Assembly (NCBI GenBank): GCA_903847405.1
Contig: CAINDP010000233.1
Span: 1 to 41,780, forward strand
Source: an uncultured Myxococcales bacterium
GTDB lineage: Bacteria; Myxococcota_A; UBA9042; DTJE01
DNA: 41,780 nucleotides
Direction of reading: 5' to 3'
Shown one piece after another: positions 1 through 41,780 of this stretch. The notes under the pieces were generated by a model, which saw only the letters and a program-made list of their open reading frames with translations, did not search any database and had not been told where the DNA came from. Both the position numbers and the translations under genes were made by a program. How positions within the stretch are numbered: position 1 is the stretch's first letter; every line of letters starts with the position of its first letter.

Positions 1-1803
1 CCGGACCGGGTCCATCGTCGACACCTCGGCGACCGCGACGTCCCACCAGGAGTCGTACCCGCCGACGTGCTTGTCCCGATCGCACTCGACCACGATGACC
101 GTCGTGCCGTCCCGGCCGCGCGCCGCGACGATCGCGTCACGAAGGCCCGCGCCGTCCTCGGCCCGCACCGCGTGCACGCCCATCCCGCGGGCGATCGCCA
201 CGAAGTCCAGGCGCAGGTCTTCGCCCGACAGGGTCCCGTCCGCCGCCCGGTACTTGTACCGGCAGCCGAACCCGCCGCTGCCCAGGGACTCCGACAGGCT
301 GCCGATGCTGGCGTACCCGTGGTTGTCCACCAGCACCACCGTCATCCGCAGGCCTTCCTGGGCCGCGGTGACCAGTTCGGACGGCATCATCAGGAAGGTC
401 CCGTCGCCGACCAGCGCGACGACCTCCCGTTCGGGCGCCGCCAGCTTCACGCCCAGGCCCGCCGGGATCTCGTAGCCCATCGTCGAGTAGCCGTACTCGA
501 CGTGGTACTGCTTGGGATGGTTCGCCCGCCACAGTTTGTGCAGGTCCCCCGGGGCGCTGCCGGCCGCGTTGATCACCACGCCGTCGGGGCTGATCGTGTC
601 GTTGAGGATCCCGATGACCTCGGCCTGGCCCATCAGCCCGCCGCCGGTCGGCGCCACCAGCCGCGCCGCCTCGGCCTCCCACTCCCGGCGCAGGTCCGCG
701 CACCGGGCGGCGTAGGCATCGTCGACCTTCCAGCCCGCCAGGCGCGTCGCCAGTTCGTCGATGGCCGCCCGGGCGTCGCCCACCAGCGCCAGGCCGTCGT
801 GCTTGAAGGCGTCGAACTCCGCCACGTTCACGTTGATGAAGCGCACGCCCGCGTCCTGGAACTGGGTCTTCGACGCGGTGGTGAAATCCGAGTACCGCGT
901 CCCGATCCCGATGACCAGATCGGCGTCCCGGGCGACCCGGTTGGCCGCCAGGGTCCCGGTGGCGCCGATCCCGCCCAGGTTCGAGGGGTGGTCGAAGGAC
1001 AGCGCGCCCTTCCCGGCCTGGGACTCGCCCACGGGGATGCCGGTCGCGGCGCACAGCCGCGCCAGAGCGTCCGTCGCGTCGCTGTAGATGACCCCGCCGC
1101 CGGCCACGATCAGGGGCCGCCGAGCCTCGCGGATCCACGCGGCCGCCTTGTCCAGCGCGGTGACGTCGGGCCGGGCCCGGGCGATGTGCCAGACACGCTT
1201 GCCGAACAGGCCCGTCGGGAAGTCGTACGCCTCGGCCTGGACGTCCTGGGGCAGGCACAGGGTGACCGCGCCCGTCTGGGACGGCGACGTCAGAACCCGC
1301 ATCATTTCCGGCAGGGCCGTCAACAATTGTTCGGGTCGCCCGATCCGATCCCAGTACCGGGACACGGGGCGGAAGCAGTCGTTGACCGAAACGTCCTGGC
1401 TGGACTCGGATTCCAGTTGCTGCAGCACCGGCGCCACGTTCCGCCGGGCGAACACGTCCCCCGGCAGCAGCAGCACCGGCAGCCGGTTGATGGTCGCCAT
1501 CGCGGCCCCGGTCACCATGTTGGTGGCGCCCGGGCCGATCGACGACGTGCACACCATCGCGCCCAGCCGGTTGTTCATGCGCGCGTACCCGGCCGCCGCG
1601 TGGACCTGGGCCTGCTCGTTCCGGACGGGGATGAACGGGAAGTCCGGGTGCTCCTGCAGCGCCTGGCCGATCCCGGCGACGTTCCCGTGGCCGAAGATCC
1701 CGAAGCAGCCCCCGAAGAAGCGACGTTCCACACCGTCCCGCTCCACGTACTGCTGCGTCAGGAACCGGACCAGGGCCTGGGCCATGGTCAAGCGGGTCGT
1801 CAT
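1..1803 (-). CDS. iolD: 3D-(3,5/4)-trihydroxycyclohexane-1,2-dione hydrolase IolD (partial, C-terminus off the left edge)
   Basis: This is a thiamine-diphosphate enzyme of the myo-inositol pathway. It opens the ring of 3D-trihydroxycyclohexane-1,2-dione to 5-deoxy-D-glucuronate, in the cytoplasm. 601 codons are present with no stop before the window edge; the family is usually about 620-650 residues, so only a short tail is missing. The N-terminal PYR domain begins MTTRLTMAQALVRFL and contains the ARMNNRLGAMVCTSSIGPGA stretch. The TPP/Mg motif starts with GDGTF near residue 464 and closes with DNHGYASIG. The start ATG at 1803 shares one base with the iolB stop (TGATG), which indicates translational coupling. 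It is the last gene visible in the operon; further iol genes probably lie beyond the edge. Family assignment is confident. Confidence 0.95.
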   Translation of the reverse strand, partial: MTTRLTMAQALVRFLTQQYVERDGVERRFFGGCFGIFGHGNVAGIGQALQEHPDFPFIPVRNEQAQVHAAAGYARMNNRLGAMVCTSSIGPGATNMVTGAAMATINRLPVLLLPGDVFARRNVAPVLQQLESESSQDVSVNDCFRPVSRYWDRIGRPEQLLTALPEMMRVLTSPSQTGAVTLCLPQDVQAEAYDFPTGLFGKRVWHIARARPDVTALDKAAAWIREARRPLIVAGGGVIYSDATDALARLCAATGIPVGESQAGKGALSFDHPSNLGGIGATGTLAANRVARDADLVIGIGTRYSDFTTASKTQFQDAGVRFINVNVAEFDAFKHDGLALVGDARAAIDELATRLAGWKVDDAYAARCADLRREWEAEAARLVAPTGGGLMGQAEVIGILNDTISPDGVVINAAGSAPGDLHKLWRANHPKQYHVEYGYSTMGYEIPAGLGVKLAAPEREVVALVGDGTFLMMPSELVTAAQEGLRMTVVLVDNHGYASIGSLSESLGSGGFGCRYKYRAADGTLSGEDLRLDFVAIARGMGVHAVRAEDGAGLRDAIVAARGRDGTTVIVVECDRDKHVGGYDSWWDVAVAEVSTMDPVR

Positions 1804-2630
1804 CAGGACCTCCTGCCGATGCGGGGCATCGGGGCGCCGGGCACCTTCATCCACCGGTGCTCGGCCGTGAATTCCGGGGCGACATACGGGTTTCCGTCCA
1901 GGTGCCGGATGGCCCAGATGTAGTACATGCCGTACCCCGGCGCGGCGACCTGGCTGTGGTCGACGCCGTCCAGGATCAGCACCGTGTCGTGGGCGCGGAC
2001 CTTCAGCACCTCGTCGCCCAGTTCGCCGTGGCCGTAGCCCTGGGGGGCCGTGAACCGGTAGTGGTAGATTTCCGGGTGCGGGTGGTGGTGGGGCGGATAA
2101 CTGGACCAGCGCCCCGGGAAGTTGATCACCTCGCCCAGGACCAGGCGGGCGGTCGGCCGGTTGCGCGTGTCGAAGATCGTCCGGACGATCCGCCAGGCCG
2201 CGTCATCCCACAGCCCCTTGTCCCGATCCTCGGATTCCAGCAGGTTGCTGCCGTCGAACAGCGTGGCCGGGAAGGCCGCGTCGTTTTCCGTGCGGAACCG
2301 GGCCCACTCGACCGCCGACCGGGCCTCGACCCTTGCGTGTGTCCCGGCCGGCAGGTGCAGCGCGATCGGGTCCTCGTCGAAGATCGAATCCCGGCGCACG
2401 GTCGCCGCCCCGCCCGTCCAGGCCAGGCCCGCCTCCCCGGACAGCAGCAGCCACGCCGTTTCCAGCCCCGAGGTTTCCTCGATGACATCGCCCGGCCGCA
2501 TCACGACGATGTCGAAATCCATGCCGGTGTCGTCCCGGGCCACGCCGCTGCGCGTGATCGGCGTGACGCCGGGCCCGAAGCCTTCCGGATGCCGTATGCG
2601 ACGCGGATGCGGGTCCATTCGCTTCTCCAT
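1803..2630 (-). CDS. iolB: 5-deoxy-glucuronate isomerase IolB
   Basis: IolB isomerises 5-deoxy-D-glucuronate, the product of IolD, to 2-deoxy-5-keto-D-gluconate. The 275-residue length matches the family (about 270). The double cupin is recognisable from the metal-binding cluster YPPHHHPHPEIYHY (His181-183, His185, Glu187, His190) and a later DGVDHSQ (His226) that completes the site. The end is WMKVPG near the C-terminus, as usual. It follows the transaldolase-like gene by 7 bases and overlaps iolD by one base. The ATG at 2630 has a weak AAGG upstream; an alternative ATG at 2618 has GGAG five bases ahead, so the true start may be four codons shorter. Function is confident. Confidence 0.95.
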   Translation of the reverse strand: MEKRMDPHPRRIRHPEGFGPGVTPITRSGVARDDTGMDFDIVVMRPGDVIEETSGLETAWLLLSGEAGLAWTGGAATVRRDSIFDEDPIALHLPAGTHARVEARSAVEWARFRTENDAAFPATLFDGSNLLESEDRDKGLWDDAAWRIVRTIFDTRNRPTARLVLGEVINFPGRWSSYPPHHHPHPEIYHYRFTAPQGYGHGELGDEVLKVRAHDTVLILDGVDHSQVAAPGYGMYYIWAIRHLDGNPYVAPEFTAEHRWMKVPGAPMPRIGRRS

Positions 2631-2637
2631 TGCCTTG

Positions 2638-3732
2638 CTACCCCAGGTCCGGGTTCGGCAGCAGCACGTCCCGGACCAGGGCCAGCAACTGGTGGTAGGA
2701 CTCCAGGAACGCCCGCAGCGTCCGCGCCGTCGCGCCGAACCCGTCGAACTCGTCCGCCGTCAGCCCGTCGGGGGCGTAGGCGCGCCGGAAATCCGGGAAG
2801 CGCCGCAGCAGCCCCTCCAGGATCGCCGGGTCCACGGGGTCGTCGAAGCGCGGCCGGACCTGGATGTCCGAGGCGTGGAACAGGCGCTGCCAGGCGTGCG
2901 GGATCGTCAGGATGACGTCCCCGCCGATCAGTTCCGACCAGTGCATGTGATGGCGGTACGCCGCAGCCAGCAGGCGCGTCCGCAGGCCCCGCTCCCGGTA
3001 GATCCCGTACGCCCGCTTCATGCACGCGATCCCGGCCCAGTCCAGGTCCCCGGGTGTGCAGATGATCCCGTCCCGCTTCGCGACGACCTTCAGCCAGTCG
3101 TCCATCCGCCCGACCATCAGGGTGCAGACCGGGGTCATCGACGCGACCTCCAGGCCCGCCGCCTCCCGCCGCCGCAGCCCCCGCTCGACCGCCATGCCCA
3201 CGGCCAGGGCCTGGGGCACCGTGAAGCTGACCGTGGCGTTGATGTTCACGCCCCGGAACGTCACCTCCTCGATCGCCTCGATGCCGGCCCGGGTCGCGGG
3301 GATCTTCACCTGCATGTTCGGGGCGAGGCCCGCGAAGTGCACCGCCTGTTCGATCAGCGCCGGGGCGTTCCGGTACCACTCGGGGTTGGTCTGGATCGAC
3401 AGGCGCCCCTTCCGGCCGCCCTCCCGCTGGAACACGGGCATCAACTGCCGGGCGCCCGCCACGGCCATTTCCGAAATCAGCCGCCAGGCGACGTCGACCT
3501 CGGAGGCCGTCGGCATCTCCCTGCCCATGGCGAGGATCCTGTCCCGCCAGCGCGGCAGTTCCTTCCGCAGGACCTCCAGCACGATCGTCGGGTTCGTCGT
3601 GGCCCCGACCGCCCCGTGCAGCATCGCGTCGGCCAGTTCGTCCGCCGCGCAACTGTCGTTCCAGAAGTCGGTGGCCGTCGTCGCGACGGTCTGGTGCAGC
3701 GGGCCCAGGAACCCGCCGGTTGTTTCGGCCAT
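2638..3732 (-). CDS. Transaldolase-family protein in the inositol operon
   Basis: This is a class I aldolase of the transaldolase type, 364 residues. TNPTIVLEVL near residue 47 and NMQVKIPAT with Lys143 as the Schiff-base lysine are transaldolase hallmarks, and NINATVSFTVPQAL follows as in that family. Two ATGs compete. The one at 3738 overlaps the mmsA stop (ATGA) but abuts the Shine-Dalgarno sequence, while the ATG at 3732 lies seven bases after GGAGG, so 3732 is chosen. Its position between mmsA and iolB, with no iolC or iolJ visible, suggests a role in the aldol-cleavage step of inositol breakdown or in handling a related ketose. That role is inference; the fold assignment is strong. Confidence 0.85.
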   Translation of the reverse strand: MAETTGGFLGPLHQTVATTATDFWNDSCAADELADAMLHGAVGATTNPTIVLEVLRKELPRWRDRILAMGREMPTASEVDVAWRLISEMAVAGARQLMPVFQREGGRKGRLSIQTNPEWYRNAPALIEQAVHFAGLAPNMQVKIPATRAGIEAIEEVTFRGVNINATVSFTVPQALAVGMAVERGLRRREAAGLEVASMTPVCTLMVGRMDDWLKVVAKRDGIICTPGDLDWAGIACMKRAYGIYRERGLRTRLLAAAYRHHMHWSELIGGDVILTIPHAWQRLFHASDIQVRPRFDDPVDPAILEGLLRRFPDFRRAYAPDGLTADEFDGFGATARTLRAFLESYHQLLALVRDVLLPNPDLG

Positions 3733-3734
3733 GG

Positions 3735-5216
3735 TCATGCCTCCGGCCAGTAGCGTTCGGTGACGATCCGGGACTCGGTGAAGAAGGAAACGACCTCGCG
3801 GCCCTGGGCCTTGATGTCCGTGAAGGCCGAGGCCTTGGTGCCCCCGAAGGGCAGGTACGCGACCGGCGCCGGGATCCCGACGTTGATGCCCAGCATCCCC
3901 GCCCGGGCCTCCATCTTGAACCGCCGGGCCCAGTACCCGCTCTGGGTGTACAGCGACGCGCCGTTCCCGTAGGGGTGATCGTTGAGGATCTTGACGGCAT
4001 CCTCGAAGGAGTCGGCCTTCAGGATCACCACCACCGGGCCGAAGATTTCGGTCTGGTGGACGGCCATTCCGGGCCGGACGTCCGTCAGCACGGTCGGGCC
4101 GATGAAGTGCCCGCCGGGCCGCCCGGGGATCGTCAGGCCGCGGCCGTCCAGGGCCAGCGTCGCCCCCTCCCGGACGCCCTGTTCGATCATCCCCAGCACG
4201 AACTCCTTGTGCCGCGCGGAAATCACCGGGCCCATCAGCATCTGCTCGTCGGCGACCCGGGGGTCCAGGGGATCCGCGACCACCACGTCCCGGGCCGCGG
4301 CGACGAACCGGTCGATCGTTTCGCGGTAGGTCGCCTGGCCCACGGCGACGATGGCCGAGGAGGCCATGCACCGCTGGCCTGCGCACCCGAAGCACGACGA
4401 GATCATGTTGCGCACGACCTCGTCCATGCGGGCGTCGGGCATCACGACCAGGTGGTTCTTGGCGCTGCCCAGGGCCTGGAAGCGCTTGCCCGTCGCGGCG
4501 CAGCGGGCGGCCACCTGCCGGGCGACCTTCGTGGATCCAACGAACGAGATCCCCGCCACGTCCGGATGCTCGACCAGGGCTTCCGCGGCGACCCGGTCCC
4601 CGTGGACCAGCGACACGACGCCGGGCGGAAGGCCCACGGCGTCCAGGTGCTCGAAGATCCGCTGCATCGTGTTCGGGACCTGCTCGCTGGCCTTCAGCAC
4701 GAAGGTGTTGCCCGTCGCGATCGCGTACGGCAGGAACCAGAACGGCACCATGGCCGGGAAGTTGTACGGGGCGATCATCCCGAACACGCCCACGGGAAGG
4801 CGCAGGACCTCGCCGTCCATCTCGAAGGAGCATCCCACCAGCCGCTCGCCCTGCTGCAGCATCGGCATCCCGCAGGCGACCTCGAGGTTCTCGATGGCCC
4901 GCTTCATTTCCGCCCGGGCGTCGGGCAGGGACTTGCCCATCTCCTCGACCAGCACGCGGCACAGCCCTTCCTCGTCGCGGCGCATGCGCTCGGCCAGATC
5001 GAACAGGGGCTTCACCCGCCGGCCCACCGGGGTGGCGCTCCAGCCGGGAAACGCGGCGGCAGCGGTTCGGACGACCCGATCCACTTCCTCGGCGGTCGAC
5101 AGGGGCACCTGGGCGATCACGGCGCCGGTCGAGGGGTTTTCGACGTCCAGCAGGCCGCGGCACCCCGCGTCCACGAAGGCGCCGTTCACGTAGTTCTTCA
5201 GGATGGGTGCGCTCAT
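3735..5216 (-). CDS. mmsA: Methylmalonate/malonate-semialdehyde dehydrogenase (CoA-acylating)
   Basis: The enzyme converts malonate semialdehyde (end of inositol catabolism) to acetyl-CoA, or methylmalonate semialdehyde (valine catabolism) to propionyl-CoA, using NAD and CoA. Its 493 residues match the family. The catalytic Cys is Cys283 in FGCAGQRCMA. The region where hydrolytic aldehyde dehydrogenases carry the general-base Glu reads QALGSAKNH, without Glu, as expected for the CoA-acylating subgroup. APYNFPAMVP and EIFGPVVVI are further family signatures. It overlaps lacI upstream by four bases (ATGA). Within an iol operon the iolA role is the likely one; the gene would also be annotated mmsA. 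Confidence 0.95.
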   Translation of the reverse strand: MSAPILKNYVNGAFVDAGCRGLLDVENPSTGAVIAQVPLSTAEEVDRVVRTAAAAFPGWSATPVGRRVKPLFDLAERMRRDEEGLCRVLVEEMGKSLPDARAEMKRAIENLEVACGMPMLQQGERLVGCSFEMDGEVLRLPVGVFGMIAPYNFPAMVPFWFLPYAIATGNTFVLKASEQVPNTMQRIFEHLDAVGLPPGVVSLVHGDRVAAEALVEHPDVAGISFVGSTKVARQVAARCAATGKRFQALGSAKNHLVVMPDARMDEVVRNMISSCFGCAGQRCMASSAIVAVGQATYRETIDRFVAAARDVVVADPLDPRVADEQMLMGPVISARHKEFVLGMIEQGVREGATLALDGRGLTIPGRPGGHFIGPTVLTDVRPGMAVHQTEIFGPVVVILKADSFEDAVKILNDHPYGNGASLYTQSGYWARRFKMEARAGMLGINVGIPAPVAYLPFGGTKASAFTDIKAQGREVVSFFTESRIVTERYWPEA

Positions 5217-6283
5217 CGGACCGTCTCCGTGGAAGTCTGGAAGGCCAGGGCGCCGTCGGCCGTGGCGGGGCGGGCGTGGGGGTTCGCGCCGCTGCTGGCC
5301 CGGACGACCAGGCAGGGCTCCAGGCGGGCGTCCGGTTCGGCGACGGCGCCCTCGGCCAGCGCCACCAGGCGTCGCGCGGCCTCGCGTCCGACGTCGAATT
5401 CGGGCTGGCTGACCGACGTGATGGGCACCGCGGTCCAGCGCACGCTGTCGATGTCGTCGTACCCGACCAGGCCCAGGTCCGTCCCCAGGGCCATGCCGGC
5501 CTCGGCGGCGGCCCGGGCCACGCCCAGCGCCAGCAGGTCGTTCGCGGCGAAGATCGCGTCCGGGCGGCTGCGGCGCGCCAGCAGCCGACGGGCCTGGTCG
5601 TACCCGCTGGCCTCGGACCACTCGCCGGCCGACGTCGCGCCCAGGGCCCCGGGACGCCCCGCCTCGGCCAGGGCTTCCTGCAGGCCGGCCAGTCGATCCC
5701 GCGCCGACCGATCCGCGGCCGATCCGGCCACGAACCCGATCCGCCGCCAGCCCCGCTCCAGCAGGTGCCGGCCGACCAGGCGTCCGCCTTCCAGGTCGTC
5801 CACGTCCACGGCCCCGATCCCGGATCCGACGGGCGCGGGGACGCCGGCCATCACCACCGTCCGGGCCAGGTCGCTCCAGTCCCGGTGGTCGTCGCCCAGC
5901 CCTTCCAGGGACACCGACATCATCAGGCCGGCCACGCGCCGGGACGTCAGCAGGTCGAAGGCCTGCCGCAGGCGGGTGGGGCTCCAGTTGGTGTTCAGCA
6001 ACAGCAGGCTGTACCCGCGGGCGAAGGCCTCCTCCTCGGCGCCCCGGGCCAGGGACGGGAAGAAGGGGTTCGTGATGTCGGGAACGACCAGGCCCAGGAA
6101 CGGGATGCGGCCGGTGACCAGCGCCCGGGCGTTGGCGTGGGGCGTGTAGTCCACCTGGGCCGCAAGGGCCTGGATCCGCTTGCGCATTTTCGGGCCGACG
6201 CCGGGTTGCCCGTTCAGGGCCCGGGACACGGTCGCCACGGAAACCCGGGCCAGCCGTGCGATTTCGACGAGGGTTGCGGCCAT
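5213..6283 (-). CDS. LacI-family transcriptional regulator, probable repressor of the inositol operon
   Basis: This 356-residue regulator has an N-terminal LacI helix-turn-helix (ATLVEIARLARVSVATVSRA, residues 3-22), the hinge helix region (NARALVTGR) and a periplasmic-binding-protein-like sensor domain starting at PFLGLVVPDITNPFF. The start ATG at 6283 is chosen because GGGGAGG lies six bases upstream and the HTH begins two residues in; an in-frame start 48 bases further upstream would add an unneeded tail. It is the first gene of the operon. Two LacI-type palindromes lie between its promoter and start, so autoregulation together with control of mmsA-iolD is inferred. The effector is unknown; an inositol intermediate would be logical. 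Confidence 0.92.
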   Translation of the reverse strand: MAATLVEIARLARVSVATVSRALNGQPGVGPKMRKRIQALAAQVDYTPHANARALVTGRIPFLGLVVPDITNPFFPSLARGAEEEAFARGYSLLLLNTNWSPTRLRQAFDLLTSRRVAGLMMSVSLEGLGDDHRDWSDLARTVVMAGVPAPVGSGIGAVDVDDLEGGRLVGRHLLERGWRRIGFVAGSAADRSARDRLAGLQEALAEAGRPGALGATSAGEWSEASGYDQARRLLARRSRPDAIFAANDLLALGVARAAAEAGMALGTDLGLVGYDDIDSVRWTAVPITSVSQPEFDVGREAARRLVALAEGAVAEPDARLEPCLVVRASSGANPHARPATADGALAFQTSTETVR

Positions 6284-6326
6284 GTCGTGCCTCCCCAGGA
6301 ACCCGGAACGCCGGACCATCGCGCAC

Positions 6327-6340
6327 CGCAAACGTTTGCG
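6327..6340. promoter_or_regulatory. LacI-family operator, perfect palindrome
   Basis: CGCAAACGTTTGCG is a perfect 14-base palindrome with the central CG of LacI-family sites. It lies just downstream of the expected transcription start of lacI, in the 5' leader. Together with the copy at 6343-6358 it forms a tandem pair on nearly the same helical face region (17 bases centre to centre). Confidence 0.8.
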
Positions 6341-6342
6341 TT

Positions 6343-6358
6343 ACGCAAACGCTTACGT
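6343..6358. promoter_or_regulatory. LacI-family operator, upstream copy
   Basis: ACGCAAACGCTTACGT is an imperfect palindrome around a central CG, with the G-AA-CG-TT-C pattern typical of LacI/GalR operators. It overlaps the -10 box of the operon promoter. Its centre is 17 bases from the centre of the second, perfect site. Confidence 0.75.
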
Positions 6359-6382
6359 ACTCCTCCGGACCTGTTGTGTCAA
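6354..6382 (-). promoter_or_regulatory. Promoter of the lacI-mmsA-iol operon
   Basis: On the minus strand a perfect -35 TTGACA (6382-6377) is followed after 17 bases by a weak -10 TACGTA (6359-6354). The -10 is embedded in the second LacI-type operator, so occupancy would block RNA polymerase. The expected transcript start near 6347 leaves a leader of about 65 bases before the lacI ATG. Confidence 0.7.
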
Positions 6383-6915
6383 GGAAACGCCAGCGCCGTC
6401 AGCCCGCTCGGACCACCCTCGATTTCGTACTGGAAAGGAAGCGCACCCTGCGGAATGATCCGTTCGCCTCGTTGATTGGCCCCTCAGCAGAACGAATCAT
6501 AACCATCTGAGATCACAGTAACAACGAGGCGCAACCTTCCTTCTGGGCAATTGACCAACCGTGCGATGTCCACCGGTCCTGCCGGCCGCAGCTTCGACCG
6601 CAGAACGTCCGCGGGGTCCGGCGGGGCGGCCGGCCTAGCGACCTGGCTCCCACCGGAAGTTGGCTCGAGGGCACGGAACCGGGGCCGGAGCGTGAAGCCG
6701 CGAGCCGCGCGGGCGCGAAAGGAAGTGACGCGTCGCCACGGCGCATGAAGCCCGTCGCGGGCGCGGCAACTCCGGCCCCGGTGGAGGCCCCGAGCCACTC
6801 CGGTGGGCGGGGGGGCGCTCGTCGCGGAGACGGCCGCCCCGCCGGACCCTTCACCGGATTGGTGCGCCTTCCTTCCAGACCTTCTCAACGATTCCTTGGT
6901 GTCCCGATCGGAACC
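6383..6915. other. Gap of about 530 bases without a recognisable gene
   Basis: This stretch lies between the MFS transporter stop and the iol promoter. Open frames exist on both strands, but none has a Shine-Dalgarno sequence plus a protein that looks like any family, and their composition (Arg, Pro, Ala, Gly) is what random GC-rich DNA gives. I see no tRNA, no clear terminator with a T run and no riboswitch that I can name. Confidence 0.5.
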
Positions 6916-8283
6916 CTACTCCCGGGGCCGGACGTTCCAGACCCCCAGGGTCAGCAGGATGGACACCAGCGAGCAGCCGATCCAGAACGCCAGCATGTGG
7001 TCGAAATCGTAGGTTGAAACGCCGTCCGCCACGGTCCGCCCCTGGTCCACCAGCAGCCCGGAAACCGTGTCCTGGATCGCGGCCCCGAGGTACGCGAACA
7101 CGCCGATGATCCCCATGGCGGCCCCGGCGGCCCGCTTGGGCGACAGGTCCACGGCCATCAGCCCGCCCAGGTACGTCAGCAACCCGCCCATGTTGAAGCC
7201 GAAGAGCGCCAGGATGGCCGAGTCCAGCCACGGCGAACCCGGGGGCGTCAGGGCCAGGGCCGTGAGGGTCGTGGTCACCATCACGCCCATCAGCAGGGCG
7301 GGGACGTTGCGGCGGGACGAAAACAGCCGATCCGACACGATGCCCGACAGGGCCGCCCCGGCCAGGGCCGCGATGGGATACACGGCCAGGATCGAACCGG
7401 CCTCGGTCATCGAGTAGCCCTTCCCCTCCTGGAGGTACAGCATTCCCCAGTTGTTGACGCCGTAGCGGGCGGCCGACATCGTGGCCCCGGCCAGGCCCAG
7501 GACCCAGATGGCCGGGTTCTTCAGGACCTCGACCTGCAGCCGTCCCACGGACATCCCGTCGTGGGACGTTCCGTCGTCCGCCCGGGCGGCCGGATGGTCG
7601 TTCCGATAGTCCATGACGTTGGGAAGGCCATACGTGGCCGGCCGATCGGCCAGCGTCTTGTACAGGATCAGGGCCGCGCCGGCGCACAGCAGGCCGGGGC
7701 CCCAGAACCCCCACCGCCACCCCATCCAGGACACCAGGGCGGCCGTGATCGCGAAGGTCGCGCCCTCCCCGATGCTGTGGCTGATGGACCACAGGCCGTA
7801 GCGGGTCCCCAGTTCCCGGGGCGAATACCACTGGGACAGGGACACCACGCTGGGGGCCGAACCGACCGACTGGAACCAGCCGTTCAGGCCCCACAGGATC
7901 GCGAAGGCCCAGAACCATTCCGCGAACCCCAGTGCCAGGTTGATCACCGCCGCGCACAGCAGCGCGACGGACATGAAGCGCCGGATGTTCGCCCGGTCGG
8001 ACAGGAACCCGTTGGACAGCTTCCCGAAGGCGTACACGGTCAGCATCACCGACCCGATCACGCCCATTTCGGTCCCGGACAGGATCCCTTCGTCCAGCAG
8101 GGGCTTCTTGACGACGGAAAAGTTGATGCGGGCCACGTAGAAGAAGGCGTACCCCAGCGTCACCGACCAGAAGACGCTGCGGCGCCGGCGCTTGTATTCG
8201 CGGTCGATGACGGCCGGGTCGTCGCTGCGCAGGGCGCGGTCCGGGCCGGTCCGGAAGAAATCGACCACCTGCCGCAGCCCCAC
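6916..8283 (-). CDS. MFS transporter of the organophosphate:phosphate antiporter (GlpT/UhpT/UhpC) type
   Basis: A 455-residue inner-membrane protein with about 12 hydrophobic segments. GYAFFYVARINFSVVKKPLL in TM1 and GKLSNGFLSDRANIRRFM in the loop after TM2 match the GlpT/UhpT/UhpC family, as does the NGWFQSVGSAPSV stretch. The start is GTG at 8283: GGAGGT lies five bases upstream, and this gives the usual length (about 450) and an N-terminus leading into TM1. Longer versions would add a non-hydrophobic Arg-rich tail. Family members exchange phosphorylated sugars or glycerol-3-phosphate for phosphate, or act as sensors. The substrate cannot be read from the sequence. It lies upstream of the iol operon on the same strand but is separated from it by more than 600 bases. 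Confidence 0.85.
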   Translation of the reverse strand: MGLRQVVDFFRTGPDRALRSDDPAVIDREYKRRRRSVFWSVTLGYAFFYVARINFSVVKKPLLDEGILSGTEMGVIGSVMLTVYAFGKLSNGFLSDRANIRRFMSVALLCAAVINLALGFAEWFWAFAILWGLNGWFQSVGSAPSVVSLSQWYSPRELGTRYGLWSISHSIGEGATFAITAALVSWMGWRWGFWGPGLLCAGAALILYKTLADRPATYGLPNVMDYRNDHPAARADDGTSHDGMSVGRLQVEVLKNPAIWVLGLAGATMSAARYGVNNWGMLYLQEGKGYSMTEAGSILAVYPIAALAGAALSGIVSDRLFSSRRNVPALLMGVMVTTTLTALALTPPGSPWLDSAILALFGFNMGGLLTYLGGLMAVDLSPKRAAGAAMGIIGVFAYLGAAIQDTVSGLLVDQGRTVADGVSTYDFDHMLAFWIGCSLVSILLTLGVWNVRPRE

Positions 8284-8368
8284 GGCGCACCTCCACGGGC
8301 TCCCGCCGCCCCGGGCGAACCTACCACGGGGGAGGGGCCGGGCCAATGGGCGGTCGGAGGGTTTGAAA

Positions 8369-9364
8369 TCAGCCCCGGACGGTCGGAGGCGGGTTCGGCA
8401 GGGCCTGCAGCAGGCGGTCCATCGCGGTGCGGACGTTCGGCACGAAGCGCCGCGTCGCGTCCCAGTCCAGCCAGGCCGTCGCCATGTCCACGGCGCGGTC
8501 GGGGCCCACGCGGTCGGCGAAGGCCCGGATCGCGTAGGCCAGGTCGCGGTTCGACAGCATGTCGTCCGACAGGCCCGCCGAGGCCCGCAGGACGTCCCGG
8601 GCGATGGACTCGACCAGCAGCATCAGGTCCGCCGTTTCGTCCTTCGACGATCCCACGCCGTCGGCGAACTTCAGCCGCGGGTCGGCGTCGCTTTCCGCCA
8701 GGTCCAGGAACGACGTCAGGAACTCGGTCCGCTGGGCCAGGACCGGGCTGTCCAGGAACTGCAGGGCGCGCCCGGGGCTGCCGCGGGACAGCGACGCCGC
8801 CGACCACGCGTCCGAACCGGTGCGTCCGCGCGACTCCAGGAACGCCACCACCTCGTCGTTCGCCAGCGGCCCGAAGGGCACCTCGAAGCAGCGCGACAGG
8901 ACCGTCCGGGGCAGCAGGTCCGGGCTGGGCGTGACCAGCACGAACATCACCATCGACGGCGGCTCCTCCAGCGTCTTCAGCGCCGCGTTGGCCGCCTCGT
9001 TCGTCAGGGTGTGGGCGTCGTCGATCAGCAGGCACTTCCACGGGCCCGTCAGTGCCGGGTAGAACAGCCGCGGCATCGACTCCTTCAGCGGTTCCAGCTT
9101 GATGTAGCCCTTTTCGGGGGACAGCACCTGCAGGTCCGCGAAGGCGCCGGCGGTCATCTGGTTGCACGAGCGGCACACCCCGCAGGAATCGCCGTCGCGC
9201 CGGTCCCGGCAGACGAGGTAGGACAGGAAGGCCAGGGCCATCGTGCGCTTGCCCACGCCGTCCGGCCCGGTGAACATCCAGGCGTGGGGGACGCGGTCCC
9301 GGTCGGCAGCCCGCCGCAGGACCTCCTTCACGTGCTCGTTTCCGACGACGTCCGCGAAGCGCAC
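8369..9364 (-). CDS. holB: DNA polymerase III delta-prime subunit (clamp-loader ATPase)
   Basis: 331 residues with the clamp-loader layout. N-terminal FADVVGNEHV is followed by Walker A GPDGVGKRT, a four-Cys zinc motif (CRDRRDGDSCGVCRSC), Walker B CLLIDDAH and the RFC-box motif TVLSRC. The C-terminal part is the helical collar domain. It is part of the replisome that loads the beta sliding clamp. The start codon is GTG at 9364, five bases after GGGAGGT. It is divergent from the alanine dehydrogenase gene. DnaX-type proteins share these motifs but are longer, so delta-prime is preferred. Confidence 0.85.
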   Translation of the reverse strand: MRFADVVGNEHVKEVLRRAADRDRVPHAWMFTGPDGVGKRTMALAFLSYLVCRDRRDGDSCGVCRSCNQMTAGAFADLQVLSPEKGYIKLEPLKESMPRLFYPALTGPWKCLLIDDAHTLTNEAANAALKTLEEPPSMVMFVLVTPSPDLLPRTVLSRCFEVPFGPLANDEVVAFLESRGRTGSDAWSAASLSRGSPGRALQFLDSPVLAQRTEFLTSFLDLAESDADPRLKFADGVGSSKDETADLMLLVESIARDVLRASAGLSDDMLSNRDLAYAIRAFADRVGPDRAVDMATAWLDWDATRRFVPNVRTAMDRLLQALPNPPPTVRG

Positions 9365-9408
9365 GGCCGACCTCCCGTTCCAGGGGCGCAGTCTACCACG
9401 GCCCGTTC

Positions 9409-9417
9409 TGCTATCCT
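9409..9417 (+). promoter_or_regulatory. Extended -10 promoter element upstream of ald
   Basis: TGCTATCCT fits the extended -10 pattern TGnTAnnnT. No convincing -35 box is seen. The expected transcription start is near 9424, leaving a leader of about 36 bases that contains the GGGAG ribosome-binding site. Confidence 0.5.
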
Positions 9418-9459
9418 CTGGAACGCGCCCGGGCGCAACCGCCAGGCAGGGAGTCCATC

Positions 9460-10572
9460 ATGATCGTCGGCGTCGCCAGGGAAGTGCGCTACCAGGAATA
9501 CCGCGTGGGCCTGACTCCGGCCGGCGCGGCGCGACTGGTCGGCGACGGCCACCAGGTCGTCATCGCCGCCGGCGCGGGCCGGGCCGCGGGCTTCCCCGAC
9601 GACGAGTACGTCAGCCGCGGCGCCCGCGTCGTGCTGCTGAACGAGGACGTGTTCCAGCAGAGCGACCTGCTGGTGAAGTTCCACGCCCCCACCGAGGGCG
9701 AGGTCCCCTGCCTGCACGAGGGCCAGATCCTGTTCGCGTCGATGCACCTGGCGACCCAGCCCGACCTGGCCCGCGCCCTGCTGGAACGCCGCGTCACCGC
9801 CATCGCCTACGAGACCGTCGCCGTCGACGACCGCCTGCCCATCGTCCGCCCCATGTCGGAAATCGCCGGCCGGATGGCCGTGCAGGTCGGCGCGCAACTG
9901 CTGCACAAGGTGGCGGGCGGCAAGGGCGTCCTGCTGGGCGGCGTGACGGGCGTGCCCGTGGGCAACGTCGTGATCCTGGGCGCCGGCACGGTGGGGACCC
10001 ACGCGGGACGCGTCGCCGACGGCATGGGCGCCCGGGTGTTCGTGCTGGACGTGGACCTGGAACGCCTGGCCCGCGTGGACGAAATCTTCGGCGGCCGCGT
10101 GAACACGATCTTCGCCGACGCGTCCACGATCGAGCAGCACGTCCGGACCGCCGACCTCCTGGTGGGCGCGGTCCAGGACCGGGGCCGCCGCACGCCCGTC
10201 GTGGTCCCCGCGTCGCTGGTCGCCCGCATGGAACCCGGCAGCGTCATCGTGGACGTGTCGGTGGACCAGGGCGGCTGCGTCGAAACCATCCGCCCGACGA
10301 CCCACGGCAACCCGACCTACGTCCACTCCGGCGTCGTGCACTACGGCGTCCCGAACATGCCCGGCGCGGTCGCCCGCACCTCCACGCTGGCGCTGACCAA
10401 CGCGACCATCGGCTACGTCAGCCGCCTGGCATCCCAGGGCCTCGCCGCGGCGGTGCGGGCCGATCCCGCGCTGGCCGCAGGCCTGAACACCCACGCCGGC
10501 TGCATGGTCCACCGCACCGTCGCCGAGGCCCTGGGCCTGCGCGCCGAGCCCATGGACTGGGTCCTCGACTGA
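9460..10572 (+). CDS. ald: Alanine dehydrogenase-family protein (NAD-dependent), with altered substrate lysine
   Basis: 370 residues, the typical length of L-alanine dehydrogenase, which interconverts alanine and pyruvate plus ammonia with NAD. Arg15 (YRVGLTP), His96 (SMHLA), the Rossmann motif GAGTVG and the catalytic Asp in VSVDQGG are conserved, as is TSTLALTNAT near the end. However, the residue at position 75, a substrate-binding Lys in the M. tuberculosis enzyme, is His here (VKFHAP instead of VKVKEP), and the next Glu is Ala. The alignment to that point needs no gap. The start ATG has GGGAG six bases upstream. Alanine dehydrogenase is the nearest family, but substrate or kinetics may differ. 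Confidence 0.85.
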   Translation: MIVGVAREVRYQEYRVGLTPAGAARLVGDGHQVVIAAGAGRAAGFPDDEYVSRGARVVLLNEDVFQQSDLLVKFHAPTEGEVPCLHEGQILFASMHLATQPDLARALLERRVTAIAYETVAVDDRLPIVRPMSEIAGRMAVQVGAQLLHKVAGGKGVLLGGVTGVPVGNVVILGAGTVGTHAGRVADGMGARVFVLDVDLERLARVDEIFGGRVNTIFADASTIEQHVRTADLLVGAVQDRGRRTPVVVPASLVARMEPGSVIVDVSVDQGGCVETIRPTTHGNPTYVHSGVVHYGVPNMPGAVARTSTLALTNATIGYVSRLASQGLAAAVRADPALAAGLNTHAGCMVHRTVAEALGLRAEPMDWVLD

Positions 10573-10578
10573 CTTTCG

Positions 10579-10606
10579 TTGACGCCGCGCAAGGCCTTGC
10601 TATCAT
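10579..10606 (+). promoter_or_regulatory. Promoter of the glgC-paralogue operon
   Basis: TTGACG (10579-10584) is followed after 16 bases by TATCAT (10601-10606), which is preceded by TG-C, making an extended -10. The predicted transcript start near 10613 is one base before the ATG at 10614, so a leaderless mRNA is expected. Confidence 0.7.
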
Positions 10607-10613
10607 GCCCCCC

Positions 10614-11825
10614 ATGAAGGATGTACTCGCACTGGTTCTCGCAGGCGGGCGCGCGGATGCCATGGGCGTCCTCACGTCCAGACGCAGCATGGCCGCCGCA
10701 CCCTTCGGCGGGCTGTTCCGCGTCATCGACTTCCCCCTCACGAACCTCGCGCTGTCCGGCATCGAGCGGGTGGGCATCCTGTCCCAGTACCGCCCGGCAT
10801 CGCTGATGGACCACGTCGGCATCGGCCGGCCGTGGGACTTCAACGGCCGCGACCGCGAGTTGACGTTCCTGCCCCCCTACGAGGGCGTGCGGGAACTGGA
10901 CTGGTACCGCGGCACCGCCGACGCCGTCTACCAGAACCTCCACGTCATCCGCCGCAACGCGCCGCGCGACGTGCTGGTCCTGTCCGGCGACCACGTGTAC
11001 CGCATGGACTACGGTCCGTTGCTGGCGCGCCACCGCCGCACCAAGGCCGACGTCACGATGGTGTTCAAGCACATGGACGTTGGCCGGCCCTCGCGCTTCG
11101 GCGTGGGCGTGCTGGGCGACGGCGGCCGGGTGACCGGCTACCACGAAAAGCCCGCGGACCCGCCGTCGGACCTGGCGTCGATGACGGTGTACATCTTCCG
11201 CACCGAGGTCCTGGTCGAGGCGGTGACCCGCAACGCCCAGGTCGGCAACACGTTCCACCTGTACAACGAGGTCATCCCGTCGGTCGTGGACGGCGGACGG
11301 GTCTTCGGCCACGTCCATCGCGGCGGCTGGGAGTACCTGCGCCCCCTGTCGTCGTGGCATGACGCCCACATGCGCCTGCTGGCGCGACGGGGGATCGGCG
11401 TGCCGCTGGAAGGCGTCCTGACCAATGCCGAATCCGGCGGCTACGGCGACGCCCCGCCCGCCCGGTTCGAATCCACGGCCGACGTATCCCGCAGCATGGT
11501 CGCGCCGGGATGCCGCGTGGCCGGCCGGGTCCGTCGCAGCGTGCTGTTCCCGTGGGTCACGGTCGAGGAGGGCGCCATCGTCGAGGACTCGGTCATCCTG
11601 AACCGCGTAACGATCCGCAGCGGCAGCCGCGTGATCCGGTCCGTCATCGACAAGGACGTCGAGGTCGGGGAAGGCGCGCTGCTGTGTGGCGAGGAAAACC
11701 TGGTTTCGGTCGGCAAGGGCGCCCGCGTGGGCGACGGGTCGATCCTGCGGGCCGGCGCGGAAATCGGTCCCTGGGAAGTGGTGTCGATGGGGGCCGTGAT
11801 CGCGGCAAAGGGGGCGACGCCATGA
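10614..11825 (+). CDS. GlgD-like ADP-glucose pyrophosphorylase paralogue, probably non-catalytic
   Basis: 403 residues with the nucleotidyltransferase domain followed by a left-handed beta-helix of hexapeptide repeats (from about residue 290). The GlgC fold is clear: APFGGLFRVIDFPLTN, WYRGTADAVYQN, SGDHVYRMDY with Asp126, and YHEKP with Lys179. Several catalytic positions are lost relative to its partner: GRGTRL reads GRADAM, AKPA reads SMAA (Lys to Met), and the second metal-binding Asp in WRDVGT is Tyr in WEYLRP. This resembles GlgD, the regulatory subunit of some bacteria. Its stop overlaps the next start (ATGA), so the two are co-translated and may form a hetero-oligomer. ATG 10614 is chosen over ATG 10605 because the latter lies inside the -10 box. 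Confidence 0.85.
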   Translation: MKDVLALVLAGGRADAMGVLTSRRSMAAAPFGGLFRVIDFPLTNLALSGIERVGILSQYRPASLMDHVGIGRPWDFNGRDRELTFLPPYEGVRELDWYRGTADAVYQNLHVIRRNAPRDVLVLSGDHVYRMDYGPLLARHRRTKADVTMVFKHMDVGRPSRFGVGVLGDGGRVTGYHEKPADPPSDLASMTVYIFRTEVLVEAVTRNAQVGNTFHLYNEVIPSVVDGGRVFGHVHRGGWEYLRPLSSWHDAHMRLLARRGIGVPLEGVLTNAESGGYGDAPPARFESTADVSRSMVAPGCRVAGRVRRSVLFPWVTVEEGAIVEDSVILNRVTIRSGSRVIRSVIDKDVEVGEGALLCGEENLVSVGKGARVGDGSILRAGAEIGPWEVVSMGAVIAAKGATP

Positions 11826-13090
11826 AAACCGACGTCGTCGCCTTGATCCTCGCCGGCGGGCGCGGGACCCGCCTGAACCTGATCGCCGCCAAGCGCGCGA
11901 AGCCCGCGGTTCCCTTCGCGGGCATGTTCCGCATCATCGACTTCACCCTGACCAACGTCATGGTGTCCGAGGTCCGCCACGTGGGCGTGCTGACGCAGTA
12001 CCGCCCGACGTCGCTGATGGACCACCTGGGGGACGGGGACTCCTGGGACCTGTCGGGCGTCCGGGCCTCGCTGCAGGTCCTGCCGCCGTCGCTGGGCCGC
12101 GCGCACTCGGACTGGTATCGCGGGACCGCCGACGCCGTGTACCAGAACATCGGCTTCCTGCGCGCCCTGGAGCCCCGGGACGTCCTGATCCTGTCGGGCG
12201 ACCACATCTACTCGATGGACTTCCGGCCCATGATCGAGCGCCACCGGGCGTCCGGCGCGGACCTGACCATCGCGGCGATGGAGGTGCCCTGGGAGGAGGT
12301 GTCGCGCTTCGGCGTGATGAAGATCGACGCGGACGACAACATCACGGAATTCATTGAAAAGAGCCCCGAGCGCACCAGCAACATCGCGAACATGGGCATC
12401 TACATCTTCCGACGCGAGGCCCTGCTGGAGGAGCTGCACCGCAACTGCCCCGAGGGGCGGTTCGACTTCGGCGCCCACGTCATCCCCGGCATGCTGGGAC
12501 GCCGGAAGATCCTGGCCCATCGCTTTTCGGGGTACTGGCGCGACGTGGGCACGCTGGGGTCGTACTGGTCGGCCAACATGGACGCCCTGGATCCTTCGAC
12601 CGGCCTGGATCTGTCCGCCTGGCGCGCCCGGACCAACCTGGACGGGCGCATGCAGGTGTTCCACCCGGCCGCGGTCCTGGCCGCGGGCAGCCACGTGCGC
12701 AACAGCCTGGTGTCCCGCGGGTGCGTCATCGAGGGCGAGGTGACCGGTTCGGTGCTGTCGCCCGGCGTGCGCGTGGGCCGCGGCGCCCGGGTCGTGGACA
12801 GCGTGGTCATGCACGACGTCACGATCGAAAAGGGCGCGTCGGTCGAGCGGGCGATCCTGGACAAGGACGTCACCGTGGGCGCCGGGACCCGCCTGGGTCG
12901 CGCCGACGCCCGGGGCGGCATGAACGAGCACTTCCCCACGCACCTGTCCGACGGCATCACGGTCGTCGGCAAGGGCACGAACATCCCGGCCAACGCGGTC
13001 ATCGGCGCAAACGTGCTGATCGGCACCGAGATCGGCGACAACCGCCTGGTCGAACTGCGCAACGTCCCCGACGGCGGGACCGTGGCGTAG
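11822..13090 (+). CDS. glgC: Glucose-1-phosphate adenylyltransferase GlgC
   Basis: 422 residues, the usual GlgC length. It makes ADP-glucose from ATP and glucose-1-phosphate, the donor for glycogen synthesis. All key motifs are intact: AGGRGTRL (11-18) for the triphosphate, AKPAVPF with Lys27, WYRGTADAVYQN, SGDHIYSMDF with Asp127, FIEK with Lys180 for glucose-1-phosphate, and WRDVGTL with Asp241 as the second metal ligand. A C-terminal hexapeptide-repeat beta-helix follows, for example IEGEVTGSVLSPGVRVGRGA. The start ATG overlaps the upstream paralogue stop by four bases. It is the catalytic member of the pair. Confidence 0.93.
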   Translation: MKTDVVALILAGGRGTRLNLIAAKRAKPAVPFAGMFRIIDFTLTNVMVSEVRHVGVLTQYRPTSLMDHLGDGDSWDLSGVRASLQVLPPSLGRAHSDWYRGTADAVYQNIGFLRALEPRDVLILSGDHIYSMDFRPMIERHRASGADLTIAAMEVPWEEVSRFGVMKIDADDNITEFIEKSPERTSNIANMGIYIFRREALLEELHRNCPEGRFDFGAHVIPGMLGRRKILAHRFSGYWRDVGTLGSYWSANMDALDPSTGLDLSAWRARTNLDGRMQVFHPAAVLAAGSHVRNSLVSRGCVIEGEVTGSVLSPGVRVGRGARVVDSVVMHDVTIEKGASVERAILDKDVTVGAGTRLGRADARGGMNEHFPTHLSDGITVVGKGTNIPANAVIGANVLIGTEIGDNRLVELRNVPDGGTVA

Positions 13091-13103
13091 GGCGGCGGCT
13101 CCG

Positions 13104-13502
13104 TCAGGTCCCCAGCACCCGGCAGCCCACCCGCGCGATCAAGCGAAAACGGTCGTCGTACGTCAGGACGGTCGCGCCCTCGCGGATCGCCAGGGCCGCC
13201 ACCCAGAGGTCGTTGGTGGGCACCGGCGTTCCGGCACGGCGCAGGTCCGCAAACACCTCGGCGTACCGCGTCGCGGCCTCGTCGTCCACGTCCAGCACCC
13301 GCACCACCGGGTGGGCCAGGAATTCCACCAGGGCCTGATCGTTTTCGTCGGGCCGCGAACCCAGCAGGAACCCGGCGCGGAGTTCGCCCAGGACCACGGC
13401 CGGCACCAGGATTTCCCGGGCGCGCGTGACGGCCTGGACCGCTTCGGGACTCCCCCTCCGGAAATGGCTGTAGGCGGACGTGTCCAGGCACAGTCGGGTC
13501 AT
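13104..13502 (-). CDS. vapC: VapC-type PIN-domain ribonuclease toxin
   Basis: 132 residues. The PIN-domain acidic residues are visible in order: Asp in LCLDTSAYSHF, Glu in VLGELRAG, Asp in TNDLWVAALA and Asp in TYDDRF. These bind Mg/Mn for cleavage of tRNA or other RNA. The start ATG at 13502 overlaps the antitoxin stop (ATGA). The upstream in-frame extension is not coding-like and crosses the antitoxin. It forms a type II toxin-antitoxin module with the ribbon-helix-helix gene. The target RNA cannot be predicted. Confidence 0.92.
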   Translation of the reverse strand: MTRLCLDTSAYSHFRRGSPEAVQAVTRAREILVPAVVLGELRAGFLLGSRPDENDQALVEFLAHPVVRVLDVDDEAATRYAEVFADLRRAGTPVPTNDLWVAALAIREGATVLTYDDRFRLIARVGCRVLGT

Positions 13503-13750
13503 CGCCACATCTCCGCGTCCACGGTCCGGAATGCGCGCGTGGCCTGCTCGAACTCCTGGAGGTCGGCGGCGGACCACGTCCCGGCGAAACTCGCCAGACC
13601 GTTGTCCGGCACCGCCTGCGGCGTCACCCCCGTGGCCTGGCTGAGCAGGTCGATGACCGTCTGGTTCAGGGAAAGGCCCCGGCGGCGGCGCTCCGCATCC
13701 AGCGATCGCGCCAGGTCGTCCGGGACGTTCCGGACCGTCAGGTGTCGCAT
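13499..13750 (-). CDS. vapB: Ribbon-helix-helix antitoxin (VapB/FitA-like)
   Basis: 83 residues. The N-terminus MRHLTVRNVPDDLARSL followed by GLSLNQTVIDLL is a ribbon-helix-helix DNA-binding domain. The C-terminal part (LQEFEQATRAF) would wrap the PIN toxin. The start ATG at 13750 has GGAGG seven bases upstream; a longer version starting at 13804 would begin inside the promoter. The protein is expected to neutralise VapC and to repress the module through the direct repeats in its promoter. Confidence 0.9.
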   Translation of the reverse strand: MRHLTVRNVPDDLARSLDAERRRRGLSLNQTVIDLLSQATGVTPQAVPDNGLASFAGTWSAADLQEFEQATRAFRTVDAEMWR

Positions 13751-13763
13751 CGCAGGTCCTCCG

Positions 13764-13806
13764 TGCATTCGCATGATGCATTCTATCGACGCATTTTTCT
13801 GCATTC
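13764..13806. repeat. Three TGCATTC direct repeats, candidate VapB operator
   Basis: TGCATTC occurs at 13764-13770, 13777-13783 and 13800-13806. On the minus strand the copies read TTGAATGCA across the -35 box, TAGAATGCA across the -10 box and GCGAATGCA just after the transcript start. Ribbon-helix-helix repressors commonly bind such short direct repeats, so autorepression is inferred. Confidence 0.65.
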
Positions 13807-13808
13807 AA
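13780..13808 (-). promoter_or_regulatory. Promoter of vapBC
   Basis: On the minus strand TTGAAT (13808-13803), a 17-base spacer, and TAGAAT (13785-13780). The expected transcript start is near 13773, giving a leader of about 23 bases that contains the GGAGG site of vapB. Confidence 0.75.
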
Positions 13809-14013
13809 GTCCGTCCGCCGGTCCTGGAACCCCACCATGGTCCGATGACCTCGTCGTCGCCCGGACGGGACTATCGAATCGAGGGCCCGAACGTTCCGGC
13901 GGGTGGCGGTGGGCCGAACGGCCAGTGCCCGTCGAGATTCGGACCCGGGTCCCCCGCGAAACAACTCCGCACCTCGTCCGATCTCCTGCCCGGGACGTGC
14001 GGCCTGCGTCCGA

Positions 14014-14032
14014 TATCATTCTGTGATACTAT
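14014..14032 (+). promoter_or_regulatory. Promoter/operator of hicAB
   Basis: TGATACTAT (14024-14032) is an extended -10. It overlaps an inverted repeat, TATCA (14014-14018) and TGATA (14024-14028) around TTCTG, which could be the antitoxin operator. The predicted transcript start (about 14039) is only three bases from the ATG, so either the mRNA is leaderless or another promoter further upstream is used with the GGAG at 14034. Confidence 0.5.
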
Positions 14033-14041
14033 AGGAGCGCC

Positions 14042-14296
14042 ATGAGCCCAGGACATGTGCGAACGTTGGAACGGATTTTCGAGCGGCCCGACCGGGGAGA
14101 TATCACCTGGAGGGACATCGAGACGCTGTTCGTGGCGCATGGCGGGGAGGTGTCGGAAGGCGCGGGTTCCCGCGTGCGAGTGAGCCTGAACGGCGTGAGG
14201 GCGGTCTTTCACCGTCCTCACCCAGGGAAGGAGGCGCACGCCGGGATGATTCGATCCGTCCGGCGGTTCCTGGCGGAAGCGGGGGTGACGCCATGA
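14042..14296 (+). CDS. hicA: HicA-like mRNA interferase toxin
   Basis: 84 residues with the HicA dsRBD-like pattern: an N-terminal helix (VRTLERIFERP), DIETLFVAHGGEVSEGAGSR, then VRAVFHRPHPGKEAH containing the conserved catalytic-type His, and the terminal helix MIRSVRRFLAEAGV. HicA toxins cleave mRNAs and tmRNA. AGGAG lies four bases before the ATG. The stop overlaps the hicB start (ATGA), as is typical for this toxin-first module. Confidence 0.88.
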   Translation: MSPGHVRTLERIFERPDRGDITWRDIETLFVAHGGEVSEGAGSRVRVSLNGVRAVFHRPHPGKEAHAGMIRSVRRFLAEAGVTP

Positions 14297-14673
14297 TGGA
14301 ATACAAGGGCTACAGCGCCCAGGTCGAGTTCGACGATGATGTCGGGGTCTTCCACGGCGAGGTTCTGCACCTGCGGGACGTGGTGACGTTCGAAGGCCGG
14401 ACCGTGGCCGAGTTGCGCAAGGCCTTCCGGGATTCGGTGGACGACTACCTGGCCTTCTGCGCGTCACGGAACGAGCCGCCCGAGAAACCCTTCTCGGGCC
14501 GCTTCGTCGTGCGGATCGATCCAGGGCTCCACAAGGCCGTGGCAACGCAGGCGGCACGAAGCCACCAGAGCCTGAACGCCTGGGTGCAGTCCGTCCTGGC
14601 GGCGGCCACCCGGCCCGGAGGATCGCCGACCGCTTCGCAAGGCGACCGCCCCCTCAGACAAGCCAGACCCTAG
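14293..14673 (+). CDS. hicB: HicB-like antitoxin
   Basis: 126 residues. The N-terminal HicB domain (YSAQVEFDDDVGVFHGEVL, then VTFEGRTVAELRKAF) is a partially degraded RNase H-like fold that binds HicA. The C-terminal FVVRIDPGLHKAVATQAA followed by SLNAWVQSVL is a ribbon-helix-helix DNA-binding segment for autorepression. A second ATG at 14296 is possible; 14293 gives the coupled ATGA overlap. The last 20 or so residues look unstructured. Confidence 0.9.
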   Translation: MMEYKGYSAQVEFDDDVGVFHGEVLHLRDVVTFEGRTVAELRKAFRDSVDDYLAFCASRNEPPEKPFSGRFVVRIDPGLHKAVATQAARSHQSLNAWVQSVLAAATRPGGSPTASQGDRPLRQARP

Positions 14674-14722
14674 TCGTGGCACTTTCAAACCGGTCCAGAC
14701 CCCGCCGACATGCAATTCGGGA

Positions 14723-14751
14723 TTGACGCGACGCGCCGACAGGGGTAATTC
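14723..14751 (+). promoter_or_regulatory. Promoter of the PHA-granule-type gene
   Basis: TTGACG (14723-14728), 17-base spacer, weak -10 TAATTC (14746-14751). The predicted transcript start near 14758 leaves room for the GAGGAGG ribosome-binding site before the ATG at 14780. Confidence 0.5.
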
Positions 14752-14779
14752 GGGAACCGCCCTACCCGAGGAGGATTTC

Positions 14780-15058
14780 ATGGGTGCCAAGACCTACAAG
14801 TTCCCCCATGCCCTGGGACGCGAGGAAGCGATGAAGCGCGCGGCCCCGATGGCCGAGAACCTCGCCCGCAAGTACATGATGACGTCGACCACGAACGAGA
14901 CCGGGTTCCTGATGTCCGGCAAGGGCACCAAGGCCACGGTGCTGGTGACCGACACGTCCGTCGAGATCACGATGGAACTGCCGTTCCTGATCGAAAAGAT
15001 CGCCGGCAACCAGATCGAGGCCGAACTGAACTACAAGGTCCCGAAGGCGCTCGCCTGA
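14780..15058 (+). CDS. Polyhydroxyalkanoate-system family small protein (PHA_gran_rgn type)
   Basis: 92 residues. The pattern FPHALGREEAMKRAAPMAENLARKY, a strand-rich middle (SGKGTKATVLVTDTSVEI), and FLIEKIAGNQIEAELNYKV resembles the short family annotated as a putative polyhydroxyalkanoic acid system protein. Its biochemical role is poorly known. The start ATG at 14780 follows GAGGAGG by six bases and has its own TTGACG promoter. No other PHA gene is nearby, so the link to granules is only from family naming. Confidence 0.65.
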   Translation: MGAKTYKFPHALGREEAMKRAAPMAENLARKYMMTSTTNETGFLMSGKGTKATVLVTDTSVEITMELPFLIEKIAGNQIEAELNYKVPKALA

Positions 15059-15158
15059 TCGATCCCTGCCGCTTCCGAACCGGCCCACACGGATGCGCAC
15101 GAGTCGGCTTCGTCCCCGGCGTCCCTGACCGTTGGCCCTTGATGTCCTGGGAGGATTG

Positions 15159-17078
15159 ATGCCCCTGAAAACGTGTTGCCTCGTCGCGGTGTTTGCTCTT
15201 CTCACCCCGGTGGTGCTGGGTTCGGCCTGCACTTCGGCAGGCACCGAAGTCGCCACGTGCGCCCTCCCGGAATCCCTGTGCGACGGGCGGTGCGTCGACA
15301 CGGCGGTCACCGCGTCCGATTGCGGCGCCTGCGGCAATGCCTGTCCCGCGGGCCAGGCCTGCAACGCCAACGCCTGCGTCGCGGTCTGCCCCGGCGTCCA
15401 GCAGATCTGCGACGGCGCATGCGTGACGACGGAAACCGATCGCCTGCACTGCGGCGACTGTGGTGTCGCCTGCGACGACGGCCAGGCGTGCCGGGACAGC
15501 GAGTGCGTCGTCGACTGCGTCGCCGGGACCTCGCTGTGCGCGGACGGCAAGTGCCACGACGTCGGCAGCGACAACGCCAACTGCGGCGCCTGTACGACAC
15601 GGGACACCACCGATCACGCCTGCCTGGGCGGCACGACCTGCCAGGAGGGCGCCTGCATCGTCCGTTGCGTCGACGGAACGTCGCTGTGCGCCGACGGCAA
15701 GTGCCACGACGTTGGCAGCGACAACGCCCACTGCGGCGACTGCTCCACGCTGGACACCACCGATCACGCCTGCCCGAAGGGCGAAGTCTGCAGCGGCGGC
15801 CTCTGTGTCGCCCAGTGCGTCGAGGGAACGTCGCTGTGCGCCGACGGCAGGTGCCACGACTTCCAGACCGACACCGCCCACTGCGGCGCCTGCTCCACGC
15901 CGGACACCACCGATCACGCCTGTCCGACGGGCGAAGTCTGCAGCGGCGGGCTTTGTGTCCTCTGGTGCGCCGACGGCACGCCGACGTGCGACGACGGCAG
16001 GTGCCATGATTTCCGGAACGACAACGCCAACTGCGGCGCCTGCACGACGCCGGGCACGGTCGACCACGTCTGCCCGGGTGGCCGGGCCTGCCAGGGCGGC
16101 CTGTGCGTCGTCACATGCTCCGCGGGAACGTCGCCGTGCGCCGACGGCACGTGCCACGACTTCCTGACCGACACCGCCAACTGCGGCGAGTGCGACACTC
16201 CGTGCGGCGATGCCTGCGTCCAGGGCAGGTGCACGTGCACCTCCGATACCTGCATCGGGGCCTGGTGCACCGGCGAACATTGCCTGGGCGAGCGCTGCAG
16301 CGGCACCTACTGCATGGGCCCGTACTGCACGGGCACGTACTGCACCGGCAGCAACTGCACGGGCACCGCCTGCACCGGCATGTCCTGCGAGGGCGAAAAC
16401 TGCACGGGTTCCTTTTGCTCAGGCACTGCCTGCACCGGCGACCACTGCTCGGGCGAACGCTGCCTGGGCCAATTCTGCTGGGGTGAGTACTGCACCGGCG
16501 ACCAGTGCACGGGCCCATCCTGCTCGGGCACGTACTGCAATGGCGACCACTGCTCCGGCGACCAGTGCTCCGGCGACCAGTGCACGGGCCAGTCCTGCTC
16601 GGGCACAAACTGCGTCGGCGACCAGTGCTCCGGCGACCAGTGCACGGGCCCGTTCTGCTCGGGCACGCTCTGCAATGGCGACCACTGCTCCGGCGACCTG
16701 TGCACGGGCCCGTCCTGCTCGGGCACGTACTGCAATGGCGACCACTGCTCCGGCGACGAGTGCACGGGCCAGTCCTGCTCGGGCACGAACTGCGTCGGCG
16801 ACCACTGTTCCGGCCTTGGCTGCCAGGGCCAATCCTGCTCGGGCACGAACTGCTTCGGCGACTACTGCTCCGGCAGCCGGTGCACGGGCCAGTTCTGCTC
16901 GGGCGACCAGTGCACGGGCCAGTTCTGCTCGGGCGACCAGTGCACGGGCCAGTCCTGCTCGGGCGACCAGTGCACGGGCCAGTCCTGCTCGGGCGCCCAT
17001 TGCACCGGCGACGACTGCACGGGCACCTACTGCACCGGCCTGGACTGCACCGGGGCCTACTGCAACGCCACGCCCTGA
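15159..17078 (+). CDS. Secreted Cys-rich repeat protein with 56 CxGxx units
   Basis: 639 residues. A signal peptide (MPLKTCCLVAVFALLTPVVL) ends at GSAC, with Cys24 as a possible lipid-attachment site (non-classical lipobox) or a signal peptidase I site before it. Residues 34-119 hold Cys-rich segments of the NCGACGxxC type. Residues 120-359 are four copies plus a short fifth of an exact 50-residue repeat (ADGKCHDVGSDNANCGAC and similar). Residues 360-639 are 56 consecutive five-residue units, Cys-x-Gly-x-x, with no break; only the first and last lack Gly at position 3. Cys makes up one fifth of that region. The start is the ATG at 15159 behind GGGAGGA; a TTG at 15132 is in frame but would place a tail before the signal peptide. 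I recognise no characterised family. A disulfide-rich or metal-binding cell-surface structure is inferred. Confidence 0.85.
   Translation: MPLKTCCLVAVFALLTPVVLGSACTSAGTEVATCALPESLCDGRCVDTAVTASDCGACGNACPAGQACNANACVAVCPGVQQICDGACVTTETDRLHCGDCGVACDDGQACRDSECVVDCVAGTSLCADGKCHDVGSDNANCGACTTRDTTDHACLGGTTCQEGACIVRCVDGTSLCADGKCHDVGSDNAHCGDCSTLDTTDHACPKGEVCSGGLCVAQCVEGTSLCADGRCHDFQTDTAHCGACSTPDTTDHACPTGEVCSGGLCVLWCADGTPTCDDGRCHDFRNDNANCGACTTPGTVDHVCPGGRACQGGLCVVTCSAGTSPCADGTCHDFLTDTANCGECDTPCGDACVQGRCTCTSDTCIGAWCTGEHCLGERCSGTYCMGPYCTGTYCTGSNCTGTACTGMSCEGENCTGSFCSGTACTGDHCSGERCLGQFCWGEYCTGDQCTGPSCSGTYCNGDHCSGDQCSGDQCTGQSCSGTNCVGDQCSGDQCTGPFCSGTLCNGDHCSGDLCTGPSCSGTYCNGDHCSGDECTGQSCSGTNCVGDHCSGLGCQGQSCSGTNCFGDYCSGSRCTGQFCSGDQCTGQFCSGDQCTGQSCSGDQCTGQSCSGAHCTGDDCTGTYCTGLDCTGAYCNATP
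15516..16235 (+). repeat. 150-base (50-residue) Cys-rich tandem repeats
   Basis: Four complete copies and one truncated copy of an exact 50-residue unit inside the Cys-rich protein. Conserved landmarks are the GTSLCADGKCHD start, a D-x-A-(N/H)-CG centre, TTDHAC and the xGGLCV end. Unit length does not drift, pointing to recent tandem duplication. Confidence 0.9.
16236..17075 (+). repeat. 15-base satellite coding for CxGxx, with 30- and 60-base higher-order periods
   Basis: 56 tandem 15-base units run to the stop codon. Between about 16561 and 16860 the copies group into 60-base super-units (four five-residue units); between about 16890 and 17000 they group into 30-base units alternating CTGQ(F/S) and CSGDQ. 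Every reading frame on both strands stays open here because the period is a multiple of three. Confidence 0.95.
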
Positions 17079-17204
17079 GGGCCGCGCCCGTCGCGGCGAA
17101 CCTTGCACCCGCCCACCCCCGCACCCACACCCGCGGGCCCTGTCGCACCCACGTTCCTGGTCAGCGGATGGGAATTGTCGCGTGGACGAGCGGACCGCGG
17201 ATCC

Positions 17205-18500
17205 TTACGGCATCGGGGACGAATAGGTTTCCGTGCCCCAGGCGGCGCACTCGGCCTCGGTCTTGGCCGGGCCGTCCGAGCGGGCGGTCGCGAACTCGCC
17301 GCCGCCCAGACCGCTGAAGGTCGCGACGACGTCGCCCGTGACCCGGTCCGTGACGGTGCCCGAGACCGTCGGGAAGAGGATGAAGATCACGTAGGCCTTC
17401 GTGGCGTCGGTGGCGTCGGACAGCATCGGCGCCGAGTGGTCGCCCACGTCCACGTGCGCCTCGACGCGGTACTTCGCGTTCTGCGCGATCACCACGGCGT
17501 CCCGGGGCACGCACTGGGTCGCCTGCGCGTCCCACCGCCACCCGTCATGGCGCCAGCCCAGTTCGCCGTCGGCGGCCCGGAACGTCTGGAAATCCAGCGC
17601 GCCGTCCCGCTGGATCGCGAGGTCCAGGTAGTCCAGCGTCGTCGAGTCGAAGTGGTAGGTCTGCCAGGCCCACATCACGCCCGCCGCCTTGTCGCCCACC
17701 ACCGCGAAGTCCCAGCCGCCCATGTTGAAGGCCCAGCGTCCCCACGAGTTCTCGCGGTAGCCGTGGCCGTCCAGGGTCAGGACGGTGTCCGTCGCCAGGT
17801 TCGTCAGCGTCCCGGTGACGCGGGTGTAGGGCCAGACCATGTTCACGTTCCAGTGCTCGTCGGCGGGCGACAGTTGCCCCAGCGCCGCGTCGCGAACCGG
17901 AACGAACTGCGCCGCGTTCACCGACAGCGCGGGCCAGCCCTGGGCAACGGTCAGGTCCCAGGCCGCCTTGTCGGTCCGGCCCTCCAGGCGCAGGCGGTTC
18001 GTCGCCGGGTCGGGCGTCATGCGGGCAAAGGACGTCGAGGCCAGCGGTCCCGCCGACAGCGACCGGGCCTGGTCGCCCGCCTGGAAGCCCTCGTAGCCGA
18101 AGTTCACGTACTCGGACGAAATCGTCCCGTCGGGCCAGCGGCCGGCGACCGCCACGTTGGCGCCCTTCGGCACCTGGTTGCCGAACAGGTCGTCCAGCCG
18201 GCGCGGGTTCGCGATCAGGTACCCGATGCTGCCCGTGAAGCCGGCCTTTTCGTCGTGGACCATGAAGTAGTCCCACTCGAAGGACATGCCGTCGAGTTCG
18301 CTGTCGTCCAGGAAGTCCGGGCCCAGCGTATGCCAGCCGGCAAGGCCGTCGCGACCGGCGGGCTCGGCGGCCTCGGCCGGGACGTCGGACAGGACGTCGA
18401 TGGCGTCGGCCGTCCCCGAGGACGCATCGCAGCCCGGGACCAAGGGGGCCAGGACCAGGGCCAGGATCAGTGCGCACGGGCTCACGCCGGGGCGAGTCAC
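17205..18500 (-). CDS. Lipoprotein resembling AttH/carotenoid 1,2-hydratase (lipocalin-like)
   Basis: 431 residues. A signal peptide ends in the lipobox LVPGC (Cys24), followed by a short Ser/Asp/Ala linker. The body contains EWDYFMVHDEKAGFTGSIGY near the start and GHGYRENSWGRWAFNMGGWD in the middle. The latter recalls the H-x-WG region of the AttH/CrtC superfamily, whose members bind or hydrate isoprenoid-like lipids. Assignment is by motif resemblance only and the substrate is unknown. The start is GTG at 18500 with GGAGGG upstream. It has its own promoter, whose -35 overlaps the stop of the upstream GH78 gene, so it may be transcribed both alone and with it. Confidence 0.6.
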   Translation of the reverse strand: MTRPGVSPCALILALVLAPLVPGCDASSGTADAIDVLSDVPAEAAEPAGRDGLAGWHTLGPDFLDDSELDGMSFEWDYFMVHDEKAGFTGSIGYLIANPRRLDDLFGNQVPKGANVAVAGRWPDGTISSEYVNFGYEGFQAGDQARSLSAGPLASTSFARMTPDPATNRLRLEGRTDKAAWDLTVAQGWPALSVNAAQFVPVRDAALGQLSPADEHWNVNMVWPYTRVTGTLTNLATDTVLTLDGHGYRENSWGRWAFNMGGWDFAVVGDKAAGVMWAWQTYHFDSTTLDYLDLAIQRDGALDFQTFRAADGELGWRHDGWRWDAQATQCVPRDAVVIAQNAKYRVEAHVDVGDHSAPMLSDATDATKAYVIFILFPTVSGTVTDRVTGDVVATFSGLGGGEFATARSDGPAKTEAECAAWGTETYSSPMP

Positions 18501-18530
18501 GTTCCCTCCGAAGCGATTGGCAACGGTCGG

Positions 18531-18559
18531 ATGCTAGCCGCCGCGATCCGGGGCGTCAA
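18531..18559 (-). promoter_or_regulatory. Promoter of the AttH-like lipoprotein gene
   Basis: On the minus strand TTGACG (18559-18554), 17-base spacer, TAGCAT (18536-18531). The -35 box contains the TGA stop codon of the GH78 gene. The predicted start near 18524 leaves about 24 bases of leader with GGAGGG. Confidence 0.7.
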
Positions 18560-21039
18560 TCGAGGGCCGGGGCCGACGCTTCCAGCCGGTGCGCGCCGGC
18601 ATTCAGTTCGAAGGCGTGGCGTCCGTCGATTTCGCCCAGGTACCGGCCGCCGCCGACCGTCCGGGCGATCCCGTCCAAAACCACCGCGACGCCGTCCACA
18701 TCGACGGCGTCCCAGGGCGGGGATGCCCGCGGCAGGCCGAAGGTGGCCACCGAGCCCGCGGGGGAATCCAGCGTGGCGGTGAACGCCGCGTCGCCCCGCG
18801 TCATCGCCAGCGTGATTGCACCCTGGGGCGTCGGCGTGACGGTCCTCAGTTCCGTCAACGCCCCCATCTGCGGCAGGATCCGGTACGTCATCCACCCGGG
18901 GGACGTGGGCGCGACGCCGCCCGCATACTGGCTGAGCACCGTCAGCGCGCCGCCCGACCACGCGTGGTTGTACGTGCCCCCGCCGTAGCCCTGCGCGCCG
19001 ATTCCCCAGCCTTCCCACAGCGTCGTCAGCGGGCTGGCGATCTGGTCGGCGAACCGCTGCTTCATGCGGGCCATCGCCTGGTCCGGCGCGTCCATCTGGA
19101 ACAGCGCCTCCAGCACGTACTTTTCCATGTAGGGGCTGGCGTGCTGCTCCACCGCGAACACCTCCCGGAGGGCCGGGAACCGTTCCGGCCCCGCCAGCCC
19201 GGACACCACGGCCAGGGCGTTCGCGCGGTCGTCGGTGGCCCCGGTGTAGGCCGGCGCCCGGTAGGCCGTACCGTTCCAGAAGGCGCCGTCGAAGTGGTCC
19301 CGGATCGCGCCCAGCCGGTCCTGGTACCCGGCCACGTCGGCGTCGTTGCCGGTCAGGCCGGCCATTTCCACGGCACCGCGCAACGCCAGGACATACCAGG
19401 CGTTTTCGCAGACGTCCACGTCGATGTCGTCGCCCCAGTCGGTCCAGTCCCAGTCGCCCGCCCGGTGGACGACCAGGCCGTCGGGGCCCATCTGCCACAG
19501 GGCCATGTAGTCCCGGACGATCGGGTACACCTCCCGGATCGTCGCGGCATCGCCGGTGTGGCGGTAGTACGTCCAGAATCCGTACCAGCCCACGCTGGCC
19601 AGCATCTGGGCGGGCAGTTCCTTCGACCAGGTCCCGTCGTTGAACGGGAAGATCGAATCCGGGTCGGGCAACGAGGAGGGCACCGGCGCGTACAGCGTCC
19701 GATCGGCCCGCCGCCAGTTCGCCAGTTCCCGCATCGCCTTGCGGGCCAGCAGGGGCCCGCGCGCCGCGTCGAACACGTAGAACGACTCGCCCAGCTCGTT
19801 GACCGCGTCGCCCCACCACTGGGCCCGTTCGCGGTCCGGGCAGTCCATGTAGTTGTCCCGCATCGTGATGACCAGGGTGCGCCGGGCCTTTTCCCACAGA
19901 GCGTCCAGCGCGGGGTCGTCGCTGGCGAACGTGCCGACGCTGTCCGCGTCATAGCCGGTTTCCCGGTACTTCAGCGCGTGGATCGTGACGCCCGCAGGTA
20001 CCGCGAACCGCACGTCGTGGCCGTTCATCCATCCGAACGACTCGTATTCCTGCAGGCCTTCCCGGGTGACGTACTCCGCCCGGACGTTCGGCGTGCCGCC
20101 CCCCAGGTAGTTGTCCGTCTGGATGCCGATCGTCAGGCCGGCCGAGGCCGTGATCCGGAGGTACGGCGTGACCTGGGCGTTGTAGGGCAGCGTCGCGACG
20201 ATCGGCTGCCCGTCCGACACCCCCGGCAGGGCCGCCGCGTTCACGAAATCCCGCAGTCCCGAATCCCGCCACTGCGGGATCGGACGGGCCACCAGGTCGT
20301 TCCAGGGGGCCGTCGGCGGCACGCCCAGTTCCGTCGCCGCGTCCCAGGCGGAATCGTCGAAGCCCGCCCCGGTCCACCCCGGGATGTCCAGGCGCGCGTC
20401 GAACCGGACGTTGTGCTCGGACAGCCGGAAGTTCGGCACCCGTCCATCGGTGTCGCCGTACGCGGGATGCCGCAGCACCTTCCAGCCGGCGTCGCCGGCC
20501 TTCAGCACGTCGTCGGCCCGCAGCTCGAACACCAGCCCGGCGCGCCCGCTGCTGTTGTGCGAAAACCCCGCCTTTCCCCAGTACCAGACCAGGACGGCGA
20601 CGGTGTTCTCCCCGGCGCGCAGGTGCGGCGCCAGGTCCAGTTCGTCGAAGTACGTGTCCCGGGGCGTAGGGCCCCGCTTCAACTGGCCCTCGAAGACGAC
20701 CAGGTCCCCGTTGACCCACAGCCAGTACTTGCTGTCGCAGGCCATCCGGACCCGGGCGGTGGTCGGCGCCTTGTCCAGCGTCACCGCGGTCCGGAAGGCG
20801 ATCCACTGGTTCGGCGTCGATTCGTCCTGCAGGCCGATCCACTGCGCCTGCCAGGGCGCCGTCGCCGCATCGGGCCCGGCGTCCGCGTCCCCCCCGGGAA
20901 CCTCCGGGGCCGGAGCGTCGGCCGAAGGCACGTCGGCCAGGTCGGCCCCCGGGTCGGCGCGGCCCCGGGAGCAGCCCGTCCAGGCAACCTGGGCTGCAAC
21001 GCAGGCAAGGAGGATCGGAAGCAGGATTCGCGTGACCAT
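18556..21039 (-). CDS. GH78-type alpha-L-rhamnosidase lipoprotein
   Basis: 827 residues. A signal peptide (MVTRILLPILLACVAAQVAW) ends in TGC with Cys23 as the likely lipid site, followed by an Asp/Pro-rich linker. A jelly-roll region (SKYWLWVNGDLVVFEG; GENTVAVLVWYWG) precedes the (alpha/alpha)6 barrel. Family signatures are MDCPDRERAQWWGDAVNE near residue 398 with the acidic general-acid site, DWDWTDWG, TLWEGWG near residue 674 with the general base Glu, and GTYNHAWSGG. GH78 enzymes release L-rhamnose from plant or bacterial polysaccharides and glycosides. The lipid anchor places it on the cell envelope. The start ATG at 21039 is chosen because the signal peptide begins there; a longer version has no ribosome-binding site. 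Confidence 0.88.
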   Translation of the reverse strand: MVTRILLPILLACVAAQVAWTGCSRGRADPGADLADVPSADAPAPEVPGGDADAGPDAATAPWQAQWIGLQDESTPNQWIAFRTAVTLDKAPTTARVRMACDSKYWLWVNGDLVVFEGQLKRGPTPRDTYFDELDLAPHLRAGENTVAVLVWYWGKAGFSHNSSGRAGLVFELRADDVLKAGDAGWKVLRHPAYGDTDGRVPNFRLSEHNVRFDARLDIPGWTGAGFDDSAWDAATELGVPPTAPWNDLVARPIPQWRDSGLRDFVNAAALPGVSDGQPIVATLPYNAQVTPYLRITASAGLTIGIQTDNYLGGGTPNVRAEYVTREGLQEYESFGWMNGHDVRFAVPAGVTIHALKYRETGYDADSVGTFASDDPALDALWEKARRTLVITMRDNYMDCPDRERAQWWGDAVNELGESFYVFDAARGPLLARKAMRELANWRRADRTLYAPVPSSLPDPDSIFPFNDGTWSKELPAQMLASVGWYGFWTYYRHTGDAATIREVYPIVRDYMALWQMGPDGLVVHRAGDWDWTDWGDDIDVDVCENAWYVLALRGAVEMAGLTGNDADVAGYQDRLGAIRDHFDGAFWNGTAYRAPAYTGATDDRANALAVVSGLAGPERFPALREVFAVEQHASPYMEKYVLEALFQMDAPDQAMARMKQRFADQIASPLTTLWEGWGIGAQGYGGGTYNHAWSGGALTVLSQYAGGVAPTSPGWMTYRILPQMGALTELRTVTPTPQGAITLAMTRGDAAFTATLDSPAGSVATFGLPRASPPWDAVDVDGVAVVLDGIARTVGGGRYLGEIDGRHAFELNAGAHRLEASAPALD

Positions 21040-21061
21040 CGGGACCCCCACCATCACGGCG

Positions 21062-21091
21062 ATTGTAACGGGGGGAGCTGATCTGTAGCAT
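21062..21091 (+). promoter_or_regulatory. Divergent promoter region between the GH78 and protease genes
   Basis: On the plus strand TTGTAA (21063-21068), 17-base spacer and TAGCAT (21086-21091) fit a promoter for the protease. On the minus strand TACAAT (21067-21062) is a good -10 for the GH78 gene and overlaps the plus-strand -35, so the two promoters would compete. Confidence 0.5.
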
Positions 21092-21141
21092 CCCCGGTGC
21101 GCGCGGCGGGACGGACTCGCCGCGATGGAGGAAGGACGACG

Positions 21142-22362
21142 ATGCGAACCCTGCCGGCTCTGGCGACTGCGATGCTGCTCCTGGGCGGGTGCCAGCCCGG
21201 GATCGACCTGCCGCCGGAGGTCGCGGCCCGGACCGGCGCGATCATCGGGGGGACCAAGGAATCGGCCCACCCGGCCGTCGGATGCCTGGTGATGATGGTG
21301 GGCGGGGGCGCGGGGATCTGCTCCGGCACGCTGATCACCCCGCGGATCGTCCTGACCGCCGCCCACTGCGTGTCGGGGTCCGACAGCCCGACCCCGTTCA
21401 CGTTCATCACCGGCCCCGACGTCAACACGGGCCAGCAGTACCCGGTCCTGGACTTCGAGGCGAACCCGGCCTGGGAGCCGGACCACGTCGAATCCCACTA
21501 CGGCCAGCAGATCCAGATCGGGTGGCACGACGTGGGCGTCGTGGTCCTGGAGGATGCGGTCCCGGGCATCGACCCGGTACCGTTCCGCACCGAAAGCCTG
21601 GACAACATGACCGGCATGTATGCGACCTGGGTCGGGTACGGGAAGACCTCCACGAACCAGAACGTGTCCTACGACACCGGCATCAAGTACAAGGCCGTCA
21701 TGATGATCGCGGACATGTGGCCCCAGGGCTACATCAACCTGCCCGACACCCGCAACGGAAGCCCGTTGATCAACACCTGCAGCGGCGACTCGGGCGGGCC
21801 GTCCTTCCTGAAGATGCAGGGGGTCGAGCAGATCGCCGGACTGGTGTCCTCGGGCGACCAGAACTGCACCCAGATGGGCTACTCGACGCGCGTGGACACC
21901 AACGTCGACTGGATCGAATCGATGATCCTGAAGTACGACCCGACCTGGACGCCGCCGAACTGCGGCGACGGGACGTGCGGGCCCGGCGAAACGAAGAAGC
22001 TGTGCGCGGCGGACTGCGCCCCGGCGCCCGTCGGCCCGGTCTGTGGCAACGGCACCTGCGAGGACGGCGAAACGACCGAAAACTGCGTGGCCGACTGCCC
22101 CGCGCCGGTCGTCGTCCCGGTCTGCGACAACGGAACCTGCGAGGACGGCGAGGACTGCACGGGCTGCCCGGGGGACTGCGGGGAGTGCCCGACGCCCGAG
22201 TCGACCGATCCCGAACTGGCGGCGACGACGGACGTCGAAACGCCCGCGAAGGGACAGGCCAGCGGCGGCTGTGCCGCGGGGATGGCGGGAGCGGCGGGGG
22301 CGGGGGCCTGGCTGCCGATTGCCGGGTTCCTGCTGGCGTGGGCGCGGCGGCGACGGTCCTGA
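21142..22362 (+). CDS. Trypsin-like serine protease lipoprotein with CGDGTC repeats and MYXO-CTERM tail
   Basis: 406 residues. The lipobox LLGGC gives lipid Cys17. The chymotrypsin-fold domain begins IIGGTKESAHP (zymogen-type N-terminus) and carries the triad: His in LTAAHC, Asp in HDVGVVVLED and Ser in CSGDSGGP. Then come three Cys-rich repeats of the form CG(D/N)GTCxxGE, and a C-terminal GGCAAGMAGAAGAGAW, a hydrophobic helix and RRRR. That tail matches the MYXO-CTERM sorting signal, so the protein would be lipidated at one end and processed or anchored at the other. The start ATG at 21142 follows GGAGGAAGG. It is convergent with the GH35-like gene, 15 bases apart. Confidence 0.93.
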   Translation: MRTLPALATAMLLLGGCQPGIDLPPEVAARTGAIIGGTKESAHPAVGCLVMMVGGGAGICSGTLITPRIVLTAAHCVSGSDSPTPFTFITGPDVNTGQQYPVLDFEANPAWEPDHVESHYGQQIQIGWHDVGVVVLEDAVPGIDPVPFRTESLDNMTGMYATWVGYGKTSTNQNVSYDTGIKYKAVMMIADMWPQGYINLPDTRNGSPLINTCSGDSGGPSFLKMQGVEQIAGLVSSGDQNCTQMGYSTRVDTNVDWIESMILKYDPTWTPPNCGDGTCGPGETKKLCAADCAPAPVGPVCGNGTCEDGETTENCVADCPAPVVVPVCDNGTCEDGEDCTGCPGDCGECPTPESTDPELAATTDVETPAKGQASGGCAAGMAGAAGAGAWLPIAGFLLAWARRRRS

Positions 22363-22377
22363 TCCGGCGGGCGGGCG

Positions 22378-24747
22378 TCAGATGTCGTACTTGCTGGAGT
22401 CGCCGGTGAAGCGGATTTCCTGCTTGCCCAGGCGCAGGCGGACGTCGGTGGTTTCGACCTCGAACTCGTTTTCGCCCTTCACCAGGTAGGACACGATGCG
22501 GTCGTGGCCGGCCTCCTTGTCCTTGCCCTTGCCCGCAACGGCCGACGCGCCCTTCACGTGGACCACGCCGCAGGTCTTCGACCCGACCGTCAGCCCCAGG
22601 CGCCGCCCGTAGAACTCGATCGTCTTGTCGTGCTGGCCGTGGCGATCGAAGTTGAAGAAGAAGATGTAGAAGTCGTCGTCGTGGCGGTACACGAAGGCCC
22701 GCAAGCCGTCGCCGTAACCCACCTTCTTCTGCCAGCCCGCCAGGCGCAGGTTCCCCAGGAACGCCCGGGGGTCGTTGAACACGTTGCCCGTGCTGTACAG
22801 CAGCGTGCCCTTCGCCTTGGACTTGCCGTCGCCGTAGGCCCGCACGAAATCCCCCAGCACCGTGCACGGGTCCATCTTCTCGTCGTAGGCCGGCAGTTCG
22901 CCGCTGGCGATCAGCGTGCCGCCGCGCTTCACGAAGTCCACCAGGGTCTGCTGTTCACGACGGCCCAGGAAGAACGACAGGTGCACGGCCGCCCGGGGCT
23001 TCTGCAGCAGGTCGTCGGCCGACAGAGCCGGCAGTTCGGCGATTTCGTAGTTCACGCCCTGGGCGTTGCAGGTCATGGTCGCGGGCTCGATGACGTCGTA
23101 GCCGGTCCGGGGCACCGCGTGGGGCAGGACCCAGTGCGGCGCCTTCCCTTCGGGCACCCACGACGAAACCGCGGCGTACTCGGGCACGGCCAGCAGGCAG
23201 ACGTCCATGTCCAGTTCGGCCTTCAGGAAGTCCGCGCCTTCCTTCGCGAACCACTCGTTCAGGTCCTTCATGGCCTTGTACATCGGCCCGATCTCGCCGT
23301 TCTCGCCGATGGGCGCGTCGGACGGGAAGGTGCGGTGCTGCTTCTGGGTCGTTCGGTCCAGGTCGTCCAGCCAGTAGCCGTGGGACACGCCGGTGAACAC
23401 CACGTAGCCCGTGCAGCCGCCCGCCACGCAGGCCAGCGTCTGGAAGAACGGGATCATCGGGTACTTCGACAGCGGGTGGTACAGCGTCGCGAAGCCCCAG
23501 TTTTCCTCGATGTTGATGCCGCGGCGGCGACGCGAGGTGTTGATGTAGCGGTTGAAGACCTCGTTGGCGCCCACGTCGTCCTTCGGCGGCGTGCTGGCGT
23601 CGGGGACGTTGTAGGAGGCCACGCCCAGCCAACTGATCATCCCGTACTCGTACACGTCCAGGTCCTGGTCCACGCGGTTCTGGGACAGCCACCACTCGGG
23701 GTACAGCGGCAGGTACTCCCGGGGCGTGTCCTTCACGGACTCCTCGACCTTGTCCGGCACGTTCTCGTCGATGGGCGGCGTGATGCCGGCATAGTTCGTC
23801 AGGTAGGGCAGGTCGATGCCCAGGTATTCCTTGTACCGGGCGTAGAACTCGCGCCGGATGCGCCACTGGAACTCGCCCCAGTCGATCAGGCCCAGCACGT
23901 CGCCGCGGTTCAGCGCCACGGGCTTCGTCGGATCCAGGCGCGGCGGCACCACGAACTGGAAGGCCTTCACCGCGGTGCCGTGGACGCGGTTGTACTCGAC
24001 GACCGTGCCGTACTTCGCCGCCAGCATCGCCTGGAAGTGCCGCTGGTCCGGCGCGTCGTAGCCGAAGTGCCACGGCGCGTCGTTGGACGTGCAGTAGATC
24101 GTTTCGTCCAGCAACTGGATCGCGATGATCTGGCCCGAGCACGCAGGCGGAGGCAGGGGGATTGCGGAAGCAATCTTCCGTGCCGCAGCCGGAGTCGACT
24201 CGGGCCCACTCCAGTTGCCCTTCGGGGCCACGTACGGCGCCAGGACCTTGCCGACTTCCGACAGCCAGCGTTTCGCCAGCGCGTCGAAGGTCGCGTCGTT
24301 CGGGCTGGGCATCTGGGTGTGGTCGTACTCCCAGAACAGCGGGTCGCCGTTCTGCAGGCGGACGGGCTCGATGCCGGGGTTGAAGGTCGGCGAACTGATG
24401 TCCGGCAGGCCGCCGATGTTCAGCTCGCTGTGGACGAAGGGACCGGGCTTGGCCAGCATCTGCAGGCCGCGCTCCTGGCACAGTTTCAGGAACGTCCGCA
24501 GGTCGCGCGAATCGAAGGTGCGACCGTCGAAGTCGTAGGACACGGCGCCCGTGACCGGGTCGTGGACGATGTGGTGCCGCCACGGGATGTAGAAGCAGAT
24601 GACGTTGACGTTGCCGGCCTTCAACTGGTCCAGCCGGGCCGCCCAGTTGCTGCGCTTGTCGCGGTAGTACTGGTACTCCGCGCCCAGGAAGTAGAACGGC
24701 GCGCCGTCCTTGAAGAACCGTCCGTCGCGATACGTGAAGGTCGCCAT
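22378..24747 (-). CDS. GH35-like (beta-galactosidase clan A) glycosidase, cytoplasmic
   Basis: 789 residues without a signal peptide. The N-terminal TIM barrel follows the GH35/GH42 pattern: FYFLGAEYQYYR, VNVICFYIPW, LQMLAKPGPFVHSE. The acid/base position reads IIAIQLLDE near residue 212, where GH35 enzymes normally have ENE, so the Asn before the catalytic Glu is Asp. The nucleophile candidate is Glu in NIEENWG near residue 415. The rest includes a glutamine-amidotransferase-like middle domain (LVDFVKRGGTLIASGELP) as in GH42/GH35 relatives and a beta-rich C-terminus. The substrate is probably a beta-galactoside or related sugar; this is family inference. Upstream of the ATG only a weak GGATG is seen. 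Confidence 0.75.
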   Translation of the reverse strand: MATFTYRDGRFFKDGAPFYFLGAEYQYYRDKRSNWAARLDQLKAGNVNVICFYIPWRHHIVHDPVTGAVSYDFDGRTFDSRDLRTFLKLCQERGLQMLAKPGPFVHSELNIGGLPDISSPTFNPGIEPVRLQNGDPLFWEYDHTQMPSPNDATFDALAKRWLSEVGKVLAPYVAPKGNWSGPESTPAAARKIASAIPLPPPACSGQIIAIQLLDETIYCTSNDAPWHFGYDAPDQRHFQAMLAAKYGTVVEYNRVHGTAVKAFQFVVPPRLDPTKPVALNRGDVLGLIDWGEFQWRIRREFYARYKEYLGIDLPYLTNYAGITPPIDENVPDKVEESVKDTPREYLPLYPEWWLSQNRVDQDLDVYEYGMISWLGVASYNVPDASTPPKDDVGANEVFNRYINTSRRRRGINIEENWGFATLYHPLSKYPMIPFFQTLACVAGGCTGYVVFTGVSHGYWLDDLDRTTQKQHRTFPSDAPIGENGEIGPMYKAMKDLNEWFAKEGADFLKAELDMDVCLLAVPEYAAVSSWVPEGKAPHWVLPHAVPRTGYDVIEPATMTCNAQGVNYEIAELPALSADDLLQKPRAAVHLSFFLGRREQQTLVDFVKRGGTLIASGELPAYDEKMDPCTVLGDFVRAYGDGKSKAKGTLLYSTGNVFNDPRAFLGNLRLAGWQKKVGYGDGLRAFVYRHDDDFYIFFFNFDRHGQHDKTIEFYGRRLGLTVGSKTCGVVHVKGASAVAGKGKDKEAGHDRIVSYLVKGENEFEVETTDVRLRLGKQEIRFTGDSSKYDI

Positions 24748-24849
24748 GTCGTTTTCATCCGTTCGGCCCGGGCGCCGGGCGGGAGTTTACTGCGGAATGG
24801 GGCGCAACGGGAACGGGATGAGGACGAAGGGCGGGCAAGGGGGGGGCCG

Positions 24850-24878
24850 TGGACGGGGAGGGACGGGCCGGGTATCCT
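24850..24878 (+). promoter_or_regulatory. Candidate promoter of the membrane protein gene at 24906
   Basis: TGGACG (24850-24855), 17-base spacer, TATCCT (24873-24878). The predicted start near 24885 lies downstream of a possible GTG start at 24849, which favours the ATG at 24906. Confidence 0.4.
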
Positions 24879-24905
24879 TCCGGCCTGGACCCACAGTCGG
24901 TGCCG

Positions 24906-26828
24906 ATGTCTACCGGGGCCCGCCACCCGCCGTTCGCGTTCCTTGCGCGATTCCTGCCCCCCGCGGATCCGGGCACGGTTCCAGCCGGCGCCGACGGCGA
25001 CGGTTTCGCGGTGGACCGGCGCGTGTCCTGCCTGGCGGTGGGTTTCCTGCTGACGCTCGCCGCGCTGCTGCCCCCCGGCGCGGCGCGGGTCCTGGCCTTC
25101 GCGGCCCTGTCCGGCGCGCCGATCCTCCTGGCGGCGTGGCCCCGGGCGTCGGTGGTCGAGGCCCTGTGCGCCGGGGTGCTGCTGTCCCTGCCCCTGTGGT
25201 CCGTGTGGACCCGCCTGGCGTGGGTCGTCGGGGACCCGGCGGCGCTGCCCTGGATGGCCGTCCTGACCGCGCTGGCAGCGGCCGTTCTGGCCCGCCGCGA
25301 ACCCCTGCGCATCCACCGCGGCCCCCTCGACGTCGCCGCCGCCGCGATCCTGGTGGGGCAATCGATCCTGCTGGCCGCGGTCTTTGGCAACAACGGCCTG
25401 GACCAGACCGGAACGTATCTCGCCCGCTCGTGGTGGTCCCGGGACGCCTTCTACCTGTTCGCCGAGGTCCAGGCGGCCATCGAGTCCGCCGGGGCGGCCC
25501 ACGGGAACCCCTTCGTCGCCGGGGCCCCCGACCTGTACCGGACGTTCTTCCACGACGGCCTGGCCGGCCTGTCGCTGATCCAGGGCGTGCCTGCCGCGCT
25601 GGCGGTCCCGGTCGTCGCCCCCCTGTTCCTGGCCGCCGCGGCCGGCTTCCTGGTCCCGGCCTTCGGGGCGGCCCTGGACCGCCCGGTCCGCTGGGCCGAC
25701 GCGCTGCTGCTGGGGGGCTGGGCGGCCGCGTTCCTGGTCCTGCGGCCCGACGCCTTCGCGTATCCCAGCTCCCAGGCCTTCGCGACGGGAACGTTCCTGC
25801 TGCTGTTGCGGCACGTGGTCCCGGCCCGCCTGGAACGCCTGGACATCGCCCTGGGCGCGCTGCTGCTGGTGGCCCTGGTGCTGGGACACACGGTCACGTC
25901 GGCCTGCGCGCTGGCGCTGGTCGGTTGCCGGGGGCTCGCAGGCCTGCGCGATCGGCGGTTCCGGCCCGTCGCGATCGCGCTGCTGGCGGCGGTGGCCGCC
26001 CTGGGCATCGGGTGGCTCCTGCTGAACCAGGCGCCCTTCCCCCGGTCGCCGGGGGGCACGCCGGACCCGATGCGCGACACCGCGCTGGAACTGTTCGTCG
26101 GCCCGTGGATCCTGCCGATCGTCGGCATGGGCGTCCTGACGGTGGCCGGGGGATTCCGGCGCCTGGAACTGGCCCTCTTCCCCGCGGCCCTGCTGGCCCT
26201 GGGCGCGGCGTCATACGCCTACGGGATCCTGCTGCCGACGATCCAGGACGTGCTGTTCGTGGTCTTCAACGCCGAGCGCTTCCTGTGGCTGGCCCTGGCC
26301 GCGGCGGGGCCGCTGGTCCCGGGGGTGCCGCGGATCGTCGGCGCTCTGGTCGTCGCGGCGATCCTGGCCGGGGCCCTGGCGCTGCCCCACCCCCTGGCCG
26401 CCGGGACCTTCGGCCTGGCCACGGGCGATGCCCTGCGCCTGGACCCCGAGGCCCTGGAGGCGTACGACGCCGTCCGCACCCTGACCCCGCCCGACGCGCG
26501 GTTCGTCACCACCGCCCGGGACTTCGCCCTGCCCGCCTTCACGGGACGCGCCCAGGCCCCCGTCGAGTCGGGCCTGCTGTGGTCCTACGGCGCCTTCCCC
26601 CAGGGCGAGGAGAACCGCCGCTACGTCGAGCACCTGGACTTCTTCGAACTGGTTCCCGAAGGGAGGCTGGCGATCGCCCGGGCCCGCGGGTACACCCACG
26701 CCCTGGTCGAAACCCCGCTGGACCCCGCCGAAACCGAACGGTACGCCCGGGACTTCCTGCCCGGGGAGGCGGCACGCCTGGTCTACTGGAGCCCCGGCTG
26801 GGCGCTGCTGGCCCTGGACGGCGCGTAA
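24906..26828 (+). CDS. Large polytopic membrane protein, possible GT-C-type glycosyltransferase
   Basis: 640 residues with about 12 hydrophobic segments from residue 38 to 520 and a soluble C-terminal part of about 120 residues. The loop NGLDQTGTYLARSWWSRDAFY and FVAGAPDLYRTFFHDGLAGL, placed between early membrane segments, resemble the acidic/aromatic lumenal loops of GT-C enzymes, but no decisive motif is present. The C-terminal domain includes AYDAVRTLTPPDARFVT and YTHALVETPLD, as in polytopic sugar-transfer proteins of the same bacteria. ATG 24906 is preferred over GTG 24849 because of the promoter placed between them. I do not recognise a specific function. Confidence 0.55.
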   Translation: MSTGARHPPFAFLARFLPPADPGTVPAGADGDGFAVDRRVSCLAVGFLLTLAALLPPGAARVLAFAALSGAPILLAAWPRASVVEALCAGVLLSLPLWSVWTRLAWVVGDPAALPWMAVLTALAAAVLARREPLRIHRGPLDVAAAAILVGQSILLAAVFGNNGLDQTGTYLARSWWSRDAFYLFAEVQAAIESAGAAHGNPFVAGAPDLYRTFFHDGLAGLSLIQGVPAALAVPVVAPLFLAAAAGFLVPAFGAALDRPVRWADALLLGGWAAAFLVLRPDAFAYPSSQAFATGTFLLLLRHVVPARLERLDIALGALLLVALVLGHTVTSACALALVGCRGLAGLRDRRFRPVAIALLAAVAALGIGWLLLNQAPFPRSPGGTPDPMRDTALELFVGPWILPIVGMGVLTVAGGFRRLELALFPAALLALGAASYAYGILLPTIQDVLFVVFNAERFLWLALAAAGPLVPGVPRIVGALVVAAILAGALALPHPLAAGTFGLATGDALRLDPEALEAYDAVRTLTPPDARFVTTARDFALPAFTGRAQAPVESGLLWSYGAFPQGEENRRYVEHLDFFELVPEGRLAIARARGYTHALVETPLDPAETERYARDFLPGEAARLVYWSPGWALLALDGA

Positions 26829-26834
26829 GGGAAG

Positions 26835-27284
26835 TCAACGCGGGGAGATTTCCTCGAGCAACGCGAGATCGGCAAGGTCCTTGGGACGGCCGGCGGCGCG
26901 CTTGTTGGTCACGAGGTGGGCTCGACCGAGGACGGGGACTCGAAGGCCTTCGACGATCAACTCCACTCGATCCGACCAGGCGTCCTCGAAGGCGACACCA
27001 TCAATCGAGGTCAAGAGATCGATACGGCCGGGAGCCACTCCGATCTGAAGGACGATGCCTGGACTGGCCAGGTCTTCAGGCCGAACTCCGGCCAGAGGTG
27101 CGCCGAAGCGGACCAGGGCATCCCAGGCCCGCTGGGCGTTCGAGGGCGATGGGCGGATCCACAGGTCGATGTCCCCGGTGGCACGAGGAACGCCGTGCAC
27201 CGCCAAGGCGTAAGCGCCAACGACCAGGTACTCAGCCCCGGCCTCGGACAAGGCGGACAACATGTCGCTGAAGTCGCGGTTCAC
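26835..27284 (-). CDS. Nucleotidyltransferase (AbiEii/MNT-like) of a two-gene module
   Basis: 149 residues. VGAYALAVHGVPRATGDIDLWI carries the nucleotidyltransferase core with the DxD pair (Asp38, Asp40), and GRIDLLTSIDG supplies the third acidic position. KRAAGRPKDLADLALLE at the C-terminus is typical of the small AbiEii-like nucleotidyltransferases. Relatives in toxin-antitoxin systems transfer nucleotides to tRNA or to a partner protein. The start is GTG at 27284, with GGGAG about nine bases upstream. It overlaps the upstream small gene by about 53 bases in another frame, which indicates a fixed pair. Confidence 0.75.
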   Translation of the reverse strand: MNRDFSDMLSALSEAGAEYLVVGAYALAVHGVPRATGDIDLWIRPSPSNAQRAWDALVRFGAPLAGVRPEDLASPGIVLQIGVAPGRIDLLTSIDGVAFEDAWSDRVELIVEGLRVPVLGRAHLVTNKRAAGRPKDLADLALLEEISPR

Positions 27285-27426
27285 GGACAGGCTCTCCCTT
27301 GAAGGACCATGCAGTGAGCGCCAGTTCCCACATCATCTCCACCCGCTCCTGGGGGGACGAAGAGGACACGTCCACCGGCGGATGGCCCTGACGGAAGACT
27401 CGGACGGGCAGTGATGCGCGATCCAT
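27232..27426 (-). CDS. Small partner protein of the nucleotidyltransferase module
   Basis: 64 residues. SSSPQERVEMMWELALTAW followed by KGEPVREPRLQRHVVRLVR resembles the short proteins that commonly precede AbiEii-like nucleotidyltransferases, with a P-x-ER-x-x-M-x-W-x-LT-x-x-A-W pattern. It may be the antitoxin or specificity partner; this is inference from arrangement. It has its own TTGAGG/TACAAT promoter whose predicted transcript start coincides with the ATG at 27426, so translation would be leaderless. No Shine-Dalgarno sequence is present, which agrees. Confidence 0.65.
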   Translation of the reverse strand: MDRASLPVRVFRQGHPPVDVSSSSPQERVEMMWELALTAWSFKGEPVREPRLQRHVVRLVRGRG

Positions 27427-27431
27427 GAGGC

Positions 27432-27460
27432 ATTGTAGACCACGGGGCGGGCCGCCTCAA
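27432..27460 (-). promoter_or_regulatory. Promoter of the nucleotidyltransferase module
   Basis: On the minus strand TTGAGG (27460-27455), 17-base spacer, TACAAT (27437-27432). The start is predicted near 27425, at the ATG. Confidence 0.65.
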
Positions 27461-27515
27461 GACATCGACCTGGCGGCGGACTGTCGAGGAGTTCGACGAT
27501 TGCCTGGGCGCGGGC

Positions 27516-29381
27516 TCAGAGGGCGTCGATCCGGGTGAGGGTTCCGTCGGCGTCCTGGACGACCAGGTAGAAGGCCGTGGGCGTGGCCACCACGTAAAGG
27601 GTCGCCACCGTCCCGGACGCGAACGCCGGGGTCTGGAAGGAGGCGTCCGGCGCGCCGTCGTTGTTCCCGTCCAGCAGCAGCGTGCAGGGGGTCGCGGCCG
27701 GAAGGTCGACCCAGGCGCCGGCGTGGCCGTAGGACAGGTTCTCCCACAGCAGCCGTGTGCCTTCGGAGGGCACGGCCGCGCGGACGTCCACGTCGGGGAT
27801 CAGGTTCAGCACGCGGACCTACGCGGGACCCAGATCGGCGTCGATGCGGCCCACGCTGCCGTTGGGGAACTGCAGCGCAAGGAAGATGCCGGCGTCCTGC
27901 CGCACGATGAAGACGTTGACCAGGGTGCCGGCCGGGATCGGGAACAGCGTGAAGGTCTTGTCGATCAGGCCGTCGTAGTTCTCGTCGATGGTGATCGTGG
28001 CGGTGTCCGGCAGCGCGTCGAACGGCTCGGCCACCTCGCCGTAGCCCAGGTACGTTGCCAGGACCGGCTGGTTGCCGCCCGGCGCGTTCGCCCAGACGTT
28101 CACGGTCCCCGCCCCCTCGGCCACGTGGATCACGCTGAACCGGATCGCGTCCGCGGGCACGTCGTCGGCGGCATCCTCGATCAGCTTCGTTCCCTGGCTG
28201 ACGTCCTTGGTACCGAAGGCGACCAGCGTGTACTTCCGGTCCGCCGCCAGCGTGACCGGGCCCGACGACAGGGACGTCCCGGCGATCCCGACCCCGTTGG
28301 GCGCGAAGTCATACGTGTTGTCCCCGGCCGGCCGCTGGATGCCGTACGTGCCGTTCAGGAACTGCAGGTTGGTCGCGACGGCGTTGGGGTTCCCGTTCTC
28401 GAACACGTCGAAGGGCGCCTCGAGGGGGGCCAGGTGAACCATCCGGACGTGGGTCAGGGCCGGGGCGACGTAGTCCGCGTCGACGCGGGTCGTCGGGCCG
28501 TCGGTCGGCTGGATCAGCAGGAAGAACCCGCCGGCCGTCTTCACCACGAAGAACGTGGCCGTGGTGCCGGCGGCCAGCGTCGGCGGCGTGAAGGTGGCGT
28601 CGGGCGTCCCGTCCGCGTCCACGTCGATCCCGTAGCGGGCGGCGCCGGCCGGAACCTGGATGTAGCCGGTTTCCGCGCCGAACAGGAGGCCCGGGTAGAT
28701 GGACTGCGGGGCGCCGGTGGGCGGGAGGGCGTACACATCGACCGGGCCGACGCCCGCCGCCGCGTGGAACGCCCGCACCCGGACCGTACCGGTGGCCGGG
28801 GGCGTGAGGTTGTCCTCGAGCACCGCGATCTTCATCGTGGCCTCGGCGTCGAAGACCACCGCCGTATGGCCCGTGCCCGCGGCCAGCGGCAGGCTTTCGA
28901 CCGTCAGGACGTGCGTGCCGGCGAGGCCCGCGCCGATGGGCGCGATGTCCAGGCGGTACGTCGCCGCATCGAGTTCCAGCCACGCGGTGCTGGACGGGAA
29001 GGACAGGAGGTCCACCGCGGGCGGGGTCGCGCGATCCAGGTAGACCGACACGGTCGGGCCGTCGGGCGACAGGTGCAGCGCGCGAAGCCTGGCCGGCTGC
29101 GGCAGGGGCGCGTCGGGGCCCGTGTCCGAACCGGTATCGGAGCCGGTGTCGCCCGCGACGTCGTCCTCGGTCTCGCCGGAGGTGTCGCCGCTTTCCGCGG
29201 GCGTGTCGCCGACGGCATCCGCCGGGGCGTCGGTGGAGGTGTCGGTGTCCGTCCCCTGGTCGGCCGTCCCGTCCGTCAGGACGTCGTTCGCCGGGGTGGT
29301 CGTACCGCTATCGCACGCAGCCAGGGCCACGGCGACCAGGGCCGCCAGCGCCAGGACCGGAAACCGCTGGGTCATGTTCAA
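27516..29381 (-). pseudogene. DUF4397-repeat lipoprotein interrupted by one in-frame TAG
   Basis: The frame encodes a lipoprotein (signal peptide PVLALAALVAVALAAC) with a Thr/Asp/Gly-rich linker and then tandem DUF4397-type beta domains with the recurring pattern VR(V/A)xHxxxxxxxVDVY, SIYPGLLFG, YGIDVDADG and FFVVKTAGGFFLL. After the third or fourth domain (…RIDADLGPA) a TAG at 27821-27819 stops translation at about 520 residues. The same frame continues VRVLNLIPDVDVRAAVPSEG and a complete further domain up to a stop at 27516 (…TRIDAL). The start is TTG at 29381, six bases after GGAGGT; the ATG at 29375 is 12 bases away. The upstream portion is probably still made as a shorter lipoprotein, so loss of function is not certain. 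Confidence 0.8.
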
Positions 29382-29448
29382 GATGGAACCTCCACGTCCT
29401 TCCAGGACGGATTCGAGGGGGAAGGGCGAGACTGTCCCGCCTTGCGCC

Positions 29449-29492
29449 AAAGTAGGGCCTGAAACAGCGGCGTCAACCTTATTGCGAAGGTT
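29449..29492 (-). promoter_or_regulatory. Promoter of the DUF4397 lipoprotein with upstream inverted repeat
   Basis: On the minus strand TTGACG (29476-29471), 16-base spacer, weak -10 TACTTT (29454-29449). An inverted repeat AACCTT-attgcg-AAGGTT (29475-29492) touches the -35 box on its upstream side and could bind a regulator. Confidence 0.5.
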
Positions 29493-29543
29493 TCTCATCA
29501 ATAGGGCCGCCGGTTCTCTCGTTCCCGTTGCTGCGTCGGCCTG

Positions 29544-29572
29544 TTGACGGCCCGCAGGGCGTCCCCGATACT
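29544..29572 (+). promoter_or_regulatory. Promoter of the small membrane protein gene
   Basis: TTGACG (29544-29549), 17-base spacer, GATACT (29567-29572). The predicted start near 29579 gives a leader of about 49 bases carrying GGAGGG. Confidence 0.6.
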
Positions 29573-29627
29573 CGCTTCTAGACCGTGAACGGAAGTGTTG
29601 GCTTCTCCTTGAAACACGGAGGGTTTC

Positions 29628-29942
29628 ATGCGTCGATTCTTCACCTGGATGGTCTTTGGCGCGCTCACCGGCGTCGTCGTCGCGACTGCCCTCGCACCGG
29701 CGGTGCTCCGGACGCTCCTGGCATCCACCGGAGCGCAGGACGCGATGTGCCAGTGCGTGGAACTGGTGAACAACACCGCATCGCTGCTCATCAAGACGCA
29801 GATCTGGGGAGCGATCGTCGGCGCGACGTCGTTTCCCGCGGGCGCCTGGCTCGTGAAGCGGATGTGGACCCGCCGCAAGGGCCAGACGGTCCCGGCGAAC
29901 AAGGCGCCGCAGGAACCGAACGGACCGTCCGCCCCCGTCTGA
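29628..29942 (+). CDS. Small membrane protein of unknown function
   Basis: 104 residues. There are two hydrophobic segments (WMVFGALTGVVVATALAPAV and a weaker one around IWGAIVGATSFPAGAWLV), with a CQC motif between them and a basic, Pro-rich C-terminal tail. GGAGGG lies four bases before the ATG, and a TTGACG promoter sits upstream, so it is very likely expressed. I do not recognise a family. Its neighbours on both sides are on the opposite strand, so context gives no hint. Confidence 0.6.
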   Translation: MRRFFTWMVFGALTGVVVATALAPAVLRTLLASTGAQDAMCQCVELVNNTASLLIKTQIWGAIVGATSFPAGAWLVKRMWTRRKGQTVPANKAPQEPNGPSAPV

Positions 29943-30033
29943 GGGGGTCGGCCAGGGCACCCATCACCTGCGTTCCCGGTCCTCGGGTGCGTTTCGTGGG
30001 GTTGCGCCTTCGAGCGATCGACCTGCAACGCGA

Positions 30034-31743
30034 TCAGGGCTCGTCCAGGTGCCGCAGCGCCTCCTGGAAGTCCGCACGACCCGGGAACCGCTGGATCAGC
30101 GTTGCCAGGACGGCCCGTGCCTGGTCCCGTCGCCCGTCCCGGGCCAGGACCTTGGCCAGTGTGAAGCGGACGCCCGTCGCGGTGGGGTGGGTTTCCAGGA
30201 ACGTGCCCAGGCGATCGATGGCCTCCTGGATGTATCCCGCCCGCTCCAGCGCCTGGGCCACCTGGACCATGGCGTCGCCGTAGTCCGGGTACAGGCGCAG
30301 GGCCCGATCGAAGGCCGTGATCGCCCGGGTCATGTCGTCCTTTTCCAGCGCGCAGATCCCCACGCCGAACTGCGCCTTCGCACTGTCGGGCGAGGCCTCC
30401 GCGGTGCGGTCGAACAACCCGCAGTTCGTCGCGGTTTCCTGGCCGCGCAGCCCCGTCAGGACCGCCAGTTCCACCACCACCGCAACCACCGCCAGGACGA
30501 ACCCGCGCGTCACCCGGGGCGACAACCGGGACACCACCGCGACCCCGGCCCCGGCCAGTGCAATGAAGAGGCCGATGTCCGGCAGGTAGGTCAGGCGCTC
30601 GCCCATGATCGTCCCGATCGGGAAGGCGAGGTTCGAGGCCGGGAACAGGGCGACCAGGTACCAGGCCACACCCAGGGTCACGATCGGAAGGCGGCGCAGG
30701 GCCAGCAGGCCGGCCGCCACCAGGGCCAGGCACGCCGCCGCACCGGCCAGGAACCCCGGCGCCAGCCACGAGGTGACGGGGAGGATCTGGGCCAGCGAGT
30801 AGTCCGCGGACAGGTGGATCGGGGCCACGAACAGGCCCAGGTAGCGCCCCAGGACCTCGATCGCGGTCCGGACGCGCACGACGGACGGGACCAGGACCAG
30901 GGGGTTGTCCAGCGGCGCGAACCCCGCGCCATGGTACAGCGCGCCCAGAACGACGACGCGGGCCGCCAGGTAGGCGGCGATGGCCACGGCGGCAGGCGCC
31001 AGGGCCAGGGCCGTCTGGGCCCAGGGGAAGCGCCCGCGGGACGGGGCCGGCATCAGCCTCCAGGCCAGCAGCGTGACCATCCCGGCCACCACCGGCGCCG
31101 CCACCGCGCTTTCCTTTGAAAAGACCCCGACGGCCTGCACCGCCGCGATGGCGAACAGGGTCGCCCCCCCGGTGCGGTCCACCCGCCCCGTCGGCACGCG
31201 CCGGAACACGTATGCCAGGACCAGCAGCGCGACGCCCAGGCAGGACGCGGCCGCCACGAGATCCGAGCGGTTCGCCACGAACAGCACGGCTTCCGAGTTC
31301 AGGGGATGGACGGCGAAGGCCACCGACCCCAGCACCGATCCGGCCCACCCGCGGCGCCCGGGGGGGAGGAGCCGCCGCAGCAGGAAGAACAGCAGCACGG
31401 CGTTCAGCCCGTGGAACACCAGGCTGACGGCCCGGTGGAACGCGGGATCGGGGCCCGCCGCCTGGCACGTCGCGGCATGCAGCAGGATCGTGAGGGGCCG
31501 GTACAGGGTGTCGTCGTTCTGCAGGACCCCGGCCCAGTAGTCCGAACCCAGGATCCGGGCGGCGTCCAGCGCATCCCCGCAGACCAGGGGATTGCCCGCC
31601 ACGACGTGGATGTCGTCCACCAGGAATTCGTTCGCCAGGGCGGGCAGGTAGATCGCGACGGCCGCGACCAGGGGGACGAGGCACCACCGGGCGGCCGTCG
31701 GCCGGTCCTGCGGGGCGCCGGGGGTTTCGGTCCTGTGCACCAT
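30034..31743 (-). CDS. TMTC-like polytopic membrane protein with C-terminal TPRs
   Basis: 569 residues: about ten membrane segments, then two to three TPR-like repeats (AITAFDRALRLYPDYGDAMV; RAGYIQEAIDRLGTFLETHP). The N-terminal loop has the acidic pair in NEFLVDDIHVVAGNP, and the later stretch WYLVALFPASNLAFPIGTIM-GERLTYLPDIG matches the DUF1736 signature of TMTC O-mannosyltransferase-like proteins. Bacterial members probably transfer sugars to proteins or other acceptors across the membrane; the acceptor is unknown. ATG 31743 is chosen because the extended -10 promoter lies just upstream and a longer start would precede it. No clear Shine-Dalgarno sequence. Confidence 0.8.
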   Translation of the reverse strand: MVHRTETPGAPQDRPTAARWCLVPLVAAVAIYLPALANEFLVDDIHVVAGNPLVCGDALDAARILGSDYWAGVLQNDDTLYRPLTILLHAATCQAAGPDPAFHRAVSLVFHGLNAVLLFFLLRRLLPPGRRGWAGSVLGSVAFAVHPLNSEAVLFVANRSDLVAAASCLGVALLVLAYVFRRVPTGRVDRTGGATLFAIAAVQAVGVFSKESAVAAPVVAGMVTLLAWRLMPAPSRGRFPWAQTALALAPAAVAIAAYLAARVVVLGALYHGAGFAPLDNPLVLVPSVVRVRTAIEVLGRYLGLFVAPIHLSADYSLAQILPVTSWLAPGFLAGAAACLALVAAGLLALRRLPIVTLGVAWYLVALFPASNLAFPIGTIMGERLTYLPDIGLFIALAGAGVAVVSRLSPRVTRGFVLAVVAVVVELAVLTGLRGQETATNCGLFDRTAEASPDSAKAQFGVGICALEKDDMTRAITAFDRALRLYPDYGDAMVQVAQALERAGYIQEAIDRLGTFLETHPTATGVRFTLAKVLARDGRRDQARAVLATLIQRFPGRADFQEALRHLDEP

Positions 31744-31770
31744 GGGCACCGGGCGCGGCGGGTCGGCGGG

Positions 31771-31779
31771 ATTATAGCA
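31771..31779 (-). promoter_or_regulatory. Consensus extended -10 promoter of the TMTC-like gene
   Basis: On the minus strand TGCTATAAT (31779-31771), a perfect extended -10. No -35 is seen at the right distance, as expected for this class. It lies between the stop of the upstream gene and the ATG, about 21 bases after the expected transcript start. Confidence 0.65.
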
Positions 31780-31789
31780 TCGCGGTTCG

Positions 31790-34535
31790 TCACGGCCCCG
31801 GGGGCCGACGGGCATAGATCAGGCGCAGGGGGGTCTGCAGCACCCGCTCCCACCCGGGATCCTGGCGCAGGACGTCCAGCATCACCTGGTCCTCGGGGGC
31901 CGGGGACAGCATCGCCAGGGTCACGGAGTGGCGGTCGAGGTACGCGCGGAAGGCGTCCGGGGACCGCCGGGCCGCCACGTACTCGCCCCACAACTCCGGG
32001 CCGTAGATGTCGATGCGCGAGTCCACCACCGGGCGGATCCGCGGGTGCAGGGCGTGGATCAGCAAGGCGCCGTCCCCATAGTCGTTGAAGATCGCTCCCT
32101 GGAACGGGGAGGACCGCAGGAAGGCGATTTCCTGGAGGGGCAGGTTCGCGCCCAGCCCCCAGCCGAAGGGCCGCCCCTCGGAAGGCGCGTAGGCGAACCC
32201 GTGGGCGAAGGTCCCGCCGATCAGCAGTCCCGACAGCACCAGTTCGAACAGCGGCCGCCGGGCCGTCCAGGACCCCGAGGGGAACCGGACCGCCAGGGAC
32301 TCCAGCGAGCGGATCACGACCGGGAAGCCCAGGAGGATCGCGAAGGGCAGCAGCCGGATCGCCCAGGAGGACGCGAACACCGCCACGCAGGCGATCGCCA
32401 GGTCCAGCCAGGGGCGCTGCCGGATCCGCGCCAGCACACCGCCCAGCAGCAGCGCCGAGAACGCCGCCCAGGCCCAGGTCCAGTACAGGCCGAACTTGTC
32501 GGCGGACAGCGTCGGGCTCCACTCCCACACCGACTGCTTGATGTAGTCGTTGCCCCCGAACATCTGGCCCGAAAAGGCGAACAGCCGGATCCCGTAGGGG
32601 TTGGCCAGGGACGCCAGGCCCATCGCCACCGCGATGCCCGCCAGCACCAGGGGGTCCCGCCGCGCGAAGGGCCGCTGGCCCGGGACGGGCAGGCCGGGCA
32701 GCACGCGGTGGGCCAGCACGGCGACGGCGCACATCGCCAGGAACGGCGGGCCGAAGGACGATTCCCCGTGGAGGTTCGTCCAGACCGCCTGCATCGGGAT
32801 CAGCCACAGCAGGTCGCGCACCCGCCCGGTGCGGCGCCAGGATTCCAGCGCGAACGTGATGGCGGCCAGGCCGACGAACGAAAACAGGTGCGGGCGGGTC
32901 ATGGCGCGGTAGCTCAGCACGCCCACGGCCAGCAGCACGATCGGCCAGAACCAGGCGCGACGGCGCTGGGGCGCCGGGACCGAGGCCACCAGCATCCACG
33001 CCACCAGCGGGACGACGGCCGCCGGCAACAGGCACAGGCCCGGGATGCCCAGCAGCCCGTTGATCGCCTGGAACAGCACGCTGGCCAGCCACTCGTGGGC
33101 CAGGAACGGGCGGCCCGCGGCGGTGGCGGAGTACACGTCCACCGTGGGGACCGCGAAATCCCGCAGGATGTCGGCCCCGACCCGCAACTGCAGGAAGACG
33201 TCGTTGTTCATCAGGGGCGACAGGTTCGCCAGGGCGGCCCACGCGAATACGGCCAGGGTGGAAAGGGCGGCGACCGCGGGCGCGACGGGGAGCCGGGCCA
33301 GGGCGTCGCGCCACGGCCGGGGGCGGTCCGGGCCGGCGCGGGCATCCAGGAACACCGCCACCGCCAGCCCCAGGGCCAGCGCGTTGCGCAGGGCCAGCAG
33401 GACCGTGGGCCAGGCGTCCAGGGCCGCCAGGTCCCGGGTGTAGAAGCGGCCGATCACGCGAGACACCAGGACCAGCACGGCCGCCGCGCCGAACCCCCGG
33501 AGGCCCGGCCCGGCATCGCGGGCCGCGATCGCCAGCAGGACCAGAACCCACGCCAGATGGTGGGAGCGGAACTCGGTTCCCAGGGCCAGGGGCAGCAGGC
33601 CGGCGGCCACCGCCAGGCCGGGAAGGGCGCGACGGAGGCCGTCCCGGGGGATCCGGAGCGTGGCAACCGCGAGGCCCGCGACCCCCAGGACAACCAGCAG
33701 GCCCGAGACCAGCGCGACGGAGGACACGAGGTCCGGGCCCGACAGGACGCGAGCGCCGTCCACCTCGACCACGGTGATGCCCAGGGGGACTGCCTGGTTC
33801 CACAGGGCCAGCAGCGCCGAACCGCTGCCGGTGATCTGCAGGACGCCCCCGGGCGACGGCCAGGTCCCGCCCAGGACGCCGGCGGCGCACACGGCAGCGA
33901 TGGCGGCCGCGGCCTCGACCAACGCCCGGACGCCGGTCCGCAGGGTCCGGAACGACGCAATCAGGACGACCGGGGCCAGGGCCAGGGCGATCGGGTGGAT
34001 CGTGGCGCCCAGGGCCAGGAATCCCGCGGCCGCCCATGCGTCCCGCCCCGACCGGGCACGGGCCGCCAGCATCACCGCGGCGGCCAGGCACAGGGCGACC
34101 GGCAGGTCCGGGCGCACCAGCAGCGTGGGCCCGATGATGGCGGTCAGGACGACGTAGGCCGCCGGGACGGCCGGTGTGCCGGCGGGAACGCGGGATCCGT
34201 CGGCCCCCCCCCGCCGCAGGACCGGCATGCCGGAACCCCAGGGCGATGAGCAGGAACAGGACGCCGTCGAACAGCAGCATCTGGGCCGCAAGGGCCCGGG
34301 CAAAGCCGTCCGCCGAGGCGGAAACCCCGGCGGGCAGCGCCACCAGCCACCGCCACCCGATCGCGGGGACGTCCCCGCCGGCTCCCCCGGCCACGTGGTC
34401 GAAGAGGGCCGTGACCTCGCGGTCCGCGGAAACGCCGGCGAACAGCAGGACGCGGGTGACCAGCCAGGCCGCGGCCAGGAGCAGCCAGACGGCGTTGGAC
34501 GGGGCTGCGGGGGAATGGGGGGGATCCTTCAACAT
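31790..34535 (-). CDS. Large polytopic membrane protein, frameshifted at a run of nine G/C
   Basis: Two frames together give one coherent membrane protein of about 915 residues. The first runs from ATG 34535 (VWLLLAAAWLVTRVLLFAGV, then MLLFDGVLFLLIALGFRHAG). The second continues after 34204-34212 (VPAAYVVLTAIIGPTLLVRP onward) to the stop at 31790. Removing one base from the C9 run joins them. The C-terminal half has PTVDVYSATAAGRPFLAHEW, VWTNLHGESSFG, LANPYGIRLF and IFNDYGDGALL, a pattern I associate with polytopic proteins next to glycosyltransferases in Myxococcota; no function is established. The fused N-terminal half has its own membrane block. An extended -10 precedes the start. Whether the shift is real or a sequencing error cannot be decided here. 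Confidence 0.7.
34204..34212. other. Homopolymer of nine C (nine G on the coding strand) at the frameshift
   Basis: A run of nine identical bases at the exact point where the coding frame changes. Eight would restore a single frame. Such runs are prone to replication slippage and to read errors. Confidence 0.85.
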
Positions 34536-34560
34536 CGATGCGACCGGGAAGGCCGGGGCA

Positions 34561-34569
34561 ATCTTAGCA
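34561..34569 (-). promoter_or_regulatory. Extended -10 promoter of the frameshifted membrane protein
   Basis: On the minus strand TGCTAAGAT (34569-34561). The expected start near 34554 leaves about 19 bases before the ATG at 34535. Confidence 0.5.
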
Positions 34570-34580
34570 GGAACCGCATC

Positions 34581-37205
34581 CTAGACACGACGACGGCGCA
34601 CCGCCAGGAGCGGCAACGCCAGCAGCAGCCACCAGGCCGCCGGGCCGGCCGTCCGGCCGGTCGCCGGGCCGCCCGCGGAGCACCCGCCCCCGCTGGAACC
34701 GCCGCCGACGTCCGCGGCAGGAAGATCGGTCTGGACCGTTTCGCCGCCGGCCTCGATCACGTCCGATTCCAGGCCGCGGTCCGGCGTGACGCCCGGATCC
34801 CCGGGACCCGGGTCCGGCGTCGGCTCGGGCGGGCAGGCCGCCTGCACGATCCCTGCAGGCACCGTCGCCGACACCTCGGTCGACAGCCCCGCGGCATTGG
34901 CGGCCCGGACCGCCAGCAGGCCGCCCGCCGCCAACTGGAACGGGTCGGGACGGAACGTCACCATCCGGGACCCCGGCAGTTCCCCCGGGACCTCGGTGCC
35001 GCCCGCGGGCTGCCAGGCACCCGACAGATCCTTCCACTCCACGCCCGTCAGGGGCGAATGGGGTTCGGTCACCGCCACCGAAACCTCGACAGGCCACCGG
35101 GCCTCGGCCGCCGCGGTGGTGCAGGCATCCGAGTCCTCGACGACCAGTTCCTGCAGATCGACGATCGGCGCCGACCCGTCGATGCCCACGGGCACGGACT
35201 GGCCCGTGACGCCGGAGGTTCCGTCCAGGTACCGCGTCGTCGCCGACACGACCACCAGCGTCCCGTCGGCCAGGTCCGCCCCGAAGCACGCCTTCGCGGC
35301 CCGGGCCGGCACGGCCTCCACCGATGCGCTGGTCACGATCGGTTCGTCGATCGTCGCGGCCGTACTGACGAAGCGGTCCACCTGGCCCTGGAAGGGCTCC
35401 TCGGCGACCTGGAACGCCACGCACGCCCGATCCGCCTGCCACCCGGCCGGCGTCGCGACCTGCGGGACGCCGTGGAGCGGCACGAACACCCAGGTGTCCT
35501 GGTAGGCCACGGGCTGGGCGGTCACGACGTCCGAGCCCAGGAAGCCGGGCGCGGTCACCCGCAGTTCCAGCGGCTGGTCCCCCGCCTGGTCGAACACCGC
35601 GATGCCGTTCCAGCCCGTCACCTTCACCCGGTCGTTTTCCCCCACGACCACGTTCGACAGGTCCACGCCGCCCCCCGCCGGAGCCACGAACGCCTTCACG
35701 AACAGGTTCGCGTCGGTCACGTCCGGCGTGTCCACGCGCAGGGACCGCGGCCAGTGGTCGTAGGTGCCGAAGTTCCCGCGGATGGCGGGCCGGTCCAGGT
35801 CGATGTCGCGGATCGTCCACAGGCGGTCCCAGGACGTGGTGAACCAGGGGCCCGTGCCCCCTTCGACCCACAGTTCGGCGTACAGCCCCAGGGCGCCGGA
35901 GGTGCCGATCGTGAACGGAACCTCCAGGGTGGACCGGGGCGTCGATACGTAGGCCAGCGGATCGATCGTGAAGGGCGCGCCGCCCTCGCCGACCACCGGG
36001 TCGTTGCCGGAATACAGGCCCGGCAGGTCCTTGCGGATCTGCGCCTTCACGGTGCCCGTGAAGGGGTAGGCGCTGAAGAACTGCACCACCAGCGTCCCCG
36101 CCTTCCCCTCGTCGGCGGCGGTCAGGTGCGTGAGGTCGGCGCCGTTCCCGTCCTTCCAATCCAGCGAGTCGACGATCAGCCCCGGGACGACCTGGTACGC
36201 CTCCGGCACGAACTGCATCATGGACTGGATGTTGCCGGACACCAGCGCGTTCGGGGTCCAGGACGGGAAGCCGAAGACCGGTGCCGGCGCCGACGCGCGG
36301 TCCGCGGCCCACCGGGGCGCCAGAAGGCCCAGGAACTCGCGGTAGGGCTGCCAGTAGGCGTCGGTGACGACGGCGGACCGCAGGAACCGCTGGTATTCGC
36401 GTTCGAACTGCTCGGATTTCTCCATGCGTTCGCCCAGCAACTGCTGGATGAAACCTCCCATGAACAGTTCCGCCAGGTCCGGCGGGGGCTGATCGGTGAT
36501 GGAGTGCGCGAACTCCTTGGCGCTGTCGCGGTCCTGGCCGCCCAGAAGACCGTCCGCCTGGTCCAGCATGCCCGCGAACTCGCCCCACGCCTTGTCGCAG
36601 TCGGTCGACCGCCCCTCGGACGCTGCCCCCTCGGTGCAGTACCAGACGAAGGCTTCCCGGCCGCGGGCCTTGGCCTCGTCGCCCTCCAGGTAGAAGTCGT
36701 ACAGGACGTCGACGATCGCGTCCCAGTCGCCCAGGACCAGGTCGCCGAACGCCTCGAAGATGCCCTCGGATTCGCCCTTGTTGTCGTCGTAGGTCTTCGT
36801 GAGGTCCAGGAGGCCCAGGGCGGATGAGGCCGTGAGCGTCGGCGCAAGGAACATCTCGCAGGCGGGATCGGACGCCGACGCGTGGGCGAGGTGGCCCAGG
36901 GCAAGCGCCCGGAACAGCGGCCCCTTGGCCTTCCCGGCGTCCAGCAGGTGGTAGGACAGCGCGAAATTGTGACCGAACTTCAGTTCGGCGGCCATCTGCT
37001 GGAAGTCGGGGGAGATGGCCCCGAGGCGGAGGTACGACAGGGCCAGGGGGTCGGACGCGACGACCGCCCATTCCGGGTCGCTGGCAACCAGGAGGTCGAG
37101 GGCGCGGCCGGCATCCCGCACGTGGACCCCAGGTCCGCAGGGGAGCGCGGGCCGGGCGGCCAGGACCAGCGACAGCAGGACCAGAATGGATGCCAGTCGA
37201 CGCAT
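34581..37205 (-). CDS. Zinc-dependent phospholipase C-like secreted protein with MYXO-CTERM tail
   Basis: 874 residues. A signal peptide (MRRLASILVLLSLVLAARPA) precedes LPCGPGVHVRDAGRALDLL. The His/Asp set of zinc-dependent phospholipase C and the N-terminal domain of GPI-specific phospholipase D is present: His28, Asp67 in SPDF, His79, His86, and GHLAHASASD with His105, His108, Asp113. About 350 residues of helices follow, then beta-rich domains. The end has a Pro/Gly/Asp linker, GGGSSGGGCSAGG, a hydrophobic helix and RRRR, a MYXO-CTERM signal. It is expected to be exported and surface-displayed. The N-terminal domain call is by metal-ligand pattern; lipid substrate is unknown. The start ATG at 37205 has GGAGGT five bases upstream. 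Confidence 0.8.
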   Translation of the reverse strand: MRRLASILVLLSLVLAARPALPCGPGVHVRDAGRALDLLVASDPEWAVVASDPLALSYLRLGAISPDFQQMAAELKFGHNFALSYHLLDAGKAKGPLFRALALGHLAHASASDPACEMFLAPTLTASSALGLLDLTKTYDDNKGESEGIFEAFGDLVLGDWDAIVDVLYDFYLEGDEAKARGREAFVWYCTEGAASEGRSTDCDKAWGEFAGMLDQADGLLGGQDRDSAKEFAHSITDQPPPDLAELFMGGFIQQLLGERMEKSEQFEREYQRFLRSAVVTDAYWQPYREFLGLLAPRWAADRASAPAPVFGFPSWTPNALVSGNIQSMMQFVPEAYQVVPGLIVDSLDWKDGNGADLTHLTAADEGKAGTLVVQFFSAYPFTGTVKAQIRKDLPGLYSGNDPVVGEGGAPFTIDPLAYVSTPRSTLEVPFTIGTSGALGLYAELWVEGGTGPWFTTSWDRLWTIRDIDLDRPAIRGNFGTYDHWPRSLRVDTPDVTDANLFVKAFVAPAGGGVDLSNVVVGENDRVKVTGWNGIAVFDQAGDQPLELRVTAPGFLGSDVVTAQPVAYQDTWVFVPLHGVPQVATPAGWQADRACVAFQVAEEPFQGQVDRFVSTAATIDEPIVTSASVEAVPARAAKACFGADLADGTLVVVSATTRYLDGTSGVTGQSVPVGIDGSAPIVDLQELVVEDSDACTTAAAEARWPVEVSVAVTEPHSPLTGVEWKDLSGAWQPAGGTEVPGELPGSRMVTFRPDPFQLAAGGLLAVRAANAAGLSTEVSATVPAGIVQAACPPEPTPDPGPGDPGVTPDRGLESDVIEAGGETVQTDLPAADVGGGSSGGGCSAGGPATGRTAGPAAWWLLLALPLLAVRRRRV

Positions 37206-37380
37206 CGAGCACCTCCGGGAATAGGGACGCCAGGACCGGGGACGGCCTGCCGCGCAAGGATACGGCATCCTGGGGCAGGATCCGAGAGTTCCTTGCCGGC
37301 CCCGGACGACCTTCGGCCGGGTTGCCGATGGACGACGGCCACGCGGATCGGATACGGTGCGCAAGGAACGGAGGTGCGGC

Positions 37381-39516
37381 ATGGGCGTGGCTGGACGAGG
37401 CGGCTCCGGGATCGCGACACTGGCCCTGGCGTTGCTGCTGACGGCCTGCGGAGGGGGGACCAACGGGTCCGATGTCGCCGGGGATCCGGGCCCGGCGGAC
37501 CTCCTGCCGTCAGACGGCACGACGGTCGACGGGACGAACGCGGACGTGCCGGCCGAGCTCCCGGATCGCGACCTGCCGGAAACCCAGGCGCCGGACCCGA
37601 TCCCGGGCGACGTGGATCCGGAAGCCCTGGTTCTGCCGTCCGAGGATCTACCCCCAGCAGTCGAGCTGCCCGCCGGCGTCGCCCTGAGAGTCGTCACCCT
37701 GAACGTCTACGGCTTCCACTACGCGACGCCCGAGGCGATCGGCGCGTTCCTGGGCGGGCTGGACCTGGACGTCGCGATGCTGGAGGAGATCGGCGCGGAC
37801 ACCGCCGCCCTGGTCGCGACCGCGGCCAACCTTCCCTACGTGGCCGCCGGGAGCGTCGGCACGGCCATCCTCTCGAAAACCCCGCTGATCGACGCAGCCG
37901 AGGTGCCCCTGGTCGAGGGTCGGGGCCTGCTGCACGCGACTACCGTCGTGGATGGCGTCACGTTCTCGGTCTATGCCGCCCACATTTCGTGGCACGTCGA
38001 GGGCAACCTCCAGGCGAAGCAGATCGCCGCCGAGGTGCTGGCCGCCGACCCCCTGCCCCACCTGGTGATGGCCGGCGACTTCAACGACGAGCACTACAGC
38101 ACCCAGATCAACTACCTGGAAGCGGTGCTGACCGACGCGGCGACGGCGACGGGCTGGTATCCGGGGCAGCACATCACGTGGCCGTCCACCGGCTTCGACG
38201 AAACCGAGGGCGCCCAGACGATCGACCTGGTGTTCTACCGCAAGGCGTTGCCGGCCTTCGTGACCGGGCTTGCGGCCCTGAACCTGGCGCCGGTGCTGTC
38301 CGACCACAAGCCGGTCGTGGCGGACCTGCTGTTCCCGCGCGACGATACGCCGTTCGCCGGTGACCCCCTGGCCGCCGGCCGGGACCCCTTCGCCGCCTTC
38401 CCGCCCGCCGAAACGCGGCCCCTGAACCTCCTGGTGAACCCCGGCGCGGAGGACGGTCTGAACGGATGGGACGTCGGCGGGGGGGCCCAGGCAGGCGCCA
38501 CGTGCCTGCACCTGGCGCCCCGGACGGGCGAGGCCCTGTTCAAAGGCTTCGACGCGCCGATCGCGCCGGAGGTCTCCTGGTCGTCGCTGTCGCAGGTCGT
38601 GGACCTGGCGACGCACGCCGCCGCGATCGACGCGGGGCGCGGGCGCCTGTACGCCGCCGCCTTCCTGGCCAGCGGGTACCGCACCATCGAAAAGAACGGC
38701 GAGGTGTCGAACCTCCTGACGACCTACTCCGACGGCGAGGTCATCGTCGAAACGCTGGACGCGGCGGGCGTCGCGCTGTCCCGGACCGTGTCGGGCCGGC
38801 GGGACACGCTGGCGTGGCATCCCTTCGCGGCGGTCGTGGAAGTGCCCCCGGGCGCCCGGTCGGCCCGGGTCACGTGGCTGGCCCACTACAAGTCCCAGGG
38901 GGGCGACGCCAACAGCGCGGCCGTCGACGACCTGTACCTGGGGTTCGAGGAGCGTGCGACGGCCCACGACGTCCTGGGCGGGACCCTCGTCCCCGGCGGC
39001 GGCAAGCCCGGCGACCCGGCCCCCTTCACGGTCGCGCCCGGCTGGGCCACGATGGACGACGGCCAGCCCGTGGGGCCGTGGGGCATCAGCATGTTCCCGC
39101 CCTATTGCGCCTCGGGCAAGGCCTGCTTCATTGCGAATCCCAGCGTCGATCCCGACGCCGAGCCCGCCGTCGGACCGGCCGCCCTGTCCCGGACCGTCGA
39201 CCTGACCCCCTGGGCCGCCGACGTGGACGCGGGCCGGCTGGCGCTGCGGTGGGCGGCCTCCCTGCGGACGTTCGGCGCGCTGACCTCGGTCCGTCTTGCG
39301 CTGGTGGTCCTGGACGCCGACGGAACGCCCTGGGCGACCTTCGAATCGCCCTCCCAGCAGGCGGCCGAGTGGACCCGCGTGGTGCAGCGGACCCGCATGC
39401 CGCCGAACGCCCGCACGGTCCGCCTGGAGGTCCGCGCCCCCCTGGATCGGCAGGACGACACGGTCTTCGCCGACGAAATCTCGCTGGTCCCCCTGCGACT
39501 TCCCGCCCCGGAATGA
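37381..39516 (+). CDS. Endonuclease/exonuclease/phosphatase-fold lipoprotein with two C-terminal beta domains
   Basis: 711 residues. The lipobox LLTAC gives lipid Cys23, followed by a long Asp/Pro linker to about residue 100. The EEP domain has its motifs in order: RVVTLNVYGF (Asn), AMLEEIG (Glu, about 133), AAHISWH, VMAGDFNDEHY (Asp and Asn, about 233), TIDLVFY and SDHKPVV (Asp-His, about 309). Such metal-dependent enzymes cleave phosphodiesters of nucleic acids or lipids. Two related beta-sandwich regions follow (NLLVNPGAEDGLNGWDVGG and the segment around VAPGWATMDDGQ), like carbohydrate-binding modules. GGAGG lies before the ATG. Substrate (DNA, sphingolipid or other) is not determined. 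Confidence 0.85.
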   Translation: MGVAGRGGSGIATLALALLLTACGGGTNGSDVAGDPGPADLLPSDGTTVDGTNADVPAELPDRDLPETQAPDPIPGDVDPEALVLPSEDLPPAVELPAGVALRVVTLNVYGFHYATPEAIGAFLGGLDLDVAMLEEIGADTAALVATAANLPYVAAGSVGTAILSKTPLIDAAEVPLVEGRGLLHATTVVDGVTFSVYAAHISWHVEGNLQAKQIAAEVLAADPLPHLVMAGDFNDEHYSTQINYLEAVLTDAATATGWYPGQHITWPSTGFDETEGAQTIDLVFYRKALPAFVTGLAALNLAPVLSDHKPVVADLLFPRDDTPFAGDPLAAGRDPFAAFPPAETRPLNLLVNPGAEDGLNGWDVGGGAQAGATCLHLAPRTGEALFKGFDAPIAPEVSWSSLSQVVDLATHAAAIDAGRGRLYAAAFLASGYRTIEKNGEVSNLLTTYSDGEVIVETLDAAGVALSRTVSGRRDTLAWHPFAAVVEVPPGARSARVTWLAHYKSQGGDANSAAVDDLYLGFEERATAHDVLGGTLVPGGGKPGDPAPFTVAPGWATMDDGQPVGPWGISMFPPYCASGKACFIANPSVDPDAEPAVGPAALSRTVDLTPWAADVDAGRLALRWAASLRTFGALTSVRLALVVLDADGTPWATFESPSQQAAEWTRVVQRTRMPPNARTVRLEVRAPLDRQDDTVFADEISLVPLRLPAPE

Positions 39517-39556
39517 CCGGCCGGGATATCATCGGGCGGGCGGTGTCGGGGCGCGG

Positions 39557-40192
39557 ATGATCGGCGGCTTCCTCCAGGGTCTGACCATCGGCCTCCTGGC
39601 GGGCATCCCCCTCGGCCCGGCCAGCGCCTCCATCGTCGACACCGCCCTGCGTCGCTCGCTGCCCCGGGCACTGGCCATGGGCTTCGGCGCGGCCCTGGTG
39701 GACTTCGCCTACTGCCTGGGCGCCGCCACGGGATTCGGCGCGCTGCTCCAGGACCGGCCGGGCATCGCGTCGGCGCTGCGGATCGTGGGCGGCGGCGTGC
39801 TGGTGGCCCTGGGGATCCTGATGATGGTGCGCCGGCCCCCGGACCCGATGCGCGTCCCGATCCACCGCCCGGTCCGGGCCAGCAGCCTGCTGGCGGCCGC
39901 GGGCACGGGCATCGTCATCAGCGGCCTGAACCCGGCCCTGATGGCGACATGGCTGGTCCTGGCGGGGACGGTCCTGGCGGGCCTGTCGGTCACCGAGGCC
40001 CTGGTGGTGTCGCTGGGCGTCTTCCTGGGGACCCTGGCGTGGTTCGTGGCGATCGCCCTGGCGGCCCATCGGGGCCGTGCCAGCCTGGGCGCCCGTGCCG
40101 TGTGGATCACGCGGGTCGCGGGCGGCCTCCTGGTGGCGTACGGCCTGTTCCTGCTGGTGGAGCCGGTGCTGTCCCGCCTGCTGGAGCCCTGA
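39557..40192 (+). CDS. LysE/RhtB-family exporter
   Basis: 211 residues with six membrane segments. The start LQGLTIGLLAGIPLGPAS with the Pro-Gly-Pro-like turn in TM1 is characteristic, and GLNPALMATWLVLAG in TM4 matches the SNP-K region of the family. These proteins export amino acids or similar small molecules. The start ATG at 39557 follows GGGGCGCGG only, so the ribosome-binding site is weak. It starts 40 bases after the EEP-lipoprotein stop and may be co-transcribed. Confidence 0.85.
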   Translation: MIGGFLQGLTIGLLAGIPLGPASASIVDTALRRSLPRALAMGFGAALVDFAYCLGAATGFGALLQDRPGIASALRIVGGGVLVALGILMMVRRPPDPMRVPIHRPVRASSLLAAAGTGIVISGLNPALMATWLVLAGTVLAGLSVTEALVVSLGVFLGTLAWFVAIALAAHRGRASLGARAVWITRVAGGLLVAYGLFLLVEPVLSRLLEP

Positions 40193-40248
40193 AGACCTCC
40201 CCGGCTTCCCCCGGATCCGCTGGGGGACCGGGCGCAGGAACCTTGCGC

Positions 40249-40301
40249 TGTCAGAAGCGATCGTACAAGTCCGACTCATAAGCGCTCGTAGATGTCCGGT
40301 C
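40249..40301. repeat. Left terminal inverted repeat of the IS
   Basis: Begins TGTCAGAAGCG and contains a degenerate first transposase-site unit (ATCGTACAAGTCCG) and a good second unit (CTCATAAGCG…GTAGATGTCCGGTC). It mirrors the right end with a one-base length difference. Confidence 0.85.
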
Positions 40302-40330
40302 GAGTAGTGACCGGCAACGCCGGTCCATGA

Positions 40331-40347
40331 GGGGCCCAGCGGGCCCC
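40331..40347. terminator. Second GC hairpin in the IS left region
   Basis: GGGGCCC-AGC-GGGCCCC forms a seven-pair stem with a three-base loop, between the first hairpin and the left end of the IS. It may act with the hairpin at 40415 to insulate the element. Confidence 0.4.
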
Positions 40348-40414
40348 GGATCCCCTGGCCGACGCCCGTCAGGGTGTCGGCCTCCATATCCCTGCTGTCC
40401 CGGAGGGACTGCAG

Positions 40415-40434
40415 GCTCCCCCCGAGGGGGGAGC
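40415..40434. terminator. Strong hairpin downstream of the transposase gene
   Basis: GCTCCCCCCGAGGGGGGAGC is a perfect palindrome able to form a seven- to nine-pair stem just past the transposase stop. No T run follows, so termination is plausible but not certain; it could also block read-through transcription from outside. Confidence 0.5.
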
Positions 40435-40479
40435 GCGCGGGACGGCTTCGGACATCGTCTTCCCCTGGTCGTCATGTCG

Positions 40480-41658
40480 TCATGCGCTCGCTGCCGCGCG
40501 CTTTGGCGCAGGCTTCCTGGTTGTCTTGGGGTGCACGGCGACGGCCCGTCCATCCGCCGTGAAACGCCCGACCAGGCGCCCCTGGAAACTGACGCCCAGC
40601 GAGTCATCAAGGAAGCGATGGACCAGCACGGAGCATTTCGCGAAGTGCATGCGCTCGGGAACGGACGACAGTTGCAACTCCATCTTCTCGAAGAGGACCG
40701 TGTTGTCGTTGCGCACGCGACGCTCATGCTGGATCGACAGCAGCAACTCCAGGTCGAGCCCGACCAGCCGCGTGAAGGCGCTTTCCGGCTGTTGGGGCTC
40801 GACCGCGAACCGGGCATTGAAGTCCGGAAGGAAGGTCTCCACCAGGTAGGCATTGGCCGCGTCGTAGTCCGTGATGCCCTCCAACCGCAGTTCCTGCGGC
40901 AGGCGTCCCTGGATGGTCCCGAAGGCCCGCTCGCTGCGTCCTCGGGCCTCGGGCGACCGCGCCCGGATGTGACCGATCCCCAGCGACCTGAGGACCCGCG
41001 TGACCTGGCCGGTCTGGATCTCGTCCGGTCCCCGCTCTGCCTCGCTGGTGCGGCAGAAGTGGCTGCCCCGGTCCGTGTACAGCTCGCAGAACCGCCCGTA
41101 CTGCCGGAAGACATGTGCCAAGGCCTCCAGCGTCGAACGTGTCCCCTCCTCCACGACGAAGCGCGCGAACAGGATCCGCCCGTCCGCGTCGTCCAGGAGG
41201 ACATTGAGGTCCCGCATCGGCAGGCCCGCGACCCACTCATGCCTCGACGCGTCCAGGTGCAGCAGCATCCCGCGCATCGGCCTCCGCTCGCGCTTCCGCC
41301 GGTATTGCCCACGGCCACGACCCTTATCCGCCAGCCCGTGTCGCTGCAGGACCGTCAGCGTCCACGTGTAGCTGTGCGTGAAGCCGTGACGCTTCTCCCC
41401 GAACTCGTGGAAGTGCCGCACCGTGAAGTCCGGGTAGATCTCCCGCTTCAACCGGCACAACTCCGCCTCCACCGCCTCCGGGATGTGCCGCGGCTGCTCC
41501 TTGCCACGCCGGCCGTCCTCCAACCCCTGCATCCCCATCTGCTCGAAACGCTCACGCAATCGAGCCAGATGGCGCGGCGTCAGGTCGCAGATCGCCGCAG
41601 CCTGAAGCCACGTGATCTCCTTTTCCACCGCTTTCTTGATCACTTCCGCCCTCGTCAT
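40480..41658 (-). CDS. ISNCY-family DDE transposase
   Basis: 392 residues from ATG 41658, which has GGGAGG eight bases upstream; an in-frame ATG at 41700 would add 14 residues without a ribosome-binding site. An N-terminal helix-turn-helix (EVIKKAVEKEITWLQAAAI, then LTPRHLARLRERF) is followed by the catalytic core: Asp in LLHLDASRHEW, Asp in YTDRGSHF and Glu in SPEARGRSERAFGTIQ. NARFAVEPQQPESAF then marks the family C-terminal part. Length and all three catalytic residues are intact, so the element may be active. IS481/IS21-type integrase-core transposases share the core, but the DASRHEW context fits ISNCY. Confidence 0.9.
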   Translation of the reverse strand: MTRAEVIKKAVEKEITWLQAAAICDLTPRHLARLRERFEQMGMQGLEDGRRGKEQPRHIPEAVEAELCRLKREIYPDFTVRHFHEFGEKRHGFTHSYTWTLTVLQRHGLADKGRGRGQYRRKRERRPMRGMLLHLDASRHEWVAGLPMRDLNVLLDDADGRILFARFVVEEGTRSTLEALAHVFRQYGRFCELYTDRGSHFCRTSEAERGPDEIQTGQVTRVLRSLGIGHIRARSPEARGRSERAFGTIQGRLPQELRLEGITDYDAANAYLVETFLPDFNARFAVEPQQPESAFTRLVGLDLELLLSIQHERRVRNDNTVLFEKMELQLSSVPERMHFAKCSVLVHRFLDDSLGVSFQGRLVGRFTADGRAVAVHPKTTRKPAPKRAAASA

Positions 41659-41728
41659 CGCCTTGGCCTCCCGGGCTACCGGGGTCGCTACGTGTCGCAT
41701 CCGACACGTCTACCCCACCTCGCCCGAA

Positions 41729-41780
41729 GACCGGACATCTACTCCCGCTTATGACCCGGACATCTACTCCGCTTCTTACA
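41729..41780. repeat. Right terminal inverted repeat of the IS
   Basis: Read inward on the minus strand it begins TGTAAGAAGCG and holds two near-identical units with GAGTAGATGTCCGG, 27 bases apart. It ends exactly at the last base of the window. Confidence 0.85.

Follow-up and report, generated by a model that had tools for sequence, protein, structure and literature searches.

A putative surface-anchored metal-dependent phosphodiesterase of the PC-PLC/S1-P1 superfamily, with a proposed acidic third metal site, in an uncultured Myxococcales bacterium

The DNA studied here (a stretch of 41,780 nucleotides from an uncultured Myxococcales bacterium, hereafter the window) encodes on its minus strand a protein of 874 residues. 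We read this protein, at a probability of about 0.52, as a metal-dependent phosphodiesterase of the PC-PLC/S1-P1 superfamily that is secreted and anchored at the cell surface and whose third metal site is made of carboxylates. Sequence and model together tip the balance slightly towards a metal-dependent phosphodiesterase, and both phospholipid headgroups and nucleic acids would be compatible as candidate substrates. The combination of an invariant core with a consistently acidic third site may offer a natural test of the role of the third metal, and of the use of calcium or iron by this superfamily.

Gene layout and fold of the N-terminal domain

The coordinates proposed for this gene in an earlier note, 34581-37205, match a real open frame exactly (minus strand, 874 aa). 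The frame starts with ATG; a longer GTG-started frame (to 37697) is less likely, since the relatives align from the ATG. From its N-terminus, which resembles a signal peptide, the protein runs through a helical domain (residues 23-332) and a beta-rich region (341-786) to a linker (787-838) and a tail, laid out as follows.

34581..37205, minus strand: whole coding sequence, 874 aa plus stop (open frame; homologues similar in length and start)
37212..37216, minus strand: GGAGG, likely ribosome-binding site, 6 bases 5' of the ATG (read from the sequence)
37140..37205, minus strand: signal-peptide-like N-terminus, residues 1-22 (from the sequence; putative cleavage before Cys23)
36210..37139, minus strand: helical domain of PC-PLC/S1-P1 nuclease fold, residues 23-332 (AlphaFold2 and VIA-align)
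34848..36185, minus strand: beta-rich region, residues 341-786, several Ig/FnIII-like domains (structure model; VIA-align)
35466..35717, minus strand: carboxypeptidase-regulatory (transthyretin-like) domain, about residues 497-580 (PF13620; VIA-align)
34692..34847, minus strand: disordered Pro/Asp/Gly-rich linker, residues 787-838 (pLDDT mostly <50)
34587..34691, minus strand: MYXO-CTERM sorting tail, residues 839-873, with Gly-Cys, hydrophobic helix and Arg cluster (TIGR03901)

Taken alone, the query protein has no match in Pfam, even at an E-value of 10, and none among PDB sequences; profile searches of the PDB sequences gave weak rows or none. Fold searches with the whole-protein model were swamped by the beta domains, and the N-terminal domain was thus folded separately, with an alignment of the query and 15 relatives (A2) as the input to AlphaFold2 (residues 23-332, mean pLDDT 89.0, pTM 0.89). 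When this model was compared with known structures by VIA-align, as the earlier note had suggested for zinc phospholipase C, the top eight rows all fell within the PC-PLC/S1-P1 superfamily, each being a PC-PLC, an alpha-toxin or an S1/SmNuc1 nuclease (136-161 residues aligned, at Z 6.0-7.1, which is middling for a helical protein), and the ninth was an unrelated structure at Z 2.9. These rows comprise the alpha-toxins 1ca1 (Z 7.1, 136 aligned, 3.4 A) and 1olp (Z 7.0), the PC-PLC 2fgn (Z 6.6, 157 aligned, 4.3 A), SmNuc1 8qjn (Z 6.3) and the S1 nuclease entries 5fb9, 5fbg, 7qta and 5fba (Z 6.0-6.3), and each of the eight superpositions begins at residue 1 of the model and mature residue 1 of the enzyme. 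Plain Foldseek returned nothing below E 0.48 for the same domain, hence no significant E-value, with S1 nuclease appearing only at E 1.7 amid unrelated rows. The R2-like ligand-binding oxidases (Mn/Fe) that it listed at E 1.9 and up were set aside; they are absent from the VIA-align rows shown.

On the sequence side, PF00882 weakly matches 12 of the 16 N-terminal domains of the family at E up to 10 (best E 1e-4), the query not being among them, and in the genome scan two relatives (L059 and L062) score 20.6 and 20.5 bits, below the gathering cut-off of 26.8 bits. An hhalign comparison of A2 with seven canonical PF00882 proteins of the same phylum (A3) gave a probability of 96.5 and an E-value of 9e-10 over columns 1-103; as judged by such profile comparison, the kinship of the domain with the known PF00882 family is beyond chance. 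Because the top structural rows all belong to one superfamily and sequence evidence stands beside them, it is nearly certain that the modelled domain has the all-helical fold of the PC-PLC/S1-P1 superfamily, in which the N-terminus lies at the active site.

As the top rows lie only about one Z unit apart, the modelled fold cannot separate a phospholipase from a nuclease. One might thus think not of a lipase but of a nuclease or nucleotidase at the surface, serving to scavenge phosphate or nucleosides: S1 nuclease and SmNuc1 fall within one Z unit of PC-PLC, the first His lies five positions after the N-terminal residue, just as His32 follows Trp27 in SmNuc1 (PMC11705217), and the divergent neighbouring gene encodes an Exo_endo_phos domain. 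We consider this rather unlikely, as the weak matches of the family go to PF00882, which is of the phospholipase C type (12/16), and the S1-P1 nuclease family does not occur among the Pfam matches of the 16 N-terminal domains.

Metal ligands: a conserved core and a putative acidic third site

From the nucleases to PC-PLC, this superfamily is described as keeping its three-metal cluster despite low sequence identity (PMC4144908). In S1-P1 nucleases the cluster comprises nine residues, namely one W, five H and three D (PMC4144908, PMC11705217), and nine such ligand residues, including Trp27 and His32, are reported for SmNuc1 (PMC11705217); in Bacillus cereus PC-PLC, Zn1 is bound by D55, H69, H118 and D122, Zn2 by H128, H142 and E146, and Zn3 by W1 and D122 (PMC10420013). 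The corresponding positions of the query are these.

37137..37139, minus strand: Cys23, expected mature residue 1, at the position of Trp1 of PC-PLC (alignment, hhalign, superposition)
37122..37124, minus strand: His28, predicted metal ligand, His32 of SmNuc1 (16/16; hhalign)
37005..37007, minus strand: Asp67, predicted metal ligand and general base, Asp55 of PC-PLC (16/16; hhalign)
36969..36971, minus strand: His79, predicted metal ligand, His69 of PC-PLC (16/16; hhalign)
36882..36884, minus strand: His108, predicted metal ligand, His118 of PC-PLC (16/16; hhalign)
36867..36869, minus strand: Asp113, predicted bridging ligand, Asp122 of PC-PLC (16/16)
36855..36860, minus strand: Cys116-Glu117, Glu117 replacing the His of canonical PF00882 proteins (hhalign profile alignment)
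36753..36767, minus strand: Glu147-x3-Glu151, proposed counterpart of His142-x3-Glu146 of PC-PLC (from order and spacing)

Six of the nine ligand positions are kept in the query (the N-terminal residue, H28, D67, H79, H108 and D113), and the residues of the superfamily's two-metal core (N-terminal residue, H, D, H, H...D) are present, at the level of alignment and hhalign, in all 16 members of A2. H14 is a further metal ligand of Bacillus cereus PC-PLC. The five H/D ligands of the query family are invariant (16/16), stand in hhalign register with the canonical ligands and account for five of the 12 invariant columns of A2. Each of the eight proposed side-chain ligands is an identical residue in at least 75% of the 16 sequences, a result for which the test against random sets is partly circular in the case of E147 and E151, chosen by conservation, but not for the positions placed by hhalign. 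As the 15 relatives share 21-53% identity with the query, such conservation of the ligands argues against decay.

This bears on the possibility that catalysis has been lost and that the protein serves as an adhesin or receptor at the surface, the metal cluster of the helical domain being structural or binding and the beta domains doing the work. In its favour are the large beta region, which in the fold search resembles pilins, MSCRAMMs and fibronectin domains, the altered third metal site and H-to-D spacing, and the presence of surface receptors such as TraA among MYXO-CTERM proteins (PMC11980579). However, D67 and the core His are invariant in 16/16, some of these members being only 21-28% identical to the query, and pseudoenzymes usually lose such residues, which makes this alternative unlikely.

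The N-terminus would itself be a ligand in a phosphodiesterase of this superfamily. Five positions ahead of H28, the members of the family carry C, W, Y, F, S or H, and the residue preceding this mature-1 position is Ala in eight of the 16, Pro in six, and Gly and Ser in one each; cleavage of the signal peptide could thus yield residue 1, as in PC-PLC and SmNuc1. A Pro before the cut is unusual for signal peptidase, and in the query, where Pro precedes it, cleavage before Cys23 is uncertain. Among the cysteines, Cys23 and Cys116 occur together in 7/16 members, are both missing in 9/16 and never occur singly, and Cys190 and Cys203 are both present in 10/16 and both missing in 6/16, all being raw counts that ignore kinship. 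The simplest reading of these patterns is that of two disulfides, the first of which would tie the N-terminus to the helix bearing D113 and E117. The co-occurrence of Cys23 and Cys116 thus places the N-terminus beside the metal helix independently of the structure model. In LmPC-PLC, Trp1 is described as packing on residues 121 and 124, adjoining the bridging Asp (PMC10576769). Two distant members (L036 and L039) share three other cysteines, in the columns of residues 32, 63 and 146, which may reflect another disulfide or metal arrangement. Since the superpositions begin at mature residue 1 and Cys23 and Cys116 co-occur, the indirect evidence favours a convergence of the predicted ligands at the first two metal positions.

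The earlier note had held the metal-ligand pattern to be intact. We find instead, from the alignments, a conserved variant: a Glu for the first third-site His, most likely a pair of Glu for the HxxxE/D motif, and an altered spacing of the bridging pair. The hallmark H-x3-D of zinc phospholipase C is H-x4-D in the query and five relatives (L002, L003, L004, L005 and L007), and H-x3-D in the other 10 of the 16. For the extra residue between H108 and D113 (window 36867-36884), a helical bulge is the sole explanation that we can offer. The column of residue 117 holds E in 12 sequences, Q in three and D in one (n=16; the placement of L039 is uncertain), and the same position is His in 7/7 canonical PF00882 proteins of the phylum. 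These canonical proteins also carry, in 7/7, an H-x3-E after a loop of variable length, and no HxxxE/D motif was found at the expected downstream place in the alignment of the query family, which has E147-x3-E151 in the next helix. The column of E147 holds E in 15 sequences and Q in one, that of E151 E in 15 and D in one, both exceptions being in the same protein (L012). Neither global nor low-threshold hhalign paired E147 and E151 with HxxxE, and E145 and D155 (14/16 each) are alternative candidate ligands. The third site, made of His and His-x3-Glu in zinc phospholipase C and of His, His and Glu/Asp in the known enzymes at large, thus appears, as far as the sequences go, to be E117, E147 and E151 here; neither that canonical set nor the nine-residue S1-P1 cluster is found in the query, where other residues replace the third-site His and a Cys takes position 1.

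A conventional phospholipase C with three zinc ions and the canonical set of ligands, as the earlier note had it, would agree with the superfamily fold and with the retention of six of the nine ligand positions throughout the 16 members; zinc can also bind carboxylates, and LmPC-PLC crystals held iron at two sites though the activity is zinc-dependent (PMC10576769). Against it, all 16 members have Glu, Gln or Asp in the place of the first third-site His, which is present in 7/7 canonical proteins, and the downstream HxxxE/D motif is missing, so that we regard this reading as quite improbable.

For the phosphodiesterase with a carboxylate third site, one might propose the following scheme. Export by Sec and removal of the signal peptide would make residue 23 the new N-terminus, whose backbone would hold one metal ion together with His28 and Asp113; a second metal would be held by Asp67, His79, His108 and Asp113, and Asp67 would orient a water at the metals for attack on the phosphodiester. 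A third metal would sit on Glu117, Glu147 and Glu151. Because this site is proposed to consist of Glu, and not of two His and an acid, its ion would probably be harder than zinc (Ca, Mg, Mn or Fe), or else a weakly held zinc. The tail would be lipidated and cut by a myxosortase-like protease, leaving the enzyme displayed on a stalk of beta domains.

An acidic third site is also seen in four GPI-PLD-like proteins of Myxococcota with weak PF00882 matches (A4: L052, L053, L055 and L057), which have, invariant in 4/4, H, D, H and H-x3-D, followed by a D at +4 (D104) and by D126-x3-D130. Among them L057 matches TIGR03901 above the cut-off (23.8 bits), L053 and L055 below it (15.8 and 16.6 bits), and L052 not at all. 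The source genome itself holds two canonical PF00882 paralogues (L022:1426-2256 and L023:1429-2298) in which the His ligands are kept; scanned to their C-termini, these two and a further canonical PF00882 protein, L047, gave no MYXO-CTERM match. One might speculate, tentatively, that in two separate branches of surface-anchored Myxococcota proteins the three-zinc PC-PLC/P1 cluster has become a two-site core with an all-carboxylate third site (Glu in the query family, Asp in the GPI-PLD-like one), giving mixed-metal phosphodiesterases tuned to extracellular ions such as calcium.

Tail, relatives and genomic context

The long beta domains and sorting tail described in the earlier note are borne out, the region of residues 341-786 being beta-rich in the model and the tail matching TIGR03901. 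Within this region, residues ~497-580 align with carboxypeptidase D at Z 13.1 (81 aligned, 1.6 A; VIA-align), and PF13620 is found in five of the 10 proteins of the family alignment A1 (best 1.5e-6). The query tail scores 21.2 bits against TIGR03901, above the cut-off of 20, and at E up to 1 the model matches 7/10 A1 proteins, one of the unmatched (L010) ending at a contig edge. In the genome scan, seven other MYXO-CTERM tails were above the cut-off at E 0.001, an E-value that the query tail missed. Two distant family members in which a tail was seen by eye (L036 and L038) had no TIGR03901 match at E 0.1.

MYXO-CTERM proteins are predicted to be lipidated and routed to the surface via type II secretion, and MrtX of Myxococcus xanthus is described as responsible for the cleavage and surface anchoring of one of them, TraA (PMC11980579). 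The genome studied here has one MrtX-like frame, of which two pieces match the model (112.2 and 35 bits; curated cut-off 180). The tail and this MrtX-like protein make surface anchoring of the 874-aa protein likely. The fusion of a zinc phospholipase C-like domain to a MYXO-CTERM anchor, as first proposed, thus stands on the fold (Z 6.0-7.1) and on the tail (21.2 bits), the MrtX-like protein scoring below its cut-off.

A search with the single protein matched 17/89 genomes at E 0.001, five of these via short stretches, mostly of the tail, and the A1 profile found the family in 18/377 genomes of the phylum sample and 16/234 genera (E 1e-10); by the same profile, the two other species of the source genus are without it. 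The scan of viral contigs gave no relative, and of two scans of genome contigs the first gave none and the second nine loci, all in records titled like MAGs. The named relatives come from Myxococcota, 'Deltaproteobacteria', Bradymonadales and Myxococcales isolates, plus one 'proteobacterium'. Left out of A1 and A2 were (i) L006, L011, L018 and L019, whose frames are broken in two or truncated at a contig end, and (ii) L013-L017, L020 and L021, which are short matches, tail-only matches or second pieces of one gene. Duplicates of genes already included make up L024-L034 and L041-L043. The pairs L011/L018 and L006/L019 represent two relatives, each split across two frames, where assembly errors are possible.

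The downstream gene on the same strand encodes a protein with no Pfam match. The divergent upstream neighbour (37357-39516, plus strand) encodes 719 aa with an Exo_endo_phos domain (50.1 bits) and a lipobox-like start (LTAC); its product would be a second likely secreted phosphodiesterase, with a start about 150 bases away, and it has no relative at the other nine loci. In a search for a conserved operon over 10 loci (the window and nine others), the sole recurrence was a LysE-type gene, at 3/10. This LysE-type translocator (39296-40192, plus strand, 75.7 bits) also lies near the homologous gene in L064 and L069. Elsewhere in the window, the gene at 27819-29960 (minus strand) encodes 713 aa that include DUF4397 domains (143.1 bits). 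The conserved neighbours at the 10 loci gave no hint of lipid metabolism, nor did the gene context lend support to an enzymatic role, and the query protein probably acts alone. Phospholipase activity, and likewise the lipid scavenging or predation suggested in the earlier note, would be speculative, since nucleases share this fold and cluster and the neighbours show no such link.

Comparison with known systems

A literature search that mostly left subscription journals outside its reach found no text joining MYXO-CTERM or Myxococc with 'zinc-dependent phospholipase C', or naming PF00882, and the words 'MYXO-CTERM' and 'phospholipase' together in one review.

With the Bacillus cereus-type PC-PLC, the query shares the fold, an N-terminal residue at the active site and counterparts of H14, D55, H69, H118 and D122; it differs in having Glu for His128, the proposed ExxxE for His142-x3-Glu146 and H-x4-D, and, unlike that enzyme, in the fusion of the N-terminal domain to beta domains and a MYXO-CTERM tail. 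With PF00882 (Zn_dep_PLPC, GPI-PLD type), the first half of the domain is in register and the second half unaligned, and the PF00882 paralogues of the source genome, in contrast to the query, keep the canonical His and have no MYXO-CTERM match. The A4 branch resembles the query in its weak link to the PF00882 superfamily, its MYXO-CTERM-type tail in some members and its acidic third site, but has Asp for Glu there and no close sequence similarity (hhalign probability 7.9). The S1-P1 nucleases (SmNuc1, S1) share with it the fold (Z 6.0-6.3) and the spacing of five from residue 1 to the His, whereas their third-site His-His-Asp is replaced in the query and there is no sequence match. Judged from the alignments, the proposed Glu-type third site is a variation on the known cluster of the superfamily.

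Finally, the query has the Gly-Cys, hydrophobic helix and Arg cluster of TraA and other MYXO-CTERM/myxosortase proteins, and differs from them in its cargo, a domain of PC-PLC/P1 fold. The myxosortase pathway, described only recently, would thereby gain a probable hydrolase among its cargo, a point that bears on what uncultured Myxococcota carry at their surface.
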